Shown: positions 1-64,000 of the stretch, one piece after another
Layout: the number at the start of each line of letters is the position of its first letter
How positions within the stretch are numbered: position 1 is the stretch's first letter
DNA from: Candidatus Bathyarchaeota archaeon
Lineage (GTDB): Archaea > Thermoproteota > Bathyarchaeia > Bathyarchaeales > Bathycorpusculaceae
NCBI GenBank assembly: GCA_003151735.1
Contig: PLYI01000065.1
Coordinates: forward strand, 31,473-95,472
DNA length: 64,000 bases
Reading direction: 5' to 3'
Position numbers and translations under genes: made by a program
Notes under the pieces: generated by a model
Database searches by the model: none
Seen by the model: the letters and a program-made list of their open reading frames with translations, nothing else
What the model was told of the DNA's origin: nothing

Positions 1-89
1 CATTTTAGTTTTCTTATTTATTAGGTCGAGAAGGTTTAGAAAAGTTTCTTATTAAAGTTAATCTGATAAACTACCAAAAGGGCTCCAAC

Positions 90-545
90 ATGATGCAAAT
101 CACGTTAGACGACATTGATAAATGTATACTGGAGTTACTGCAGCTCGACGCACGAGCTTCTTTTGCTGACTTAAGTCGAAAATTAGACGTAGCCGAAGCC
201 ACAGTCCGGTTTAGGGTTAAGCGGCTTATTGACAACGGCGTGATTACCAGATTTGCTGCGTTGCTTAACCCCGCTAAAGTTGGTTTTGGAGTGAGTGGAG
301 CGATTTTGCTTAAAATTGACCCAGCCAATTTGGAACAAGCATGTAAGCAACTGGTGGCTTTTGATGAGACATTGTACCTATTTCAAAGTACGGGGGAATA
401 TGACGTGGTTTCAGTGATACTTGCCCGTGACATGATTCACTTGAATGACCTTGTAAAGAGGACTAAAATGATTGTTGGAGTGAAGGATGCTCGAGTCTCG
501 GTGACGACGCGGTTTTTGAAGTTTGATCCCGCAATAAAATTTTGA
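90..545 (+). CDS. Lrp/AsnC family transcriptional regulator
   Basis: The 151-residue length and layout are those of Lrp/AsnC regulators. The N-terminal third is a winged helix-turn-helix (ILELLQLDARASFADLSRKL, then a recognition helix and ITRFAALLNP). The rest is a RAM-type ligand-binding domain ending in a beta strand around TRFLKFDP. Such proteins form dimers or octamers and bind DNA in response to small molecules, often amino acids. It lies upstream of the heme operon on the same strand, separated by about 170 bases. Because siroheme decarboxylases share this fold, it could be a third member of that set, but it lacks their HxYxRxH-like signature, so a regulator is more likely. Two adjacent ATG codons (90 and 93) are possible starts. 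Confidence 0.85.
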   Translation: MMQITLDDIDKCILELLQLDARASFADLSRKLDVAEATVRFRVKRLIDNGVITRFAALLNPAKVGFGVSGAILLKIDPANLEQACKQLVAFDETLYLFQSTGEYDVVSVILARDMIHLNDLVKRTKMIVGVKDARVSVTTRFLKFDPAIKF

Positions 546-718
546 ATTTGTGTTTGTTGGCGTGATCTAAGAGTCAAGGTTGCGGAATCAGCAACACCTC
601 CATATGAAGATTAGTTTTTCCGCAACATTAATAGCTGATTTTGCAACTAGCAGTAATAACAAACACGATATCCGCCCAACGGACATCTTGTCTGCAATTA
701 AACTTAGGATGGAACAAT

Positions 719-1201
719 TTGGCGATTGAAGACGTTAAAGGCCTTGATGAAACCGACCGAAAAATAGTGCAGATAATCCAAGACGATTTCCCCATGGTTG
801 AACATCCATGGAAAGAAGTAGGCGACAAGCTCAACATCACAGAAGATGACGTAATAAAACGGTTAAAACGCCTAAACGAAAAGGGCATCACACGAAAAAT
901 AGGATCCATCGTTGACGCCTCAAAGATCGGTCTAACCGCAGCAACTTTGGTCGCTATGAAAGTTCCCCAAAACAAAGTTGACCAAGTAGCCCGCACAATC
1001 AACGAGTATAGCAGCATCTCACACAACTACGAACGCGAACACGAATACAACGTATGGTTCACCATAACGGCATCAAGCAGCAAAGACTTAACCAACATTC
1101 TGGAGGAAATTAAGCAAAAAACAGGAATCCACCCCGGCAACGTCCTCAATCTCCCTACAAAACAACGTTTCAAAATAAACGTACGTTTCCAACTAACCTA
1201 A
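719..1201 (+). CDS. ahbA: Siroheme decarboxylase subunit (AhbA/AhbB family)
   Basis: This is an Lrp/AsnC-fold protein without a regulatory role. The segment ISHNYEREHEYNVWFT is the siroheme decarboxylase signature. With its partner it decarboxylates siroheme at C12 and C18 to give 12,18-didecarboxysiroheme in the archaeal/sulfate-reducer heme pathway. The ORF track opens at TTG 641, but TTG 719 has a Shine-Dalgarno-like TTAGGATGG six bases upstream and gives the usual length of about 160 residues, so I prefer 719. The next three genes follow within 12 bases of one another, forming one operon with the second decarboxylase subunit, AhbC and AhbD. Whether this is strictly AhbA or AhbB cannot be settled by eye. 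Confidence 0.88.
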   Translation: MAIEDVKGLDETDRKIVQIIQDDFPMVEHPWKEVGDKLNITEDDVIKRLKRLNEKGITRKIGSIVDASKIGLTAATLVAMKVPQNKVDQVARTINEYSSISHNYEREHEYNVWFTITASSSKDLTNILEEIKQKTGIHPGNVLNLPTKQRFKINVRFQLT

Positions 1202-1211
1202 GGTGAATGCA

Positions 1212-1706
1212 ATGGATGAAATTGACTGTAAAATCTTGTTAGAAACAAATAAGGGGCTTCTTTTAACGCCTGAACCTTTCACCGAAATAGCCGCCCAAAT
1301 AGGTATCACGCCTCGAGAAGTTATAGCTCGAATAGTCAAGCTGCGTGAGAGCGGCATAATCAGGCGGTTTGGCGCTTCAATCAAACCCAATGACCTTGGT
1401 TTTTCAGCAAATGCCCTCGTAGCGTGGAAGGTACCTGAAAACCGCGTTCAAGAAGTGGGCATCTTTTTGTCAAAATTCAGTGAAGTCACGCATTGCTACG
1501 AACGCCATGCTGTTGCTGGCAAATGGGAATACAACCTCTACACAGTTATGCATGCCAAAGAACGCGAATCCGTTGAGCAGCTAGTTAAGAATCTTTCAGA
1601 GGTAACCGCCGTCCAGGACTTCCAGATTTTATACAGCACAAGAGACCTCAAAAGAACCTGCGTCCGCTCGACTTCTGGTGCTCTTTCCACAGAAGGAGGC
1701 AAATAA
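1212..1706 (+). CDS. ahbB: Siroheme decarboxylase subunit (AhbB/AhbA family)
   Basis: This is the second Lrp-fold subunit. Its signature is THCYERHAVAGKWEYNLYTV, with the His/Tyr/Arg residues that in this family contact the siroheme carboxylates. It is expected to pair with the preceding gene product. GTG 1203 and ATG 1212 are both in frame. An AGGTG motif overlapping the end of the previous gene sits about six bases before ATG 1212, so I use 1212. A strong GGAGG near its 3' end serves the following ahbC gene. The assignment of letters A and B between the two subunits is uncertain. Confidence 0.87.
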   Translation: MDEIDCKILLETNKGLLLTPEPFTEIAAQIGITPREVIARIVKLRESGIIRRFGASIKPNDLGFSANALVAWKVPENRVQEVGIFLSKFSEVTHCYERHAVAGKWEYNLYTVMHAKERESVEQLVKNLSEVTAVQDFQILYSTRDLKRTCVRSTSGALSTEGGK

Positions 1707-1709
1707 AAT

Positions 1710-2858
1710 TTGATTAACATTTCTAAACTTTGGTGCGGCACCCCCGGCTCCATGGATCACCTACGTTACGGAGGCGCAGTACATCAAAAGCCTGTGGTCG
1801 TTTGGAACAGCACCCGACGATGCAACCTCCACTGTGTACACTGCTACTCAAAATCAGAAAACAAACTCTACCCAAACGAGCTAACAACAACCGAAGCAAA
1901 AGCCTTCGTGGAAGACCTTGCAGCATTCGGCGTTCCAGTGCTATTGTTCTCTGGCGGCGAACCCTTACTTAGAAAAGACCTCTTCGAAGTTGCTCACCTT
2001 GCAACCTCCAAAGGCATACGAGCAGTGCTATCAACAAACGGCACACTCATCACTGAAAGCGCCGCAAGACAACTAAAAACCGCAGGCTTCTCATACGTTG
2101 GAGTCAGCTTAGATGGCATAGGCGAAACCAACAATAAATTCCGAGGCAAAGAAAACGCTTTCGAAGCGGCGGTTGCAGGAATTCGCAATTGTCTAAAAGC
2201 CGGCGTTAAACCTGGGCTTCGTTTCACTGTAACCAAATATAACTACAGTGATTTGCCTGAAATTTTTGATTTTATAGAAGCTGAAAAAATTCCTCGTGCC
2301 TGCTTTTACCATTTAGCCTATGTGGGACGGGGAACGGCTATGGCAAAAGATGACCTAACACACGAGCAGACCCGCGAGTTTATGGATTACATTTTTATCA
2401 AAACCGAAGAGTTCCATCAAAAAAAGGTGAAAACAGAAATCTTGACGGTTGATAACCATGCTGACGCCGCTTACCTTTACTTAAAACTAAAAGAAAAAGA
2501 CCCAAAAAAAGCTGAGGAAGTCATGCAGCTTTTGAAAACAAATAAGGGGAACAGTTCAGGGCAAGGTATTGGATGCGTGGACTCCGCGGGTTGGGTGCAT
2601 CCTGACCAATTCTGGCAGCATTATTCTCTTGGCAACATACGTGAACGCCGATTCAGCGAAATCTGGAGCGACAACTCCGAAGCATTGCTTCATGCACTGC
2701 GGAACCGAAAAGAGCATCTCCGAGGAAAATGCAGCCAATGCCGATTCCTCAACATATGCAATGGCAACCTCCGAGTCCGAGCTGAAGCCATCTACAGCGA
2801 CATATGGGCATCTGACCCCGCCTGCTACCTAACACCGCAGGAAACAGCGCCTCTTTAG
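1710..2858 (+). CDS. ahbC: AhbC, radical SAM 12,18-didecarboxysiroheme deacetylase
   Basis: This 382-residue radical SAM enzyme is predicted to remove the two acetate side chains of didecarboxysiroheme to give Fe-coproporphyrin III. The N-terminus ISKLWCGTPGS and a region like LRYG...PVVVWNSTRRCN match the AhbC/NirJ group rather than AhbD. The SAM cluster motif CNLHCVHC (Cx3Cx2C) lies around residue 37-44, followed by LLFSGGEPL. A SPASM-type C-terminal cluster is visible (CSQC, ICNGN, then a Cys near the end). It starts at TTG 1710, three bases after the previous stop, with AGAAGGAGGC as ribosome binding site inside the previous gene. It is the third gene of the heme operon. Confidence 0.9.
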   Translation: MINISKLWCGTPGSMDHLRYGGAVHQKPVVVWNSTRRCNLHCVHCYSKSENKLYPNELTTTEAKAFVEDLAAFGVPVLLFSGGEPLLRKDLFEVAHLATSKGIRAVLSTNGTLITESAARQLKTAGFSYVGVSLDGIGETNNKFRGKENAFEAAVAGIRNCLKAGVKPGLRFTVTKYNYSDLPEIFDFIEAEKIPRACFYHLAYVGRGTAMAKDDLTHEQTREFMDYIFIKTEEFHQKKVKTEILTVDNHADAAYLYLKLKEKDPKKAEEVMQLLKTNKGNSSGQGIGCVDSAGWVHPDQFWQHYSLGNIRERRFSEIWSDNSEALLHALRNRKEHLRGKCSQCRFLNICNGNLRVRAEAIYSDIWASDPACYLTPQETAPL

Positions 2859-2869
2859 GAAAGACAAAC

Positions 2870-3943
2870 ATGAGCACGCCAACTTTGCATAATCCCCTTC
2901 AATCTCCAGCGTTGGCGCCTAACGTTATAGCTTGGGAATCCACGCGGGCATGTGACTTCGCCTGCGTTCACTGCCGAGCCAAAGCCCAAAAACTGCCAGA
3001 CCCCAACCAACTCACCACCCAAGAAGCCCTTGCATTAATGGACCAAATCGCCGACCTCTGCAAACCCGTTTTAATCATAAGCGGCGGCGACCCCCTGCAG
3101 AGAAAAGACATCTTTGAAATCGCCTCACACGCTTCCAGCCGAGGCATAAGGGTAGCTATGTCTCCGAGCGGAAGCGACATCACTCCCGATGTCATCAAAA
3201 AAATGAAGTCGTCAGGGGTCAAGATGATCTCGTTAAGTTTAGATGGCTCTAAACCTGAAATCCACGATAGCTTCCGTCAGGTGCCGGGCGCTTTTGAGTT
3301 GGCTATGAAGAACATGTCTTATGCCCGACAAGGAGACCTACCGTTTCGAGTTAACACTACAGTTACCAAACATAACCTCAGCAACCTTTCGGATATTCTT
3401 GGGTTGGCTGTGGAAGTGGGCGCTAAAGAATGGGATATCTTCATGCTGGTGCCCACGGGACGCGGCAAAGTGGAAATGGAAATAACGCCAAGCCAGTACG
3501 AGGAAACGTTGCAGTTCATCTACAACGCTAGCCGCACATCGCAGATTCCCATCAAAATGACCTGCGCACCCCAATACATGCGCGTCTTAGCGCAGGGCCA
3601 AAAAAGTGAACCAGCCCAAACAACCGTTCATGGCGGAAGACGTGCTGGTGGCAGAGGCTGCATGTCAGGCAACGGATTCTGCTTCATCTCCCACGTCGGC
3701 GAGGTCTTTGGATGCGGTTTCTTGCCCATACCTGCAGGAAACATTCGGCAACAAAGCTTCAAACAAATCTATCAACAGTCCCCACTGTTCCTTAAACTGC
3801 GCAACCACAGCCTGCTGAAAGGAAAATGCGGAGCTTGCGAATACAAAACAATATGCGGCGGCTGCCGAGCAAGAGCATTATCCATCCATAAAAGTCACTT
3901 GGAAGAAGAACCCTACTGCGTCTACATACCCCAAAAATGCTGA
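2870..3943 (+). CDS. ahbD: AhbD, radical SAM heme b synthase
   Basis: This 357-residue radical SAM protein is predicted to convert the two propionates of Fe-coproporphyrin III into vinyl groups, giving heme b. The opening IAWESTRACDFACVHCRAKA is characteristic of AhbD and holds the Cx3Cx2C cluster. LIISGGDPL follows. Near the C-terminus CGACEYKTICGGCRARA plus a late Cys supplies the auxiliary cluster. It starts 11 bases after ahbC and closes the operon. Siroheme synthesis genes themselves are not in the window. Sequence after its stop contains a copy of a short dispersed repeat. Confidence 0.9.
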   Translation: MSTPTLHNPLQSPALAPNVIAWESTRACDFACVHCRAKAQKLPDPNQLTTQEALALMDQIADLCKPVLIISGGDPLQRKDIFEIASHASSRGIRVAMSPSGSDITPDVIKKMKSSGVKMISLSLDGSKPEIHDSFRQVPGAFELAMKNMSYARQGDLPFRVNTTVTKHNLSNLSDILGLAVEVGAKEWDIFMLVPTGRGKVEMEITPSQYEETLQFIYNASRTSQIPIKMTCAPQYMRVLAQGQKSEPAQTTVHGGRRAGGRGCMSGNGFCFISHVGEVFGCGFLPIPAGNIRQQSFKQIYQQSPLFLKLRNHSLLKGKCGACEYKTICGGCRARALSIHKSHLEEEPYCVYIPQKC

Positions 3944-3997
3944 TGCCTAAATTCTTTTTAACAGATTTTCAACAAATAAATGTCGCCAAAAATCTCC

Positions 3998-4051
3998 AAT
4001 ACGACGTATCCCCCTTAGGTTTCTGCAATGAGTTTCTAATTAGCTCCAAAT
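3998..4051 (+). repeat. Dispersed ~54-bp repeat, copy 1
   Basis: This intergenic stretch aligns with a second copy at 23963-24015. The two share an exact 17-base core, TTAGGTTTCTGCAATGA, and similar flanks (AATAyGACsTA before it, TTAG..TCCAAAT after it). Both copies lie just after the 3' end of a gene. Function is unknown. Confidence 0.6.
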
Positions 4052-4111
4052 AGGCCGATGGAAACTTGATTTTACAACTTACCCATGCAGAATCAAGGCA
4101 ACAGGTATGTT

Positions 4112-4659
4112 TTATGAATTTTTTGGAGCAACTATAATTCCTAACCAAATTGACCCTGAATACGATTGGTCATATTTTCCCTGTGCTGATAGAAACTTGA
4201 GGTTACCCAAATCGATTTCAATAGCATATCTTCCTGTTGGGGCATTATCAGCCCATTTAATTGTTAAAATAGTAGAGTTAGAGGTGTCTGGTTGTAAAGT
4301 TATTTGACTTAGGCTGAAAGAGTAGTTGAAAACTGATTCTTGAACAATAGAAGTATTTCAGCTGTTAGTGTCCCAATTGCTATAGTTTATCGTGCTTTTG
4401 TAAGCCGTTAACCTTGGGTTTTCAATAGGTATTGCTATTTGCGCTGAACTCATTGATGTAAAAGTAAGATTTACCTGTTGAGTTGAATCTTGTGAAACGT
4501 TCATAACACCTGTTAAATTGCCTGCATTTTGTGGGGAAATGCTGTAAGTTAGAGTATTGGGGTACTTGCTGGTTGAATTCTGTTTGCGTAACCCAAGTAT
4601 AAACCAACAACGACTGCGACTACCAGAATGATTGAAATCAAGTGGTATCTGCGCTTCAT
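4112..4659 (-). pseudogene. Broken small secreted or membrane-anchored protein
   Basis: Reading the minus strand from ATG 4659 gives a clean signal/anchor peptide (MKRRYHLISIILVVAVVVGL, then YLGYANRIQP) that stops after 36 codons. The continuation lies in a frame shifted by one (ORF 4358..4678: TLTYSISPQNAGNLTG...), which meets an in-frame TGA at 4358-4360. The same frame stays open beyond it for about 80 more codons (NTSIVQESVFNYSFSLSQIT... to IVAPKNS) until TAA at 4112. Amino-acid composition (Asn, Ser, Thr rich, beta-like) is constant throughout. This is best read as one gene of about 180 codons with a frameshift and a nonsense codon. I do not recognise the family. Confidence 0.7.
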
Positions 4660-4747
4660 CTCTCAGGTTAGCCATCACTCTTTTGATTACTCAGCGATGA
4701 ACATTAACTTGTACTTAACTGTCAATTAAGAATAGGAAGTTTAATGG

Positions 4748-4822
4748 TGGGCCGAGGCGGATTTGAACTGCCGACCTTTCGATTATCAGTCGAACGCTCC
4801 AGCCAAGCTGAGCTACCGGCCC
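4748..4822 (-). tRNA. tRNA-Ile (GAT)
   Basis: The minus strand starts GGGCCGG, pairing with TCGGCCC at the 3' end. The anticodon stem TTCGA/TCGAA encloses the loop CTGATAA with anticodon GAT. The T arm contains GTTCAAATCC. Discriminator A is followed by an encoded CCA (4745-4747). No intron is seen. Confidence 0.95.
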
Positions 4823-4923
4823 CCATTTGAGGTGACACCAATCTAATATTATGTAGGTTTATAAGAATTGCCATAAATCTTTTAATGCAACACCATTGTT
4901 GAATTGTTAGGTTAGTTGTGTTT

Positions 4924-4999
4924 GGGCTCGTAGCCTAGCCAGGATTAAGGTGTCGGCCTTCGGAGCCGGAGATCGTGGGTCCGAATCCCACCGAGCCCG
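4924..4999 (+). tRNA. tRNA-Arg (TCG)
   Basis: Acceptor GGGCTCG pairs with CGAGCCC. The anticodon stem TCGGC/GCCGG holds the loop CTTCGGA, anticodon TCG. The T arm is GTGGGTCCGAATCCCAC. The discriminator is G, and CCA is not encoded (CTT follows). It lies divergently, 100 bases from tRNA-Ile. Confidence 0.94.
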
Positions 5000-5146
5000 C
5001 TTCAATCTCCATTTAGATTGTTATTACTTTTTGAAGTCACATATCCGTAAATAATCAAAAATACCTCGTGTAAGTGGAGTTTTGGTAACATGCAAGCTCA
5101 GACTTCTGGAGAAATTGAAGAACACCTCAAAATGACCGATGGCTTC

Positions 5147-5901
5147 AACCTTTTTTGCAGGCATTGGCCGTCGGTTGGACCTGCGTAAAGAGCAGTAATT
5201 TTCCTTCATGGGCGTCGACGCTGTGGTGTTCTACAGAATCAAACCTGACGAAATATCAGTTAAGGCGTCACAGTATGCCGTGGCGAGTTTTGCCGCTCAA
5301 ATCGACACCCTTGCCCGAACAGTTCTAAGAGACATCATTGGCGGCATGGATATGAGTGTAGCTAACCCCTCCAGACCCATAATCAACGCCAGCCTAAAAA
5401 CTGCCCTCGACGAGCAGACGGAAAAGTGGGGCATCGAAATTGTAAGGGCAGAAATCAAAGATTTAAAGCCGCCCATAGAACTCATCATATCAATGGAGTC
5501 TGTTCTCAAAGCAGACAACGACCGTCAAGCAGCCGAAAAAACAGCCATAGCACAAGCGACCTTGGCAGGTGGACAGAAAAACGCGGCAATTCAAGTTGCA
5601 GAAGGCCAAAAACAAGCCCATCCTGCAAGATGAAGGACAGAAAACCGCAACTATCGCTATAGCTGAAGGCGATGCTCAAGCAACTAAGCTGAGGAACGAA
5701 GCTTTAACCACTTACTTCAAGGACAGTGCCATCACCTTCAAGCAGCTAGACACGATTTCCGCATCGCTTCAGAACAACACAATGATAATTGTTCCCGAAG
5801 GAAAAGCCATATCACTTATACTTAATGAGCAAGAGAACCTTTCAAAAGCAACGATCATACCTGTTCCGACGCCGCCACAGAAAAGCGTTAAACAAATGTA
5901 A
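5147..5901 (+). pseudogene. Decayed SPFH/Band 7 (stomatin-like) gene
   Basis: Three pieces of a stomatin-like membrane scaffold protein are visible. A short N-terminal remnant (FFAGIGRRLDLRKEQ, then TAA) is followed, without the usual dozen residues, by ORF 5208..5633 (GVDAVVFYRIKP..., SPFH core). The C-terminal part is in another frame (ORF 5569..5901, EGQKTATIAIAEGDAQATKL...). Removing one C from the CCC run at 5617-5619 restores a continuous reading, EGQKQAILQDEGQKTA, exactly as expected for the family's coiled-coil region. The transmembrane anchor at the N-terminus is missing. A stop, a deletion and a frameshift together indicate a true pseudogene. Confidence 0.8.
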
Positions 5902-5926
5902 ACAACTTCAACTCTAAACTGAGTGG

Positions 5927-6346
5927 TTACGCCAATTTTAGGGTGCCCACGTAATCCTTTATCATTTCTTCATGTACAAAAGCTAACGGCGTAGGGAGCT
6001 GGTTTAAGCTGAAGAGTTTGATTTCTTGGATTTCGCTTTCCTGCTTTTTGATTTCTCCACCCACAGGCTTCACTACAAAGCAGGTTGGGTAATACTCGTA
6101 TTCTATGTCATCTTTGACGCCTTTTTCAACATATTCGCCTACCTTGCTAACAATGGTTACGTCGAGTCCTGTCTCCTCTTTAACTTCCCGAACAATCGTT
6201 TGCTCTATGGTTTCGCCATGATCCATTCTGCCGCCAGGCAACGCCCAGTAACCCACGAAGGGAAGAGTGTTTCGTTTTATAAGCAAAATCTTGTCTTCAG
6301 GAAATGGGATTATGGCGGTTGAGGTTTTACCTATGTACTTCTTCAT
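5927..6346 (-). CDS. Nudix hydrolase
   Basis: This 139-residue protein carries a complete Nudix box, GRMDHGETIEQTIVREVKEE followed by TGLD (Gx5Ex7REUxEExGU), which binds Mg2+ and hydrolyses a nucleoside diphosphate linked to another moiety. The opening TAIIPFPEDKILLIKR is the usual first strand of such domains. The substrate cannot be named; housecleaning or ADP-ribose/NTP-type hydrolases look like this. It begins 11 bases after the permease gene on the same strand and is probably the last gene of the ABC transporter operon. Confidence 0.9.
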   Translation of the reverse strand: MKKYIGKTSTAIIPFPEDKILLIKRNTLPFVGYWALPGGRMDHGETIEQTIVREVKEETGLDVTIVSKVGEYVEKGVKDDIEYEYYPTCFVVKPVGGEIKKQESEIQEIKLFSLNQLPTPLAFVHEEMIKDYVGTLKLA

Positions 6347-6357
6347 AGCGACCTTTC

Positions 6358-7164
6358 CTAAGTTGTTATTTTCAGTCTCCAGTTAATCACTATAGATGCC
6401 GCGAAGATGACGATGCCTGAGAAAACAACTAGCGGACCTGAGAATGGAATCGCAGTGTTAGGACCAAAAAAGAGGCTCCAGATAAGAACTCCCGAGAACC
6501 CGGCAATGGCGCCGAAAACTGCACTTAGCCACGAGTACCTTCGCATATGCGAACTCAAGTTTTTAGCCGCAATCGCGGGCACAATTACGAGAAACCCTAC
6601 AAGTAATGTTCCGACTATTTGTATACCGATAGCCACCACAACTGAAACAAGGAAAAGATAAAGCAGATTCACTCTTGCAACCTTAATGCCCTTTGAGATT
6701 GCAAGGTCCTCGGAAATCATCGCCAATACCAACTTGTCATAGATTAATTTAGTTAGAACTATGGCCACAACACAGACTACTGCTGCCACGGTGGTGCTAA
6801 GCAAGGTTACCTGAGAAATATCGCCAAAAAGTGCAGCTTCTAGCGCATCCAAATTATTCCCATAAATCAAAATACCGATTGCCAACGCGAGAGTGAACAT
6901 CGCTCCTACGAGCGCTTCAAAAGAGATTTTTGTAGTTCTTTGAATTTGCCAAATAATCGCGGCCGAAACAAACAAAAAGGCAAAAGCGCCCAAAAAGGGG
7001 TTAAAATGAAAAGTTATCCCTATGGCCAAGCCAGGCAAAGCAACATGAGAAAGGGCATCGCCAACCAGTGCCATCTTCTCAAGTACCATCAAGGAACCCA
7101 AGTAACCTGTGGCAACCCCGACGAAGATTGAAAGGGCTAGGCTGTAGAAGGTTGAATCAAGCAT
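6358..7164 (-). CDS. znuB: Metal ABC transporter permease (ABC-3 / ZnuB family)
   Basis: This 268-residue membrane protein has about eight to nine hydrophobic helices. The opening LALSIFVGVATGYLGSLMVLEKMALVGDALSHVALPG is typical of ZnuB/MntB/TroC permeases (the GDALSHVALPG segment is the family hallmark). It would form the channel for Zn2+ or Mn2+ uptake with the ATPase encoded 5 bases upstream. No metal-binding lipoprotein (ZnuA) is present nearby, so the metal is not known. Confidence 0.88.
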   Translation of the reverse strand: MLDSTFYSLALSIFVGVATGYLGSLMVLEKMALVGDALSHVALPGLAIGITFHFNPFLGAFAFLFVSAAIIWQIQRTTKISFEALVGAMFTLALAIGILIYGNNLDALEAALFGDISQVTLLSTTVAAVVCVVAIVLTKLIYDKLVLAMISEDLAISKGIKVARVNLLYLFLVSVVVAIGIQIVGTLLVGFLVIVPAIAAKNLSSHMRRYSWLSAVFGAIAGFSGVLIWSLFFGPNTAIPFSGPLVVFSGIVIFAASIVINWRLKITT

Positions 7165-7169
7165 ACAAG

Positions 7170-7865
7170 TCAGTTTTCTCCTCGTTCTGTTTCAACGCAG
7201 ACTGTTTCGCCATAAATCTGTCTTTGGATGTCCGGTTTCGCTATTTCCTCTGCTGGTCCACAGAATGTTAGGCATTTGTTTAGGGCAAGTAAATCATCTG
7301 CGTATTCCTGTACAATGTGAATGTTGTGTGTTATTAGGAAAATCGTTATTTTCTGGGTTTGTTTGATTTCATTGAGCATCAGGTAGATTGGTTCTTCACT
7401 GTCCATGTCAACGCCCGTTGTGGGCTCATCCAAAAGCAGCACATTGGGGTTGTCGTTTAATGCCCAAGCAATCAAAACTCGCCTCAACTGCCCACCCGAC
7501 AAGACACCTAACCGCTTGTTCAAGATGGTATCGTCGTTTAATCTTACTTTTCTTAGAGACTTTTCTACGTCAACGCCGTTTCCAAGTGAGAGGAACTCTC
7601 TAACGGACATTGGAATATCAGATACCGCGACGTATTGGGGTACGTAGCCGATTTTTACTTTCTCTGTCCACTCCATCGAACCAGTATGTGGAACAAGGTT
7701 CAGAAGGGTTTTGAGCAGGATTGTTTTGCCCGCGCCGTTGGGTCCAAGTATGGCTAGGGTTGTTCCCTTCTTAACATTAAAACTAATGTGATCTAGTAAA
7801 ATTTGGTTTTGTAGTTTTACGCCAAGATTTGAAACTTTCAATATGTAACTGTTGTCTTCAGCCAT
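7170..7865 (-). CDS. znuC: Metal ABC transporter ATP-binding protein (ZnuC-like)
   Basis: This 231-residue ATPase contains Walker A GPNGAGKT, signature LSGGQLRRVLIA, Walker B VLLLDEPTTGVD and the H-loop in FLITHNIH. It energises import through the permease encoded immediately downstream. It is the first gene of a three-gene minus-strand unit (ATPase, permease, Nudix). The organisation matches zinc/manganese uptake systems but the binding protein is absent from the window. Confidence 0.9.
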   Translation of the reverse strand: MAEDNSYILKVSNLGVKLQNQILLDHISFNVKKGTTLAILGPNGAGKTILLKTLLNLVPHTGSMEWTEKVKIGYVPQYVAVSDIPMSVREFLSLGNGVDVEKSLRKVRLNDDTILNKRLGVLSGGQLRRVLIAWALNDNPNVLLLDEPTTGVDMDSEEPIYLMLNEIKQTQKITIFLITHNIHIVQEYADDLLALNKCLTFCGPAEEIAKPDIQRQIYGETVCVETERGEN

Positions 7866-8031
7866 AATTAACCATCTTTCACATTACCTTAGGCAGAGCG
7901 CATATAATATTTGTGTGAGGAACGCAATAAGTTTTTTGAAATAGGGTACGTGTACCTTTTTTTTGATTTCATAAGGAATGTAAAAAAGGGGGCGTCCACA
8001 TTATCATTTTTTTATAAAGGCGGTTCAGTCT

Positions 8032-8214
8032 ATGGAGAACGCGAAAATAATTACCTCTATCGTTTCATTGTTTGGCGCAATAGCTGGAGTTTTATTTACA
8101 AGGATTGCGAATCCTCCTGAGGGCTTCCTCTATTGGATACCCTTGTTCGCAATGTTCGGTGTAATCGCAGCGAACCTGGTTCTGCTAATTGTATATGCAA
8201 TATCCAAAAGCTAA
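8032..8214 (+). CDS. Small two-helix membrane protein, unknown
   Basis: The 60-residue product (MENAKIITSIVSLFGAIAGV...) has two hydrophobic segments, roughly residues 6-24 and 33-57, joined by a short polar loop with NPPEG. An AAAGGCGG motif lies shortly upstream of the ATG. It stands alone between divergently and convergently oriented genes. No family is recognised; coding status rests on the hydrophobic pattern. Confidence 0.55.
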   Translation: MENAKIITSIVSLFGAIAGVLFTRIANPPEGFLYWIPLFAMFGVIAANLVLLIVYAISKS

Positions 8215-8231
8215 GTCAACAAAACCAAGCG

Positions 8232-9851
8232 TTAAGCTGCTAATCGGTTACTTAGAATTTGTTGTTCTTTGTCTGAGAGCCAGCCTTCGTGTTTTAGGTA
8301 AACTAAGCCTTTCTCAACATTTTCCATGAACAAACTGTTGTTTAGAAGATTATCTTTCTGAGATAGACTGCTAAGTAGGCTTTCAAACATGGTGTTTTGT
8401 TTGGTAAACACTTGAACGTTTTCAATTAAGGCATTGATTGCTTTGAAACGTGGCACAAGCAAGTCTCTGATTTTCGACATGCCAAATGCGCCTTTGAGTT
8501 TCGCAGAGAAATCCACGGCGCTGACTGTTGAGGGCGGAAGGATAAGGTAGCGTTTAGTTAAGCCCATTTCATAGCAAGCCACGTAAAACAGCACATAAAA
8601 CAGGGAAGGAGCTTTCAAAGCTTGGTCTTTAATTCCTAACAATTCAAAATTGGCTTTAATTGTCTCTTTTACCTTGAGGCTTTTGTTTAAGCCTTCGATT
8701 ACTGGTTTTTCTTGTTTAAGTAGTCTATAGGTTTCCTGCTTGAAAGTGAGCATTTTAGCGTCGCGGGAGGCTTCAAGTTCCAGCAGGAGCTGGCGGACAA
8801 ACTTGATTTCGCCGTCAAGTCCAAAATTTAATTGAGAGATTTCTTGCTGTTTTTGTTTGCTAATTTTCTTAAAGTTGCCCTCGATGTTTTTCAGTTCCTT
8901 TTTAAGACCATTGAGTTCTTTTTGGGTTTGTTTGATTTTTTCTTTCCATCGTTTCTCGTAAACTGCATACTTCTTTGTGGCTTGGGCTTTTGCTTCGCGT
9001 TGGTAGAGCTTGATTTTTCCCTCGTTAGTTTGGATGGCTTTCTGGGTTTTTACTTTTAGCTTTTGCAGTTCAAAGAGTTCTTTATCAAAACTTTCCGTTA
9101 AACTCTTTATTTTCTGTTTATACTCTTTGGTTAGTTTGGCTATTTTGGGGTTTACTATTTCTTCTTGAGCTCTGATTTTGGCATCTGCTTCTTCCTTAAC
9201 GGCTGCCGCTTCATAATCGAGTTCCGTTAAGTACTGGCTTGTTGTTTTGTTAATGAGCCGTGTGCATTCTGGAAGCTTTTCTGCTTCATCCCTTAGACCT
9301 GATTGCAACTTATCAAACTCAGTTATCATGGAGGATATTGCGGTTTCTTGAAGGGTTGGCGAAAGCAAAGCAAAGTTTGCCTGTGCCGTTGCTTCTGTTG
9401 CTTCTTTTCGGTAAACGCTAAACTCATTTTTAAAAACTAAGTTGGAAATTAAGCCTCTAAACGTGAATTGCTTCTCTTTTAGGGACTGCTGAAAATAGCT
9501 GCTGTGGTCTGATAGGAACGCCATGTATTTTTCTCGCGGGCTTGAATTTGCTTCTAAGCTTTCCAAGAACACTTTTGCCGACGGCACCTCAGCATATGTG
9601 ACGTTGCAGTTGGAATCGTCGAATCCGTCGAAAACGAAGCTTGAATCGTTTTTTGGAAACAGCCACAGAGGGTAGCCAACTTTCGACAGGAAAACAAGTT
9701 TTTCTTCAGGTTGCCTTGCGATTAAGCCGCCGCCTTTGTTTCTCTCAAGTTCTGCAATGGCGAAAACGGCTACTGCCTCAACCTCTGTGGAGCTGTTTTT
9801 CTGATTTGTGAAGGGTAGAGTAAACCGTTTTGTTGCAGAGGTTAACATCAT
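8232..9851 (-). CDS. Long coiled-coil protein of unknown function
   Basis: The 539-residue protein has three parts. Residues 1-190 form a globular region (VEAVAVFAIAELERNKGGGL, YPLWLFP). The middle is a long charged coiled coil (about 200-375, rich in K, E, Q with heptad spacing). The C-terminal part is again globular with LFYVLFYVACYEMG and KRYLILPPSTVSAV. There is no signal peptide. It lies downstream of nreA on the same strand with 47 bases between, so the two may be cotranscribed. I recognise no catalytic motif. A structural or SMC-like accessory role would be a guess. Confidence 0.75.
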   Translation of the reverse strand: MMLTSATKRFTLPFTNQKNSSTEVEAVAVFAIAELERNKGGGLIARQPEEKLVFLSKVGYPLWLFPKNDSSFVFDGFDDSNCNVTYAEVPSAKVFLESLEANSSPREKYMAFLSDHSSYFQQSLKEKQFTFRGLISNLVFKNEFSVYRKEATEATAQANFALLSPTLQETAISSMITEFDKLQSGLRDEAEKLPECTRLINKTTSQYLTELDYEAAAVKEEADAKIRAQEEIVNPKIAKLTKEYKQKIKSLTESFDKELFELQKLKVKTQKAIQTNEGKIKLYQREAKAQATKKYAVYEKRWKEKIKQTQKELNGLKKELKNIEGNFKKISKQKQQEISQLNFGLDGEIKFVRQLLLELEASRDAKMLTFKQETYRLLKQEKPVIEGLNKSLKVKETIKANFELLGIKDQALKAPSLFYVLFYVACYEMGLTKRYLILPPSTVSAVDFSAKLKGAFGMSKIRDLLVPRFKAINALIENVQVFTKQNTMFESLLSSLSQKDNLLNNSLFMENVEKGLVYLKHEGWLSDKEQQILSNRLAA

Positions 9852-9898
9852 GTTACGTGAAGGTATAGCAGGATTGCTTTTTTAAAACTTGCCGTCAT

Positions 9899-11242
9899 TT
9901 AGCCGCTGAAGAAGTCTGTTATCGTCTTTTGAAACAGCGCCCTCTTTAACAGTTCACTCTGAAGTATCCACCGCTGCATCGGAATCTCAAACCTGCCGCT
10001 GATGAACTGTAAGGATTCGGCAAGGCTCTTGAACATGTAGGGTTTTTGGTGCATTGCATTTCGTACGTTTTCTCGGACTTGCCAGACGCCGATGGGCATA
10101 ATGTAGCCTGGTCTAGCTTCCCTTAACACGATGGCTGTGGCTTGGCGCCTCTCTCTTGTAAGCTGCTCACAGACGGCTAATCGTGCGGAATAGTAGCAAC
10201 CGCCAATCTGTGCGTAAGTGGTTCGTCCGCTGTTGCCTTCCCAATCAGAGAAGATAGAGATGCTGTGCCCATTCGGGTTCCAAACGGTGCCGGGCCACCA
10301 TGCCTCCATGGATTCGTAGCTCCACTGCACCGGAATCATCAAAATCTCAAACACATTATCCATGTAGATTGATTCGTAAACTCGGTACTCGTTGATTTCA
10401 GGGAATGTTTTGACTTTTTCTCCCAGGTTTTTGGAGATAATATCGTCGACGGCTGTTATGCTCCAGCGGGTTGGAACAAGGCGCCTTTTCTTTTCCACTC
10501 CGAAAGCGCCAACGCTAAACGCCTTCTGAATCTTTGACACCAACACTCCCCGATTGTAGAGCTCCACCACCGCCTGCGTTGCCCGCAAATCTGTGTCGTA
10601 ATAGGCTTTTTCTATTTTGTCGTCGTAGCGTGCGTTGCCTACGTGGAGGTCACGTATGGGCGCTGAGGGACCAAACGGCTGCACATCAGCATCAAGGTAA
10701 ATGGAGCCCCTCGGCCTTTTTGTAAGGTTCAACTCTATGTCAACACAGCTGTCTGCAAGCGCTAACTCACGCGTCTGATCCAGTATCCTGCCTGCATCCA
10801 TAAACTTCTGCACATTAACCCGGTGCTTACCACGCACTAGCAAACTGCGAAAACCAACAATTTCATCCATCGATTTCCCAAACCATCGTTCAGGCAAATC
10901 ATAAATGCCTGTGTCCTCATGGACAGGTGGCACAAGTGGTCCAGCGTAAACGTTTGGGTAGCCGATTCTTCCTATGAAAACGCTTGGGGGAGACATGCCG
11001 TCGATGTCTTCGCTTGCCATTAATGGTACGCTTTTGAGGAAATAGTTGACTTTAACCATTATTGGGCATCGGGTTTTGCCGCAGAGGGCTCGGGCTCCTT
11101 TGCACAGGATGCAGAGGCTGTCGTTTCGGGATCGTGTTGTGATTTGTTGTTGTTCGAGGGTGTTGGTGTTGACTTTTTTTATGATGTCCATTAGCCAGTT
11201 GCTGGGTTTTGTACCTGTGGTTTGAGGTTGGGTGTTGGTCAT
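9899..11242 (-). CDS. nreA: NreA-like DNA repair protein with PIP-box
   Basis: This 447-residue protein matches the archaeal NreA/NreB family, which is linked to repair of DNA damage and binds the sliding clamp. An N-terminal zinc-finger-like CILCKGARALCGKTRC is followed by the conserved core (PPSVFIGRIGYPNVYAGPL, SMDEIVGFRSLLVRG, RWSITAVDDIIS). The last residues, QKTITDFFSG, form a textbook PCNA-interacting PIP-box (QxxhxxFF). The full length and intact ends suggest a working gene. Its downstream neighbour is the 539-residue coiled-coil protein. Confidence 0.9.
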   Translation of the reverse strand: MTNTQPQTTGTKPSNWLMDIIKKVNTNTLEQQQITTRSRNDSLCILCKGARALCGKTRCPIMVKVNYFLKSVPLMASEDIDGMSPPSVFIGRIGYPNVYAGPLVPPVHEDTGIYDLPERWFGKSMDEIVGFRSLLVRGKHRVNVQKFMDAGRILDQTRELALADSCVDIELNLTKRPRGSIYLDADVQPFGPSAPIRDLHVGNARYDDKIEKAYYDTDLRATQAVVELYNRGVLVSKIQKAFSVGAFGVEKKRRLVPTRWSITAVDDIISKNLGEKVKTFPEINEYRVYESIYMDNVFEILMIPVQWSYESMEAWWPGTVWNPNGHSISIFSDWEGNSGRTTYAQIGGCYYSARLAVCEQLTRERRQATAIVLREARPGYIMPIGVWQVRENVRNAMHQKPYMFKSLAESLQFISGRFEIPMQRWILQSELLKRALFQKTITDFFSG

Positions 11243-11410
11243 GTATGCTTTTATTATTGAGTTGATGTCTCATATGGTTTTTTCTGCATGAAAATGTCTA
11301 AAACGCCTGTTTTCTGAGCGTTTTCGAAGCGCGGCTGTCGATACTTCGGTTTTTGAATCATGTCCTACCTTGAAATCTCGCTTATATTAACTGTCATGAT
11401 ACACCATGCT

Positions 11411-11987
11411 CTATTTATCATAAAGTGGACGAGTAATTCTTTTAGCGAACAAAACCAACCGTTTCGGAAGCTTAGGCTTAGCTTCATCCACCATCTTCCA
11501 CACTACGGGAAGCGGAAATGGAGTTGCGTTTGCATCAATAATTTTTAGCTCGCCATCAAACATTCTTAGGTTCTCAGCTTTGATGTCGGAAATACCGTAT
11601 TTGTAAACAGTCCGTCTTAAGATGTCCAGTTCCTTTTGGGTGACATTTGCGGAGTACCCATACTGCTGCAACAGGCAATATTTGGTATGCCAAAATATCT
11701 TGGCAAACAGCTGATGCCGCATGCTTTCGGGAACTCGCTTGTAAGCTCGATGGTCCTTCTCAATGCTGGTTTTGGGTCCAACTTTAAGCACGATTTTTTG
11801 ATCAATGGAGTGGATGCCGAAGACGATTTTGTGCCAGCCAGCATCTTTAACGTATAAATCGGGGAAATCTCAATATTAATTTTTTAAGCTCATCTTGTCC
11901 AATAAACGAGGTGCCCTTTGATTCAATGTAGCGGTCTATCAAATGGTCGATTTGTCTTCCTGTTTGATGCAGAGTTTTGTACTTCAA
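11411..11987 (-). pseudogene. Frameshifted kinase-fold (phosphotransferase-like) gene
   Basis: The ORF track shows only the C-terminal 126 residues (GTG 11791). The same frame extends upstream (DFPDLYVKDAGWHKIVFGIH), and the N-terminal part is in another frame from TTG 11987 (LKYKTLHQTGRQIDHLIDRY..., FIGQDELKKLILRFP). Deleting one G from GGGG at 11861-11864 joins the two without a gap, giving ...ILRFPDLYVKDAGW.... The segment YGISDIKAENLRMFDGELKI then IDA resembles the catalytic loop (DxKxxN) and the metal-binding Asp of protein-kinase-like phosphotransferases. The substrate is unknown. It may be an intact gene with one sequence error. Confidence 0.65.
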
Positions 11988-12137
11988 TGTTTAGCACTCA
12001 AAAATCGTTTAGCATTAAAAAATTAGTGTGTGGATAATAATAAACCTAAACAAAAAAGTGCTGATGCGAAAAATCAAACTCTTGGGGGACCAAATCCCAG
12101 CGGTTAGGTTCAAGAGCGCTTAGTATATAATAGTGTC

Positions 12138-14753
12138 TTGCCAAATTATCTTTTGGAACCTTTTAGGGGTTTTTTGACTACGGTGGATACCCAAGAAATT
12201 TTAACTCTGCCTGTTGATAATGTTTTGTCTCAGCTTAACACAGCTCAGGCTGGTTTGTCCACCCAGGAAGTTCAGCTTCGCATTTCCACCTACGGACCAA
12301 ACGAACTGGCCGAGAAGCAGAAACGCACTGGCTTAATTGAAATTCTGTATCACTTGAGAAATCCCCTTGTCATTATCCTTCTAATCGCAGGCTTGATTTC
12401 AGGGTTTGTACAAGATGTAACGGACGCAGTAATAATTTTCCTCATCGTTCTTCTCAGCATCACCCTTGACGTGTATCAAGAATCGAAAGCTCAGAACGCC
12501 GCCGAAGCACTTAAAGATAAAGTGACAACAAAAGCAACGGTTCTAAGAGACGGCGTAAAACAAGATGTGAAACTTTCTGAAATCGTTCCCGGCGACATAA
12601 TCTACCTCATAGCTGGAGATCTTGTACCCGCTGATTCCAGATTAATCAGCGCCAAGGACCTGAACCTGAATCAGTCAGCATTAACAGGCGAAGCATTTCC
12701 AGTTGAAAAGAATGCTGCTCCACTTGCGGCTGTAACTTCCGAAATGACTGGGTGGAACAATTACGTTTTCTTGGGAACCTCGGTGGTAAGTGGAACCGGA
12801 ACCGCCGTCGTAGTCAACACTGGAAAATTAACGGAATACGGAAAAATCGCCAAAGCACTTGTGGCTAAGGCACCCGAAACCGAATTTGAGAAGGGGCTTC
12901 GGCGTTTCGGAGCTTTAATGACTGAAGTAACGCTTTTCCTTGTGGTTTTCGTCTTTTTTGTTAATGCATTTTTCTATTCCGGTAGCCGAACCATTTTGCA
13001 GTCGCTGCTCTTTGCAGTAGCCCTTGCGGTGGGCTTAACACCTGAGCTTTTGCCAATGATAATGTCTATCAATCTGTCAAGAGGCGCAGTCGCGATGTCT
13101 AAAAAAGGCGTTATCGTAAAGCGGCTGGCATCTATCCAGAACTTTGGCAACATGGATGTTTTATGTACAGATAAAACTGGCACGCTAACAGAGAACAAAC
13201 TTACATTAAACGGGACCGAGGATTTAGAGGGAAAAGAAGCCCAGAAAGTGCTGACGTATGGTTATTTTAACTGTGTTTTTGAAACAGGATTAAAAAGCCC
13301 ACTTGACGACGCCGTTCTTCAGTACAAGCAGTTTGATGTAGCTGGAATCACCAAAATTGATGAAATCCCGTTTGACTTTATCCGAAGACGCGTTTCGGTG
13401 GTAGTCGAGAACGAAGGGCAGAGACTCATAATCTCCAAAGGAGCCCCGGAAGAAATCCTGAAAATCTGTGTTTTCTGCGAAACTGACGAAATCCTAACCG
13501 ATTTTACAAATGTTTGCCAAGGCAAGTTTGAGCAGCGGTACAACGCTCTTAGTGCTCAAGGATTTAGGGTTTTAGCGGTCGCATACAAGAAAGTCAAAGC
13601 TGATAAAACGCATTACTCAATTGGCGACGAAACCGACATGGTTTTTCTTGGTTTTCTATCTTTTTTTGACCCGCCTAAAGAAAGTGCAAAGGAAGCTATC
13701 CGCTTGTTGGCCAGAGACGGCGTGGAACTCAAAGTGGTCACTGGCGACAACGAGTTAGTTACAAAAACAGTCTGCGATCAACTTGGATTCACCATTAAAG
13801 GCGTTATTACAGGAAGCCAAATCGCCATGCTACAAGATGACGCCCTGGCTCGAGTTGTGGAGGACAACAACATTTTTGCGCGTGTGAACCCCGCTCAAAA
13901 AGACCGAGTGATCACAGCTCTAAAGGCTAATGGCCACGTAGTAGGGTATATGGGCGACGGCATCAACGACGCTCCTTCTTTGAAAACCGCGGACGTGGGC
14001 ATATCAGTAGAGAATGCTGTTGATGTCGCGAAGGAATCAGCCGACCTCATCCTGCTAAAGCCTGACTTGATCGTGCTTGACCAAGGTGTTTTGGAAGGCC
14101 GAAAAACCTTCGGCAACACAATGAAATATATAATGATGGGTGTCAGCTCAAACTTTGGAACAATGTTCAGCGTAGCGGGAGCATCCCTGTTCCTGAGCTT
14201 TTTACCCATGACAGCTATCCAAATTCTGCTAAACAACCTCTTATACGACCTTTCCGAAGCAACCATACCAACAGACAACGTGGACGCTGAGTACATTGAA
14301 AAGCCCAAAAAGCTTGACATCTCTTACATCAGAAGATTCATGGTGACCATGGGTCCCGTTAGCTCTGTGTTTGATTTTCTGACTTTCTTCTTGCTGATAG
14401 TAGTGTTCAGAGCTTCGATCCCAGTTTTTCAAACTGCCTGGTTCATAGAGTCACTTACAACTCAAACGCTTGTGGTTTTCTTGTTAAGAACACGGAAAAC
14501 GCCATTTTACAAGAGCAAACCGGGCAAACTTTTGGTGATAAGCAGCTTATCAGTTGTGGCTGTCGCGTTCGCTTTGCCCTACACGCCGCTTGGCGCTGTC
14601 TTCAAGTTTTCGCCGCCGCCAGCAACGTTCTATCTGGCACTCGTGGGGCTAATAGCTGCCTATTTGCTCTTGGTTGAGGTTGTCAAAAAATGGTTCCTTA
14701 AACGATACGCTTGCCTTCTAGAACAAATCTATGTCCCAAAAAAACAAAACTGA
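12138..14753 (+). CDS. mgtA: P-type ATPase, MgtA-like (type IIIB) Mg2+ transporter
   Basis: The 871-residue pump has the full P-type architecture: actuator motif LTGEAFPVEK, phosphorylation site CTDKTGTLTEN with Asp about residue 345, nucleotide-binding KGAPEEIL, hinge GDGINDAPSL, and ten predicted helices. The M6-region motif NNLLYDLSEATIPTDNVD is the MgtA/MgtB signature, pointing to Mg2+ influx. The TTG at 12138 lies about ten bases after a TATAATAG stretch, so that codon would make nearly leaderless mRNA; GTG 12183 is an alternative start. It stands alone in its orientation. Confidence 0.85.
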   Translation: MPNYLLEPFRGFLTTVDTQEILTLPVDNVLSQLNTAQAGLSTQEVQLRISTYGPNELAEKQKRTGLIEILYHLRNPLVIILLIAGLISGFVQDVTDAVIIFLIVLLSITLDVYQESKAQNAAEALKDKVTTKATVLRDGVKQDVKLSEIVPGDIIYLIAGDLVPADSRLISAKDLNLNQSALTGEAFPVEKNAAPLAAVTSEMTGWNNYVFLGTSVVSGTGTAVVVNTGKLTEYGKIAKALVAKAPETEFEKGLRRFGALMTEVTLFLVVFVFFVNAFFYSGSRTILQSLLFAVALAVGLTPELLPMIMSINLSRGAVAMSKKGVIVKRLASIQNFGNMDVLCTDKTGTLTENKLTLNGTEDLEGKEAQKVLTYGYFNCVFETGLKSPLDDAVLQYKQFDVAGITKIDEIPFDFIRRRVSVVVENEGQRLIISKGAPEEILKICVFCETDEILTDFTNVCQGKFEQRYNALSAQGFRVLAVAYKKVKADKTHYSIGDETDMVFLGFLSFFDPPKESAKEAIRLLARDGVELKVVTGDNELVTKTVCDQLGFTIKGVITGSQIAMLQDDALARVVEDNNIFARVNPAQKDRVITALKANGHVVGYMGDGINDAPSLKTADVGISVENAVDVAKESADLILLKPDLIVLDQGVLEGRKTFGNTMKYIMMGVSSNFGTMFSVAGASLFLSFLPMTAIQILLNNLLYDLSEATIPTDNVDAEYIEKPKKLDISYIRRFMVTMGPVSSVFDFLTFFLLIVVFRASIPVFQTAWFIESLTTQTLVVFLLRTRKTPFYKSKPGKLLVISSLSVVAVAFALPYTPLGAVFKFSPPPATFYLALVGLIAAYLLLVEVVKKWFLKRYACLLEQIYVPKKQN

Positions 14754-14831
14754 CAACGAATATAAATTCCCATGGTCCCGATTACTCTTTTGTTTAGCTT
14801 GGACGGATCTTCTCGATGGGAGTTAACGCTT

Positions 14832-15029
14832 CTAAACTACATATCGGATTGCAATTTCATGATCCTTCTGAATTCGAGGAGACTCTTCTCTGAGTTGAAT
14901 TACGTGCTCAAAGAGCCAAGTAGAAAGTTCTTTACAATTATCGGGATTGCAGGAAAATTTCTTCTCTTTTCCATTGTATGACTGGCATTTTGCGCATGGA
15001 ATTTCTTCCGTAGGCTCCATTGTCATCAT
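14832..15029 (-). CDS. Small Cys-rich protein, unknown
   Basis: This 65-residue product has CAKCQSYNGKEKKFSCNPDNC near the N-terminus, a CxxC plus CxxxxC arrangement suited to a zinc or iron-sulfur site, and an amphipathic helix after it (LSTWLFEHVIQLREE). The downstream half is charged. The opposite-strand ORF 14772..14981 is taken as its shadow. It lies between an MgtA gene and tRNA-Asp. No family is recognised. Confidence 0.5.
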   Translation of the reverse strand: MMTMEPTEEIPCAKCQSYNGKEKKFSCNPDNCKELSTWLFEHVIQLREESPRIQKDHEIAIRYVV

Positions 15030-15131
15030 TAATTCGTTACCCTAAATTTTGATATATCATTTATGAAGAGAAAGTAATGATTCAAAATCATGTTTGCTGA
15101 AGCAAATATTAGCAATTAAGGAGAATAATGG

Positions 15132-15206
15132 CGCCCAGGCCGGGATTCGGACCCGGGTCCTGCGGGCGACAGCCGCATATACTGGACCGAACTATACTAC
15201 CTGGGC
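15132..15206 (-). tRNA. tRNA-Asp (GTC)
   Basis: On the minus strand GCCCAGG pairs with CCTGGGC. Anticodon stem TGCGG/CCGCA encloses CTGTCGC, anticodon GTC. The T arm is CCGGGTCCGAATCCCGG. Discriminator G is followed by encoded CCA (15129-15131). Confidence 0.95.
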
Positions 15207-15374
15207 AATTAAGCGCCGCAACACATACACGATAATTTAACTAATTAAGGTTTCTCGGTTTTGTCTTTGAACAACTTATTGGAAAAGTGACTGTTTTGCC
15301 TAAAGTTTACTTTTTTGGGTTTTATGCTTGGTGGCAATTTTAATATGTCTAGAATTATTACTGGTTAATGTTGC

Positions 15375-17309
15375 TTGAGGGAGGACGAAAAAATCAAAGC
15401 AAACGCGGACTACATGGCAGTTTTGCAAAAATACTGGCTTCCGATAATACTGTTGCTGCTAACGGCTGTCTCGTTTGTCTCAGGCTATCTTGCCGTCTTC
15501 ACCGCTTTGGTTTTTACCTTTCTTGTTCCAGGCTTGATAGCTTACAGGTTTTTCAACTTAAAATCCCATGAAATCTGGGCTTTTGTGCCCATATTCAGCG
15601 TTTTGGTCTCAGTTCAAATGGTTTACTATCTGTCGTTGGCTTTTGGGTATTCGCGGGATGCAATTCTTTTCAGTTTTCTGGCTTTAACAGCCATCTATGC
15701 TTTGGTGGTTTACAAGAAAGGCGAACCGCTAAAGCTTCCGAAGTTTCTCAAGCTTAGACAATTAAAGAAGACCAGCCTGCTGATTTTTGCGGTAATATTC
15801 CTCGTCAGCCTTACTGTCCTCTACCAAAGCGTTTGGCGCGGCGACCAGTACGGCATAGTCCTCACAGGCTCAAACTGGCAAGATACCCCCTTACACTACG
15901 AAATAATTGAAAGCATAAACAACGGAAATTTTCCGCCCCAAATGCCAAATTTTGCGGGGTACCCTGAGACTTACCATTACTTTGTTGATTTTCACACGGC
16001 TATTGTAGAGAAAATGTTTGGGTATTTGCCCATGCTTTTGCCGTTCTTAAATGCTGTTTTCATCGTGGTCTTCGCCCTCGCCATATACGCTTTGGCAAGA
16101 GATTACGGAAGAAAAGTTGCGGTCATCGCGACTGTTTTAGGTGTGTTTGGTTGGGGGCTTAGTTATTTTGGGTTATTTTCCGCATTAATTAATGGGACAT
16201 TTAACCCTGGTCAAAACTACATTTTCCAGTATGGTGGCACGTTTGGTTTGCCTTCAGTTTTTGATAATTTGTTGCAGCAACGGCCGATGTTGGTTGGGTT
16301 GCCGGCGTTTGCTTTGGTTTTGGTTTTGCTAAGGAACATGGACAACAAAAAAAGGATTCTCCTTGCCGGCGTAGTTACTGGTTTAGTGTTTGAGTTCCAT
16401 AACGTGGCGTTCTTCTGCTGCTACGTCGCCTACGTTGCTTACTTAATCTTTAATTTCAAACGTTTCAACCAGAGTTTCCTGTATTTTCTGGTGCCTACCG
16501 CTTTAGCCTTGCCCTTTATCCTGGGTACTGGCGGACCACCATTGACAGTGTCTATAAGTGGCACTTGGATCGCTAATTTTGCGCAGAACCCCCTCATCTA
16601 TTACCCCCTCAACTTGGGTATCCCGTTTGCGCTGGCAATTGTCGCGTTCCTTTGGAGGGGACACGAGGAACTTAAGAGCACGCTCCTGTTTTTGGTGTTG
16701 ATTCCCAACGTGTTGTTGTTGACGCCTAACCCATGGGACATGTACAAGTTTTTCATGTTTGCTTGGGTACCCATCGCTGTTTTGAGCGGTGTGGTTTTGG
16801 CTAAGCTGTGGGTTCGGAAGTGGCGGGTGGTGGTTTTGGGGTTGATTTTGCTGTCCGTCATGACGTCGGCAAGTGTGGTTATCTTCAATGTTGGCACAGA
16901 TTACCCTGCGGTTAGCTGGAGTGAATACCAAGCTGGGCTGTGGGTAAGGGATAATACACCTCAGAACTCGGTGTTTCTAACATCTGCCTTAATACACGCA
17001 CCCTCTAGCATGATTGGGGGACGGCTCCGAGTAACATCCTACATAAATTGGCCTTACGGTCATGGGGTGCCGCTCGACTTGGTGTTTCAGAGGGAACACG
17101 ATATAGATTTGGCATACAATGGGACTGCGGCTGAGTTGGCATCAGTAATCAGGGAATACAATGTCTCGTACGTTTATGTTGGCTCTGAAGAAACCGGACA
17201 GTACTCCAACTGCATCGTTCATTTCGACGCTATCGGATATTTGACAACTGTTTATTCTAATGGCAACACGAGAGTCTACCAAGTAGATTGGGCGAAGATG
17301 GGCACTTAA
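15375..17309 (+). CDS. Polytopic membrane protein, GT-C glycosyltransferase-like
   Basis: The 644-residue protein has roughly a dozen membrane helices and a soluble C-terminal domain of about 130 residues (WSEYQAGLWVRDNTPQNSVF onward). Between early helices it has an external loop, GDQYGIVLTGSNWQDTPLHY and GYPETYHYFVDFHTAIVEK, with acidic and His residues placed as in GT-C enzymes that use lipid-linked sugars. The C-terminal domain with an NVSYVYVG-like segment is common in such archaeal proteins. The TTG start 15375 and ATG 15414 are alternatives. Its stop overlaps the stop of the convergent gene by four bases. The exact transferase activity is unknown. Confidence 0.65.
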   Translation: MREDEKIKANADYMAVLQKYWLPIILLLLTAVSFVSGYLAVFTALVFTFLVPGLIAYRFFNLKSHEIWAFVPIFSVLVSVQMVYYLSLAFGYSRDAILFSFLALTAIYALVVYKKGEPLKLPKFLKLRQLKKTSLLIFAVIFLVSLTVLYQSVWRGDQYGIVLTGSNWQDTPLHYEIIESINNGNFPPQMPNFAGYPETYHYFVDFHTAIVEKMFGYLPMLLPFLNAVFIVVFALAIYALARDYGRKVAVIATVLGVFGWGLSYFGLFSALINGTFNPGQNYIFQYGGTFGLPSVFDNLLQQRPMLVGLPAFALVLVLLRNMDNKKRILLAGVVTGLVFEFHNVAFFCCYVAYVAYLIFNFKRFNQSFLYFLVPTALALPFILGTGGPPLTVSISGTWIANFAQNPLIYYPLNLGIPFALAIVAFLWRGHEELKSTLLFLVLIPNVLLLTPNPWDMYKFFMFAWVPIAVLSGVVLAKLWVRKWRVVVLGLILLSVMTSASVVIFNVGTDYPAVSWSEYQAGLWVRDNTPQNSVFLTSALIHAPSSMIGGRLRVTSYINWPYGHGVPLDLVFQREHDIDLAYNGTAAELASVIREYNVSYVYVGSEETGQYSNCIVHFDAIGYLTTVYSNGNTRVYQVDWAKMGT

Positions 17310-17794
17310 CTTTGGATTTTTGGCGATTGACGCTTCTTACCCGACATGTAAGCAATATCTATTCTGCCCATCGTTATCTTCTCAAGTCTTTCAGGCATTA
17401 TTTTTGCCAGTTTCTCCTCAGGCTTCAAGGAGACTTGCCGAACGAGCACTTCCATGGCATGCCGCTTTTCAGTTAAGCCGGTGATGAAGCTGACTTTGCC
17501 TTGGAAGTGGACGCTGGTGTAGCTGTAGCGGCAATCCTCGGTGACGACAAAATCGAGCACTGCCTGTCCCCAAACGTTTGGGTTAGCTTTTGCGTAGACG
17601 AGTTTTTTGCCTTCGGCTGCACAATGGAAGTAGAGGCAGTTTTTAGCTTCATCGTAGCCATGGCTTAACGCGACAAGGTAAGGTTCACCATCCATGCATA
17701 GAGCAACCGTCACGTACTTGGTGGCTTTCAGAACCTGCCGCAGCTCTTCAGGGTCAGTGATTTCCCGTTCCTTGCGCCTAACATGAAAAGACAT
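17306..17794 (-). CDS. Pyridoxamine 5'-phosphate oxidase-related flavin-binding protein
   Basis: This 162-residue split-barrel protein has the opening MSFHVRRKEREITDPEELRQ, then VTVALCMDGEPYLVALSHGY and YFHCAAEGKKL, the usual pattern of the NimA/PNPOx-like family that binds FMN or F420. The predicted role is a redox or detoxifying reaction on an unknown small molecule. It shares its stop region with the convergent GT-C-like gene. The membrane-protein gene upstream on the same strand ends 26 bases before it, so both may be one transcript. Confidence 0.85.
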   Translation of the reverse strand: MSFHVRRKEREITDPEELRQVLKATKYVTVALCMDGEPYLVALSHGYDEAKNCLYFHCAAEGKKLVYAKANPNVWGQAVLDFVVTEDCRYSYTSVHFQGKVSFITGLTEKRHAMEVLVRQVSLKPEEKLAKIMPERLEKITMGRIDIAYMSGKKRQSPKIQS

Positions 17795-17820
17795 ACCTTG
17801 ACTTTAGGCGCATGGCAATA

Positions 17821-18357
17821 TTAACTTTTTTTGCGGCGCAACCTATGAGCCAGTTTGGTTTTGATAAAGCCAAGGACCGTTGGTGTGAAGATGGAGAGCG
17901 AAGCCAGCGCAAAGTTAAGTGGGAAAACCAGTGGCGACTCGAAGAGGTTGCCGCCGTAGGACCCTGTGATGTTCTGCAGGTTGCCCCAAAGCTGAAACAG
18001 CGACCACCCAGCCGTCCAGAGCAGCGCACCGCCGAGCCGAGCCAGATATTTCTGCTTTCGACTGAAAGGTTGGCCATGCGAGTTGGCGTAGAAAATTTCG
18101 CCTGCAACCGCCCCCGCGCCTCCCGGAAAAAACCCGTTAACCAAAACTTTCTCAACGATGTTGCGGGGAACAAACGGCGTTGACCACGGAGGCATAAATG
18201 CACTTAAAATCGGCAGGTGAATGTTGCCGGTTACAATCCTAAACGTAGCAGGTATCGCGTAGATAAGGACGCCGCCTATTTGCCAAACCCAAAACCGCCT
18301 GCTTCGAAGTGTGCTTGCAATGGCGCCTAGATTCATAGCTTCTAAACTAACATGCAA
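17821..18357 (-). CDS. Membrane protein of unknown function
   Basis: This product of about 178 residues has predicted helices near residues 23-40, 95-120 and 140-165 and a long loop with HLPILSAFMPPWSTPF and VEKVLVNGFFPGGAGAVAGE. ATG 18357 and ATG 18336 (MNLGAIAS) are both possible starts. It is probably cotranscribed with the downstream flavin split-barrel gene. No family is recognised. Confidence 0.6.
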   Translation of the reverse strand: MHVSLEAMNLGAIASTLRSRRFWVWQIGGVLIYAIPATFRIVTGNIHLPILSAFMPPWSTPFVPRNIVEKVLVNGFFPGGAGAVAGEIFYANSHGQPFSRKQKYLARLGGALLWTAGWSLFQLWGNLQNITGSYGGNLFESPLVFPLNFALASLSIFTPTVLGFIKTKLAHRLRRKKS

Positions 18358-18643
18358 GTTTTAAAAAGCTTCTCAAAACCCACACAAAAACAAGCTGCGC
18401 TTAAATTGAGGGGAAAAGTAGTGTTGAGCGGACCAAGCCGTGCGCCAACATCGACAAAGTGCAAAAACAGAAGGGGAACACTTCATCGCTGTCAGCAGCC
18501 AGACCCGCCTAACGGGGGGTATAAGCTTCTTCTTTCTTGGTACCCGTTAGATTTAATTTAATATAAAATGATGTTGTCTCAACTTGAAGCAACAACTGCT
18601 AAGTACCAAACAACTTTAGAGTTTGGATAGTTTTCCAAAAAAA

Positions 18644-18796
18644 TTAATATGACACTTTGAAGTGGTTGCCGCAAGCTGAACAAATGTAAACAGCTAAACA
18701 GAAACAAGAATTCTCTAATTTCTTATCAGGTTTGCCCAGCTTTTTTCCACATTTGGGGCAGCTAACCGTAAAAACACAGTTTTGTAAATAAATCAC
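18644..18796 (-). CDS. Very small zinc-ribbon protein
   Basis: Too short for the ORF track. From GTG 18796 a 50-residue product is read whose core is SCPKCGKKLGK, then SCFCLAVYICSACGNHF, ending KVSY. Two CxxC knuckles about 30 residues apart form a typical zinc ribbon. The start is uncertain, with no clear ribosome binding site. It lies in an otherwise gene-poor stretch. Confidence 0.5.
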   Translation of the reverse strand: MIYLQNCVFTVSCPKCGKKLGKPDKKLENSCFCLAVYICSACGNHFKVSY

Positions 18797-19049
18797 CCAA
18801 GACTTTATAACTATAAGTTAGCCGCGAAAATGGATAAAAGAATATGTGTGTATGGTCAAGCAGCCACAATTCACTCGTGATGTTTTCATAGGGATTTCTG
18901 CGAGCTACTATTTTTTTGCTCCATCAAAAGTGATGCCTGCACCCCAGTTATAGTTCCCAGCTATTTTTTAAAACATTAATTTCATTTAATAATTTAATTT
19001 GGGTTGACCTTCTAAATTCTTGAAGCGTTTTGAGAAAGTCGGAGAAAAC

Positions 19050-19202
19050 TTAACTACGTACGTTTTTTTCAAGGTTTAACTCTCGAATAAGCTCTTCTAG
19101 CGGTCGGCTTTTGCCTTCTTCAACCTCTCGCAGGGTTGTTTTGAGGTCTTTGGCGAGCTTTTTGTCTTGTGAAACCTCTATTGTTTCCAGTAGTTCTTCC
19201 AT
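19050..19202 (-). CDS. Small antitoxin-like protein
   Basis: The 50-residue product from ATG 19202 (MEELLETIEVSQDKKLAKDL...) is helical and charged, ending in a REVEEGKSRPLEELIREL-like segment. That tail resembles the C-terminal half of RelB/prevent-host-death type antitoxins, where EGK/R-x-x-LEE is common. No toxin gene is visible on either side, so it could be an orphan antitoxin or an unrelated small helical protein. Confidence 0.45.
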   Translation of the reverse strand: MEELLETIEVSQDKKLAKDLKTTLREVEEGKSRPLEELIRELNLEKNVRS

Positions 19203-19328
19203 GAAGTCTGTGACTCCTATATAAGAGGGCTATAGAAAAAGATCACAGCTAAAGTGCCCAGCAACTTGGCGCAAAACTTCAGCGATTGGTGATGCAATAG
19301 CTTTTTTAATGGTCGCTTCTCCCTTATT

Positions 19329-20384
19329 TTGCGGTGCACAGTTACGGAAGAACCTCAGATTTGGATTCCTATGGATGGAGACACCTTCGTTACAAAAGAC
19401 GGTTTCATCATGAACACTTTTGGGTACGAACACCCCGATGACCGTGTCTTCGCATTCCTCAAATATATCCCCGCGCAGTATAAGCAACTTTTCAACGTGG
19501 AAATGCTGGCTCGCACATGGAAATTTGGGGCAGGCGAACTTACGCAGCAGCTTTTCCGCGCAGAAAAACTCTACACAGCCAAAAACTACCAAACATTCAT
19601 CGAAGCCTTCCGCAAAACCTTCCCCAACTATCTTTTCTTTGACCAGACACGTGGCAAAGAACTCATAACCGCGCCACTTGACGCAATTGAGCAGGTTTTT
19701 GTGCCTAAAGACCGCTTAGTTTGGCTTCAGAATTTGCCTAAGCCTGATGGACTCCAGAAAATGGCGCTAAACCTCATTGACCTTGTCTCCGAGGAGTCAG
19801 GGGTGCCATGCAGCGATTTAGGCATCCACGGCAGCATTGCGTTGGAGATGCATGCGCCGGAATCAGACATTGACTTTGTGGTTTACGGCACAAGTAACTT
19901 CCGCGTTGTCGAAGAAGCCATACAGCGGCTCGTAAACGAAAACAAACTCAGCTATATTGCGGGTAACCGTATTGAGGCAGCTCGAAAATTCGTGGGCAAA
20001 TACCTGGGTAAAATCTGGATGTACAACGCAACCAAGAAACGCGACGAAGTCAAAACGCAATTTGGCGATTACACTTACACGCCTCTGGCGCAGCTTCGTT
20101 TCGCAGCAAATGTCTGCAACGACACTGAAACTATGTATCGCCCAGCAATCTACAAAATCAGCAACTACCAACCCCAAGATGATCAGTCTGAGCTTGACCT
20201 TGACAAAATCCCGGTGCAGGTTGTCTCGAACATCGGGTGCTACCGAAACGTCGCCCGAGCAGGACAGCAAATTAAAGTTGCGGGAACACTTGAAAAAGTC
20301 CAGTCAACACGTGACAGCAGCGTTTTCTACCAGGTCGTTGTTGGAACAGCCACTTCAGAAGAAGAGTACATATGGCCAACATAA
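19329..20384 (+). CDS. Predicted nucleotidyltransferase, paralogue 1
   Basis: The 351-residue protein contains [20 protein letters not shown], the GS...DxD motif of DNA polymerase beta-like nucleotidyltransferases that binds metal and NTP. The N-terminal part has a conserved [20 protein letters not shown] motif shared with its two paralogues. A C-terminal beta-rich domain (about 280-345, VAGTLEKVQ) looks OB-fold like. It resembles the archaeal COG1665-type group, whose substrate is unknown. TTG 19329 and ATG 19371 are both possible; an A/T-rich element about 25 bases before 19329 favours a leaderless TTG. Its end overlaps the next gene by 13 bases. Confidence 0.75.
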
Positions 20385-21451
20385 ACTTACGCGACCGCGA
20401 CGCCATCCAAACGCGGGAAGGCTTGATTTTCCGCGTGTTTGGCTATAGTCATCCGAAAGACGGTTATGTCTGCGATGCAGAGTATGCCACCTCAAAAATT
20501 TTCCAATCAACCGACCCACGTGCGCCCCGAACGGGCAGAAGCGAACTCTTCTACAAGTTTTACAACGACGAAGGCATGAGACTCATCGCAAAGAAGTACC
20601 CTCAATACCTCATCAACCACGAAATGCTCGGCTTAAAAATCGTGGGCGTACCCCAAAACCTCATCGTTGAAGCGAGACAACCGCAGCCGCGTCTTCAGGA
20701 ACTGCTTAATACGGGACCAACTGATTCTTTGCTTGCGGCTATGGAGCGTGTTTTAAAAATTGCAACTGAAAACTCGGGTATTTCAGAGTTTAGTTTCGGG
20801 GTTTTCGGTTCAATGCTGCATGGGTTTCATCATCCGAAGTTTTCCGATATTGACTTTACAATTTATGGAAAAACAGAAAACGCCAAAATGCGCCAAACCA
20901 TGTCAAAACTATATTCCGATGGCAGTTCGGGTTTAAGAAACGAATTCGAATCCGAAGACGCTATGAAGGGCAAGGATTGGCGCTTCAAGAATTTTGACGT
21001 TAAAGATTTCGTTTGGCACCAGCGGCGCAAAATGATCTACGGGTTATACGACGATACCGCAAACAGCGGCAGAGTTATCAAAGCCGAATTCGAACCCGTA
21101 AAAACCTGGAACGAAATAAAGTCCGAGTACGACCCGCAAACAAAAATTAAGCAGAAGGGTTGGGTCAAACTAAAAGCGAAAGTCACAGAGGATCATGAAG
21201 CGCCGTTTATACCATCCATCTACGGTATAGAATCCCTGGAAGTTCTAAGCGGTCCAAAAGAGGCGTTTAAGGCAACGCGGATTTTCAGTTACATGGAGGA
21301 GTTTCGTCAGCAAGCCCAAAAAGATGAAACCGTGATTGTTGAAGGTAACTTAGAGGAAGTCGAATCTCCAATAGGAAACTTCTGGCAGGTAACATTGACT
21401 TATTGCCCACGTTACTACGAACAGGTACTCAAAGTCCAGCGCTCTGTGTGA
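20372..21451 (+). CDS. Predicted nucleotidyltransferase, paralogue 2
   Basis: The 359-residue product is related to its upstream neighbour. The N-terminal [20 protein letters not shown] aligns with the same region there, and [20 protein letters not shown] holds the GS...DxD nucleotidyltransferase motif. A C-terminal domain ([20 protein letters not shown]) corresponds to the OB-like domain. The ATG lies inside the previous gene, so translation is probably coupled. A strong hairpin follows the stop directly. The substrate is not known; the low similarity between paralogues suggests different partners. Confidence 0.75.
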
Positions 21452-21500
21452 TTGTTGTTGCAACGCGCAGAACTTTGAGTTGCAATTGCAACAACAACAA
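21452..21500. repeat. Inverted repeat (12-bp arms) after the nucleotidyltransferase pair
   Basis: TTGTTGTTGCAA (21452-21463) is exactly complementary to TTGCAACAACAA (21486-21497), with a 22-base loop that itself contains the palindrome TTGCAATTGCAA. It begins at the stop codon of the second nucleotidyltransferase. It could act as a terminator-like or mRNA-stabilising hairpin, or be a mobile-element end. Confidence 0.6.
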
Positions 21501-21867
21501 CTTCTCCCGCAAAAGGCAATGCTGACTCTTTGGTATTTCTGAAAGATACAACAATCGTTGTACAAATGCTTGTGCAGCAGCATCAGTAGCATTTTCTCCA
21601 GCTCCCGTTTTGGTTATAGCTCCTGTTAGTGCTCTTAACGTCGCTGATGTCGTAGCTGATAGTATAAGACTAAACCGTTTAACTTGGGTTTATCTCTGAA
21701 AGATAACACCCAATCTCAGCTCCCATTCGCAGTAGTATCACTATCATCATTATCTTCAAAGGCTCCAATTCCTAATCCAGCTCCTGCCCTCGATCCAATC
21801 ACCGTAAGCGAGGTTTCTCTAGAATTGAAAACGATCGGACCATTACCAAGTGTCTAAAAACTTACAA
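21501..21867 (-). other. Gene-less stretch with remnants of coding sequence
   Basis: No intact gene lies here. On the minus strand short open stretches with protein-like composition can be read (VIGSRAGAGLGIGAFEDNDD, then a TGA; LSATTSATLRALTGAITKTG in another frame). Ala/Gly/Thr-rich sequence like this could be a decayed surface or phage-type protein, but no family is recognised. Confidence 0.3.
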
Positions 21868-22905
21868 CTAGGCGTGGTTTTTGCGAATAACCATGTAGTC
21901 TGTGGGTTTGTTTCCGATAATGATGCGGTAGTGTGATTCGCCTATTCGGTTGTCTGTAACGTGCTCAACTTTTCCCTGAACCTCAACTATGGTAGGTTCC
22001 TGTTGATTTGTGGGCACTTGCTGGCAGAACCTGCCGCGGAAGGAAACAACCTCAGTAATTGGCGAGAGTTTGGGTCCTTCAACAACATTAACATCCTTGA
22101 GTTTGTATGTGCAGGGCGTAAAAAGTGAATCTGAGGCGTCAGCTATGTTGGCTGTTATTTTTGTGTACCCAGCGTTCATGAAGCACACATCCCCATAGCG
22201 CTCGTTTGTTTCGCTCCAGTCCTTCACGAAGCGGATGAAGTAGTCGGTTCCCATGAACATGCCTTGGAAGGCTTTTCGACTTTCGACCTTGGTGAAGTCT
22301 TCGAAGCTCATCTGGGTGTCTTTCGAACGGAACTCGAAGAGCGTCTGCAGTTCCTCTGGGCTGTAGGGTTTGAAGCCTGATCCCTCGGTTTTGAGCAGCT
22401 GTTGCAGGGCAGCGTAGGCTTTTCGGCTGTTTTCAACCCCGTAAACGAGTGGGTCGATATCTGACTTTTCAGTGGTTAACCCCGCCATTATTGAGCCTGA
22501 AATGCCGATGGCGCTCCAAGGAATGCCTGCTTCCGCCTTTAATGTTTGAGCCAACTGCAAAGCCTTACTTTCAAGCACAGTCAAATCCTTAGCTGACCGA
22601 AGCGCCCAAAGCTTCTCCTCTGGCTTGTAGTGCTCAGCTACCTGCGCAACTGGAACTTCGCACATTGTTTCGCCGAAAACTGGATCAAAAACTATGAGTT
22701 CAGGGTGGTTTTCCTGTAGGTACTTGAAGCGGTCGCCGAGACTGTAGACTTTGCCGTAGTTAGCGTCTTTGCCTTTTCGGGCGCCCCCTGCTTGAGGAAT
22801 GAAACGGGGAAACGCTATAACCTTGTTTGGCGGGTGAACTAAGCCTTTAACGTCAAAAACCACGCCGCTTTTTGTCTTGATTAAGTCGCCCTCGCGTGCT
22901 TTCAT
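21868..22905 (-). CDS. Predicted nucleotidyltransferase, paralogue 3
   Basis: This is the third member of the group, on the opposite strand. It has IKTKSGVVFDVKGLVHPPNK near the N-terminus, IGISGSIMAGLTTEKSDIDP as the GS...DxD catalytic motif, and a C-terminal OB-like domain (VEVQGKVEHVTDNRIGESHY). Length is about 345 residues from ATG 22905; TTG 22914 is an in-frame alternative. It converges on the tandem pair from across the hairpin and decayed stretch. A DID triplet is present in all three, consistent with active enzymes. Confidence 0.75.
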   Translation of the reverse strand: MKAREGDLIKTKSGVVFDVKGLVHPPNKVIAFPRFIPQAGGARKGKDANYGKVYSLGDRFKYLQENHPELIVFDPVFGETMCEVPVAQVAEHYKPEEKLWALRSAKDLTVLESKALQLAQTLKAEAGIPWSAIGISGSIMAGLTTEKSDIDPLVYGVENSRKAYAALQQLLKTEGSGFKPYSPEELQTLFEFRSKDTQMSFEDFTKVESRKAFQGMFMGTDYFIRFVKDWSETNERYGDVCFMNAGYTKITANIADASDSLFTPCTYKLKDVNVVEGPKLSPITEVVSFRGRFCQQVPTNQQEPTIVEVQGKVEHVTDNRIGESHYRIIIGNKPTDYMVIRKNHA

Positions 22906-22977
22906 GCTAATCAATGCTTGTAGTTTTCAAAACTTTAATAAACCTTTTTTAAACAAAATACCCACAGAGCGTCCCGC

Positions 22978-23925
22978 ATGTCCAACTGCGAAAAAGCCCA
23001 ACACATCTCAAAATGCCTACAACTGGCAATAATGCTTGAAGTCACCGCAGAAAAACCAGGCAACGTCAGCTTCACATCTAGCTTCGAAGGCACAAGGGTT
23101 GAGCATTTTTTAGCTTCCGCCGTCGCCGCAGGACCAACTTTTCAAGAGGCAGCTTACCTCGGAACTACAGTTGCTGAGAAAAGGCTTGAAGTCGGCAAGG
23201 TTGGTTTGGGCGAATTGATTAAGGATTGTGCCTCGGATGTTAATGCTTGGCAGAAGGGCGGAAACACCATTCTTGGCACAGTAATGCTGCTTGTTCCCAT
23301 CGCTGTTGCCGCAGGCATAACGCCTATGAGGAAAGGTTATATTTTAGATTTTCCTAAAATGCGCAAAAACATTGACTTGGCTGTTAAATCGACTACCGCA
23401 TTGGATTCTGTTCACCTCTACGAAGCAGTCGACATTGCTAGCCCCAGTGGACTTGGCGACGCCCCAGACCTCGACGTAACCGACCCAGCTTCCAAAGAAC
23501 GGCTGCTAAAAGAAAATGTCAGTCTGTTTGAGGTTTTCAAAATCGCCTCAGTCTACGACGACATATGCTACGAATGGGTCCACAATTACTCCATAACCTT
23601 CGATTTAGCATACCCTTACCTGATGAAGCAACTTGAAAGCAACCCCCTCAACACCGCGGTTGTCCACACTTTTCTGAAAATCCTCTCTGAACGACCAGAC
23701 ACCTTCATCGCACGCAAAGTCAACAAAGAAAAAGCCCGAGAAGTATCCGCGGAAGCGAAAACTGTGCTCGAGCTAGGTGGATTAGAAACCGCTAAGGGAA
23801 AAAAGAGCCTCGCAGAATTCGACAGAAAACTTCGCGCTAAAGGCAACTCGAGCAACCCAGGCACCACAGCCGACCTAACTGCCACTGCATTGGCGCTCTG
23901 TACCCTCAGCGGATACAGACCCTAA
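22978..23925 (+). CDS. CitG-like triphosphoribosyl-dephospho-CoA synthase family protein
   Basis: The 315-residue protein has the family signature LEVTAEKPGNVSFTSSFEGT, followed by VEHFLASAVAAGPTF and QKGGNTILGTVMLL. In bacteria CitG/MdcB join dephospho-CoA and ATP to make a prosthetic-group precursor for citrate or malonate decarboxylase. No such decarboxylase is present here. Archaeal members probably transfer a phosphoribosyl-type group in another pathway; proximity to mch (850 bases) hints at C1-cofactor metabolism, which is inference. Divergent from the third nucleotidyltransferase gene. Confidence 0.8.
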   Translation: MSNCEKAQHISKCLQLAIMLEVTAEKPGNVSFTSSFEGTRVEHFLASAVAAGPTFQEAAYLGTTVAEKRLEVGKVGLGELIKDCASDVNAWQKGGNTILGTVMLLVPIAVAAGITPMRKGYILDFPKMRKNIDLAVKSTTALDSVHLYEAVDIASPSGLGDAPDLDVTDPASKERLLKENVSLFEVFKIASVYDDICYEWVHNYSITFDLAYPYLMKQLESNPLNTAVVHTFLKILSERPDTFIARKVNKEKAREVSAEAKTVLELGGLETAKGKKSLAEFDRKLRAKGNSSNPGTTADLTATALALCTLSGYRP

Positions 23926-23962
23926 GACCCGCTTCAACAAGCTATTGACGTTTTCACCCGTC

Positions 23963-24015
23963 AATATGACCTACCCTCTTAGGTTTCTGCAATGATATCC
24001 TATTAGGATCCAAAT
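23963..24015 (+). repeat. Dispersed ~54-bp repeat, copy 2
   Basis: Second copy of the element at 3998-4051, sharing TTAGGTTTCTGCAATGA exactly plus matching flanks. It carries two TTAGG direct repeats. A shorter derivative at 24635-24653 (CCTCTTAGGATCCAAAT) looks like this copy after deletion between the two TTAGG sequences. Confidence 0.6.
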
Positions 24016-24145
24016 GTGCTAGCGCCTCACCTCCCCTCAATAGTTTCTACATAGAACCACTCTCCCAAACCCAAACACAGAAAAGCGGCTTATCGAAGAA
24101 GAAAAATTCTTATAGATAATTCAGCTTATTGCTAGTTTGGTAGTT

Positions 24146-24559
24146 ATGAGGAAAGTATTAGTGTTTGTGCTAGTGCTTTTCTGTTTGATTTTAGCAATGC
24201 CTTTAGTTAGTTCTAATCCTATTCCGCCTGCACATGAAGCTAATTCTCAACTTGCATTTGTCTACCCTGCAATAACTATTTTAGGGGTAGTACTTGCGAA
24301 TTTAGCAATATATCTGATAAGAAGAAAGAGTATTAACAAACACAGTTTTCTCCATATTCTAACGGTTTCTCTTATTATTTCATTATTAGTGTTTTATGGT
24401 AGGATACTAACATCGGGTGAACATAGAATCAGTGATATTTCATGGAATTTAGTAATTAATTCATTCACTATATTTGGCTACATAACGATGGCTGTTACCT
24501 TAGCAGTAATTGCGGACTCAGCTATCTATTTGATAAGAAGAAGAGAATTATGGGTCTAG
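24146..24559 (+). CDS. Small exported/membrane protein, unknown
   Basis: The product of about 137 residues starts at ATG 24146 with a signal-like helix (MRKVLVFVLVLFCLILAMPL). A short outside segment (NPIPPAHEANS) is followed by three more helices, two of which end in the repeated IYLIRRK/IYLIRRR. The two internal YLIRR motifs suggest an internal duplication. TTCTTATAGA about 35 bases upstream is a probable TATA box. It is flanked by two copies of the dispersed repeat family. No family is recognised. Confidence 0.6.
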   Translation: MRKVLVFVLVLFCLILAMPLVSSNPIPPAHEANSQLAFVYPAITILGVVLANLAIYLIRRKSINKHSFLHILTVSLIISLLVFYGRILTSGEHRISDISWNLVINSFTIFGYITMAVTLAVIADSAIYLIRRRELWV

Positions 24560-24634
24560 AGAATTAAATTGGAGCATTGCTTCTTGCTGTTGGGCACAAT
24601 TCTGTTAATCCTTTAGTTTTGGTTTGGGGGCTAG

Positions 24635-24653
24635 AACCTCTTAGGATCCAAAT
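24635..24653 (+). repeat. Short derivative of the dispersed repeat
   Basis: CCTCTTAGGATCCAAAT matches the two ends of copy 2 with the middle removed at the TTAGG direct repeats. It follows the 3' end of the small membrane-protein gene, as the other copies follow genes. Confidence 0.4.
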
Positions 24654-24728
24654 ATGATGGTGCGGGCTTTTTGGACAAAAAAGCAAATGAACCCTTAAAA
24701 TAGTTTGAGTAAGAAACCAAGCATTAAC

Positions 24729-24740
24729 TTTAATATTTAA
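24729..24740 (+). promoter_or_regulatory. TATA-box of mch
   Basis: TTTAATATTTAA lies 50 bases before the mch start codon, in an A/T-rich stretch, and would place the transcription start about 20-25 bases upstream of the ATG. AGAAGTGA near the start could help ribosome binding. Confidence 0.45.
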
Positions 24741-24778
24741 AAACAATCAAGTAAAGATACTCAAAGAAGTGAAAAGTT

Positions 24779-25741
24779 ATGGGAGCACTTAGCGTAAACC
24801 AAATGGCTTGGAAAATAGCTCAGAAATTCATAGATAACCCAGAATTTTACGGTGTAACCGTTTCTAAATCGACTGCTGGAGCCACAATCGTCGATGCAGG
24901 CGTAAATACATCGGGCGGTTTTCAAGCAGGCAAAAAACTAACGGAACTATGCTTGGGCGGCGCTGGAGAAGCCCAGTTAGGCTTCAAAACCTACGGTGAC
25001 TTGAATTTTCCGTCCATAACCATCTCGACAGACCATCCAGCAATTGCAGCGTTGGGTTCCCAGTTTGCAGGTTGGCGCATCAAAGAACCAGACGGCTCCA
25101 TAGCCATTGGCTCAGGTCCAATTCGTGCACTGGCGCTAAAGCCAAAAGACGTTTTTGAAGAGATTGGCTACATGGACGTCAGTGATAAGGCAGTGCTCAC
25201 ATTGGAGAGCAACAAGCTGCCTTCGGATGCCCTCATTGAGAAGGTAACGACTGCAAGCGGCGTATCAGCCCAAAACTTGATTGCTGTTGTAGCCCCGACC
25301 GCAAGCATCGCCGGTTTGACGCAGGTAGCTGGAAGAGTTGTTGAAGTTGGCATTCATAAGCTTAGAACTCTGGGTTTAAGCCCCAAAGTGATTCGTTACG
25401 CTATTGGTTACGCTCCGATTCCGCCGCTTAGCAAAGATTTTGAGGTTGCTATGGCACGGACAAACGACGCAATACTCTACGGAGGAACAGTCTACTGCAC
25501 AGTTGACTATGACGATGAAACTGCGCTGCAGAAAATCGTTGAACAAGCACCCTCCATGGCTTCCAAGGATTATGGCAAACCTTTCCTACAGATTTTCCGC
25601 GAAGCCGACAAAGACTTCTACAAAATCGACCACGGCCTATTCTCCCCAGCAGTAATAATGATTAATAATCCAAAAACAGGAAAAACGTTCAAAGCGGGAA
25701 AAATAAACCCTGAGGTGCTGGCTGAATCCTTAGGTTTCTAA
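24779..25741 (+). CDS. mch: Methenyltetrahydromethanopterin cyclohydrolase
   Basis: This 320-residue enzyme interconverts N5,N10-methenyl-H4MPT and N5-formyl-H4MPT in the archaeal C1 branch (methanogenesis, methyl oxidation or the Wood-Ljungdahl pathway). Recognisable segments are MGALSVNQMAWKIAQKFIDN, GATIVDAGVNTSGGFQAGK and ELCLGGAGEAQLG near the N-terminus, and RTNDAILYGGTVYCTVD later. The length is normal for Mch. It is cytoplasmic. It stands alone with its own TATA box and converges on an ECF S-component gene. Confidence 0.95.
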   Translation: MGALSVNQMAWKIAQKFIDNPEFYGVTVSKSTAGATIVDAGVNTSGGFQAGKKLTELCLGGAGEAQLGFKTYGDLNFPSITISTDHPAIAALGSQFAGWRIKEPDGSIAIGSGPIRALALKPKDVFEEIGYMDVSDKAVLTLESNKLPSDALIEKVTTASGVSAQNLIAVVAPTASIAGLTQVAGRVVEVGIHKLRTLGLSPKVIRYAIGYAPIPPLSKDFEVAMARTNDAILYGGTVYCTVDYDDETALQKIVEQAPSMASKDYGKPFLQIFREADKDFYKIDHGLFSPAVIMINNPKTGKTFKAGKINPEVLAESLGF

Positions 25742-25752
25742 GCCTTTCTTTT

Positions 25753-26337
25753 TTAATGAATCTTGTATCTTGAACTAATTGCCACTACTGTTGCAAGAGC
25801 CACCGGTATTGTGTATAATGCCACTGTTGCATTGAAGAGGGCACTCAAAGGCAGAAATGCTAACGAAGCCCCTGAAGAATATGCTAAGCCTACTGGCGGA
25901 GATTGCTGTAGGAAAAAGTAATTCGTCATTGAAGTTATTGCAACGCGGAATATGATTCCTAAGGCGGTAGCTGATACGCTTATCATTTTGATGTGTTCCC
26001 GTAGAAAGTTGTCCACGCTTTCTTTTTTATGGCCATGAGTAGAAATTATGTATGGAATGTATGCACCTAACATCATCGCAAGTATGGCAATGAGGTTGTA
26101 AACTGGTCCGAAGGGCAAAAATCCAGGGAAATAAATCAGAAGAATGAGTGTATTTATACCTGATGTTATTAAACCAGCTATTGGCCCCAATGCTAAGAAG
26201 GCTATTACTATAGGTATCTCCCAGAGTTGATAGTATAGAAAGGGCGCGTAAGGCGCTGGAATTTTCGGTCCAGCAATGTTTAAGGCTATTGTTAATGCGA
26301 CAAATACTATGATTAGTGCAAGGCTTTTGGTGTTCAT
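25753..26337 (-). CDS. ECF transporter S-component-like membrane protein
   Basis: The 194-residue protein has about six hydrophobic helices: LALIIVFVALTIALNIAGP, LYYQLWEIPIVIAFLALGP, LITSGINTLILLIYFPG and others. The Leu-rich pattern with the WEIPIVIAFLALGPIAGL segment is typical of ECF S-components, which bind a vitamin or metal for uptake. No EcfA ATPases or EcfT are in the window, so it would have to share a module encoded elsewhere. The ligand is not predictable; a short gap to mch does not prove a link. Confidence 0.75.
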   Translation of the reverse strand: MNTKSLALIIVFVALTIALNIAGPKIPAPYAPFLYYQLWEIPIVIAFLALGPIAGLITSGINTLILLIYFPGFLPFGPVYNLIAILAMMLGAYIPYIISTHGHKKESVDNFLREHIKMISVSATALGIIFRVAITSMTNYFFLQQSPPVGLAYSSGASLAFLPLSALFNATVALYTIPVALATVVAISSRYKIH

Positions 26338-26477
26338 GGGTGGTTCTTCTCTTGGTGTTTCAATGGAGCGTTACCTATTTAAGAGTAGCTACCCGAAAAA
26401 GAGTGCTGGAACTGGCTAGAATTGGGCTAAAATTGATAAACAACCCAACACACTAACACTAAGCAAGTGAAGTATCG

Positions 26478-27731
26478 TTGACGGAAACAACAATCCAGTT
26501 CTCATCCTCCAGCGAAGTGAAACGTTGGCTTGAAACCCAAACCAGCTCCACCCTCACGCCCGTACATGCCCAAGCCAGAAAGTTACGCAACGACACGAAT
26601 TCTTCGCTTCAACTCGTCGCAGAGGTCAGCAAACAACTCTTCGACACCAGCTCAAAAGAAATAGAAAAAAGAAACATGAAAGTTTACAATCGCGCTCGAG
26701 CCCTAAACAAGCTTGCCCGTCTATTCCTTGACCGACTCAAAAAACTTAGCCCTCCTGAACAGGTCTCTTACGACAGTTTAAGCCGATACGTTCAGGAAAC
26801 TCAAAAAGTCATTTTTGTAACTGAAATTGACATTAAGAATTGGTTTCCAAGAATTTCTCCTTTCTTCATCATGGATAGAAGAAAGTTTTTAGCGGTGTAT
26901 GAGCGAGCCAAACAAGCTTACACAACACTAAACGATTACATCACCAAGGAATATGTTAAAACAAAAACTTTGGAGGAAGCTCTCCAACAAATCAATGAAC
27001 TTCAAAACGTGGAAAAACAGTTAGTTGTTCTTGGTGAAGATAAAGAAAAAATAAAAAGTGAGCGCCTGCCTATCGAACAGGAAATTGCTGTACTGGAAGA
27101 AAAAATCAGTGAACTCAGATGCAAAGGGCCGATTGACAAACTGAACATGGTTAATTGTGAAATCGATTCTCTAACCAACGAGTTAAAGCATGCGCTTAGG
27201 CACATGCAGAAACCCTTCATCAAGATGCAAGCCTTAGCCATTGGAGGCGGTGGCGGAGGAATAACACCTGACGAACTAAACAAGATAAACCAGTATTTAG
27301 AAACTCCCTTTAACGCGCTAGTGGTTGAGAAGCCTGGTTATCCAATGCTTAAGGAGATTCTGATTAAACTTGAAGGGTTAATGGCTGAGGACAAGTTAAA
27401 GTTGAAGCCGGATAAGGCGCGGAAAGCTATGGAATCTGTGAATGAGATTTTGCATAAGGATTCTTTGGGGAGCCTGCAGACAAGGTGCGTGGAGATGGTA
27501 ACGAATAGGGATCAGTTGGTGGCTTCCTCAAAGATGGATGAGATAAAACAGAATCTTGCCCAATTCCAAGAACAAGTTGACCTTCTAAAAGCGAGAAAAA
27601 CAAGCGTTGAAACCCACGAAGCCGTCAAAGAGAACGCCCACAAAGAATCGTTGGATAAAATAAGCAACCTCAAACGCACAATCGAGCGAAACGTCGCCAA
27701 TTCAATAAACAAAAAAATCCAAATAGCATAG
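26478..27731 (+). CDS. Coiled-coil protein of unknown function
   Basis: This soluble, highly charged 417-residue protein has no signal peptide. Heptad-like stretches occur around residues 160-250 (LQQINELQNVEKQLVVLGED...) and 345-410. A Gly-rich joint, AIGGGGGGITPDELNKIN, separates them near residue 255. The start is TTG 26478, shortly after a GTGAAGTATCG stretch. It precedes pheS by 160 bases on the same strand. The function is unknown; a cytoskeletal or filament role is speculation. Confidence 0.7.
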   Translation: MTETTIQFSSSSEVKRWLETQTSSTLTPVHAQARKLRNDTNSSLQLVAEVSKQLFDTSSKEIEKRNMKVYNRARALNKLARLFLDRLKKLSPPEQVSYDSLSRYVQETQKVIFVTEIDIKNWFPRISPFFIMDRRKFLAVYERAKQAYTTLNDYITKEYVKTKTLEEALQQINELQNVEKQLVVLGEDKEKIKSERLPIEQEIAVLEEKISELRCKGPIDKLNMVNCEIDSLTNELKHALRHMQKPFIKMQALAIGGGGGGITPDELNKINQYLETPFNALVVEKPGYPMLKEILIKLEGLMAEDKLKLKPDKARKAMESVNEILHKDSLGSLQTRCVEMVTNRDQLVASSKMDEIKQNLAQFQEQVDLLKARKTSVETHEAVKENAHKESLDKISNLKRTIERNVANSINKKIQIA

Positions 27732-27890
27732 CTACTTACAGTTCGGCTGTCTGCAGAAATAGAGCTTTTTTATGATGCGAAATTCAAGGGAAAAATCGGA
27801 GGGGCTGGAGCATTCAAAGCTGTTATCAGCAAGCTTTTATTTCCGTAGCAACTATCCAGTAAACAAAATCACTGCTTGAAGGCAAACAGG

Positions 27891-29450
27891 ATGGCTGAAC
27901 TCAGAACACAAGAACAACAAGTACTCTCCGCGCTGGAATCCCTTGGCGGAAGTGCAACCGTTGAACAACTAATCCAAGCCTGTGGATTCCAAGAGTCAGC
28001 CGTCATGCGCAACGCGTTGACGCTCCAAGAAAAAAATTATATAGGTATTAAAGCAAAAATCCAAAACATCATAAAACTAACCCCTGAAGGCGAAAAATAT
28101 GCCAAAGATGGCTTGCCTGAACGCAACCTCATCCTCGCAACGGCAGAACTCGGTGGAACAGCAGACCTTCAAACAGCTGCCAAAAAAGCCAATGTAACAG
28201 CAGAATTTATTCAAATTGCCCTCGGATGGACTATAAGAAAAAAATGGGCAACCTACACCCCTCAAAACAACACCCTCCACATCACCGACACATTTCTCTA
28301 CCAAACAATCATCCCAGAAGGCTGCGACGAAACCCTCCTAAAACACCTGCAACAAAAAAAGCAGGAACCCCAAGAAGACCTCAGCACAGAACTCCAACAA
28401 GCAACCGAGCAACTAAAAAAACGCAAACTCCTCACAGTCGAACCGAAAACCACACGCACCCTCCAAATCACTCCAGAAGGAAAGGATATCTTAACAGAAA
28501 CTAGAAATATTACCCTTACTTCTGATGCACGAATAGTGGCTCCAGAAGTTATAACGCAACTTACTCCTAATCTCATAATTACGGGTAAATGGCGTGAGAA
28601 AACACTTCAAAAATACAACATTGAAGCTCCAGTAGCTAAAACGTGGCCTGGAAAAAAACATCCGTACATGCAGTTTCTCGATGAAGTCCGAGCTAAACTG
28701 GTTCAGTTGGGCTTCCAAGAGATGACTGGGACATGTGTTGAAACCAGCTTCTTCAACTTTGATGCTCTTTATGTTCCGCAGGACCATCCAGCAAGGGAAG
28801 CCAGCGACATTTACTACGTTAAAGATCCAGCTTGCGGGGACATCAGCAAGCATGCCCAAGTGGTCGAGCATGTTAAAGAAACCCATGAGAACGGTTGGAA
28901 AACAGGTTCCACAGGTTGGGGATATAAGTACTCGCTTGAAGCTGCCCAGCGCCTAATTCTCCGTGGACATGGCACATGCCTGAGCGCAAGAACGTTGGAA
29001 GCTGGTAACTTTGAGGTTCCAAGCAAACACTTCTCCATCGCACGGGTCTACCGCCCGGAAATAACCGATAAAACGCACCTTTCAGAGTTCAACCAGGTTG
29101 AAGGCATCATAATCGACAAAGACCTAAACCTTAAAGATCTGCTTGGAGTTTTAGGCAAATTCGCCATTGAAATTGCCGGAGCAGACAAGATCCGCTTCAA
29201 ACCCGACTACTTCCCCTTCACCGAACCCAGCGTCGAACTCAGTGCTTACAAGGAAGGTTGCGGCTGGATAGAGTTTGGCGGATCAGGAATCTTCCGCCCC
29301 GAAGTCACCTTGCCGCTGGGAGTAAAGGAGCCTGTGATTGCTTGGGGGCTAGGTGTGGACCGCCTTTTTATGATGCGTGCAGGCATCGAGGATATACGCA
29401 TGATTTTCAGCCAGGACCTAAGTTGGCTGCGGAAAAAACAGGTGACATAA
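27891..29450 (+). CDS. pheS: Phenylalanyl-tRNA synthetase alpha subunit
   Basis: The catalytic subunit attaches phenylalanine to tRNA-Phe. Residues 1-210 hold winged-helix modules (QQVLSALESLGGSATVEQLI, and repeats) typical of archaeal/eukaryotic PheS. The class II core follows: motif 2-like TGWGYKYS...RLILRGHGT with FSIARVYRPE, and motif 3 ending VIAWGLGVDRLFMMRAGIED. The ORF track begins at TTG 27876, but ATG 27891 follows AAGGCAAACAGG and matches expected N-termini, giving 519 residues. pheT starts one base after its stop. Confidence 0.95.
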   Translation: MAELRTQEQQVLSALESLGGSATVEQLIQACGFQESAVMRNALTLQEKNYIGIKAKIQNIIKLTPEGEKYAKDGLPERNLILATAELGGTADLQTAAKKANVTAEFIQIALGWTIRKKWATYTPQNNTLHITDTFLYQTIIPEGCDETLLKHLQQKKQEPQEDLSTELQQATEQLKKRKLLTVEPKTTRTLQITPEGKDILTETRNITLTSDARIVAPEVITQLTPNLIITGKWREKTLQKYNIEAPVAKTWPGKKHPYMQFLDEVRAKLVQLGFQEMTGTCVETSFFNFDALYVPQDHPAREASDIYYVKDPACGDISKHAQVVEHVKETHENGWKTGSTGWGYKYSLEAAQRLILRGHGTCLSARTLEAGNFEVPSKHFSIARVYRPEITDKTHLSEFNQVEGIIIDKDLNLKDLLGVLGKFAIEIAGADKIRFKPDYFPFTEPSVELSAYKEGCGWIEFGGSGIFRPEVTLPLGVKEPVIAWGLGVDRLFMMRAGIEDIRMIFSQDLSWLRKKQVT

Positions 29451-29451
29451 A

Positions 29452-31170
29452 ATGCCCACGATCGATGTAGATTACCCCGAACTTGAACGTTTGCTAAACG
29501 TGAAATTAGACGGTGACATGGCAAAGCTCGACGACATTCTTGCTTTCGTTAAGGCAGAAGTAAAAGGTTTCAACGAAAAAGAAGGAACCGTCAGCGTTGA
29601 AATGAAAGATACTAATCGCCCTGATCTTTGGAGCGTTGAAGGGTTAAGTCGGGCATTACGCGGCTACCTCAACCATGAAAAAGGACTAAAACAGTACACA
29701 GCGGCGGATAAACCAAACATTGAAGTAAACGTTAATGCCAAACTATGGAACATCCGTCCATTCATTTGCTGTTCAGTAATCAAAAACATCCATCTCTCAG
29801 ACAACATTATCCGCGGTATCATGCACCTCCAGGAAAAACTAGACCAAACAAACGGTCGAAACAGGCAAAAAACGTCAATTGGAATCTACAACTTCGATTT
29901 GATTGTTCCGCCAATCGAGTACACCGCTGTCAAACCGGAGGATGTAAATTTTGTTCCTTTGGGCTTTACTGAAAAAATGAGTTTAGAAGAAATTCTTGAC
30001 CTTCACCCAAAAGGCATGGAGTACGGTCAAATTGTTAGGAAGAATGCCCTTTATCCGATGCTGTTTGATTCCCAGGGTAAAGTTTTGTCTTTTCCGCCGA
30101 TCATCAACTCCGCCGATTTAGGCAAAATTACGGAGGAATCAAGGAATTTGCTGGTTGAAGTCACAGGCACCCTGCATAAAACCGTTTTGAACACGTTGAA
30201 TTTGGTTACTTCAGCGTTGATTGACCGCGGAGGAAAAGCTTACTCGGCAACAATACATTATCCTGAAAAACCAAGTTACCCAGAGAAAACTGTGGTTACG
30301 CCTGATTTTAGCAATCGCCATGTGACATTGGATATTGCATATACGAACAGGTTATTGGGCTTAAAGTTGAATGCTAAGCAAATCTCCGAGCTACTGCAAA
30401 CCGCAGGGTTAGGCGTGGAAAAAACGGCCGAAGACAGCATATCAGTACTGGTTCCATGCTACCGCGTTGATGTAATGCATCAAGTTGACATAATAGAAGA
30501 CGTTGCAGTTGCATACGGCTACAACAACATCGAGCCAAAGTGGCGTGAGCTTCCAACCACTGGACGCGCAAAACCCGACCAACGCTACATCGATGTCGCA
30601 CGTGAACTAATGGTTGGACTTGGCTACCAGGAAACCTTCAACACGACATTGACTAATCCAGATAGCCTCTTCCAAAAAATGAACACCAAACCAACAAAAA
30701 TCATCGAGTTAGCCAACCCAAAAATAGTAACCATGACTTGCCTGCGAAACTCAATCCTGCCAAGCCTCATGGAATTTCTCAGTGTCAACCAGTCTGTGGA
30801 GTTTCCGCAGAAAATCTTTGAATTGGGAAAAATAACTTCGCTTGATGTAACCAAGGAAACACGAACACGAGACGAAGACTGGCTTGCAGCAGTAACCACT
30901 CATCCGAACGCGAATTTCAGCGAAATCAAATCTGCCTTAGACTCGTTTATGGCTAATTTCGGGGTGGAATGGCAAATAAAAGAAACTTCTCATCCTATTT
31001 TTATCGAGGGCAGAGTTGGCAAGGTAATCGTTGCTGGCTTAGAGGTGGGTGTTGTTGGCGAGGTTAATCCTTTAGTGCTTGAAGCGTGGAGGCTTGAGAA
31101 TCCAGCGGTTGTTTTTGAAATAAACATGAAAATGGTGATTAAAGCGCTGGATGCAAAAGTTTGTGGATAA
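29452..31170 (+). CDS. pheT: Phenylalanyl-tRNA synthetase beta subunit
   Basis: The 572-residue archaeal-type beta subunit has MPTIDVDYPELERLLNVKLD at the N-terminus, the B3/4 editing region (KDTNRPDLWSVEGLSRALRG) and a C-terminal catalytic-like core (GYQETFNTTLTNPD). Archaeal PheT lacks the long bacterial extensions, and this length fits. It is cotranscribed with pheS, the stop and start separated by a single base. Confidence 0.95.
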   Translation: MPTIDVDYPELERLLNVKLDGDMAKLDDILAFVKAEVKGFNEKEGTVSVEMKDTNRPDLWSVEGLSRALRGYLNHEKGLKQYTAADKPNIEVNVNAKLWNIRPFICCSVIKNIHLSDNIIRGIMHLQEKLDQTNGRNRQKTSIGIYNFDLIVPPIEYTAVKPEDVNFVPLGFTEKMSLEEILDLHPKGMEYGQIVRKNALYPMLFDSQGKVLSFPPIINSADLGKITEESRNLLVEVTGTLHKTVLNTLNLVTSALIDRGGKAYSATIHYPEKPSYPEKTVVTPDFSNRHVTLDIAYTNRLLGLKLNAKQISELLQTAGLGVEKTAEDSISVLVPCYRVDVMHQVDIIEDVAVAYGYNNIEPKWRELPTTGRAKPDQRYIDVARELMVGLGYQETFNTTLTNPDSLFQKMNTKPTKIIELANPKIVTMTCLRNSILPSLMEFLSVNQSVEFPQKIFELGKITSLDVTKETRTRDEDWLAAVTTHPNANFSEIKSALDSFMANFGVEWQIKETSHPIFIEGRVGKVIVAGLEVGVVGEVNPLVLEAWRLENPAVVFEINMKMVIKALDAKVCG

Positions 31171-31209
31171 AAAATATGGTTTTTAGAAATGCTAACACTC
31201 ACTAAAATT

Positions 31210-32004
31210 TTAGAACCATGAGAGGGTTCCGTTTTTCCGCGCCGTTTTCAAGCACCAAGTATAGGCCAGATAGCCAACTGGAAGAATTATGACGCACATA
31301 ACACCCAAAATCGCTAGATCCGGCAGAATCGCCCCTATACCCTGCCCAATCAGCATGGGTCGAATGCAGGTAAAGAAGTAGTACTGTGGTACAAAGAAGC
31401 TGATTATCTGAAGGGGAAGCGGCATAACGGTGATTGGGAAGAGCACATTTCCAAATAAGTTGGTGGCTAACGTGATGATTGTGGTAACGGGGTCGCCTTG
31501 CTTGGTTAAAATCAGGACTCCAGCACCTATCATGCTGAACCCAATGAATGTCCCAATCCCCAATCCTACAACTATAATGGTTCCGATGATGTTGACGCTT
31601 AGGATAACGCCGAAAGCGAAAACACCAACTGCCAAATAAATGACTATGACAAGTGTGCTCCAGATGAAGCCCCAAAGCGAACTGCCGACAATGAAGGTTA
31701 CTAGCCCAGTGGGTGAAACCAGCACTTCCTCTAAGCTCCATGGGTTAATCGTTCGCTGAACAAGTGTGAGGCTCTGCGACAAGTATGTGTTGAAGGCCAG
31801 CCCAATTAGCAGGTAAGTCACAACTGGCATGCCGAGATTCTGTACGCTTGGCATGGAGGCGTTGGCTCCCCAAAATGCATATGACAATGCCCCAAAAAGG
31901 GCGCTGACGACGCTAAGCAGGATGTTTGTTTTGTAAGTTGAGAATGAAATGATGTCGCGTTTCATGAAGTAGTAGATTTTGTCCAGTTCCTGCGTCAACG
32001 TCAT
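31210..32004 (-). CDS. ABC-2 type transporter permease
   Basis: The 264-residue protein has six predicted helices and the ABC-2 style layout: a short cytoplasmic N-terminus (QELDKIYYFMKRDIISFSTY), then NPWSLEEVLVSPTGLVTFIV in the first cytoplasmic region. It forms an exporter with the ATPase whose gene overlaps it by four bases upstream. The substrate is not evident; DrrB/NodJ-like permeases move lipids, polysaccharides or drugs. Confidence 0.87.
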   Translation of the reverse strand: MTLTQELDKIYYFMKRDIISFSTYKTNILLSVVSALFGALSYAFWGANASMPSVQNLGMPVVTYLLIGLAFNTYLSQSLTLVQRTINPWSLEEVLVSPTGLVTFIVGSSLWGFIWSTLVIVIYLAVGVFAFGVILSVNIIGTIIVVGLGIGTFIGFSMIGAGVLILTKQGDPVTTIITLATNLFGNVLFPITVMPLPLQIISFFVPQYYFFTCIRPMLIGQGIGAILPDLAILGVMCVIILPVGYLAYTWCLKTARKNGTLSWF

Positions 32005-32942
32005 GCGCTTGCACCAGTCCCTGTCAACTCGATGAAGGCATCCTCCAGAGTTGGTTCCTCCTGCCGGAAGTTAACAAGCTTGATTTTCTCGCGGAAAAAG
32101 AAATCCAGCACAGTCGGCAATGCATCCACGTTCTCCAAGCGCACTCGTAGGCGAGTTTGCCCTAGAACTGAATCCTGCACTTCTGAGGATAGAGCCGCGA
32201 CACCAGCCACTCCCCGCAGAATATTCACCTGCGCCTCTGACATGTTCTTGACTACGATGTCAGCGACTTCGCCCTTCTTCGCCATGCCCTTAAGTGCGTC
32301 GGGTGTGTCTAAGGCAACAATTTTGCCTTTATTCATTATGCCTACGCGGTCACACATCTGGGAAACTTCCTCGATGTAATGCGTGGTGTAGAGGACGGTT
32401 TTGCCGTGTTTCTTGCTGAGGTCGTTTTTTATGAAGTCCCTGATGTTCCTTGACGAAGTAACATCTAAGCCTGTAGTGGGCTCATCCAACAGAAGAATAG
32501 GTGGATCAGCCAGCAAAGCCCTAGCTAAAGCAAGTTTTCTTTTCATGCCGCCCGAATATTTCTGGAAAACTTCAAACGCCTTATCTTGCAATCCCACTAG
32601 CTCCAGAACCTCCATGATTCGTTGCTGCCTGCCTCTTCGGGGAACATTGTTTATGGCGGCGAAGAATTCCAAGTTATTGTAGCCACTTAGCCTCCAGAAG
32701 AAGCCGCGTTCACCCACGCTGAAAATGGTGCCGATTGACTGTTTTACTCGCATCTGTTGTTTGGCGACGTCAAAGCCGTTTATAATGGCGGTTCCGTCGT
32801 CAGGAGGCAACAGAGTGCAGAGGATTTTGACGAGGGTTGTTTTGCCTGCTCCGTTGGGGCCAAGGAGCCCGAAGAGTTCACCTTTTTTTATGTTGAGGTT
32901 GAGGTGGTCGACGGCGTTTACGGAGAAGGTTTTGCGGTGCAA
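32001..32942 (-). CDS. ABC transporter ATP-binding protein (DrrA-like)
   Basis: This ATPase has Walker A GLLGPNGAGKTTL, signature YSGGMKRKLALARAL, Walker B ILLLDEPTTGLDVTSSRN and a DrrA-type C-terminal domain. The annotated TTG start (32942) truncates the first strand. The same frame continues upstream for 25 codons to about 33017 with clearly homologous sequence (FAIQTINLTKTFKTKTP), but no ATG, GTG or TTG occurs there before a TGA. A GAGAGGGG motif lies six bases before a GTA codon at 33017. Either a rare start codon is used or a base is wrong. It partners the overlapping ABC-2 permease. Confidence 0.88.
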   Translation of the reverse strand: MHRKTFSVNAVDHLNLNIKKGELFGLLGPNGAGKTTLVKILCTLLPPDDGTAIINGFDVAKQQMRVKQSIGTIFSVGERGFFWRLSGYNNLEFFAAINNVPRRGRQQRIMEVLELVGLQDKAFEVFQKYSGGMKRKLALARALLADPPILLLDEPTTGLDVTSSRNIRDFIKNDLSKKHGKTVLYTTHYIEEVSQMCDRVGIMNKGKIVALDTPDALKGMAKKGEVADIVVKNMSEAQVNILRGVAGVAALSSEVQDSVLGQTRLRVRLENVDALPTVLDFFFREKIKLVNFRQEEPTLEDAFIELTGTGASA

Positions 32943-33237
32943 AAAACGGGTGTTTGGGGTTTTGGTTTTGAATGTTTTTGTCAGGTTGATTGTTTGGATG
33001 GCAAATTCGTTTGTTACCGTAAACCCCTCTCACAACTTGATGGATTGAACGAAAATTTGTTGTTAATTCAGTTAGCGTTAACGTGGCAATTAAGTTTTTC
33101 TGCAAAACTCTCTTAGATTCTTGCGCTCGAAAAGATCTATGCCCTCCTTACATATAGGCGGATTAAGAAAAAGCAACCCGTAAAAGGAGCAAATTAGAAA
33201 TATTCGCTCCGCCATAGCTCTATTGAGGGCCGTTAGG

Positions 33238-33408
33238 ATGGGCGAATACGTTAAGGGAGCCGAGCCTGACAGGTGGCATTGGTGCAAAAACTGCAAGCAA
33301 TATCCCCACGTAGTCATCCAAAAACGCAGCAGCAGACCAGCTTCTGACCTTTGCGATGACTGCCAAGACATAGAGAAAAGAGCATTTCGCAAAATAGCAA
33401 CAACTTAA
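33238..33408 (+). CDS. Small zinc-finger-like protein
   Basis: The 56-residue product from ATG 33238 (MGEYVKGAEPDRWHWCKNCK...) has a WHWCKNC...P pattern followed 20 residues later by CDDCQDIEKRAF, that is two CxxC knuckles. Similar short 'WHWCxNC' proteins occur in many bacteria and archaea with no known function. GTTAGG lies immediately before the start. The ORF track begins upstream at a non-ATG codon. Confidence 0.65.
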   Translation: MGEYVKGAEPDRWHWCKNCKQYPHVVIQKRSSRPASDLCDDCQDIEKRAFRKIATT

Positions 33409-33500
33409 CTGGTTTTCTCCCTGAAAATAAATTGCGTTTACAACGTAGCTAACGCTTTTTGTTTTTTAAACAAGAAAAAAGATAACTGATTTTAGTTTTT

Positions 33501-33602
33501 TTACTTTTTGCCTGCTTTTCTTGCGCATGCGTCACTGCAATACTTTGATTTAGCGTCAAATGTAGTGTATGGTTTTTTGCAGACTGGACATTTTTTTTGC
33601 AT
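33501..33602 (-). CDS. 33-residue zinc-binding peptide
   Basis: From ATG 33602, preceded by GGTTAAGGT as ribosome binding site, the minus strand encodes a peptide with KCPVCKKPYTTFDAKSKYCS and then DACARKAGKK. Four cysteines in CxxC...CxxxC spacing form a treble-clef-like knuckle. It is missed by the ORF track, which shows another frame. Presumably a nucleic-acid or protein-binding peptide. Confidence 0.6.
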   Translation of the reverse strand: MQKKCPVCKKPYTTFDAKSKYCSDACARKAGKK

Positions 33603-33684
33603 ACCTTAACCTTCCGGTAAATACTATTTGATAGCTTTAAGCTTAAAGGTTTTCTGGGAACAAAAAGGTTCTGCTGCAACCACC

Positions 33685-33909
33685 TCAGTTCTTAGGTTTA
33701 AACGACAAATTGACCTTCAAAGTCAAATCGTACTCGCCCTGCTCCTTAGCCAATGAAAAATTGAATCCTTCAACACTGACTGCCATAGGTTCACCGCCAG
33801 CCGACCTCTCCTTGATACTGTCTACAAACGCGCGGACTTTACCAATGATCTCACTCACATCCAAGTTTGTGCTCGTTGCTTTCTCGCCCACAGCCTCTGA
33901 CTTACGCAC
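33685..33909 (-). CDS. Small protein of unknown function
   Basis: The 74-residue product from GTG 33909 is a mixed alpha/beta chain: helix LDVSEIIGKVRAFVDSIKER, then strands MAVSVEGFNFSLAKEQ and YDLTLKVNLSFKPK. The pattern resembles short CU044_2847-like domains, but this is a weak impression. The frame stays open upstream (FVLGFSGGELNGEIEV) with a GGAGG in it, so the true start is unclear. A GTGAC...GTCAC dyad lies 70-90 bases upstream. Confidence 0.5.
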   Translation of the reverse strand: MRKSEAVGEKATSTNLDVSEIIGKVRAFVDSIKERSAGGEPMAVSVEGFNFSLAKEQGEYDLTLKVNLSFKPKN

Positions 33910-33981
33910 CTCAATCTCACCATTTAATTCACCTCCAGAAAAGCCTAAAACAAAGTCACGCAGCTACTGCTTTAAACCTGT

Positions 33982-33999
33982 GTGACTGCACAATGTCAC
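33982..33999. promoter_or_regulatory. Palindromic site, possible operator
   Basis: GTGACTGCACAATGTCAC is an 18-base dyad with 5-base arms (GTGAC/GTCAC). It lies between the broken histidine kinase and the small gene ending at 33685, in front of the latter. It could be a regulator binding site. Confidence 0.3.
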
Positions 34000-34036
34000 A
34001 ATTACAAAAGAAGAAGGAACTTGCGTTCTTCAGGGA

Positions 34037-35099
34037 TTAGAGTTTGTAATTGGGTTTGTTTCGGTTTTTTTCTGGTATTGTTATTTCGAATTTTGCTCCT
34101 TTTCTCTCAGTGCCTGTTTCCTGTATTTGCCAGCCGTATACCTCAAGCGTTTTTTTGATGAGGTACAGTCCAAGTCCTGTGCCTTTTCCGTGGCCTTTGG
34201 TGAACAGTTTGGTTTTCATGTCGGGAGGGATGCCGACGCCGTTGTCTTCATAGATTAACTTTAAGTTACCCTCATTGTGGACGTGGCTAAGCTTGATTTG
34301 ACTGGTTTTTTCCCCGTACTTCAAAGTGTTATCCACAAGATTGTAGAAGAGTTCCCGTAGCAGGGAATCCGCTAAAACATCCCAGACCCGAGGTGCAGTT
34401 GAGGATTTTTATGTTTTTTAGGTTTGGAAACAGGGAAACTACCTCGTCGAAAACTTCGTCAACGCCAACATACTCTAGCTCTTCATTTCCCAGCATTTCG
34501 TAGTCCCTTGAGAAGTTAACGGTTCTAGTATTTGTGCACAAGCAAGCTCTATTGCCTTGTACATGTCCTCGATTTTTCCATTTTTCTTAGTTAAATACGC
34601 GCTGAAATTAAGGGCACTTACCTTGTTAGCAATATCGTGCCTAACTAACCCGCCTACCACTAAGAGTTTCTCGTTTGCCAACTCCAGTTTTCGGTTAGTT
34701 TCCTCCAGCTTTTTCTGGTTCTGTACGCGTTCGCTTATGTCGCGAACTATGTCAATGAAGCCTATAGGGACTCCGTTTTCGTTTTTTATAGGTGTAGCGG
34801 TGATTTCTACTGGGAGGGTTTGGCCGTTTTTGAGGCGTGCGGTGAATTTTCCTGCCCAGCCTTCCCCAGTTTTGATGCTGTTAATGGAGTTCTGTGTTGC
34901 TCGTGCCCTATCGGATTCAACGATGAATTCAAGGACATGTCTTCCAACAAACTCGTTCTTGTCGTTGCTGCCCTGCATTTTTACGAGGGCACCGTTAACA
35001 TAGGTAATGTTTGCCTTCCACATCCCCCATAACTATGCCGTCTAACGACATTTCGATGGCTAAGCTGAAAAGATTTGACTGTTTCTCAATGTTGCTCAA
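34037..35099 (-). pseudogene. Broken PAS-domain histidine kinase
   Basis: One kinase of about 350 codons is spread over several frames. The start is TTG 35099 (SNIEKQSNLFSLAIEMSLDG). It shifts near 35005 (an extra A in GGCAAACATT) to the PAS domain in ORF 34475..35023 (PIGFIDIVRDISERVQNQKK) with the phosphoacceptor region VVGGLVRHDIANKVSALNFS. It shifts again near 34520 to ORF 34329..34541, and near 34390 (an extra G in CTGGGATG). There the bridging sequence DVLADSLLRELFYNLVDNTL leads into the ATPase domain of ORF 34037..34336 (EDNGVGIPPD, HGKGTGLGLYLIKK). Every kinase motif is present once frames are joined. No response regulator lies nearby. Confidence 0.82.
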
Positions 35100-35263
35100 G
35101 TCCTATTTCATCCGCCGTGTTTTTGGAATAAAGCTTAGTTATCAATGTGAAGATATTTTATGTTTTTCAAATAATCACCATCGAGACTTACGATATGTAT
35201 ATTTAACCATATCCGTAAACCTTCATCGAACAAACCCATGTTCTGCACTGCCGCTTCGTTTTG

Positions 35264-35273
35264 TTTAAATATT
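35264..35273 (+). promoter_or_regulatory. TATA-box upstream of rps12
   Basis: TTTAAATATT lies 53 bases before the rps12 start, in an A/T-rich region, fitting an archaeal core promoter for the S12-S7 pair. Confidence 0.4.
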
Positions 35274-35316
35274 AGTATATTGACTATGATGTTGCAAAAA
35301 GAAGGAATATCTTAGA

Positions 35317-35757
35317 ATGGGTTCCAAATCTCCAAGGGGCGAATTTGCCGCAAGGCAGTTAGCAAAGAAACGGAAGAATTTCCGTTGGTCAGATCGTTAC
35401 TTTAACCGACGCATGCTCAGGTTAGATGAGAAAGTTGACCCTATGCAGGGTGCACCCCAAAGCCGGGGCATCGTGCTTGAAAAAGTAGGTGTCGAATCCA
35501 AGCAGCCTAACAGTGCCATTCGCAAATGCGTCCGCACACAACTTATCAAAAACGGAAGAACCATCACAGCGTTCTTGCCAGGCGACGGCGCCCTCAACGT
35601 AGTTGACGAACACGACGAAGTAGTTGTGGAAGGCATCGGCGGAACCAGAGGCGGCGCTATGGGTGATATTCCAGGAGTACGCTGGAAAGTCGTTATGGTC
35701 AACGGCGTATCTCTAAATGAACTAGTTTACGGTCGAAAACAAAAACCAGCAAGGTAA
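35317..35757 (+). CDS. rps12: 30S ribosomal protein S12 (uS12)
   Basis: The 146-residue archaeal uS12 starts [20 protein letters not shown] and includes [20 protein letters not shown] and [15 protein letters not shown], the conserved decoding-centre loops, with a PGDG turn. It sits at the decoding site of the small subunit. rps7 starts five bases after its stop. The RNA polymerase genes that usually precede this pair are absent here, and EF-2 is some 27 kb away. Confidence 0.97.
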
Positions 35758-35761
35758 TTTT

Positions 35762-36355
35762 ATGGCACAAGCAACATCTGTAGCTCAACCTCAAGAAATT
35801 AAGCTCTTCCAAAAATGGAGTTTCAAAGACATCGCAGTCGTAGACATCGGCCTGCAACGGTACCTCAACTTAACCCCGATGGTTGCACCCCACAGCATGG
35901 GACGCCACGAACACCAACGCTTCCGCAAAGCCAAAGTCAACATCGTTGAACGCTTAATCAACGGCTTAATGCGCAGCGGCAAAAACAGCGGTAAAAAAGC
36001 CAAAGCAACAAACATTGTTAAAGAAACATTCGAAATCATCAACTTACGCACAGGCAAAAACCCCATTGAAGTCCTCGTAAAAGCAGTCGAAAACGCATCT
36101 CCATGCGAAGACACAACACGAGTTAGCTACGGAGGAGTCGTCTATCACCTATCCGTCGACGTTGCACCGCAACGCAGAATCGACCTTGCCATACGCCACA
36201 TCACAGAAGGAGCACGTGCATCTTCAGCTAACAATCCACGCAGCATCCAAGAAACCCTCGCAGACGAACTCGTTTTGGCATCAGTCAAAGACATAAAGAG
36301 CGTTGCCATCGCTAAACGCAACGAAATTGAACGCGTCGCGCAATCCAGCAGATAA
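35762..36355 (+). CDS. rps7: 30S ribosomal protein S7 (uS7)
   Basis: The 197-residue archaeal uS7 has a short N-terminal extension, then LFQKWSFKDIAVVDIGLQRY, HSMGRHEHQRFRKAKVNIVE, and the conserved C-terminal helix pair (RIDLAIRHITEGARASSANN, QETLADELVLAS). It binds the 3' domain of 16S rRNA. It is cotranscribed with rps12. A pyrimidine-rich stretch follows its stop. Confidence 0.97.
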   Translation: MAQATSVAQPQEIKLFQKWSFKDIAVVDIGLQRYLNLTPMVAPHSMGRHEHQRFRKAKVNIVERLINGLMRSGKNSGKKAKATNIVKETFEIINLRTGKNPIEVLVKAVENASPCEDTTRVSYGGVVYHLSVDVAPQRRIDLAIRHITEGARASSANNPRSIQETLADELVLASVKDIKSVAIAKRNEIERVAQSSR

Positions 36356-36360
36356 ACCAA

Positions 36361-36386
36361 CCTTTTCTTTTCTTATTTCTCTTTCA
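36361..36386 (+). terminator. T-rich terminator after rps7
   Basis: CCTTTTCTTTTCTTATTTCT follows the rps7 stop by five bases. Pyrimidine/T-rich tracts like this end transcription in archaea. Confidence 0.45.
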
Positions 36387-36481
36387 ATCGGTATTTGGAA
36401 GCAATATGGAAAAAGCCTTATTACCTCTTAAATCATTAAAACGCAGCTATCTTTACTGCTTTAAAATTGAAGGGAGAAAAT

Positions 36482-37447
36482 TTGAAAAAGACATTAGCAT
36501 TTATAATTCTAGTTGTTTTAGCTTTAGCAGCTTTTAACGTTTATTCATTGCCTCATGTTAAAGCACAGACTACCCAAGCCCAAGTTCTAAGTTACAGCTG
36601 GTACCTTGCACCTTCAACCACTACAACAGCAGAATACATTAGTGACTTGATTGCAGTAGGCGAGGTCCAAAACACTGGTTCAAACACCATAGGTTCAATG
36701 TGGGTTGGAGGAGCAGCATATGATTCCAACGGAACACTATTAGCTTCAACTGAAGCCCAAGTAATGGCAACCAACCTGCCGCCTAACCAGAAGGCCCCCT
36801 TCTACTTGGATTTCACTCCTGAGAGCAGCATAACCCAAGATCAAAGCTGGGTTTCCAGTGTAGCCAACGTTACCGTTTCATTGGGCAGTACCCTTAACGC
36901 CACTGGCACAGGCACTCAATATGCAGGTTTAAACGCTGTGAACCTTAACGGTGTCAACAACGCTGGCACCTACACTGTTAGCGGAACAATTGCTGACATT
37001 GGTGACCAAAGCGTTGGAGACATTGGAGTAGTAGCAACATTCTATAACGCAAATGGCACAGTGGTAGGCTTAAGCTTGACAGATTTGGGTACTTCACTTT
37101 TAACAGGCGCAGCTATACCGTTTAAAGTGACCCCTTGGGATAACACAGGTACTTTGTCAAGTGAAATAAGCAGTTATTCTATACTGTTACAATCTGTTCC
37201 TCTGAGCCCAACTTCAACCCCTGCACCCACGGTAGCACCGACAACACAGCCAACATCTTCGCCAAGCGGCAGTCCAACCCCCACACAAACATCAGGCTCA
37301 GCGGTTTCAATACCGACGTACGCGATATTAATCGCTGTTGTAGTGGTTATAGCGGTTATCGCAGCTTTAATTCTTCTTAGAAGACGAGGTGGCAGTCACA
37401 AGTCTGAAGCGCCAACATCCCTACCGTCACAGAACCCCCAACAATAA
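36482..37447 (+). CDS. Secreted surface protein with C-terminal membrane anchor
   Basis: From TTG 36482, five bases after GGGAGAAAA, the protein begins with a signal peptide (KKTLAFIILVVLALAAFNVY). A beta-sandwich follows with the segment GEVQNTGSNTIGSMWVGGAA, recalling the FxLYD-type domain. A second similar module (GTYTVSGTIADIGDQSVGDI) comes next. A Ser/Thr/Pro linker (TPAPTVAPTTQPTSSPSGSP) leads to a single helix (YAILIAVVVVIAVIAALILL) and a short basic tail. It is probably anchored outside the cell and glycosylated on the linker. It has the same layout as the protein at 44909. Confidence 0.75.
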   Translation: MKKTLAFIILVVLALAAFNVYSLPHVKAQTTQAQVLSYSWYLAPSTTTTAEYISDLIAVGEVQNTGSNTIGSMWVGGAAYDSNGTLLASTEAQVMATNLPPNQKAPFYLDFTPESSITQDQSWVSSVANVTVSLGSTLNATGTGTQYAGLNAVNLNGVNNAGTYTVSGTIADIGDQSVGDIGVVATFYNANGTVVGLSLTDLGTSLLTGAAIPFKVTPWDNTGTLSSEISSYSILLQSVPLSPTSTPAPTVAPTTQPTSSPSGSPTPTQTSGSAVSIPTYAILIAVVVVIAVIAALILLRRRGGSHKSEAPTSLPSQNPQQ

Positions 37448-37552
37448 ACTAAACAGACAAACCGAAAATCAATCATTCTCCTAGATCTTTCCTTTTTTCT
37501 GTATAGAAAAAATAGTTAAAAGATTTTAATGATGCATTTGACCAACTATGTT

Positions 37553-38743
37553 TTAAGCGATTCTGGCATGAATCTCCACGATGTCGCCATCGTCTAAAAC
37601 AAAGTTCATGCCGACTTTCTTAGGGCTGAAAGGCAACCGTTTAGCCCAAACCATGGCAAACATGAAGTTCATTAGAAGTTCTTTGTGGATGTTTTTGGCT
37701 AATTCATTGACTGTGGCGCCTTTGCGAAGGGCAAATGGGTGGTCGCTGTGGGTTTTGTTGCCTGGTTCTTTGGTGTAGATTCGGATGATTCCCAGGGATT
37801 CGAAAATGGCTTTTCCCAGTTCTTGCATGCCGAGTTTGCGTTCGCATGACATGGGAACGATGGGTAATTTGCCGTTTACATGCTGCTTGAGACGTTGCAG
37901 ATTGGCGGCTGTGCCTGGCAGGTCAAGTTTGTTGGCGACGATTACGGTGGGTTTGTAGATAGTGTTTTCATATATGGCGTTTTCGACGTCTTCTAAGGTT
38001 ACGGCGCCGCTGATGCGCACGATGGCATCGTTGATTTTGTAGCTTCTCACAAGCTCCTCGATGTCTCGCATGCTGCAATCGATGAGTCTGCCCACAATAA
38101 TAACTCGTAGTCGGTTACCGGCGGGTCGTCGCTCGATTTCCACGCGTCCCCCACTTGGCTTACTTACTAAAACACGGCTCTTCTCAAGCTCCGCCAAAAT
38201 CAACTCCAACTGCGCTATAGGGTCCCGCGACAAATCCAACATTAAAATTACGCCGTCAGCGTTCCTTGCCAACCCCAAAGTAACGTTCCCGCCTGCTTTT
38301 CCCTCTGCTGCGCCCTCCATGACGGCTGGTGCCTCCACAATCTGAAACTGCACATCCAAATAATTCATTATGCCTGGCACGGGTTCGTGGGTGCTAAAAG
38401 GGGTAGGGGTAACGCGCACTTTTGAGTTTGTTGTGGTGCACATTAGGCAGCTTTTGCCGACGTTGGTCATGCCGATTAACGCTATCTGGGCGGAAGCGCC
38501 TTTTTCAATGAAGAGTTTGGGTCCGCCGCTGCTCTTGCCCGTGCCCATGCGCTTCTTTTTGTCTAAGTCATCTCGAATCAACGCGATTTTGCGGTTCATT
38601 TCGCCCCGCAACTTCATAGTACCCTTATGATGCGGAACAAACTTTAGGAACTCTGTCATCGCATCCATTTTTTCTTTAGGAGTCTTAGCAGCCTCAACCA
38701 GCTCCCACTTATCCATCGCTTCAGGCGGCAAATTAGTCGGCAT
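37553..38743 (-). CDS. Obg/DRG-like GTPase with TGS domain
   Basis: The 396-residue protein has an N-terminal helical region with a basic segment (KIALIRDDLDKKKRMG), a G domain with P-loop GMTNVGKS and NKLD (VIVANKLDLP), and a TGS domain at the end (FALRKGATVNELAKNIHKEL). This matches the COG1163 group related to eukaryotic DRG, which acts on ribosomes. Its G3 position reads VEAPAVMEG instead of the usual DxPG, so the Asp that holds the Mg2+/gamma-phosphate water is replaced by Glu and the Gly by Ala. It may bind GTP but hydrolyse poorly. Confidence 0.85.
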   Translation of the reverse strand: MPTNLPPEAMDKWELVEAAKTPKEKMDAMTEFLKFVPHHKGTMKLRGEMNRKIALIRDDLDKKKRMGTGKSSGGPKLFIEKGASAQIALIGMTNVGKSCLMCTTTNSKVRVTPTPFSTHEPVPGIMNYLDVQFQIVEAPAVMEGAAEGKAGGNVTLGLARNADGVILMLDLSRDPIAQLELILAELEKSRVLVSKPSGGRVEIERRPAGNRLRVIIVGRLIDCSMRDIEELVRSYKINDAIVRISGAVTLEDVENAIYENTIYKPTVIVANKLDLPGTAANLQRLKQHVNGKLPIVPMSCERKLGMQELGKAIFESLGIIRIYTKEPGNKTHSDHPFALRKGATVNELAKNIHKELLMNFMFAMVWAKRLPFSPKKVGMNFVLDDGDIVEIHARIA

Positions 38744-38901
38744 GCAAACTTCGCAAATACAATCTATTACACAACCATAAGACTATTTCGAAAACAAAAC
38801 CAAAAAATCGTCAGCCGCACGCAATCAAACGCGGAAAAATACGTAAAAGTTAGTGTTTGCCTTTTTCTTTATAACCAACTTTTCAGTTACTTTACTGTTG
38901 G

Positions 38902-40176
38902 TTGCTTGTTTTGAGAGATAGAGGCCTACTTTGGCTAAAGCTTCACCGCGATTTAGTAGCTTTAGTTCTAAGTGTATTGGTGCAGATTCCTCTGGCAGTT
39001 TTTCTGGGGCACTACTTCGATGAACGAGCCTTCATGGATACTGGCTATCTTGTTGCCTCAGGATTCAACCCCTATGCATCACATGTAATCACGGTGTTCC
39101 CTAACCCTGATCTAATAGGTGTAAATCCAATAATTGGGTACGCGCCACTTTGGGCGTTGGTTTTGGGCGGAATTTACCGTTTAACCTACAATCTTATACC
39201 TAACATTTTTCTCTACAACTTCGCCGTAAAAATCCCAATAATCGCCAGCAACATCGCCTTAGCATACGCAACCAAAAATATTATGCAACGACTAAACATG
39301 CCTCCGAAAAGGATTCAGTTTGCATGGCTCTTTTTGCTGTTTAACCCCTTTACGCTGCTTACAACTACTGCGTGGGGAGAAGTTGACACAATAATAGCCC
39401 TTCTAAGTGTCGTCTCGCTTTATCTTTTGAGCAAAGGCATGATTGTAAAAAGTTCAATACTGCTTTCATTGAGCTTTGTTCTAAAACCCATTTCTCTGCC
39501 ATTAATCGGGCTGCCGCTTTTTTTTTCAACCCAAAAAAACCGACGAAAAAACGCCTTCTACATCCTAATTTTAATTGCCTTTGTAGTGGGACTTTGGCTT
39601 TTGCCATTTAACCTGTTCGGATGGATGGAGCCATCGTCACCCAGCAACCTAACTTCCTATTTTAGAATGGCTGGCGGAATAACCCTCTTCAATATAGTTG
39701 AACTCTTCCAAAAAGCCGCCACCCTACCTGCGGGGTTGTGGTTCTTAGGGTATCTTTGGGTACCTGCTTTGTTTGCAGGATTCTACTTTGTTTACCGTAA
39801 TCCACCAAAAACCATGGAGAAGCTGGCGGAGAGCGCTGTTTTGTTCCTGTTTATTTTTTTCCTCACACGTTCGTGGACGTCTGAGCCAAACATCAACATG
39901 GTTTTTCCCTTTTTGCTAATACTTTATGGAGCTGGAAAGATAGATAAGAAAGCCGTCCACCTTGCATGGATAATCCCATTCGTCTTTTTATTTTTGAATT
40001 ACGCTTTTCCCCAGCTTTTCTTTCTTATCTACCCACAAATTATTCCGGCATTAGGAACTTTAGATTTGCAGATAGGCACAGCGCGGCTTATCGCCCGATT
40101 TGTGGTAACCCTGGTATGGTACATTTTTGGGGTAACTCTTCTGTATCGAGTGTTTTCTAAGAACAAGGGCGGCTAG
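38902..40176 (+). CDS. Polytopic membrane protein, probable GT-C mannosyltransferase-like
   Basis: The 424-residue protein has around ten helices. After the first helix it has HYFDERAFMDTGYLVASGFN and NPYASH, an acidic loop like the catalytic loop of lipid-linked sugar-dependent GT-C enzymes, then VNPIIGYAPLWALVLGGIYR and LLFNPFTLLTTTAWGEVD, a pattern seen in archaeal PIG-M/ALG-like proteins. The start could be TTG 38902 or 38911; TTTATAA at 38869 is a plausible TATA box. Its stop overlaps that of the GT2 gene by four bases. It is likely to act in glycolipid or glycoprotein synthesis. Confidence 0.65.
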   Translation: MLVLRDRGLLWLKLHRDLVALVLSVLVQIPLAVFLGHYFDERAFMDTGYLVASGFNPYASHVITVFPNPDLIGVNPIIGYAPLWALVLGGIYRLTYNLIPNIFLYNFAVKIPIIASNIALAYATKNIMQRLNMPPKRIQFAWLFLLFNPFTLLTTTAWGEVDTIIALLSVVSLYLLSKGMIVKSSILLSLSFVLKPISLPLIGLPLFFSTQKNRRKNAFYILILIAFVVGLWLLPFNLFGWMEPSSPSNLTSYFRMAGGITLFNIVELFQKAATLPAGLWFLGYLWVPALFAGFYFVYRNPPKTMEKLAESAVLFLFIFFLTRSWTSEPNINMVFPFLLILYGAGKIDKKAVHLAWIIPFVFLFLNYAFPQLFFLIYPQIIPALGTLDLQIGTARLIARFVVTLVWYIFGVTLLYRVFSKNKGG

Positions 40177-41264
40177 CGTTTGTCTATGACAACAAAGCCC
40201 TTCTGTTTAAAGGAGAGAACCCATGAAAAACTCTCAATAACCCCAATCAAAGGTATCGTAACTACAAACCACCATTTATTTGACTTAAACACGCCGTAAC
40301 AATACAGAAGCCAATATGCTATTCCGCCGGGTAACGCTGGCCACATAGGACCCCACATTGGCCAAAGAAACGCAAACGCCCAGGAACCAAAAAACCCTAG
40401 CGCCCAAAAAGAAACACGGGTACCCACAATTACCTTCATGGACGGAGATGCATTTTTTAGCTCAAGAGAGATGCCTTTAAACCATCTGCTTCTTTGCCGC
40501 ATCAGGTCGTGGAGGCTGTTTGGCGATTTTAACGAAACTTTGGTTTTGCTCTGCCATGTTCTATAGTTTCTTTTGGTTAATTCGGATGCAAAATGGAAAT
40601 CTTCCGTTATGGTGTTGTAGTTGTATCCTACTTCTTTTAGGACTTCACCTTTTGCACATAGCAGTTCTCCATGAAAACCGACAAGTGGTCTTCCAAGCAA
40701 TCCAGTGAAAAACCTGAAAACCGTTAAATCGTCATATACCCTTATGGAATCCATGATGTAGGTGAAGGTGCTTTTGCCTTTTCGCATAACCAGCACAGGA
40801 TTCATTGCTACGTATCCCTGTTTGTCGTAGTATGGGATTTCATACAGAAACTCGGTATCCAAAATTATGTTGTCATCATCTACAAAGCCATACCACATGT
40901 TATTTTGCACATGTGTTTCAATGAAATAATTTATGGCGCGTCCCTTAGCAACTAGATTTTGCTTATACGTTTTTGGGACAACAACAAGGTCAAAGCCTGA
41001 AAGTTCAGGAATCATCTCTGCCTCTTCATCAACTAACACATAAAATTTTAATTTTAACTTCCTAACGTTATCAATTGTTTCAAGCAGGCTGTTTCGGACT
41101 TTTGGGCTTGCAATGCTAACGATGACAATTTCCACGTTTTTGGCTGGTTCCTTAGCCTTCTTAGGTTTGTAAGTTAGACCTACAACGCCTAAAATACTCC
41201 AAACTAGAAACATTGACCAGCAAACAAACGCTATTATTCTTAACACTTCAAAGATTTCCAGCAA
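40173..41264 (-). CDS. Glycosyltransferase family 2, membrane-bound
   Basis: The 363-residue protein has one N-terminal helix and three or four C-terminal helices around a GT-A catalytic domain. Visible motifs are the first acidic site in KFYVLVDEEAE, DDDNIILDTEF as the DxD motif, a TEDFHFA acceptor-side ED, and RQRSRWFKG corresponding to (Q/R)xxRW. This layout matches processive or egghead-like GT2 enzymes that work on lipid acceptors. The sugar is not predictable. It is convergent with the GT-C gene, probably part of the same envelope pathway. Confidence 0.85.
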   Translation of the reverse strand: MLEIFEVLRIIAFVCWSMFLVWSILGVVGLTYKPKKAKEPAKNVEIVIVSIASPKVRNSLLETIDNVRKLKLKFYVLVDEEAEMIPELSGFDLVVVPKTYKQNLVAKGRAINYFIETHVQNNMWYGFVDDDNIILDTEFLYEIPYYDKQGYVAMNPVLVMRKGKSTFTYIMDSIRVYDDLTVFRFFTGLLGRPLVGFHGELLCAKGEVLKEVGYNYNTITEDFHFASELTKRNYRTWQSKTKVSLKSPNSLHDLMRQRSRWFKGISLELKNASPSMKVIVGTRVSFWALGFFGSWAFAFLWPMWGPMWPALPGGIAYWLLYCYGVFKSNKWWFVVTIPLIGVIESFSWVLSFKQKGFVVIDKR

Positions 41265-41417
41265 AAACTATTTCCTCTTCACCGTAACAATCAATTGGCG
41301 AGCAGTATGAAAAGCACAGACGTAAGCCTTAATTTAATCAGGCAACATATAATTTAAACGCTATGTATCAACAGTCTAAGTATACAAGTGAAGTGCTAAG
41401 CTCCTTTTGAATCTAGC

Positions 41418-42323
41418 ATGGGAACGGTCAATTCTTTATTTAATTTTAAGGTGTCAAATGTGAATTGTTATGAGATAATCGAACAGGTAGATAAAGAGCC
41501 TATTACCTTACATTTGACCGACCGCTTATCTGTTCGGCTCTACAAGGACTGCCGCCCCAATTGTTTGGAGACTGGAGAGCTCCAAAAGGGGCTTGTTTTG
41601 TTGCTTGATGGACAAGAGTTGATTGAGGAAGGGATTGGCTTTGGCGTTCCAGTTGTTAAATACGAAGATAAAACATTTTTTTCCAGCAAAGCATATGTTT
41701 CAATCAAAAAAATCGGTTCCAACTACACGTTAACTAAAGTTTACACTTTAGACACAGTTTCACTAAAAAAGTTCGGAAGCTCATCCTACATAGATGACGG
41801 CTTGTACTCTACATTAAGAAAAACATTCCAAAGACTGTACCTTAAACACAAAAAATTAACCCCTCTCTTCAACAAAGTCATGGAACTAAGAGACCTTGCA
41901 AAAATAACCACCGAGTTCATAACTGTTAAACCCCGAGGAACCGTGACAATCAACTATCGCTTTGAACCAGCTGCCATTAACGTTCAAGCTGACTTTTCAA
42001 AGGTAGCTCTAAACAAGTGCCGTGAAGTTTTAGTTTTAAACGAGCAGGGCTCCAGCGTCTTCCAAAGATACGTTGATTCAAGCGGGCTGGATCTTCTCGG
42101 TAACAGGATCGGCGCATGGGAAACCGTTACGGCGAATCAGGCGTCTTTGCAGAGTAGGAGCGGGAGAATTTCTTTTAGCTTACAGAATGATGGCGCTGCT
42201 ATGTTTTTTAGAGGTTTTGAAAGAGCGAGGAAGCGGTTTTCATGGGCGGGTTTGAGTTATTCTATGCTACCGAACAATGGCGTTTTTGATTACTCGATCG
42301 GGTTAAGTTTCAATGCGAAGTAA
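41418..42323 (+). CDS. Protein of unknown function
   Basis: The 301-residue soluble protein has no helix long enough for membrane insertion and no signal peptide. It has TLHLTDRLSVRLYKDCRPNC, IIYDDGLYSTLR-like segments and a beta-rich C-terminal half (ISFSLQNDGAAMFFRGFERA, SWAGLSYSMLPN). I see no catalytic motif and do not recognise the family. ATG 41418 is a good start after an A/T-rich stretch. It precedes a histidine kinase gene on the same strand by about 100 bases. Confidence 0.7.
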   Translation: MGTVNSLFNFKVSNVNCYEIIEQVDKEPITLHLTDRLSVRLYKDCRPNCLETGELQKGLVLLLDGQELIEEGIGFGVPVVKYEDKTFFSSKAYVSIKKIGSNYTLTKVYTLDTVSLKKFGSSSYIDDGLYSTLRKTFQRLYLKHKKLTPLFNKVMELRDLAKITTEFITVKPRGTVTINYRFEPAAINVQADFSKVALNKCREVLVLNEQGSSVFQRYVDSSGLDLLGNRIGAWETVTANQASLQSRSGRISFSLQNDGAAMFFRGFERARKRFSWAGLSYSMLPNNGVFDYSIGLSFNAK

Positions 42324-42419
42324 TCTTAGTGCTCGTGTGCCTTTGAAGATTAATTGGCATTTCAGAGAATGATTATTTAGTTGATATTTTACATAAAAAT
42401 AGACATTTGACCAATATTT

Positions 42420-44135
42420 TTGGTGTTTATTCGAAAGTCTTTTATGTATTTCACATCAATAATTGTTCGGGGGATAACGATAGCGAATTCTATCAATGTT
42501 GCCCAGTCAAAGGCAAATGAGCAGACGCCCCACATAATTCATTCTTTACAACCACCTTCTAGAATAAAAAGATCGGTTGATGAAAGCAAAAAATTTCTTG
42601 AAGAATTAGGTTTAAACAGTGAACAATTTAAAATTCTAGTTAACTGTCTTCCACAAGCCGTAGCCGTTTATAGAATGGTTTACGACCGAAAAGGCAAGCC
42701 CATTGATTATATTCTTCTGATAAGCAACAAGGCATATGACCAAATTCATCCCTTTAAAATGAAGCGGATAGGAAAAAAAGCAACCGGGCTCAACCCTGAA
42801 CTGAAAAGGGACTCAATGGATTGGATAAGAATTTATGGGGAAGTTGCAACAACAGGCATATCAAAGACTTTTGAAATCTGTCGCAAGCCAGAGGATAAAT
42901 GGTATCAAATCTACGTTTACAGCCCAAAAAAGAGCTTTTTTATAGCAATCTTTATGGATATAACCGAGGAAAAAAAGAGAGCCGCGCGGGAACTTGAGGA
43001 GCAAAAAAAATCCGAGGAGCAACTTAGGTTTTCAGAAAAAAGGTACCGTCGTCTCTACGAGACAACACAAGACGGAATCATGGCGCGAGATATACAGGGA
43101 AAAATGATTGATTGCAACATAGCATACGCCAAAATGCTCGGTTACTCAAGAAAAGAACTTAGAAACATGTCCATTAAACAGTTGTTGCCTGAGAAATGGT
43201 TTGAACAAAGAGAAAAAATCGTTAAAAAAGTCCTGCAAACCGGCCACTCCTTCGTGTTTGAGAGGGAATACAAGCGGAAAGACGGCTCGGTTTTTCCAGC
43301 CTCTGTTAGAACTTGGCGCTTAACTGATGGAAAAGGCAAAGTTGTAGGAATATGGTCCATTGTCCGAGATATCACCGAACAAAAAGAACATCAGAAGAAC
43401 CTTGAGGTACAGACGGACTACCTAAAAAAAGTAGTCGAAGATCGAACAAAACAACTTAAAAACTCTGAGCGTCTTGTGGCTATTGGTCAAACCGCAGGCA
43501 TGGTTGGCCACGACCTTCGCAATCCATTGCAAACTGTAATTGGCGAATTGTACTTGGCGAAAGGCGAAGTTAAATCACTCGGAGAAAGCGAAGTTAAAAG
43601 CAACCTGCAAGAGAGCATTCAGGCAATAGAAGAGCAAGCCGTTTACATGGATAAGATTGTTTCTGACTTGCAAGCTTTCGTGCAACCAGTTAAGATCGAT
43701 AAGAAACCAATCAACCTAAAAGAACTCGTGACTAACGTTTTGGCGTCAGTCGCCACACCAAAAAAAATTACGGTACGAACCCAAATCGGAGATAATTTTC
43801 CCCAGATAAAAGCTGACCTCCATCTCCTAAAACGTGTTTTAATCAACCTTGTAACTAACTCTGTGCAAGCTATGCCAGACGGCGGCAAATTAACCTTAAC
43901 TGGACAAGTTAACCCTGAAGGCCAAGTTTCTGTAACAATTCAAGATACGGGCGTTGGAATTGCTGAAGCGATAAAAAGCCAAATTTTCACTCCTCTTTTC
44001 ACAACTAAGCCGCGTGGACAAGGCTTCGGGTTAGCGGTGTGCAAACGAGTTATTGAAGCGCACGGCGGCACCATCAGCTTTGAAAGCGCCGAGGGAAAAG
44101 GAGCAAAATTCTCAATTCAGTTTCCAGCCAACTAA
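42420..44135 (+). CDS. PAS-domain sensor histidine kinase
   Basis: The 571-residue soluble kinase has a first PAS-like region (about 55-180), a second canonical PAS (about 200-320: RLYETTQDGIMARDIQGKMI, PAC motif WSIVRDITEQKEHQ), a HisKA-like helix with phosphoacceptor H364 in VGHDLRNPLQ, and an ATPase domain (INLVTNSVQAMPDGG, DTGVGI, TTKPRGQGFGLAV). There is no membrane segment, so the signal is probably cytoplasmic. No response regulator is in the window. The start is uncertain; several in-frame codons lie in the first 30 residues. The 3' end overlaps the convergent membrane gene. Confidence 0.9.
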   Translation: MVFIRKSFMYFTSIIVRGITIANSINVAQSKANEQTPHIIHSLQPPSRIKRSVDESKKFLEELGLNSEQFKILVNCLPQAVAVYRMVYDRKGKPIDYILLISNKAYDQIHPFKMKRIGKKATGLNPELKRDSMDWIRIYGEVATTGISKTFEICRKPEDKWYQIYVYSPKKSFFIAIFMDITEEKKRAARELEEQKKSEEQLRFSEKRYRRLYETTQDGIMARDIQGKMIDCNIAYAKMLGYSRKELRNMSIKQLLPEKWFEQREKIVKKVLQTGHSFVFEREYKRKDGSVFPASVRTWRLTDGKGKVVGIWSIVRDITEQKEHQKNLEVQTDYLKKVVEDRTKQLKNSERLVAIGQTAGMVGHDLRNPLQTVIGELYLAKGEVKSLGESEVKSNLQESIQAIEEQAVYMDKIVSDLQAFVQPVKIDKKPINLKELVTNVLASVATPKKITVRTQIGDNFPQIKADLHLLKRVLINLVTNSVQAMPDGGKLTLTGQVNPEGQVSVTIQDTGVGIAEAIKSQIFTPLFTTKPRGQGFGLAVCKRVIEAHGGTISFESAEGKGAKFSIQFPAN

Positions 44136-44437
44136 GGCTCAACCATTTCCTTCTGTACCGGAGACCCCTTCAATCTTTGCCGTAGGCTGTAAATAAACGC
44201 GATAAACCAGAAAGCAACAGTTGCCCAGCCCAATGCGAATCCAACGACATTTCCTAAAAGATAGTAAGCTACTTCAAACCCAACGATGGAGACAAACGTT
44301 AAAAATGAACCTACAATGCTGTAGCCGCGGAGACCCTTTCTATTTTTAACAACTGCCCTTAGCATCAAAAGTAAAGCGATGAAATTAATAATGCTTGCAA
44401 AATCCAGTACCAAATTAGCTAAAGCAATAGCGTTCAT
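44132..44437 (-). CDS. Small three-helix membrane protein
   Basis: The 101-residue product has helices around 5-25, 38-60 and 66-88 with a short basic loop (RAVVKNRKGLRGYS). There is no recognised family. It shares its stop region with the histidine kinase gene (CTAA overlap), which supports the position of both stops. It might be an accessory to membrane signalling, but the context does not prove it. Confidence 0.6.
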   Translation of the reverse strand: MNAIALANLVLDFASIINFIALLLMLRAVVKNRKGLRGYSIVGSFLTFVSIVGFEVAYYLLGNVVGFALGWATVAFWFIAFIYSLRQRLKGSPVQKEMVEP

Positions 44438-44575
44438 TTACCATGTTCCTAAAGCCAAAAACGGTTTGCCGCAACTTAAGACTATCGCAGGGCACAAGCT
44501 CTTGAACGTAAATCACCTTAAATTCCATCATAGCCATGTCTCTGTAATCCGCGAAGGAGGAGGTGAATAAAAGAA

Positions 44576-44689
44576 TTGATTTCGCGAGATTGCGATGGCT
44601 GCGAAATGCAACGGACATGCATTAAACGGTTCAGCAAAGTTCCTTTATGCGGTAAAGTTTACTGCCCAGACGAACAAGACATTTATTAG
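44576..44689 (+). CDS. 37-residue Cys-rich protein
   Basis: Too short for the ORF track. TTG 44576 lies 10 bases after a very strong GGAGGAGGTG. The product is Cys-rich: RDCDGCEMQRTC, then VPLCGKVYCPDE. Five cysteines in such a short chain suggest a metal site. The strong ribosome binding site is the main reason to believe it. Confidence 0.55.
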   Translation: MISRDCDGCEMQRTCIKRFSKVPLCGKVYCPDEQDIY

Positions 44690-44908
44690 ACAACGCAAGC
44701 CAAGTGCAATAGCAGAAAAAATAAGAATAGCCTAAGTATTCTTTCACTATCTTTTTTGGTCTGCTTTCAAGAAAAAACTTGTCAAAGACCGAATTTCTGA
44801 GGTTTTTTAGAATCTTTTTAGCCTGGAAAAATAAAATATGGGCTTGTTTTGGGGGAAAGTTAAAAAACCATAAATGCTCTAAAAGTAGCTATAGAATGGG
44901 GCGATTCA

Positions 44909-45586
44909 GTGAAGTCACTTAAAATATTTGTTGCTATATCCGTTATTGTTATTGCCTTTTTATGCAGCGGTTTTGTTGCTGCTCTAACTCAAGATCAAGG
45001 AACGGCAAGAGCGTTGTTTACAACCGAGATACTGCAGGCAGGTCAACCGGCAACAGCCTCCATTTTCTTCGGCAGCCTCGCTAGCGATCCAGTGACAGTA
45101 ACGGCTGTTAGTTTACATTTCGACTGGATGCCCACCGGCCAAGTTGTAGGTTACCAGTTAACTACTCCAGTAACCATTGAAAGCAACGGCACCCACTTAT
45201 TTGACGCAATGCAGGTTCAAATTCCATTAACCGTAACTTCTGGCATGCATACATATACTATCGGCATAGATGGAACAGAAAGCGGCGCGACTTTCTCATG
45301 GGATTCTCCAACCCTAAACATAGACGTTGCCGGTGGAACTGGTAACGTTACTGCTACGCCTACGCCGTCAAACACAAACTCAGGAGGACAGCCAACAGAA
45401 CAAACAAACCTTCTACTTTATGGAGCAACTGCAGCAGTCGTCGTCATCATTGCCATATTAATAATAGTTTTCATGATACGGAAAAAACGAACACAGCCCA
45501 AATCAACAACTAAACAAAGCACAAGCCAACCTGAGACGTCCAGTCCAGAAAAGAAGCCTAACCCAGAGCAAGACTTCAATATTTAA
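44909..45586 (+). CDS. Secreted protein with C-terminal membrane anchor
   Basis: GTG 44909 begins a 225-residue protein: signal peptide (SLKIFVAISVIVIAFLCSGF), a beta-sandwich of about 120 residues (LQAGQPATASIFFGSLASDP, VVGYQLTTPVTIESNG), a short TPTPSNTNSGGQ linker, one helix (LYGATAAVVVIIAILIIVFM) and a basic tail. It is the same architecture as the product at 36482. Probably a cell-surface protein anchored by the C-terminal helix. The family is not recognised. Confidence 0.7.
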   Translation: MKSLKIFVAISVIVIAFLCSGFVAALTQDQGTARALFTTEILQAGQPATASIFFGSLASDPVTVTAVSLHFDWMPTGQVVGYQLTTPVTIESNGTHLFDAMQVQIPLTVTSGMHTYTIGIDGTESGATFSWDSPTLNIDVAGGTGNVTATPTPSNTNSGGQPTEQTNLLLYGATAAVVVIIAILIIVFMIRKKRTQPKSTTKQSTSQPETSSPEKKPNPEQDFNI

Positions 45587-45752
45587 TTCAATCATCAAAA
45601 CTTTCATCGATTAAACTAGGTAGCAACCTACCTCATTAAATCTAAATTGCTTAAAATGCGTGAAGCATTGAGCATAAAATCCATCCCCTATAGAGATATG
45701 CAGATGGCTTGCGAATTAAAGGGTTTCCAAGAAAACCTAATTGAGAATTTGG

Positions 45753-45827
45753 TGGACGAGGCGGGATTTGAACCCGCGACCTCCACGATGCCAACGTGGC
45801 GATCATGCCAGACTGATCTACTCGCCC
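45753..45827 (-). tRNA. tRNA-Ala (GGC)
   Basis: Minus strand GGGCGAG pairs with CTCGTCC, giving the G3:U70 wobble that identifies tRNA-Ala. Anticodon stem CCACG/CGTGG encloses TTGGCAT, anticodon GGC. T arm GCGGGTTCAAATCCCGC. Discriminator A with encoded CCA (45750-45752). Confidence 0.95.
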
Positions 45828-46010
45828 AAAGCATCTGGCTTCTGAAAGTTACCCCTCCTCGTTTAATAAGCGTTTCTTAAAGAGTCACCTGAAGCAATCA
45901 AAAAAGCATCCCCTAACGTTTTGCCAAAGCTGTTTGCGTAAAGAAATGAATTATGCGGTTTAATTTAGAAATTGCCAAAAAACGGTTACTTGCTTTCCGA
46001 TGTTACAAAC

Positions 46011-46148
46011 CTACCAGCAAGTTACGAGGCAAACGTCAAGGCAAGCTTCTGGAAGTGCGAGTTTGTGAGACATTCGGTGTTCTCTTAATTCTTCAGGATT
46101 GGAAAACTCCGCTAAACAGGTTGGGCACTTCAATTTTAGGCGCGTCAT
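46011..46148 (-). CDS. Small C2H2 zinc-finger protein
   Basis: From ATG 46148 a 45-residue product carries one perfect C2H2 finger, CPTCLAEFSNPEELREHRMS plus H (Cx2Cx12Hx3H). The ORF track starts further upstream at a less likely codon. C2H2 fingers of this size occur in several archaeal lineages and viruses and bind nucleic acids. There is an extra pair of cysteines near the C-terminus. The gene stands alone in a 500-base region between tRNA-Ala and ino1. Confidence 0.6.
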   Translation of the reverse strand: MTRLKLKCPTCLAEFSNPEELREHRMSHKLALPEACLDVCLVTCW

Positions 46149-46331
46149 AAAACCCCAAAAAACAAGTAAAAAAACGTGTGATATACGGATTTGTGGTTGC
46201 AGCAATGATGCTACAATGAGTTCTTGTTGAGAAATAAAGAATGAACAGAAAACAGGAGCTTAAAGGCTCACGGTGTAGTTTTTAGGCTTTTTTGGGCTTA
46301 AATTCCGTTTTCATCCGTTTATGCGGCGTAG

Positions 46332-46341
46332 CTTTTTATAA
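46332..46341 (+). promoter_or_regulatory. TATA-box of ino1
   Basis: CTTTTTATAA lies about 45 bases before the ino1 start codon. AAGGTG precedes the ATG by nine bases as ribosome binding site. Confidence 0.45.
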
Positions 46342-46380
46342 GGCAAACGCAAATAGAAAAGCCAAGCAAGGTGCAAAAGA

Positions 46381-47439
46381 ATGCCCAAAGTTAAAGTAGC
46401 ATTAATCGGCGTTGGAAACTGCGCATCATCATTTATTCAAGGCATCCAATACTATGGAAAACTTGAGAAACCAGCAGACCAGGTTGGATTGCGTAACCCA
46501 GTTTTGGCTGGACTCAGCCCCAAAGACATAGAGGTTGTCGCAGCGTTTGACGTGGATGACCGTAAGGTTGGAAAAGACCTCTCTGAAGCCATTTTTGCCC
46601 AGCCAAACAACGCGCCAAAAGTCTCCAACATTTCATATATGGGTGTTAAAGTTAACAAGGGACCGCTGTTGGATGGAGTGGGAAAATCCACCAAAGCCAT
46701 CATTAAAGTCAGCGCTGCACCAGATGCTGACGTAGCCAAAGTTCTCAAGGCTGCAGGCGCCGAAGTTCTAGTTAATTTGCTTCCAAGCGGAGCCACAAAA
46801 GCCACCCAATACTACGCAGAACAAGCCCTCGCGGCTGGATGCGCCTTCGTTAATGCTACACCAACCTTCATAGCCAGCGACCCCGCCTGGGCAAAAAAGT
46901 TTGAGGGTGCAAAGCTTCCGCTGGTTGGCGACGATTTAGTTGACCAAGTTGGTTCAACCACACTTCACAAAACTCTGCTTAAGCTGCTTTCAGACAACGG
47001 AGTGAAAATCAACGAGACATATCAGCTTGATGTGGGCGGAGGAACAGAATCCGTGGATACTCTTGACCGTAGCCGAGATGCAAAACGCACCATAAAAACA
47101 GAGTCCGTAGCCGCGTCAATCCCCTACAAAGCCGATATCGTTGCTGGCTCAACCGACTATGTGGATTTTCTGCAGAATAAACGTGACAGTTACTTCTGGA
47201 TAAGCGGCGTCTACTTCTGCAATGCCCCAATGAACATTGACTTGAAATTCCAAACAGTTGATGCGCCTAATGCTGGCAGTGTGCTCTTTGATGTGGTGAG
47301 AGCTGTAAAATTGGCTTTGACCAGGAAAGTTAAGGGTGCAGTGGAGCCAGTTTGCGCTTACGGGTTTAAGCGTCCACCGCAGATGGTTTCGCTTGAAGCT
47401 GCAGAAAAAGAATTCGCGAAATTCGTTTCTGCAACCTAA
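46381..47439 (+). CDS. ino1: Myo-inositol-1-phosphate synthase
   Basis: The 352-residue NAD-dependent enzyme converts glucose 6-phosphate to L-myo-inositol 1-phosphate for inositol-containing archaeal lipids or solutes. The Rossmann start is VALIGVGNCASSFIQGIQYY. Other conserved parts are ATPTFIASDPAWAKKFE, LPLVGDDLVDQVGSTTLHKT and ETYQLDVGGGTESVDTLDRS. The length is normal for the archaeal short form. It converges with the phosphoglucose isomerase gene, both using glucose 6-phosphate. Confidence 0.95.
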   Translation: MPKVKVALIGVGNCASSFIQGIQYYGKLEKPADQVGLRNPVLAGLSPKDIEVVAAFDVDDRKVGKDLSEAIFAQPNNAPKVSNISYMGVKVNKGPLLDGVGKSTKAIIKVSAAPDADVAKVLKAAGAEVLVNLLPSGATKATQYYAEQALAAGCAFVNATPTFIASDPAWAKKFEGAKLPLVGDDLVDQVGSTTLHKTLLKLLSDNGVKINETYQLDVGGGTESVDTLDRSRDAKRTIKTESVAASIPYKADIVAGSTDYVDFLQNKRDSYFWISGVYFCNAPMNIDLKFQTVDAPNAGSVLFDVVRAVKLALTRKVKGAVEPVCAYGFKRPPQMVSLEAAEKEFAKFVSAT

Positions 47440-48524
47440 AGTTTTTCTAATTCGTCAATTATTTTTTCTTTTACCCCGTTCTTCTCTAGGGTGTTTTTTA
47501 GGTGGTTTATGACTTCAACAGGCGTAGGGTCAACTCCATGCAGCACCGCCAAGTACACGCTTGTGAAATCGCCGATTACTACTGTTGAAACCATCTTTGC
47601 CAGCGTGCTGTTTCCTTGCGTTTGAATCTCAAAGATTTTGAGGCCAGCTTGAGTCATAATTTGCTTGGTAGTTTCAATTCTGCTTTTGATTCCTACAGGT
47701 TCGTCTTTGTCTCGGATAAGTATAACTGAGAAGCACCAGCTACCTCTCCAACCCACGGTCTCGTTATGATTAAGCTCTGGAAAATACTCCCATTTTGCAG
47801 GAACCTTGCCGTTCTCGTTAAATTGCTGCTTAAAACGTTGCGCAACACTGCGGTAAAAACCAAAACCGTACACAACTGGAACCGTGTCGCCGATGTTTTG
47901 CGCCAAAGTTTTAGCAAGGTTTTCCTTTGATGGTTTCTGGGGACCGTTCTCTGTGCTTATTTTTTCCAGAAGCGTTACCGCTTCATTTAATTCTTTAGTT
48001 ACGCCCGAAACTAAACCTGCCTTTTCCAAGTAAAAAAGCAATGGAGCCAGTAGATATGGCGAAGCTGCACGCGGAGGCATGCCGCTGGGAACCTGAAGAT
48101 ACGGCACTTTGTGTTTTTGCGCGTATTTGATGAGTGCGCCGCCACTGCTTATGCAGAAAATCATGCATTTACGTTTTAATGCGTCAAGAAAACTGCTCAG
48201 GGTTTCTTCTGTATCGCCTGAGTAACTAGTGATTAAGGCGAGAGTTTTTTTCCCGGCGTATGATGGTAGGTTGTATTCTCGGCTGACTTCAATGGGCACT
48301 GAAAGCTGGTTTTTTGCCCAGTCTTTGAGTAAGTCGCCGCCGATGGCTGAACCGCCTAAACCAGCGACTATGATGTTGTCGGGTTTAGGGTAGTTTACCT
48401 TGATTTTCGCTGCTAACTCAGCGGCTTTTCTGTAATGTTTAGGTGAATCTATGGAAAAATTTAGCATTCCACTTTTGTCAATAGAACTTATTTTTTGGGG
48501 GTTGTCTAAAACGGCAGTTACCAA
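47436..48524 (-). CDS. Bifunctional phosphoglucose/phosphomannose isomerase
   Basis: This SIS-fold enzyme interconverts glucose 6-phosphate, fructose 6-phosphate and mannose 6-phosphate. Diagnostic segments are IVAGLGGSAIGGDLLKDW, LITSYSGDTEETLSSFLDAL and GGALIKYAQKHKVPYLQVPS, with a C-terminal His/Glu region (HNETVGWRG). The ORF track starts at 48563, but TTG 48524 has GGAGG eight bases upstream and opens at TAVLDNPQKISSIDK, the usual N-terminus, giving 362 residues. It feeds inositol synthesis and glycan precursors. Confidence 0.92.
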   Translation of the reverse strand: MVTAVLDNPQKISSIDKSGMLNFSIDSPKHYRKAAELAAKIKVNYPKPDNIIVAGLGGSAIGGDLLKDWAKNQLSVPIEVSREYNLPSYAGKKTLALITSYSGDTEETLSSFLDALKRKCMIFCISSGGALIKYAQKHKVPYLQVPSGMPPRAASPYLLAPLLFYLEKAGLVSGVTKELNEAVTLLEKISTENGPQKPSKENLAKTLAQNIGDTVPVVYGFGFYRSVAQRFKQQFNENGKVPAKWEYFPELNHNETVGWRGSWCFSVILIRDKDEPVGIKSRIETTKQIMTQAGLKIFEIQTQGNSTLAKMVSTVVIGDFTSVYLAVLHGVDPTPVEVINHLKNTLEKNGVKEKIIDELEKL

Positions 48525-48613
48525 ACAGTAGTCCTCCAAATAACACGCAGTTTTATATCTCATCTCTACCTTTTAAGCACAACGTAGACAACAAGCATCA
48601 AGAGGCAAATGCA

Positions 48614-49468
48614 ATGGACAAAAAGCAACTTTCAATCGCCATCCCCGCATCCACAATCTCCGACACCCCCCACCTAAGGGAAAAAACAGCGAAGATAGGT
48701 TTGATTGGGCGGACCGCCGCTATTTTCAGAGTCAACGAAATCATAGTTTACCCAGATAACCCAAAAGTCGACCAGCGCAGAGACATGGATTTTATGGCTC
48801 TTTTGCTTAGTTACTTGGAGACGCCTCAGTACCTTCGGAAACAGTTGTTTAAGCTTGATCCTGATTTGGAGTTTGCTGGGATTCTGCCGCCGCTACGTAC
48901 GCCTCATCATCCTTTAAGCGGCAAAACTAAGCATCTGCAAATAGGCGAGTACCGTGAGGGCGTGGTTTTGTCTGAAGCTAAGGAGGGGTTGTTTGTGGAT
49001 ATTGGGGTTCAGCAGCCGGCGCTTTTGAGGCAAAAAGAATTCGCGGTGGGTAACCGTTTAACATTGCAGGTAGTTAATGTTGGTAAGAATATTGAAGTTC
49101 AGGCTGCAAATCGCGAAGATGTTCTAGTTTACTGGGGTTACAGGGTTCGAGTGGAAAAACGTTCTTTTGGGCAATTAGTGGCTGATGAAGGCTTTGATTT
49201 GAGGATTGCCACCGCCAGAGTAGGCGACTACTTTATGGATGTTGCTGAAAGGATAGGTGCGAAATGGGGAAGCAGCCAGCGGGTTTTGATGGCGTTTGGT
49301 GCTCCATCGCGCGGATTACACGAGATTACTGACGATGAAGGTTTAAAACTTGATGAAATCGTGGACTTCGTAGTAAACACGGTTCCAGGGCAAGGCACAG
49401 TGACTGTTCGAACCGAAGAAGCACTCTTAGCAACACTGGCAATCTTTAACGTGCATTTCAGTTACTAA
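48614..49468 (+). CDS. SPOUT-class RNA methyltransferase (Methyltrn_RNA_3 family)
   Basis: The 284-residue protein has an N-terminal SPOUT half (SIAIPASTISDTPHLREKTA, GRTAAIFRVNEIIVYPD), an inserted beta-barrel (HLQIGEYREGVVLSEAKEGL), and the C-terminal knot (LMAFGAPSRGLHEITDDEGL) that binds AdoMet. It belongs to the archaeal/eukaryotic COG2106 group, suspected to methylate rRNA uridine. AGAGGCAAATGC precedes the ATG. It is divergent from the isomerase gene. Confidence 0.9.
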   Translation: MDKKQLSIAIPASTISDTPHLREKTAKIGLIGRTAAIFRVNEIIVYPDNPKVDQRRDMDFMALLLSYLETPQYLRKQLFKLDPDLEFAGILPPLRTPHHPLSGKTKHLQIGEYREGVVLSEAKEGLFVDIGVQQPALLRQKEFAVGNRLTLQVVNVGKNIEVQAANREDVLVYWGYRVRVEKRSFGQLVADEGFDLRIATARVGDYFMDVAERIGAKWGSSQRVLMAFGAPSRGLHEITDDEGLKLDEIVDFVVNTVPGQGTVTVRTEEALLATLAIFNVHFSY

Positions 49469-49510
49469 TTTTTTCTCTGCATTTTCAGGCATTTTTGGCT
49501 AAACAAATAA

Positions 49511-50686
49511 ATGCCTCTTTCGTTTATTGTGCAGTCTATGCCGTCTCTTGACATCGCCATGCCCCTTGCCTTAATGCTTGTGGTATCTGTCGCACTGATC
49601 CTTAACAAGCGTGTTGAAGGAAAGCTAATGACGACGGTTGAGCAGAAAGAGTTCAAGATAAGAGACGTTATTCTTCTCGTTGTTTTCATGGTGATTGTCA
49701 TCTCAGTTATCGCTTACACGTCACTCGTTGCACCTGAAGCAGTATTCCAAAACGTGTTTCTTATAATATTTTTGGGCTCCTACACAATGCTGCTTTTCAC
49801 GTTCTCCTACGTGTTCTCCAACCTTACAAAAAAACGGGCTCAACTAATCTCTCTCGGTTTCGGTGTTATAGGTGCAATTGCAGGGTTGGTAAGTCTTTTA
49901 GGTTCGTTCTCCGACGGTTTTACTGTTTACAGGGCGATAGCGTTCTTTAGTTTGGCGGGTTTCTGTTTCGGTTCAGTAATTTTTGAGCAGAAAAAAGCGG
50001 TTTCTAAGGCACGTTGGTATATAGCTGCTCAGCCACCAGCGCTTTTCTTGCTTTTAATGATATTCTTCAACGTCATCTATGGCGGAGCTGCTCAAGTTTG
50101 GTTTCCGTTTCTTATGGATGTTTTCGGGTTTACGTTTGCTATTCTAATAATTCTCTATCTTAGCTCTCTGTTCAGTTGGAAAACCGTAGGGTTATTCGCG
50201 GTTCTCCTAACAACGATGGATATTATTCTTGTAATAGTTACACCTGTAATGCTGACGACTGCAAATACTTTCGTCAACATAGGGCTTCCAGTGCTGGTTT
50301 TCGTGCCTAACGTTCCTCTTGCCTTCTCCGCAACAACAGGTCAAATCCTAATGAGAGGGCTTGGTTTAGGCGACTTTTTCTTTGCCGGAGTATTAGCAGT
50401 TCAAGCCTACAACAAGTTCGGTAAGAAAACGGGTTTTGCGTCGGTTGTGGCGATGGCGGTTGCCTTTGGGATTTGGGAGGCATTCTTACCTGACATTATA
50501 AAGGGGTTAATTCCGATTGTTGGAAGAAACATCGGCGGGTTCCCGGGAACATTGATGATTATCACCGGCTGGGCGCCTGTAATCGCAGTAGCGCTGTTCA
50601 TTAAGAGGAGAAACAATCCTGCGCAGTCAACAGCCACTTCTCAACCCACAGAAACACCCAAAGAACAAAATTTGCCAATACAGTGA
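49511..50686 (+). CDS. Presenilin/signal-peptide-peptidase-like intramembrane aspartyl protease
   Basis: The 391-residue protein has about nine helices. Two motifs fit GxGD-type proteases: an Asp in TTMDIILV (residue 237) and GLGLGDFFFAGVL (Asp 288), 51 residues apart as in archaeal presenilin homologues. The usual YD is MD, and the PAL motif near the end is replaced by PGTL (GGFPGTLMIITGW), so activity is uncertain. A C-terminal cytoplasmic tail follows (RRNNPAQSTATSQP). It would cleave transmembrane segments such as signal peptides. It is separated by 42 bases from the methyltransferase gene. Confidence 0.68.
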   Translation: MPLSFIVQSMPSLDIAMPLALMLVVSVALILNKRVEGKLMTTVEQKEFKIRDVILLVVFMVIVISVIAYTSLVAPEAVFQNVFLIIFLGSYTMLLFTFSYVFSNLTKKRAQLISLGFGVIGAIAGLVSLLGSFSDGFTVYRAIAFFSLAGFCFGSVIFEQKKAVSKARWYIAAQPPALFLLLMIFFNVIYGGAAQVWFPFLMDVFGFTFAILIILYLSSLFSWKTVGLFAVLLTTMDIILVIVTPVMLTTANTFVNIGLPVLVFVPNVPLAFSATTGQILMRGLGLGDFFFAGVLAVQAYNKFGKKTGFASVVAMAVAFGIWEAFLPDIIKGLIPIVGRNIGGFPGTLMIITGWAPVIAVALFIKRRNNPAQSTATSQPTETPKEQNLPIQ

Positions 50687-50762
50687 TTTCTCAGTTTAAA
50701 AGGAATAAGAAAATAAATAATTTTTGGGAAAAATAAATTAAAAATAAAAGTTGAGGCTTATT

Positions 50763-51083
50763 TTACCCGAATAGGGCGCCTAATCCTTCTAGTGCTGCTT
50801 CTTCCTTGGCTTTTTCTTCTTCAGCTTTCTTCTTCTTGTCTTCTGGCGCGGCTGCTGCTGGTTTTGCTTCTCCTGCTGGAACTGCTATTGGCGCCGCTGC
50901 CATCATTGTCGGTGCGGCTTTAATTGCTTCATCAATGTTGACTTCGCTGAGTGACGCTACGAGTGCTTTAACCTGTATAGGGTCAACTGTGACTCCTGCT
51001 GCTGTGAGAACTTTTGTTACTGATTCTTCGTTTATTTCTTTTCCTGCCTTGTGAAGGAGCATTGCTGCGTAAATATTTTCCAT
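50763..51083 (-). CDS. rpl12: Ribosomal protein P1 (archaeal L12)
   Basis: The 106-residue protein is the archaeal P1/L12 stalk protein: helical N-terminus ([20 protein letters not shown]), Ala/Pro hinge ([16 protein letters not shown]), charged segment ([15 protein letters not shown]) and the acidic/hydrophobic tail LEGLGALFG that binds translation factors. The L1 and L10 genes normally cotranscribed with it are absent, so it is a detached copy. Confidence 0.95.
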
Positions 51084-51357
51084 ACCTTTTCACCTCTTCA
51101 TCGGACTATTTTAACCTTTTTTATTTGGTCTAACCTGCTTCGGTCGGGAAGCTGGTCGTTACCTGAATTGGGCAGTTTAATCCGCCGATTTCTTGCCGTT
51201 TAGAAGAATACCCAATGCTTTAAGAACCTTTCGTACATGCATTATACAAGTTACAATCCATGTTTTTCTTTCCACTTTCAATGAAAATTCATGCTGCACC
51301 AATAACACTTATCTTACAGAACAAACCAACAATGCGATAGCATACAGGTCATGAACT

Positions 51358-52329
51358 ATGGGAAACATTACAGTAGCTATCCTCGGCGCCTTAGATTACG
51401 CAGGCAACCTTGCCAAAAAAGGAACCTCCACAGATATAACCCTCTACAACCTCAAAAAAGGCGAAGACACAGTAACCTTCATTGAACCCACACGTTACCC
51501 CGAACGGCTGGCGCCACTATTCTACGCTTGCGCGTTAGCGAAAAAAGCCATAATTGTCGTGGACGAGATAAACGCTACATTCGGCGAATGCCTTGTGATG
51601 CTTCAATGCAGCGACATCAAAAGCGGATATATAATCCTAAGAAACTACGTTCCAAAAGAGAAGATTGAAGGGCTCATAAAAGGGACAAGCCTAGAAAAAT
51701 TCAAGATCATACCAGATGACCCCAATGACCTGAGAGAAAAACTGCTGGTGGAAGCTTCTCAGCAAAAAACCGCGGAAATCCCAGTTGGACAGCAGCCGAT
51801 TGGAGCGGTTCCAGTTGATCATGCTTTCAGCGTTAAAGGCGTGGGAGTTGTGATTCTTGGCGTCGTTGTTTATGGAGTTGTTCAGAAACATGCAACGCTA
51901 AATGTTTTTCCCGCAGCCAAAACCGCGCAAGTCCGTTCTATCCAAAAACACGATGAGGAATTCGAAGTAGCAGGCGGAGGCGACCGGGTTGGATTGGCGC
52001 TAAAGAATGTGGAAGTAGAAGATTTAGACCGCGGAACTGTCCTGACAAACGACCCCGCAATCAAAACGGAAACTGCCATAAAAACTCAGGCATCGCTTGT
52101 TAAGTACTGGCAAACACCCATCAAACCAGGCATGGTCATGCATGTTGGTCACTGGACACAATTCATAACCGCAAAAGTGGAAACAGTCACAGACACCGCA
52201 GACCCGAAAAAACCTGCCCTAACCTTAACACTCGACAAACCGCTTGTCCATCGCCCAAACGACAAAGCAGTGCTGATGTACTTGGAAGGCGCAAAACTGC
52301 GCGTAGCAGGAACAATTGATCTTCCTTGA
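51358..52329 (+). CDS. EF-Tu/SelB-like protein with degenerate GTPase domain
   Basis: The 323-residue product contains the beta-barrel domains of the EF-1A/SelB family: DHAFSVKGVGVVILGVVVYG (domain 2), a KNVEVEDLDRGTVLTNDPA segment and a C-terminal barrel (HVGHWTQFITAKVETV). The N-terminal domain opens VAILGALDYAGNLAKKGTST where a working GTPase has GHVDHGKT. The P-loop lysine and most G motifs are absent, so GTP binding is unlikely. Related archaeal genes of unknown function exist. It is not a functional SelB as judged from the sequence. Confidence 0.7.
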   Translation: MGNITVAILGALDYAGNLAKKGTSTDITLYNLKKGEDTVTFIEPTRYPERLAPLFYACALAKKAIIVVDEINATFGECLVMLQCSDIKSGYIILRNYVPKEKIEGLIKGTSLEKFKIIPDDPNDLREKLLVEASQQKTAEIPVGQQPIGAVPVDHAFSVKGVGVVILGVVVYGVVQKHATLNVFPAAKTAQVRSIQKHDEEFEVAGGGDRVGLALKNVEVEDLDRGTVLTNDPAIKTETAIKTQASLVKYWQTPIKPGMVMHVGHWTQFITAKVETVTDTADPKKPALTLTLDKPLVHRPNDKAVLMYLEGAKLRVAGTIDLP

Positions 52330-52372
52330 GTAATTATGTATCTCAAATGAGCGATTGACCTCTTCTTAAAGT

Positions 52373-52570
52373 TTGAATGTTAACCTTGCTAAAGAGCTAA
52401 GGAACAAGCATACGACATATGCATACTATCCCGAGCTTCCAAAGCTCATGCAAGGTGAAGAAGCGTTGAGTGAATTCCTAAAGATAAAATTGCTTCCGTT
52501 AACGGTATTCGCAGTTTTCTTCGGTTTAATCTTCATCAACTATATCGACATTTCCGTAACGCTGTTATAG
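52373..52570 (+). CDS. Small membrane protein or gene fragment
   Basis: TTG 52373 opens a 65-residue frame with a polar half (AKELRNKHTTYAYYPELPKL) and one C-terminal helix (LPLTVFAVFFGLIFINYIDI). It lies just before a decayed acyltransferase and may itself be a remnant. No family is recognised. Confidence 0.35.
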   Translation: MNVNLAKELRNKHTTYAYYPELPKLMQGEEALSEFLKIKLLPLTVFAVFFGLIFINYIDISVTLL

Positions 52571-52620
52571 GGAAACTGCCGGAGAGAAACTCTAATTTAA
52601 CTCGCAAGATAGATTAGCGG

Positions 52621-52942
52621 TTGTCTCCATGTGAAATCGGGGAAGGAACTGTAATCGGAACATCAACGATAATTTACGCAGGAACAACAATAGGCAAAAA
52701 CCGCTTAATCGCGGACCAAGCATTAATTCGAGAAAAATGCATCATCAAAGACCAAACCATAATCGGGCGGGACGTCACCATTGGCCGAGAATCGATTATT
52801 GAGGCAGGCGCAGTTGTTACCAGCGATATTCCTGACCGCAAGTTGCGATAGGGTTCCTGCAAGAGTAGTTAAAGACGTTTCCCCAGAACAACTGCTTGAA
52901 AGTTTGCAGCTAACAACTTTAATCTCTCAAAACGCCGCTTAA
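52621..52942 (+). pseudogene. Decayed hexapeptide-repeat acyltransferase
   Basis: The left-handed beta-helix pattern IGEGTVIGTSTIIYAGTTIG and IIKDQTIIGRDVTIGRESII is that of sugar or serine acetyltransferases. The frame ends at AVVTSDIPDRKLR then a stop, but the next frame continues VPARVVKDVSPEQLLESL to TAA 52942. Adding one base at each end of TTGCGATAGG would restore RKVAIGVPARVV, a typical ending of this family. The N-terminal repeats are also missing. It is a fragment with at least two one-base losses. Confidence 0.7.
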
Positions 52943-53028
52943 AGGAATTTTAGGGACATTTACCATTTGATAGTTCTATTAATCCAAAGCCTTTTGATGC
53001 CTATTGTTGATAAGAGAACTATACTATA

Positions 53029-53549
53029 TTGGCCAAGCGTGTTTCAGAAATTACTGATTCGCTCAGATTAAGAGTTATGAGGTTGATCAGGCGTAGAGAG
53101 CGAGAAATCAACATAGACGTCTTTGCTAACCCAGAAAAGTACCTGATTCTGTTTGCCTATTGAAAAAATCGTTGCTGACACAAAAGTTTCCCATGAAGCC
53201 ATAGAACTTTATAAGCAAAAAATCAAGAACGGTGAAAAAATCGCGCCTTTAATCGTGGTTAAACACCCAAGACTTGATTTATACGCGGTTTTGGATGGCC
53301 ACCACAGATACTATACCCTCTTGGAAATGGGCAAGAAAATGGTTGATTGCGCCTTTGCTGGAGATTTCTCAAGTGTAATATTTTACTTGACTGAACACGG
53401 GTTTTTTCAGCCAAACCCCGAAACCAAAAGGAGAAATGCGAAAACCAGTACTACAGCTGCACGAAAACATTCAGGGCTTTCTTCAAAATTTTCTAAGAGA
53501 CCCAGACAAAATGAAAAAGCCCAAAAGAGAAATCCAACCCGAAGTTTAA
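53029..53549 (+). pseudogene. Frameshifted ParB/Srx-like domain protein
   Basis: The original protein reads AKRVSEITDSLRLRVMRLIR... from TTG 53029. It then continues in ORF 53153..53602 (LPIEKIVADTKVSHEAIELY, VLDGHHRYYTLLEMGK, the ParB-like GxHR motif as DGHHRY) and ends in a third frame (GEMRKPVLQLHENIQGFLQN) at TAA 53549. Both joins are repaired by removing one base from a homopolymer: a T in CTGTTTGCC near 53150 and an A in AAAAGG near 53436. ParB/Srx-fold domains bind nucleotides or DNA. With two errors in 520 bases it is broken or poorly sequenced. Confidence 0.7.
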
Positions 53550-53602
53550 CACAAACTCTAGACTTTGTGAATCTTTTTATTTGGGAATCAACAATCTTTT
53601 AA

Positions 53603-54512
53603 TTGGTCTGTTTTTTGAATCTTGGAAGTCATATCTTTTTCGCGGGCGTAGTCACAGCTGTCTTTACAGGCAACCCCTACTTTGCCCTTTTAGCTGCAAT
53701 AGGCAGCTTCATTCCCGACCTCGACCGCGAATACATCATCGTAAGCCCACAGGCTTTTCGTAAAGAACAGTTTCACCGGGCACTCTTTCATAATCTTCTT
53801 TTTCTATCTGGGCTGTTTTTCGTAAACGTTTGGCTTTCATTGGGAGCATTCCTACATAGTTTCTTAGATTCTTTCACAACCGAAAAAGACCGAGGCGTCG
53901 AATGGCTTTTTCCCTTTTCTAGATTGGTAAAGCGGGGCCGTTTCACGCTGACTACTCGCTCGCAAGACGGTGGATGCAATCTGGAGTTGGTAGATACGAA
54001 GCCGCCTGACCGTGTTTGCTTTATTAATGAAGATTCTCCTGAAGCCACGAAGCTTTCTGACCCTGATTTAAAGGAGTCAAGAGCAGTTCCCTGGAGGAGA
54101 ACCTATGGACCTGCAGCAAACGGGCAAATGCTCGATAAATGGTTGGCATTGGCTTCTTTTTCAGCGTTTGCAATTTATGCTTTGGTGAACCCTGATTTTG
54201 CAATGGCTGGCAAAAATCTTCTTTTCTCAACTCAAATCGTTCCTCCTATGATCCTCTTAACGGGTATTGTGCTGGTTTTTTCTAGGGGGCTGGCTCAAAA
54301 AGAACAAGAGAAACAGAAAATTGTACCTTGCCTTCTTCTCGGTCGGAGGTTTCTTCATCGTTTTGTCTGCTATGCTGTCAGTTGGCGGAGTTTCGGGTTA
54401 TGTTTTTTCATTAAATCCCATTTTCGGGGTTGCCGCAGGAATGGTTGTGTTTTTTGAAGCGCTTTTTGTTTGGTGGCTGAGTACCCGAAGAGGAAGAAAA
54501 GCCATGGTTTAA
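53603..54512 (+). pseudogene. YdjM/DUF457-like membrane hydrolase, frameshifted
   Basis: ORF 53603..54457 shows the family pattern: GSHIFFAGVVTAVF near the start, IGSFIPDLDREY, then EQFHRALFHNLLFLSG and LGAFLHSFLDSFT, the His/Asp residues of the inner-membrane metal-dependent hydrolase family. After QKEQEKQK the frame turns into nonsense. In another frame (ORF 54267..54512) it continues LYLAFFSVGGFFIVLSAMLS and ends properly. Removing an A from AGAAAATTG near 54320 joins them. Total about 302 codons. It is the third consecutive frameshifted gene. Confidence 0.7.
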
Positions 54513-54630
54513 GCAAGGATAGCAATGTTCCAACTCTATTTTGAAGTTAGCGTTTTGTAGGCTCAGTCATGCAACAACACAGTCTTAATTATGTGGCAGA
54601 GAGTAGTTGCGAAACAGAGAGGTTTGATGT

Positions 54631-54867
54631 ATGATATCTGCATTAGTCTTAGTAAACACAGACTTAGACTCCCAAGAAAAAGTGAAGGAAAGCCTAAAAC
54701 AAATAGAGGGCGTTGAAGAGGCACACGCATTATACGGAGTCTACGACCTTATAGTTAAAATCAAAGCCAACTCCATTGACAAGTTAAAAGAAATAAATAA
54801 ATTACATATAAAACAGGTAGCGGGCGTCACAAGTTTACTAACACTCATGCTAGTTGAGGACAGCTGA
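54631..54867 (+). CDS. Stand-alone Lrp/AsnC ligand-binding (RAM) domain protein
   Basis: The 78-residue protein is a single RAM domain without DNA-binding helix-turn-helix: MISALVLVNTDLDSQEKVKE, GVEEAHALYGVYDLIVKIKA. Such proteins bind amino acids or modulate Lrp partners. It could work with the Lrp regulators elsewhere in the genome. Its reading frame is intact, unlike the three genes before it. Confidence 0.85.
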   Translation: MISALVLVNTDLDSQEKVKESLKQIEGVEEAHALYGVYDLIVKIKANSIDKLKEINKLHIKQVAGVTSLLTLMLVEDS

Positions 54868-55003
54868 GCTGTAAAACAAAGCCTGCCACTTCTTTTTAAA
54901 TCTCTCGATTAACGAAATCATGTCGAACAGCATTACTGACATTATTTGGGTACAATAAGGAAAATAATAAGTGTCTGTTTAACGAAGGGTTATTTGTTGC
55001 TGT

Positions 55004-56095
55004 ATGAACAAAACAGCATTATCCACAGTATTCATTTTAGCACTGCTTATCACAGCGACGTTTGCATTTGGTATGGTAAATTCGGCGCCAACATACACTA
55101 TCCCAACAGGACCCTTAACACCTCCTGTGATATCGCTTGAATCGCCTGCAAACACAACTTATGTCTCGTGGTTTGTGCCGCTAAAGTTTTCAATCAACGG
55201 CGGCTGGGATGGTTTTGTGGACCATTGTTTTGTTGAGTACAGTTTAGATGGGGGCGCGCGGTACGTTGTTTTTGACCCTCCGTTTCGAGTAAATACGATT
55301 GCGCAGAACTTTTCAATAACTTTAGGGCCTCTTTCAGAGGGGCAGCATCATCTGCAAGTCTTTGCAACTGTAGGCGGCTTTTACCGAACAGGTGAAAACT
55401 CTACAACTCTTGAAGCTAACGACTTCACCTCAGAAGCTGAAGTCTACTTCACCGTTGACACCAGCGGCCAAGCCCAAATCTCTATTCTCTCGCCCCAAAA
55501 CAAAACTTACAAAGTGAACGCAATGATTCCAGTGGAATTTACAGTAAACACAACTTCACCAATCGAAAGTATGGGCTTTACCCTTGATGAACAATTCAAT
55601 GTCACCATCCCCCGAAATACAACAATTTACGGACCAATACCCGACGGATTGCACACGCTAAGAGTCTATTCGATATTCAGCGATATACTTCCTGTTTCCT
55701 CAACCGTTAACTTCACAGTTGACACCACACCGCCAAACGTCGCCATCCTTTCAATACAAAACAAGGGATACAACACATCCGACATACCTTTAGACTTCAC
55801 CGTTAACGAACCAACATCGCAAATCACCTACATTCTGGATGGAAAAGTGCATACAATTGAGGGAAATACAACTTTAACTGGGTTGCAAAACGGAGACCAC
55901 AAGTTAACAGTTTATGCGAGGGATGAAGTTGGAAACTCGGGCGCCTCAGAAACAGTAGATTTTAACGTGGAAGTGCCGATTCCGCGCCAGATGGCTCTCG
56001 TGGTCATACCGCCTACGGCAATTGTTCTCATTGGCGGTCTAATTCTTGTAATTTACTTTAGGAAACGCAATCATATGACAGCAAAGAGACGCTGA
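55004..56095 (+). CDS. Secreted Ig-like surface protein with C-terminal anchor
   Basis: The 363-residue protein has a signal peptide (MNKTALSTVFILALLITATF), three beta-sandwich modules, each opening with a pattern like ISLESPANTTYVSWFVPLKF, ISILSPQNKTYKVNAMIPVE and VAILSIQNKGYNTSDIPLDF, and a C-terminal helix (LVVIPPTAIVLIGGLILVIY) with basic tail. This repeat type, with NTT glycosylation sites and DG-H-L-V-YA-D-GN, is common in archaeal surface proteins. It is likely exposed and glycosylated. Confidence 0.78.
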   Translation: MNKTALSTVFILALLITATFAFGMVNSAPTYTIPTGPLTPPVISLESPANTTYVSWFVPLKFSINGGWDGFVDHCFVEYSLDGGARYVVFDPPFRVNTIAQNFSITLGPLSEGQHHLQVFATVGGFYRTGENSTTLEANDFTSEAEVYFTVDTSGQAQISILSPQNKTYKVNAMIPVEFTVNTTSPIESMGFTLDEQFNVTIPRNTTIYGPIPDGLHTLRVYSIFSDILPVSSTVNFTVDTTPPNVAILSIQNKGYNTSDIPLDFTVNEPTSQITYILDGKVHTIEGNTTLTGLQNGDHKLTVYARDEVGNSGASETVDFNVEVPIPRQMALVVIPPTAIVLIGGLILVIYFRKRNHMTAKRR

Positions 56096-56106
56096 CATTT
56101 ACTAAT

Positions 56107-56145
56107 CTATTAGGAGCCTTTAGAGGTTTGTTAGGAGCCTAATAG
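56107..56145. repeat. Short inverted and direct repeats between two genes
   Basis: TTAGGAGCCT occurs twice (56110 and 56131), and CTATTAG/CTAATAG at the two ends form a dyad (56107-56113 and 56139-56145). It lies just after the surface protein gene; a terminator or regulator site is possible. Confidence 0.35.
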
Positions 56146-56322
56146 TGGTTCTATGCAGAAACGATAGAGGGGTAGGTCAGTTTGGCGTTTTCTGTGCTCA
56201 TTAGTGTGTTGAAAATCTGTGCTTAACCTAGGTGAGGGGTCTACTAAAAGCAACCTAAGCTTTTGACGGTTTGCTTGCAATAATCCATATATCCCAACGT
56301 TGTCCATCAAGCCGTGATGAAT

Positions 56323-57456
56323 ATGTGTCGGACTGGCGTAGCAAACTTGCCCCTTCACGGCGGCAAAGCTCCTTCTTGGCTTACTGGGCGAATGCGTAAG
56401 TTAGCTAAGGAAATTGCCAGCATCATGATTGAGGAGCAGGGCACCGACAAATTCATCGCCCGGCTCAGTGACCCTTACTGGTTTCAAGCGTTTGGCTGTG
56501 TGTTGGCTTATGACTGGCACAGCAGCGGCGTAACCACCGTGGTCACAGGAATCCTCAAAAGCGCACTCTCACCCGAAGAGCACGGCGTCGCAGTCTGCGG
56601 AGGAAAAGGCAAAACCAGCCGCAAAACACCCAGCGACATCGCAGCAGTCGGCCAAAAATTCGGTTTCTCCCAACAATCCATCGACGACCTCACCTACACC
56701 AGCCGCATAACCGCCAAAGTCGACAACACCGCCATCCAAGCGGGATACCAACTCTATCACCACGCATTCCTTGTAACCAAAAATGAAAAGTGGGCTGTTA
56801 TCCAGCAGGGCATGAGCGACCAAGATCAATCTGCCCGACGCTACCACTGGCTAAGCGAAAACACAAAGTGCTTCGTAGAGGAACCCCACAACGCCATAGT
56901 AGGAAATGTCAAGCGCGAACGCGCCTTAAACATGGTTGCCAAACAAAGCGATGCAGCCCGCAAAGCCTCAGTGGATTTGTCAAAGGAACCTACGCGTAAA
57001 CTTATGAACCTGATTCAATCTGCCGCCAAACCCCTAAATCAGGCATCGCTTCAGGACTGGCTTCCTAAAACCTCTGATCTATGGCAGCAAACCTTGACCA
57101 CCCTCAACATGCCCCGTAACATCAACTGGGACACCCTCGCACGGGCATATGAGTTTCAACCTAGCAACTACGAGGAACTGCTTAGCGTCAAAGGCGTTGG
57201 ACCAGCAACTGTGCGGGGACTTGCGCTTGTAGCTGAACTGGTTTATGGCGAGGAGCCTTGTTGGGAAGACCCAGTTAAATTCAGCTTTGCCTACGGCGGC
57301 AAAGACGGTGTGCCTTTTCCAGTAGACTGCAAAGCCATGGATGAATCCATAGAAATCCTAAGAGACTCGGTGCAGCAAGCCAAAATAGGCGAAAAAGAAA
57401 AGCTTCAATCTCTGAAAAGGCTAAGGCGGTATGTTCCAAAAGACACAAATTCTTAA
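56323..57456 (+). CDS. DUF763 domain protein
   Basis: The protein of about 377 residues matches the conserved archaeal DUF763 family: CRTGVANLPLHGGKAPSWLT at the start, SDPYWFQAFGCVLAYDWHSS in the middle, then a helix-hairpin-helix-like ELLSVKGVGPATVRGLALVA that suggests DNA contact. The ORF track begins at GTG 56314, but ATG 56323 gives the usual RTGVA N-terminus. Function unknown; a nuclease or nucleic-acid role is suspected for the family. Confidence 0.88.
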   Translation: MCRTGVANLPLHGGKAPSWLTGRMRKLAKEIASIMIEEQGTDKFIARLSDPYWFQAFGCVLAYDWHSSGVTTVVTGILKSALSPEEHGVAVCGGKGKTSRKTPSDIAAVGQKFGFSQQSIDDLTYTSRITAKVDNTAIQAGYQLYHHAFLVTKNEKWAVIQQGMSDQDQSARRYHWLSENTKCFVEEPHNAIVGNVKRERALNMVAKQSDAARKASVDLSKEPTRKLMNLIQSAAKPLNQASLQDWLPKTSDLWQQTLTTLNMPRNINWDTLARAYEFQPSNYEELLSVKGVGPATVRGLALVAELVYGEEPCWEDPVKFSFAYGGKDGVPFPVDCKAMDESIEILRDSVQQAKIGEKEKLQSLKRLRRYVPKDTNS

Positions 57457-57482
57457 AACAAGCAGCCGCAGATAATAGACCT

Positions 57483-58073
57483 ATGCCAACTAAACTTGTT
57501 TACCGGCGGATAGGTGCATACGCAGGAATAGCCGCGCCCATTTTAGGATTCATTTGTATTTTATCTGCTGTCGTATCTTATCCCCAATTCAGTTGGACAA
57601 ACAACGCGCTAAGCGACGTAGGTGTCGTCTCGGGCATAACGGGTCCGCTCTTCAACTTCGGGCTTATAGCCAGCGGGTTATTAGCTTTCCTTTTTGCTGT
57701 TCTTGGCTTGTATAATTATTTTGGGGGAACATTCGTTGGTAAAGTGGGTGTGGAGTCATTTGAGGCTGCAACGTTGGCGCTTATTGGAATTGGCATATTT
57801 AACGAGAGCTTTCAAGGTACACACTACATCTTGTCGGTGGCGTTCTTCGTTTTGGCGCCCGTATCGTTGTTTATCTTGACCTGCGCGTTTTGGATTTGTC
57901 ATCGACGCGGCATGGCTGCTTTCACCGTTTTAATTGGGGTGGCGGCAGCGCTGCCTTGGCTTCTTCAGTTTGCATTTAACTATGTTCTTAATGTTGCGGT
58001 CCCCGAGTTCCTCTCTGGACTTGATGTTTCGATATGGGTTATTGTGCTTTGCCAAAAAATTTTAAAACCCTAA
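57483..58073 (+). CDS. DUF998-like membrane protein
   Basis: The 196-residue protein has five or six helices. IGAYAGIAAPILGFICILSA and WTNNALSDVGVVSGITGPLF with the N-LSD-G motif after the first helix are typical of DUF998. It starts 26 bases after the DUF763 gene and may share its transcript. Its stop lies directly next to the stop of the convergent radical SAM gene. Function unknown. Confidence 0.82.
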   Translation: MPTKLVYRRIGAYAGIAAPILGFICILSAVVSYPQFSWTNNALSDVGVVSGITGPLFNFGLIASGLLAFLFAVLGLYNYFGGTFVGKVGVESFEAATLALIGIGIFNESFQGTHYILSVAFFVLAPVSLFILTCAFWICHRRGMAAFTVLIGVAAALPWLLQFAFNYVLNVAVPEFLSGLDVSIWVIVLCQKILKP

Positions 58074-59063
58074 CTACTTGACTGCATCAACATACATTTG
58101 GGCACAGCAATACGGCGAGAATACCGTTCCGTAACCCTTGCCCTTCACATATTCAACTGCGGCTTCACTTGGAAAAGCAACCGCATCAACCCCAGCCTTC
58201 AAAGCTAAAACATCAGTTTCGCTGCGGCTTGCACCTTTAGGCCGCATGCAACCTAAAACCAACGGAGTTTCAGGAAACATCAGCCGAGCCATTGCCGTGA
58301 CTTTGGCTATGTCGGCTGGTTTGGGCGGCGGCGTTTTTGCCATGGCGGTGCCGTGGATGGGCATGAACGCTATTATCACTATGGCTGAGGGCTTAACTTG
58401 CTGTATCATTTGGAGCGCTTTTAGTTCGCCATCGAGTTTGCCCTCGTTTAACCCAACGATTACATGCGGCACAAAATTCAGTTTCGCATCTTGCAGTGCG
58501 TTGAGGGAGTCGACGTAGTCTTGGACGGTTACTTTAAGGTTGTAGATTTTCCCAACTGTTTCAGCAGAGCCGATAACATCAATAAGTGCGGCATCAACCC
58601 CGGCGTCCTTGAGCGCCACGGCGGTTTCACGGTTGATGATGCCAGTATGGACAAAAACGGTTAAGCCAAGCTCCCGCTTGAACCTTCCAAGCACAGACAC
58701 AAAACCGTCAAGCGGCACGGAACCGTCAGGTAAGCATCCGCCGCTAACAAGGCAACCTTTAGCGCCATTCCCCTTCAATTTTACGCCCAAAACAAACAGC
58801 TCCTGAGGCGAGAGCGCAGGATGCATCGTTTCCAGGACTTTGCCTCCGCAATGTTTACAGTTCAAAGCACAAGCGTTGCCTGTAACAGAGATTGTAGGGA
58901 ACTCGGTTGTTGAGGAGCAGTAGTGTTTGGTTTTGTAGAAGGTAAAGCTTGGGGCGTAGAAGCGGATTTCTCTATTTCTTGGCTTGAAAGCGCCTGTTTC
59001 TAGTAGGTTTAAGAGTTCTTTTTCGTTTAGGTTCCAGGTTGCCCGGGGGGAAAGCTGCGTCAT
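58074..59063 (-). CDS. Radical SAM protein, biotin synthase-like (COG1856 type)
   Basis: The 329-residue protein has a CALNCKHCGG cluster motif (Cx3Cx2C) at residue about 63, followed by GCLVSGGCLPDGSVPLD and a TIM-barrel-like body (VHTGIINRETAVALKDAGVD, VIVGLNEGKLDG). The C-terminal half has GCMRPKGASRSETDVLALKA and a final CCAQ. It resembles archaeal biotin-synthase homologues. Some archaeal members of related groups have been linked to lipoyl synthesis, but nothing here shows the substrate. It stands alone, divergent from the region upstream of the P-type pump. Confidence 0.82.
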   Translation of the reverse strand: MTQLSPRATWNLNEKELLNLLETGAFKPRNREIRFYAPSFTFYKTKHYCSSTTEFPTISVTGNACALNCKHCGGKVLETMHPALSPQELFVLGVKLKGNGAKGCLVSGGCLPDGSVPLDGFVSVLGRFKRELGLTVFVHTGIINRETAVALKDAGVDAALIDVIGSAETVGKIYNLKVTVQDYVDSLNALQDAKLNFVPHVIVGLNEGKLDGELKALQMIQQVKPSAIVIIAFMPIHGTAMAKTPPPKPADIAKVTAMARLMFPETPLVLGCMRPKGASRSETDVLALKAGVDAVAFPSEAAVEYVKGKGYGTVFSPYCCAQMYVDAVK

Positions 59064-59346
59064 GTTTTTTCAAGCGTAAGAATTCATTGCTACCTTAAGA
59101 GTTTAGCGCAAACAACGTTCTTTTTTCAGCCCCAACCTGCCTGAACTGACAATTTTGGGGTGTAGAAGACAAGCCTCAAAAAGGATGTTGAGTTGCCATA
59201 GGAGTGAAGATGAGTCATTTATTAGAGGTTATGGCAACCAAACCCTATGGGAAACCAAGTCCTTAAACCCCATTTTATTCATCGACCAGCGCAGTAGCTT
59301 TTCAAGGTTATCCTTAACTGCCTTAAAACAAGGAAAAAGACCGCGT

Positions 59347-62127
59347 TTAGGTGTGGTCGTGTTTAGTTAAGTCTTCAGGGGTTTTGCTAAATCGCCTGAC
59401 AAAGAACTTGCGGATTTCTTCAGCGAAAACAACCACAAGCGCCAGCGAAATTAGGAATATCCAGTCTGTTAAGCCAAGAGCGGTTGTTCCGAAGAATTTC
59501 TGCATCAATGGCACGTAGACTAGGAAGGCTAAGATTGAAATCTGCGATATTATTCCTGCGATTATCCATTTGTTGGTTTTGAGACTTGTTCTGAAGATTG
59601 ATTGTTTGCTGGTTCGGCATGCAAGTACGTTTCCTGCTTGAGCAACCACTATGCCCGCAAACGTCATCGTCACTCCTTTGGTATAAACGCCCGAGGTGAA
59701 GAATGAGCTGTTTGGTGTTAATGCCATGCCAAAGTGCCAACCTCCAGCTGTCCAAGCGCTTATGCACCCAATCATAGCGCCAACTGCAATGATTACACCG
59801 ATGTAGAGCGAACGTCCAAAGACTTTGCCAGTGAATAGCCGTTCTTTGAGGCTTCTTGGCGGCTCCTCCATGATTCCCGCTTCTGGAGGTTCACGGCTAA
59901 GAGCAAGGCTTGGAATAACGTCGATGGCAAGGTCAATTGCTAAAACTTGGACTACGAGCAGCGGCAACGGAATAGCCAAAACTGCATAAAGTATGTAGGG
60001 GATGAGTTCTGCCCAGTTGTGCGAGAATACGTAAACGATAAACTTGCGGATGTTCTCGTAGATTGCCCTGCCAGACTCGACGGCTTTAACAATCGATGCA
60101 AAGCTGTCGTTGAGTAATACTATGTCTGCGGCTTCTCGGGCAACATCTGTTCCAGATGCGCCCATTGCTACGCCGATGTCAGCTTCTTTGAGCGATGGTG
60201 CATCGTTTGCTCCATCACCCGTAACCGCTACTACTTCGCCGCTTTTCTTGAGAGCTTTAACTATACGAAGCTTCTGTTCAGGGGCAACCCTTGCGAAAAT
60301 AACGTTGCCTTTTTTGACTTCGTCCACTATGGCTTTGTCATTTAAGTCTTCAAGGTCAACGCCCCGTATAACCTGAGCGTAATCCTTGTCAACTATGCCG
60401 ACTTCCTGCGCTATAACTTGAGCTGTTGGGCCATAATCGCCTGTGATGATAACGGTTTTGATTCCGGCTTGCTTTGCTTTTTCAACAGCGTCCTTGACTT
60501 CCATCCTTGGAGGGTCACGCATTGCTGCTAAACCGACAAATATAAGTTCGTTTTCGACTTCTTCGCCTTTTTTGTATTCTGTTTTAGGGATTTTTTTGTA
60601 GGCAACAGCTATAACTCGTAAGCCTTCGTTGGCGAATTCGTGGATTCTTGTTTCTATCCAATCCATGTTTTCCTGGCTTAACTCTTCAACTTTGCCGTCT
60701 ACAAGCACTTTTGTGCAAACATCAAGGATGTTTCTTGGGGCACCCTTAGTGTAAATGAAAAGGTTACCGTTGAGTTTGTGAACTGTAGTCATGCGTTTCC
60801 GCTCAAAACTGAACGGTAAAATGTCGATGATTGGCTTCTCAACCAATTCATCCTCAAGGTTCATGCCGTACTTTAGAGCTGCAACGAGAAGTGCGCCGTC
60901 GGTTGGGTCACCAATTACGCTCCAATTGCGGTTTCGGTCTGAAGGCGGGTCAATTTTGGCGCCGTTGCAGAGTGCGGCTATTTCAAGAAGTTTTTCAAGT
61001 GATTTGGTTTCGCCTTCTCGTAGAGGTTGACTGTTTATGGTGAAATCGCCCACTGGATTATATCCTAATCCTGAGACTTCCATAACGCGGTCTTTTACCC
61101 ACAGTTTGTTAACGGTCATTTCGCCTTTGGTGATTGTGCCTGTTTTGTCGGTGCAGATTACGGTGACGCTGCCCAAAGTTTGCACAGCTGACAACCGCTT
61201 TACAACAACATGCTGCTTAACCATCTTTAGCACGTTGATGGCTAAGGCACTGGAAACTGTAACTTGCAATCCTTCAGGAACACAAGCTACCATAACACCG
61301 ATCATAAAGAGAAAACTTGTTTGAATTGTAGCTTTCAAGAAAAGAAAACTAACGGCAAAGAAGACTCCGCCCACAACAACAGCTATGATGAAGTCGTATT
61401 TTGCAGTTAACGCAATTTCCTTCTGCAGTGGGCTGTCTTCTTCTTTAATTGTCTGGGTTAAACTAGCAATTTTGCCAAACTGCGTATCCATGCCCGTGGC
61501 GTAAACAACTGCTTTGCCTTGACCCTTTGCAACGCTGGTGCTCATGAAAACAAGGTTAGGCGAATACAAGTATGCTTTTTCGACAACTTTGGCGGGTTCT
61601 GCAACACGCGGTTGGGGCTCGGATTCCCCCGTTAAAGGAACATTATTTGTCCATAAATCAAAAGCTTCAATTAATCGTCCATCTGCTGGAACGCGGTCGC
61701 CTTCATCTAAAAGGACGATGTCTCCAGGAACAATCTCTCTTACTGAGATTTTCTTGAGTTCGCCATCTCGGATAACTTTGGCGTACTCAGGCATCCAGCT
61801 TTTGAGGGTTTCCATGGCTTTTTCTGCACGTGATTCCTGAAAGATAGCGACGAAAATGTTGACGAAAACCACTGCAAGGATGATTAAAGCCAGTTCAGGG
61901 CTGCCACTGATGTAGGATAGAATAGCCGCAACAATCAGCAGGATGCCGAATAAGTCTTTGAGGTTTCTGATGAATTTGTTTATGAGTGGAATCTGTCTTT
62001 TTTCTGAGAGCCGATTATAACCGTATTTTTTGAGGCGCAGTTTAGCCTCTTCAGTTGTTAAGCCTTTATCTGATGTGTTTAGGTCTTCGAAAACCTTGTC
62101 AATCGGCAAAGAAGCAGCTTTTTCCAA
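59347..62127 (-). CDS. P-type cation ATPase, Na,K-ATPase-like (type II)
   Basis: The 926-residue pump has all P-type motifs: VPLTGESEPQ in the actuator, CTDKTGTITKG with Asp327, KGAPRNIL, and GDGANDAPSLKEADIG. The membrane residues point to the Na+/K+-type: VACVPEGLQVT with Glu285 in M4, and IDLAIDVIPSLALSRE in M6 with two Asp (732 and 736), spaced as Asp804/808 of the animal enzyme, rather than the Asn/Asp of Ca2+ pumps. It lacks the N-terminal heavy-metal domains. Ion type is inference. No beta subunit is present. Confidence 0.83.
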   Translation of the reverse strand: MEKAASLPIDKVFEDLNTSDKGLTTEEAKLRLKKYGYNRLSEKRQIPLINKFIRNLKDLFGILLIVAAILSYISGSPELALIILAVVFVNIFVAIFQESRAEKAMETLKSWMPEYAKVIRDGELKKISVREIVPGDIVLLDEGDRVPADGRLIEAFDLWTNNVPLTGESEPQPRVAEPAKVVEKAYLYSPNLVFMSTSVAKGQGKAVVYATGMDTQFGKIASLTQTIKEEDSPLQKEIALTAKYDFIIAVVVGGVFFAVSFLFLKATIQTSFLFMIGVMVACVPEGLQVTVSSALAINVLKMVKQHVVVKRLSAVQTLGSVTVICTDKTGTITKGEMTVNKLWVKDRVMEVSGLGYNPVGDFTINSQPLREGETKSLEKLLEIAALCNGAKIDPPSDRNRNWSVIGDPTDGALLVAALKYGMNLEDELVEKPIIDILPFSFERKRMTTVHKLNGNLFIYTKGAPRNILDVCTKVLVDGKVEELSQENMDWIETRIHEFANEGLRVIAVAYKKIPKTEYKKGEEVENELIFVGLAAMRDPPRMEVKDAVEKAKQAGIKTVIITGDYGPTAQVIAQEVGIVDKDYAQVIRGVDLEDLNDKAIVDEVKKGNVIFARVAPEQKLRIVKALKKSGEVVAVTGDGANDAPSLKEADIGVAMGASGTDVAREAADIVLLNDSFASIVKAVESGRAIYENIRKFIVYVFSHNWAELIPYILYAVLAIPLPLLVVQVLAIDLAIDVIPSLALSREPPEAGIMEEPPRSLKERLFTGKVFGRSLYIGVIIAVGAMIGCISAWTAGGWHFGMALTPNSSFFTSGVYTKGVTMTFAGIVVAQAGNVLACRTSKQSIFRTSLKTNKWIIAGIISQISILAFLVYVPLMQKFFGTTALGLTDWIFLISLALVVVFAEEIRKFFVRRFSKTPEDLTKHDHT

Positions 62128-62775
62128 TTTTATTCCGCCAAAACCTCAAGAGCAGTTAGTTAATAACAACCCCGACAATAAGCAAAGATAAACGGTGCTA
62201 AGGACTCGTTAAACAACGCGATTTTTTTCTGAGCAGCAACGGTTTGAAAGTTCATTCATATCCTCAGCGTTTAGCCTACATCATCGATTTTGATAGTTTA
62301 ATTTTGGGGTATTATCGATTGTTGCATTTAAACTAATCGCACCTAAACCCACCTTTAACGAGAAAGAAATAAAGCGTGTCCATGACTTATATGCAGGGGC
62401 TTTCTTATTCATGTAGCATTTTACTCCTTTAAACTCCTATTTCTTTCGGTAATACAAAAATAAAGTAGATTTATCCTTTTTTGTGAATTACGCTTAACTT
62501 ATCTGCAAAGTCGAGAAAACCACCGCTGGCTCGCTGTTTAGAAAGCCAAATCGGGAACAATTAAGAAATTATGTAAGGAAAAAACCATATCTAAGTTGAC
62601 TTGGTAACCATTTTTTACCCCAATTTTTCTAAAGAATCATGCCATAAAGTTAATAGGGCACAAACTCAACTTCCATGTAGCTTATCTATTTCATGAGAGA
62701 GTAAATAATGCTTCAAATAAGTAAAAAACAAGTCTTTCAACTAATAAATTCAATTAAATTGGAGATTGATTAATT
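62128..62775. other. Gene-less region upstream of EF-2
   Basis: About 650 A/T-rich bases separate the start codon of the pump gene from that of EF-2; the two genes are divergent. I find no convincing small gene, tRNA or hairpin. It probably contains the promoters of both genes; A/T-rich TATA-like sequences are too many to choose one. Confidence 0.4.
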
Positions 62776-64000
62776 ATGGCGCGTTATAGGCAAACCGACG
62801 AAATTGTAAAACTGATGGAAACCCCAATATACATACGCAACACCAGCATCATCGCCCATGTTGACCATGGAAAAACCACCCTGTCCGACAGCTTACTCGC
62901 AGCAGCAGGCATCATCAGCACACAAACCGCCGGACAAAAACTGTTCCTTGACTCATGGGATCTTGAGCAGAAACGTCAAATGACCGTTTTCGCCTCAAAC
63001 GTCAGCCTTGTCCATACCTATCAGGAAAAAGATTACTTAATCAACCTAATTGACACACCCGGCCACATCGACTTTTCAGGTGCTGTAACAAGAAGCTTAC
63101 GAGCCGTCGACGGCGCCCTTGTTGTAGTGGATGCCGTTGAAGGACCCATGACTCAAACAGAAACCGTTCTGATGCAGGCTCTACGCGAACGCGTAAAACC
63201 CATCCTGTTCATCAACAAAGTTGACCGATTAATCAAAGAAATCAAGCTAACACCACTTGAGATTCAAAAGAAATTTGCCAAGATTCTTCTACGAGTCAAC
63301 AACCTGATCGAGAAATATGCACCTGCTGAACACAAAAAAGATTGGCAAGTTACTGTTGAAGATGGCCGCGTGGCTTTCGGTTCAGCCTTACACAAGTGGG
63401 GTTTGAACATTGACCACATGAAAATGAAGAAAATATCCTTCCAAGATATCATCGATGCATACTCTGGTGACCCAATTGAGGTTGGCAGAAAAGTCGATGA
63501 ACTGAGCAAAAGAGCACCATTGCCCGAACCAGTCTTGGACATGTTCGTTAAGCATCTTCCAAATCCTTATGAGGCACAGCCCTACAGGCAGCCTCAAATT
63601 TGGCCAGGCGACGTGGCTAGCCCAACAGGTCAGGGAATGGCAAAAGTCGATGCTAAAGCACCATTACTGATGTGTATCTCCACCATTGAAGTTGACCCAC
63701 ACAGCGGAACAGTTGCTATCGGCAGAATCTTTAGCGGTTCAATCGAGAGAGGCAAAACAGTTCAGCTTGTAAGCAGCAGCCAAAAAGGCACCATTTCACA
63801 GGTCTTCATGAGTATGGCAACAGACCGAGTGCTCATCGATCATGTGCCAGCAGGCAACATCGGAGCCATCTCAGGCTTACCGTCCATTCACGTCGGCGAA
63901 ACCATCGCTGAAGACGGCCAAGAAGTCCACTCTTTCGAAGGCTTACGTTACGTTTCAGACCCGGTCGTAACCGTCGCGGTTGAACCAGAAGACGTCAAAG
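62776..64000 (+). CDS. fusA: Translation elongation factor 2 (partial, cut by window end)
   Basis: ATG 62776 opens a frame that runs past the end of the window (408 codons seen of about 730). It begins MARYRQTDEIVKLMETPIYI, then the P-loop IIAHVDHGKTTLSD, switch II INLIDTPGHIDFSGAVTR, and the NKVD motif FINKVDRLIKE. Domain II follows (TIEVDPHSGTVAIGRIFSGS). Archaeal EF-2 drives translocation on the ribosome. It is 27 kb from rps12-rps7. The ORF track omits it because it has no stop inside the window. Confidence 0.96.
   Translation, partial: MARYRQTDEIVKLMETPIYIRNTSIIAHVDHGKTTLSDSLLAAAGIISTQTAGQKLFLDSWDLEQKRQMTVFASNVSLVHTYQEKDYLINLIDTPGHIDFSGAVTRSLRAVDGALVVVDAVEGPMTQTETVLMQALRERVKPILFINKVDRLIKEIKLTPLEIQKKFAKILLRVNNLIEKYAPAEHKKDWQVTVEDGRVAFGSALHKWGLNIDHMKMKKISFQDIIDAYSGDPIEVGRKVDELSKRAPLPEPVLDMFVKHLPNPYEAQPYRQPQIWPGDVASPTGQGMAKVDAKAPLLMCISTIEVDPHSGTVAIGRIFSGSIERGKTVQLVSSSQKGTISQVFMSMATDRVLIDHVPAGNIGAISGLPSIHVGETIAEDGQEVHSFEGLRYVSDPVVTVAVEPEDVK

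Follow-up and report, generated by a model that had tools for sequence, protein, structure and literature searches.

A P-loop-less SelB paralogue in Bathyarchaeia: an aSelBL/aEF-X orthologue that may bind charged tRNA without a GTP cycle

How can a protein built like a translational GTPase be retained without the loop that holds the nucleotide? The question is raised by a short gene in the 64,000-nucleotide stretch of Candidatus Bathyarchaeota DNA analysed here (the window; Table 1). The first-pass annotation described a protein that keeps the EF-1A/SelB barrels and has lost the P-loop, with GALDYAGN in place of GHVDHGK, and this description holds in the alignment as well as in domain searches. 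The only Pfam domain above cut-off in this protein is GTP_EFTU_D2 (residues 163-230, E 5e-9), and the profile check of the N-terminal domain that the annotation had proposed returns no translational-GTPase G domain (GTP_EFTU, PF00009); when the whole genome was searched with PF00009, six other genes were found and this one was not. The NCBIfam SelB model covers residues 150-308 only (78.8 bits, cut-off 242), and the matches to the NCBIfam SelB and EF-1A models, which begin at about residue 130 or 145, both remain under cut-off. The chain stops at the last predicted strand of domain III, and a SelB-type domain IV or SECIS-related extension is absent, as judged from predicted strands and alignment.

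Table 1. Features of the aSelBL gene and its P1 neighbour in window coordinates
Feature	Position	Strand	Basis or remark
aSelBL/aEF-X gene	51358..52329	+	intact ORF, ATG to TGA, 323 aa
Degenerate G-like domain I, residues 1-146 (boundary approximate)	51358..51795	+	without PF00009 match; kept in predicted fold
Lost G1/P-loop site, residues 10-17, GALDYAGN	51385..51408	+	alignment with SelB, EF-1A, MM1309
Former switch I/switch II region, residues 18-60 (LAKKGTSTDITLYN ... IEPTRYPERL)	51409..51537	+	most conserved stretch in domain I
G4 region, residues 93-101, ILRNYVPKE, NKxD lost	51634..51660	+	alignment
Domain II beta barrel, residues 147-235	51796..52062	+	Pfam GTP_EFTU_D2
Domain II pocket residues D154, H155, F157, L167, Q196, R210, plus R225			
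Domain III barrel, residues 236-323, chain end	52063..52326	+	predicted strands up to residue 321; SelB alignment
Ribosomal stalk protein P1 (L12-like)	50763..51083	-	NCBIfam ribo_P1_arch 117.9 bits, cut-off 100

The closest relative in the PDB by sequence is Methanosarcina mazei MM1309, also called aEF-X or 'EF-Pyl' (3WNB, 3WNC, 3WND, 2ELF; PMC4329189), which was recovered by phmmer with the single sequence (3WNB/3WNC/3WND, E 1.3e-32) and with a 23-sequence family profile (E 1.3e-52) in a match that spans residues 6-307, the G-like domain included. The AlphaFold model of the window protein (mean pLDDT 90, pTM 0.88) has 3WNB as its top PDB match in Foldseek (E 6e-27, TM 0.85 over the query), followed by archaeal SelB; at 26% identity, the window protein and MM1309 share the three-domain fold, the pocket and the switch strand. 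Common ancestry, domains II and III and the pocket residues connect the protein to archaeal SelB (aSelB; 4AC9, Methanococcus maripaludis), and likeness in domain II, at 30% identity, to the EF-1A of its own genome (L002, G000:C3), which has all the G motifs. In a tree of 101 proteins, to be read with the caveats of a quick search and long outgroup branches, the window protein, aSelBL and MM1309 are set apart from intact SelB and EF-1A (SH-aLRT 97); the window protein falls among Bathyarchaeota, with Bathycorpusculum nearby and 88% identity to the nearest named relative, beside homologues of Methanothrix, Methanomicrobiales, Methanomassiliicoccales and Methanomethylicus type. The phylogeny with archaeal SelB-like genes that the annotation had called for thus places the protein with aSelBL and not with SelB. 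An ordinary SelB is also ruled out by the lack of G motifs and of the C-terminal domain and by the score under the SelB cut-off. Sequence, profile, tree and predicted fold together assign the window protein to aSelBL/aEF-X, an old paralogue of SelB, as a Bathyarchaeia (Bathycorpusculum-like) orthologue.

The damage can be located by aligning the family with MM1309, EF-1A and intact SelB. At G1, the window protein reads VAILGA-----LDYAGNLAKKGT, SelB VGLFGHVDHGKTML and MM1309 VAIIGTEKSGRTSLAANLGKKGT; GALDYAGN replaces GHVDHGKT, and five residues are deleted relative to MM1309, which keeps the loop GTEKSGRTS together with GTP binding. G2 is KKGTSTDIT, with KGTxx replacing RGITI, and G3 is IEPTRYP, with E/DPxxx replacing DxPGH and the catalytic His gone. 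At G4 the sequence is RNYVP, after which about eight residues of MM1309 have no equivalent, and the alignment shows no Asp of G4 and no G5 motif; the translational-GTPase signatures GxxxxGK[S/T] and NKxD both have no counterpart in the protein. Aligned with the domains of two intact archaeal SelBs, the switch I region is shortened relative to aSelB. GHVDHGK, the G3 His and NKxD, all present in the intact archaeal SelBs aligned, are absent from the window protein, as is the C-terminal domain of aSelB. Across 95 distinct aSelBL proteins from Bathyarchaeia and several methanogen groups, not one has GKT or GKS at residues 7-18, and KKGT is preceded by exactly 19 residues in 82 of the 84 rows that contain it, the other two being truncated rows that start within the domain; hence, the P-loop lesion is the shared state of the family in this branch and not a private loss. 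The absence of the P-loop is neither chance nor a sequencing slip. The annotation was right, then, about the missing loop, but its picture of a SelB losing the P-loop in this lineage gives way to membership in an old paralogous family with a common lesion.

The aSelBL family was described in 2011 by Atkinson, Hauryliuk and Tenson (PMC3037878), and was renamed aEF-X in the 2015 report of Yanagisawa et al. (PMC4329189). The 2011 abstract presents the GTPase domain as severely disrupted, with binding of aminoacyl-tRNA and the ribosome apparently kept, so that loss of the P-loop with retention of the tRNA-binding surfaces has been on record for this family since then; a superfamily review of 2015 describes the G domain as disrupted to varying degrees and the function as unknown. 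The window protein belongs to the P-loop-deleted, "divergent" branch of aSelBL. It displays the hallmarks set out by Atkinson et al., namely, the P-loop deletion, the KGT and E/DP replacements, loss of the G3 His, the deletion after G4 and the lack of a C-terminal extension, along with the conserved Asp-His...Arg pocket and the candidate aromatic lid of that branch. Its five-residue deletion in G1 is within the published 4-5, and the one after G4, about eight residues by comparison with MM1309, is below the published 10-14. The sole difference from the branch is the host lineage: Bathyarchaeia are missing from Table 1 of PMC3037878, and among the papers searched for aSelBL with Bathyarchaeota none was found to describe the family there. 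What the present analysis adds is the wide yet patchy presence of aSelBL in Bathyarchaeia and the lack of overlap there with SepCysS.

In the species collection, 473 candidate aSelBL stretches were confirmed by tblastn, the best 80 of which come from Bathyarchaeota (many of them Bathycorpusculum), Methanothrix/Methanosaeta, Methanomassiliicoccales, Methanoculleus and other Methanomicrobiales, and Methanomethylicus-type archaea. Counted from the match table, aSelBL is present in 54 of 251 genomes of the class Bathyarchaeia, including 28 of the 31 in the window's own genus, and most other genera among the 251 genomes have EF-1A-type matches only. This patchiness shows that the function is dispensable. 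SepCysS scores above cut-off in 27 of the 251 genomes and in none of the 54 that carry aSelBL, a null overlap between two sets that are each clustered by lineage and do not amount to independent events. The window's genome encodes an ordinary CysRS and an EF-1A; SelB was not found in it. Given the lack of overlap between SepCysS and aSelBL and the ordinary CysRS, the protein is unlikely to be linked here with the tRNA-dependent route to cysteine. The same genome contains a second CysRS-like gene (G000:C49:97730-98968; 317 bits, below the 340-bit cut-off), the frame of which reads through one TAG near the C-terminal end, with sequence beyond it that is not CysRS-like.

The altered G domain is not decaying. 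In domain I, comparison with the two relatives closest to the window protein, at 88 and 85% identity, gives dN/dS of 0.066/0.787 and 0.082/1.085, that is, about 0.08, dS being saturated in more distant pairs; in residues 18-60, which contain KGT, the candidate lid residue Y30 and E43-P, dN against the same two relatives is 0.021. Across 120 aligned rows of family loci, which are not all independent since the same genome may occur twice, the columns of domains I, II and III have a mean entropy of 1.28, 1.10 and 1.34 bits, respectively, as against 0.68 bits for residues 18-60. All three domains are under strong purifying selection, with domain I no less constrained than the two barrels. Within the same 120 rows, some of them duplicated, T23, Y30, E43, Y47, D154, H155, F157, L167, Q196, R210 and R225 are each at least 97% conserved. 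D191, H192 and R247 of the aSelB pocket align with D154, H155 and R210, and several others of these conserved residues with pocket positions of MM1309; taken together, the published aminoacyl-pocket residues map to T23, D154, H155, F157, L167 and R210. One tRNA contact is not kept: the equivalent of EF-Tu Lys90, which touches the 5'-phosphate and is K55 in MM1309, is A52 in the window protein.

The published lead on what such a protein does comes from MM1309. As reported by Yanagisawa et al., MM1309 protects Cys-tRNA(Cys) from hydrolysis (half-life 80 to 300 min); it binds GTP at 0.43 uM, with K11-S16 holding the phosphates and D103 the base; and its switch regions touch the other domains rather than the nucleotide (PMC4329189). 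Combined with the constraint observed here and the missing nucleotide site, these results make a constitutively closed, nucleotide-independent binder of aminoacyl-tRNA the most likely form of the window protein. We lean, if only modestly, towards the view that this aSelBL orthologue needs no GTP cycle to bind its charged tRNA, for which Cys-tRNA(Cys) is the most likely candidate. The 3' aminoacyl end would be held with no turnover of nucleotide; instead of sensing nucleotide, the strand that was once switch I (KKGTSTDITLYN) would form, with switch II (IEPTRYPERL), a rigid clamp between the domains and a lid over the pocket, and the complex might protect the labile ester or the thiol of Cys, or pass the tRNA to EF-1A or the ribosome. 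In favour of this reading are CysRS and EF-1A in a genome where SelB was not found, the near-invariant pocket and the constrained domain I; to be counted against it are A52 at the K55 position, a neighbourhood in which nothing points to Cys metabolism, and the patchy distribution in the class. In the published part of the case, moreover, Cys-tRNA binding was measured for a single 'conservative', GTP-binding member, MM1309, and not for a P-loop-deleted one, and the binding reported there concerns Cys-tRNA only, so that any specificity for Cys over other aminoacyl-tRNAs is tentative (PMC4329189). The more specific proposition that many anaerobic archaea have kept a P-loop-less carrier that, entirely without a nucleotide switch, takes charged tRNA (Cys-tRNA) to the ribosome or EF-1A strikes us as doubtful, albeit with a tangible chance of being correct. 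Should members like the window protein indeed bind aminoacyl-tRNA without nucleotide, they would offer a natural experiment on how much the GTPase switch contributes to carrying tRNA; the Bathyarchaeia proteins are useful in this respect for their clean lesion, their short length and the lack of overlap with SepCysS, which argues against a role in tRNA-dependent cysteine synthesis.

It is unlikely that the window protein is itself an alternative elongation factor that delivers aminoacyl-tRNA to the ribosome without GTP hydrolysis. Atkinson et al. find both patches of domain II that contact 16S to be conserved in aSelBL and suggest that ribosome binding is retained (PMC3037878), and the option is kept open in the discussion by Yanagisawa et al. 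(PMC4329189); however, with the G3 catalytic His and the P-loop gone there is no known means of release, and the genome has an intact EF-1A.

A scaffold or regulatory role was the proposal of the first-pass annotation, which leaned on the neighbouring gene for stalk protein P1. P1 does adjoin the aSelBL gene, though on the opposite strand, the two being divergently transcribed. Near aSelBL homologues, P1 is present only in close Bathyarchaeia relatives, divergent in the nearest kin and downstream on the same strand in others, and a direct P1 search across all loci recovered none beside the methanogen homologues (the neighbour analysis excluded nine methanogen-side loci without a matched target gene, which the direct search covered). 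No L10 or L1 gene was recognised among the scanned neighbours of the window P1. We treat the linkage as local synteny rather than functional evidence, and a functional operon with P1 is a weak candidate, given the other strand and the confinement to close relatives. At loci of Methanothrix type, the conserved neighbours appear, by eye and unscored, to be tryptophan-biosynthesis genes, which offer no functional clue. If the protein were an inactive mimic of a translational GTPase occupying a factor site in ribosome assembly or hibernation, it would resemble Tsr1, a eukaryotic factor of 40S maturation described as having EF-Tu/SelB-like architecture without the GTPase residues (PMC4895721), a precedent by functional analogy only; a pure scaffold, however, would have no need of the near-invariant aminoacyl pocket, and with the P1 linkage limited to one lineage we regard such a role as distinctly unlikely. 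From the annotation, accordingly, the loss of GTPase motifs, the retained aminoacyl-tRNA-binding barrels and the likely link to translation stand, in agreement with PMC3037878, whereas the scaffold or regulator beside the stalk protein yields to the published lead of aminoacyl-tRNA (Cys-tRNA) binding. Elsewhere in the neighbourhood, a putative RNA methyltransferase with an S1-like stretch (48614-49468, +; PF02598, 220 bits) belongs to a gene order common to several close Bathyarchaeia relatives.

Very improbable, in our estimate, is a hidden site at which nucleotide is still bound in a non-standard way: the GTP binding reported for MM1309, where the loop is altered but present, gives some reason to consider it (PMC4329189), and Atkinson et al. 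left open an unknown mechanism of hydrolysis (PMC3037878), but most of the MM1309 phosphate loop is deleted here, and the later base-binding motifs are missing too. A functionless, decaying SelB relic, to which lost motifs and patchy distribution might point, is already refuted by purifying selection on domain I, with uniform length across several archaeal phyla and the hundreds of confirmed stretches standing equally against it, and is vanishingly improbable. A pseudogene or sequencing error is ruled out by the intact ORF in dozens of genomes and by the same low dN/dS.

Several observations concern other translation genes. Close to its end, the window holds the start of an EF-2-like gene (62776-63999, +) that runs off the contig end, and another EF-2-sized GTPase (718 aa) is encoded on a different contig of the genome (G000:C13); these are either two EF-2 genes or the mark of a contaminating contig, the listed contamination of the genome being 5.36%. 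In three other Bathyarchaeia genomes (G114, G120, G174; genus code g3), aSelBL is found alongside a long SelB-type match, and thus coexists with a real SelB in some members of the class. In two of these, G114 and G120, we read a fusion of an N-terminal PSTK-like kinase with an intact archaeal SelB. Such single-frame fusions, of 706-771 aa (up to 790 aa), were seen at five loci (L043:1436-3664 (+), L044, L045, L046, L047) in Bathyarchaeia other than the window's genome, from three genera and two families, and no mention of them was found in the two selenium papers searched for such a fusion. The two fusions that were scanned match Pfam KTI12 (E ~1e-36) and NCBIfam selen_PSTK (156-184 bits, below the 290.5 cut-off), and their SelB parts score above cut-off at 262-283 bits.
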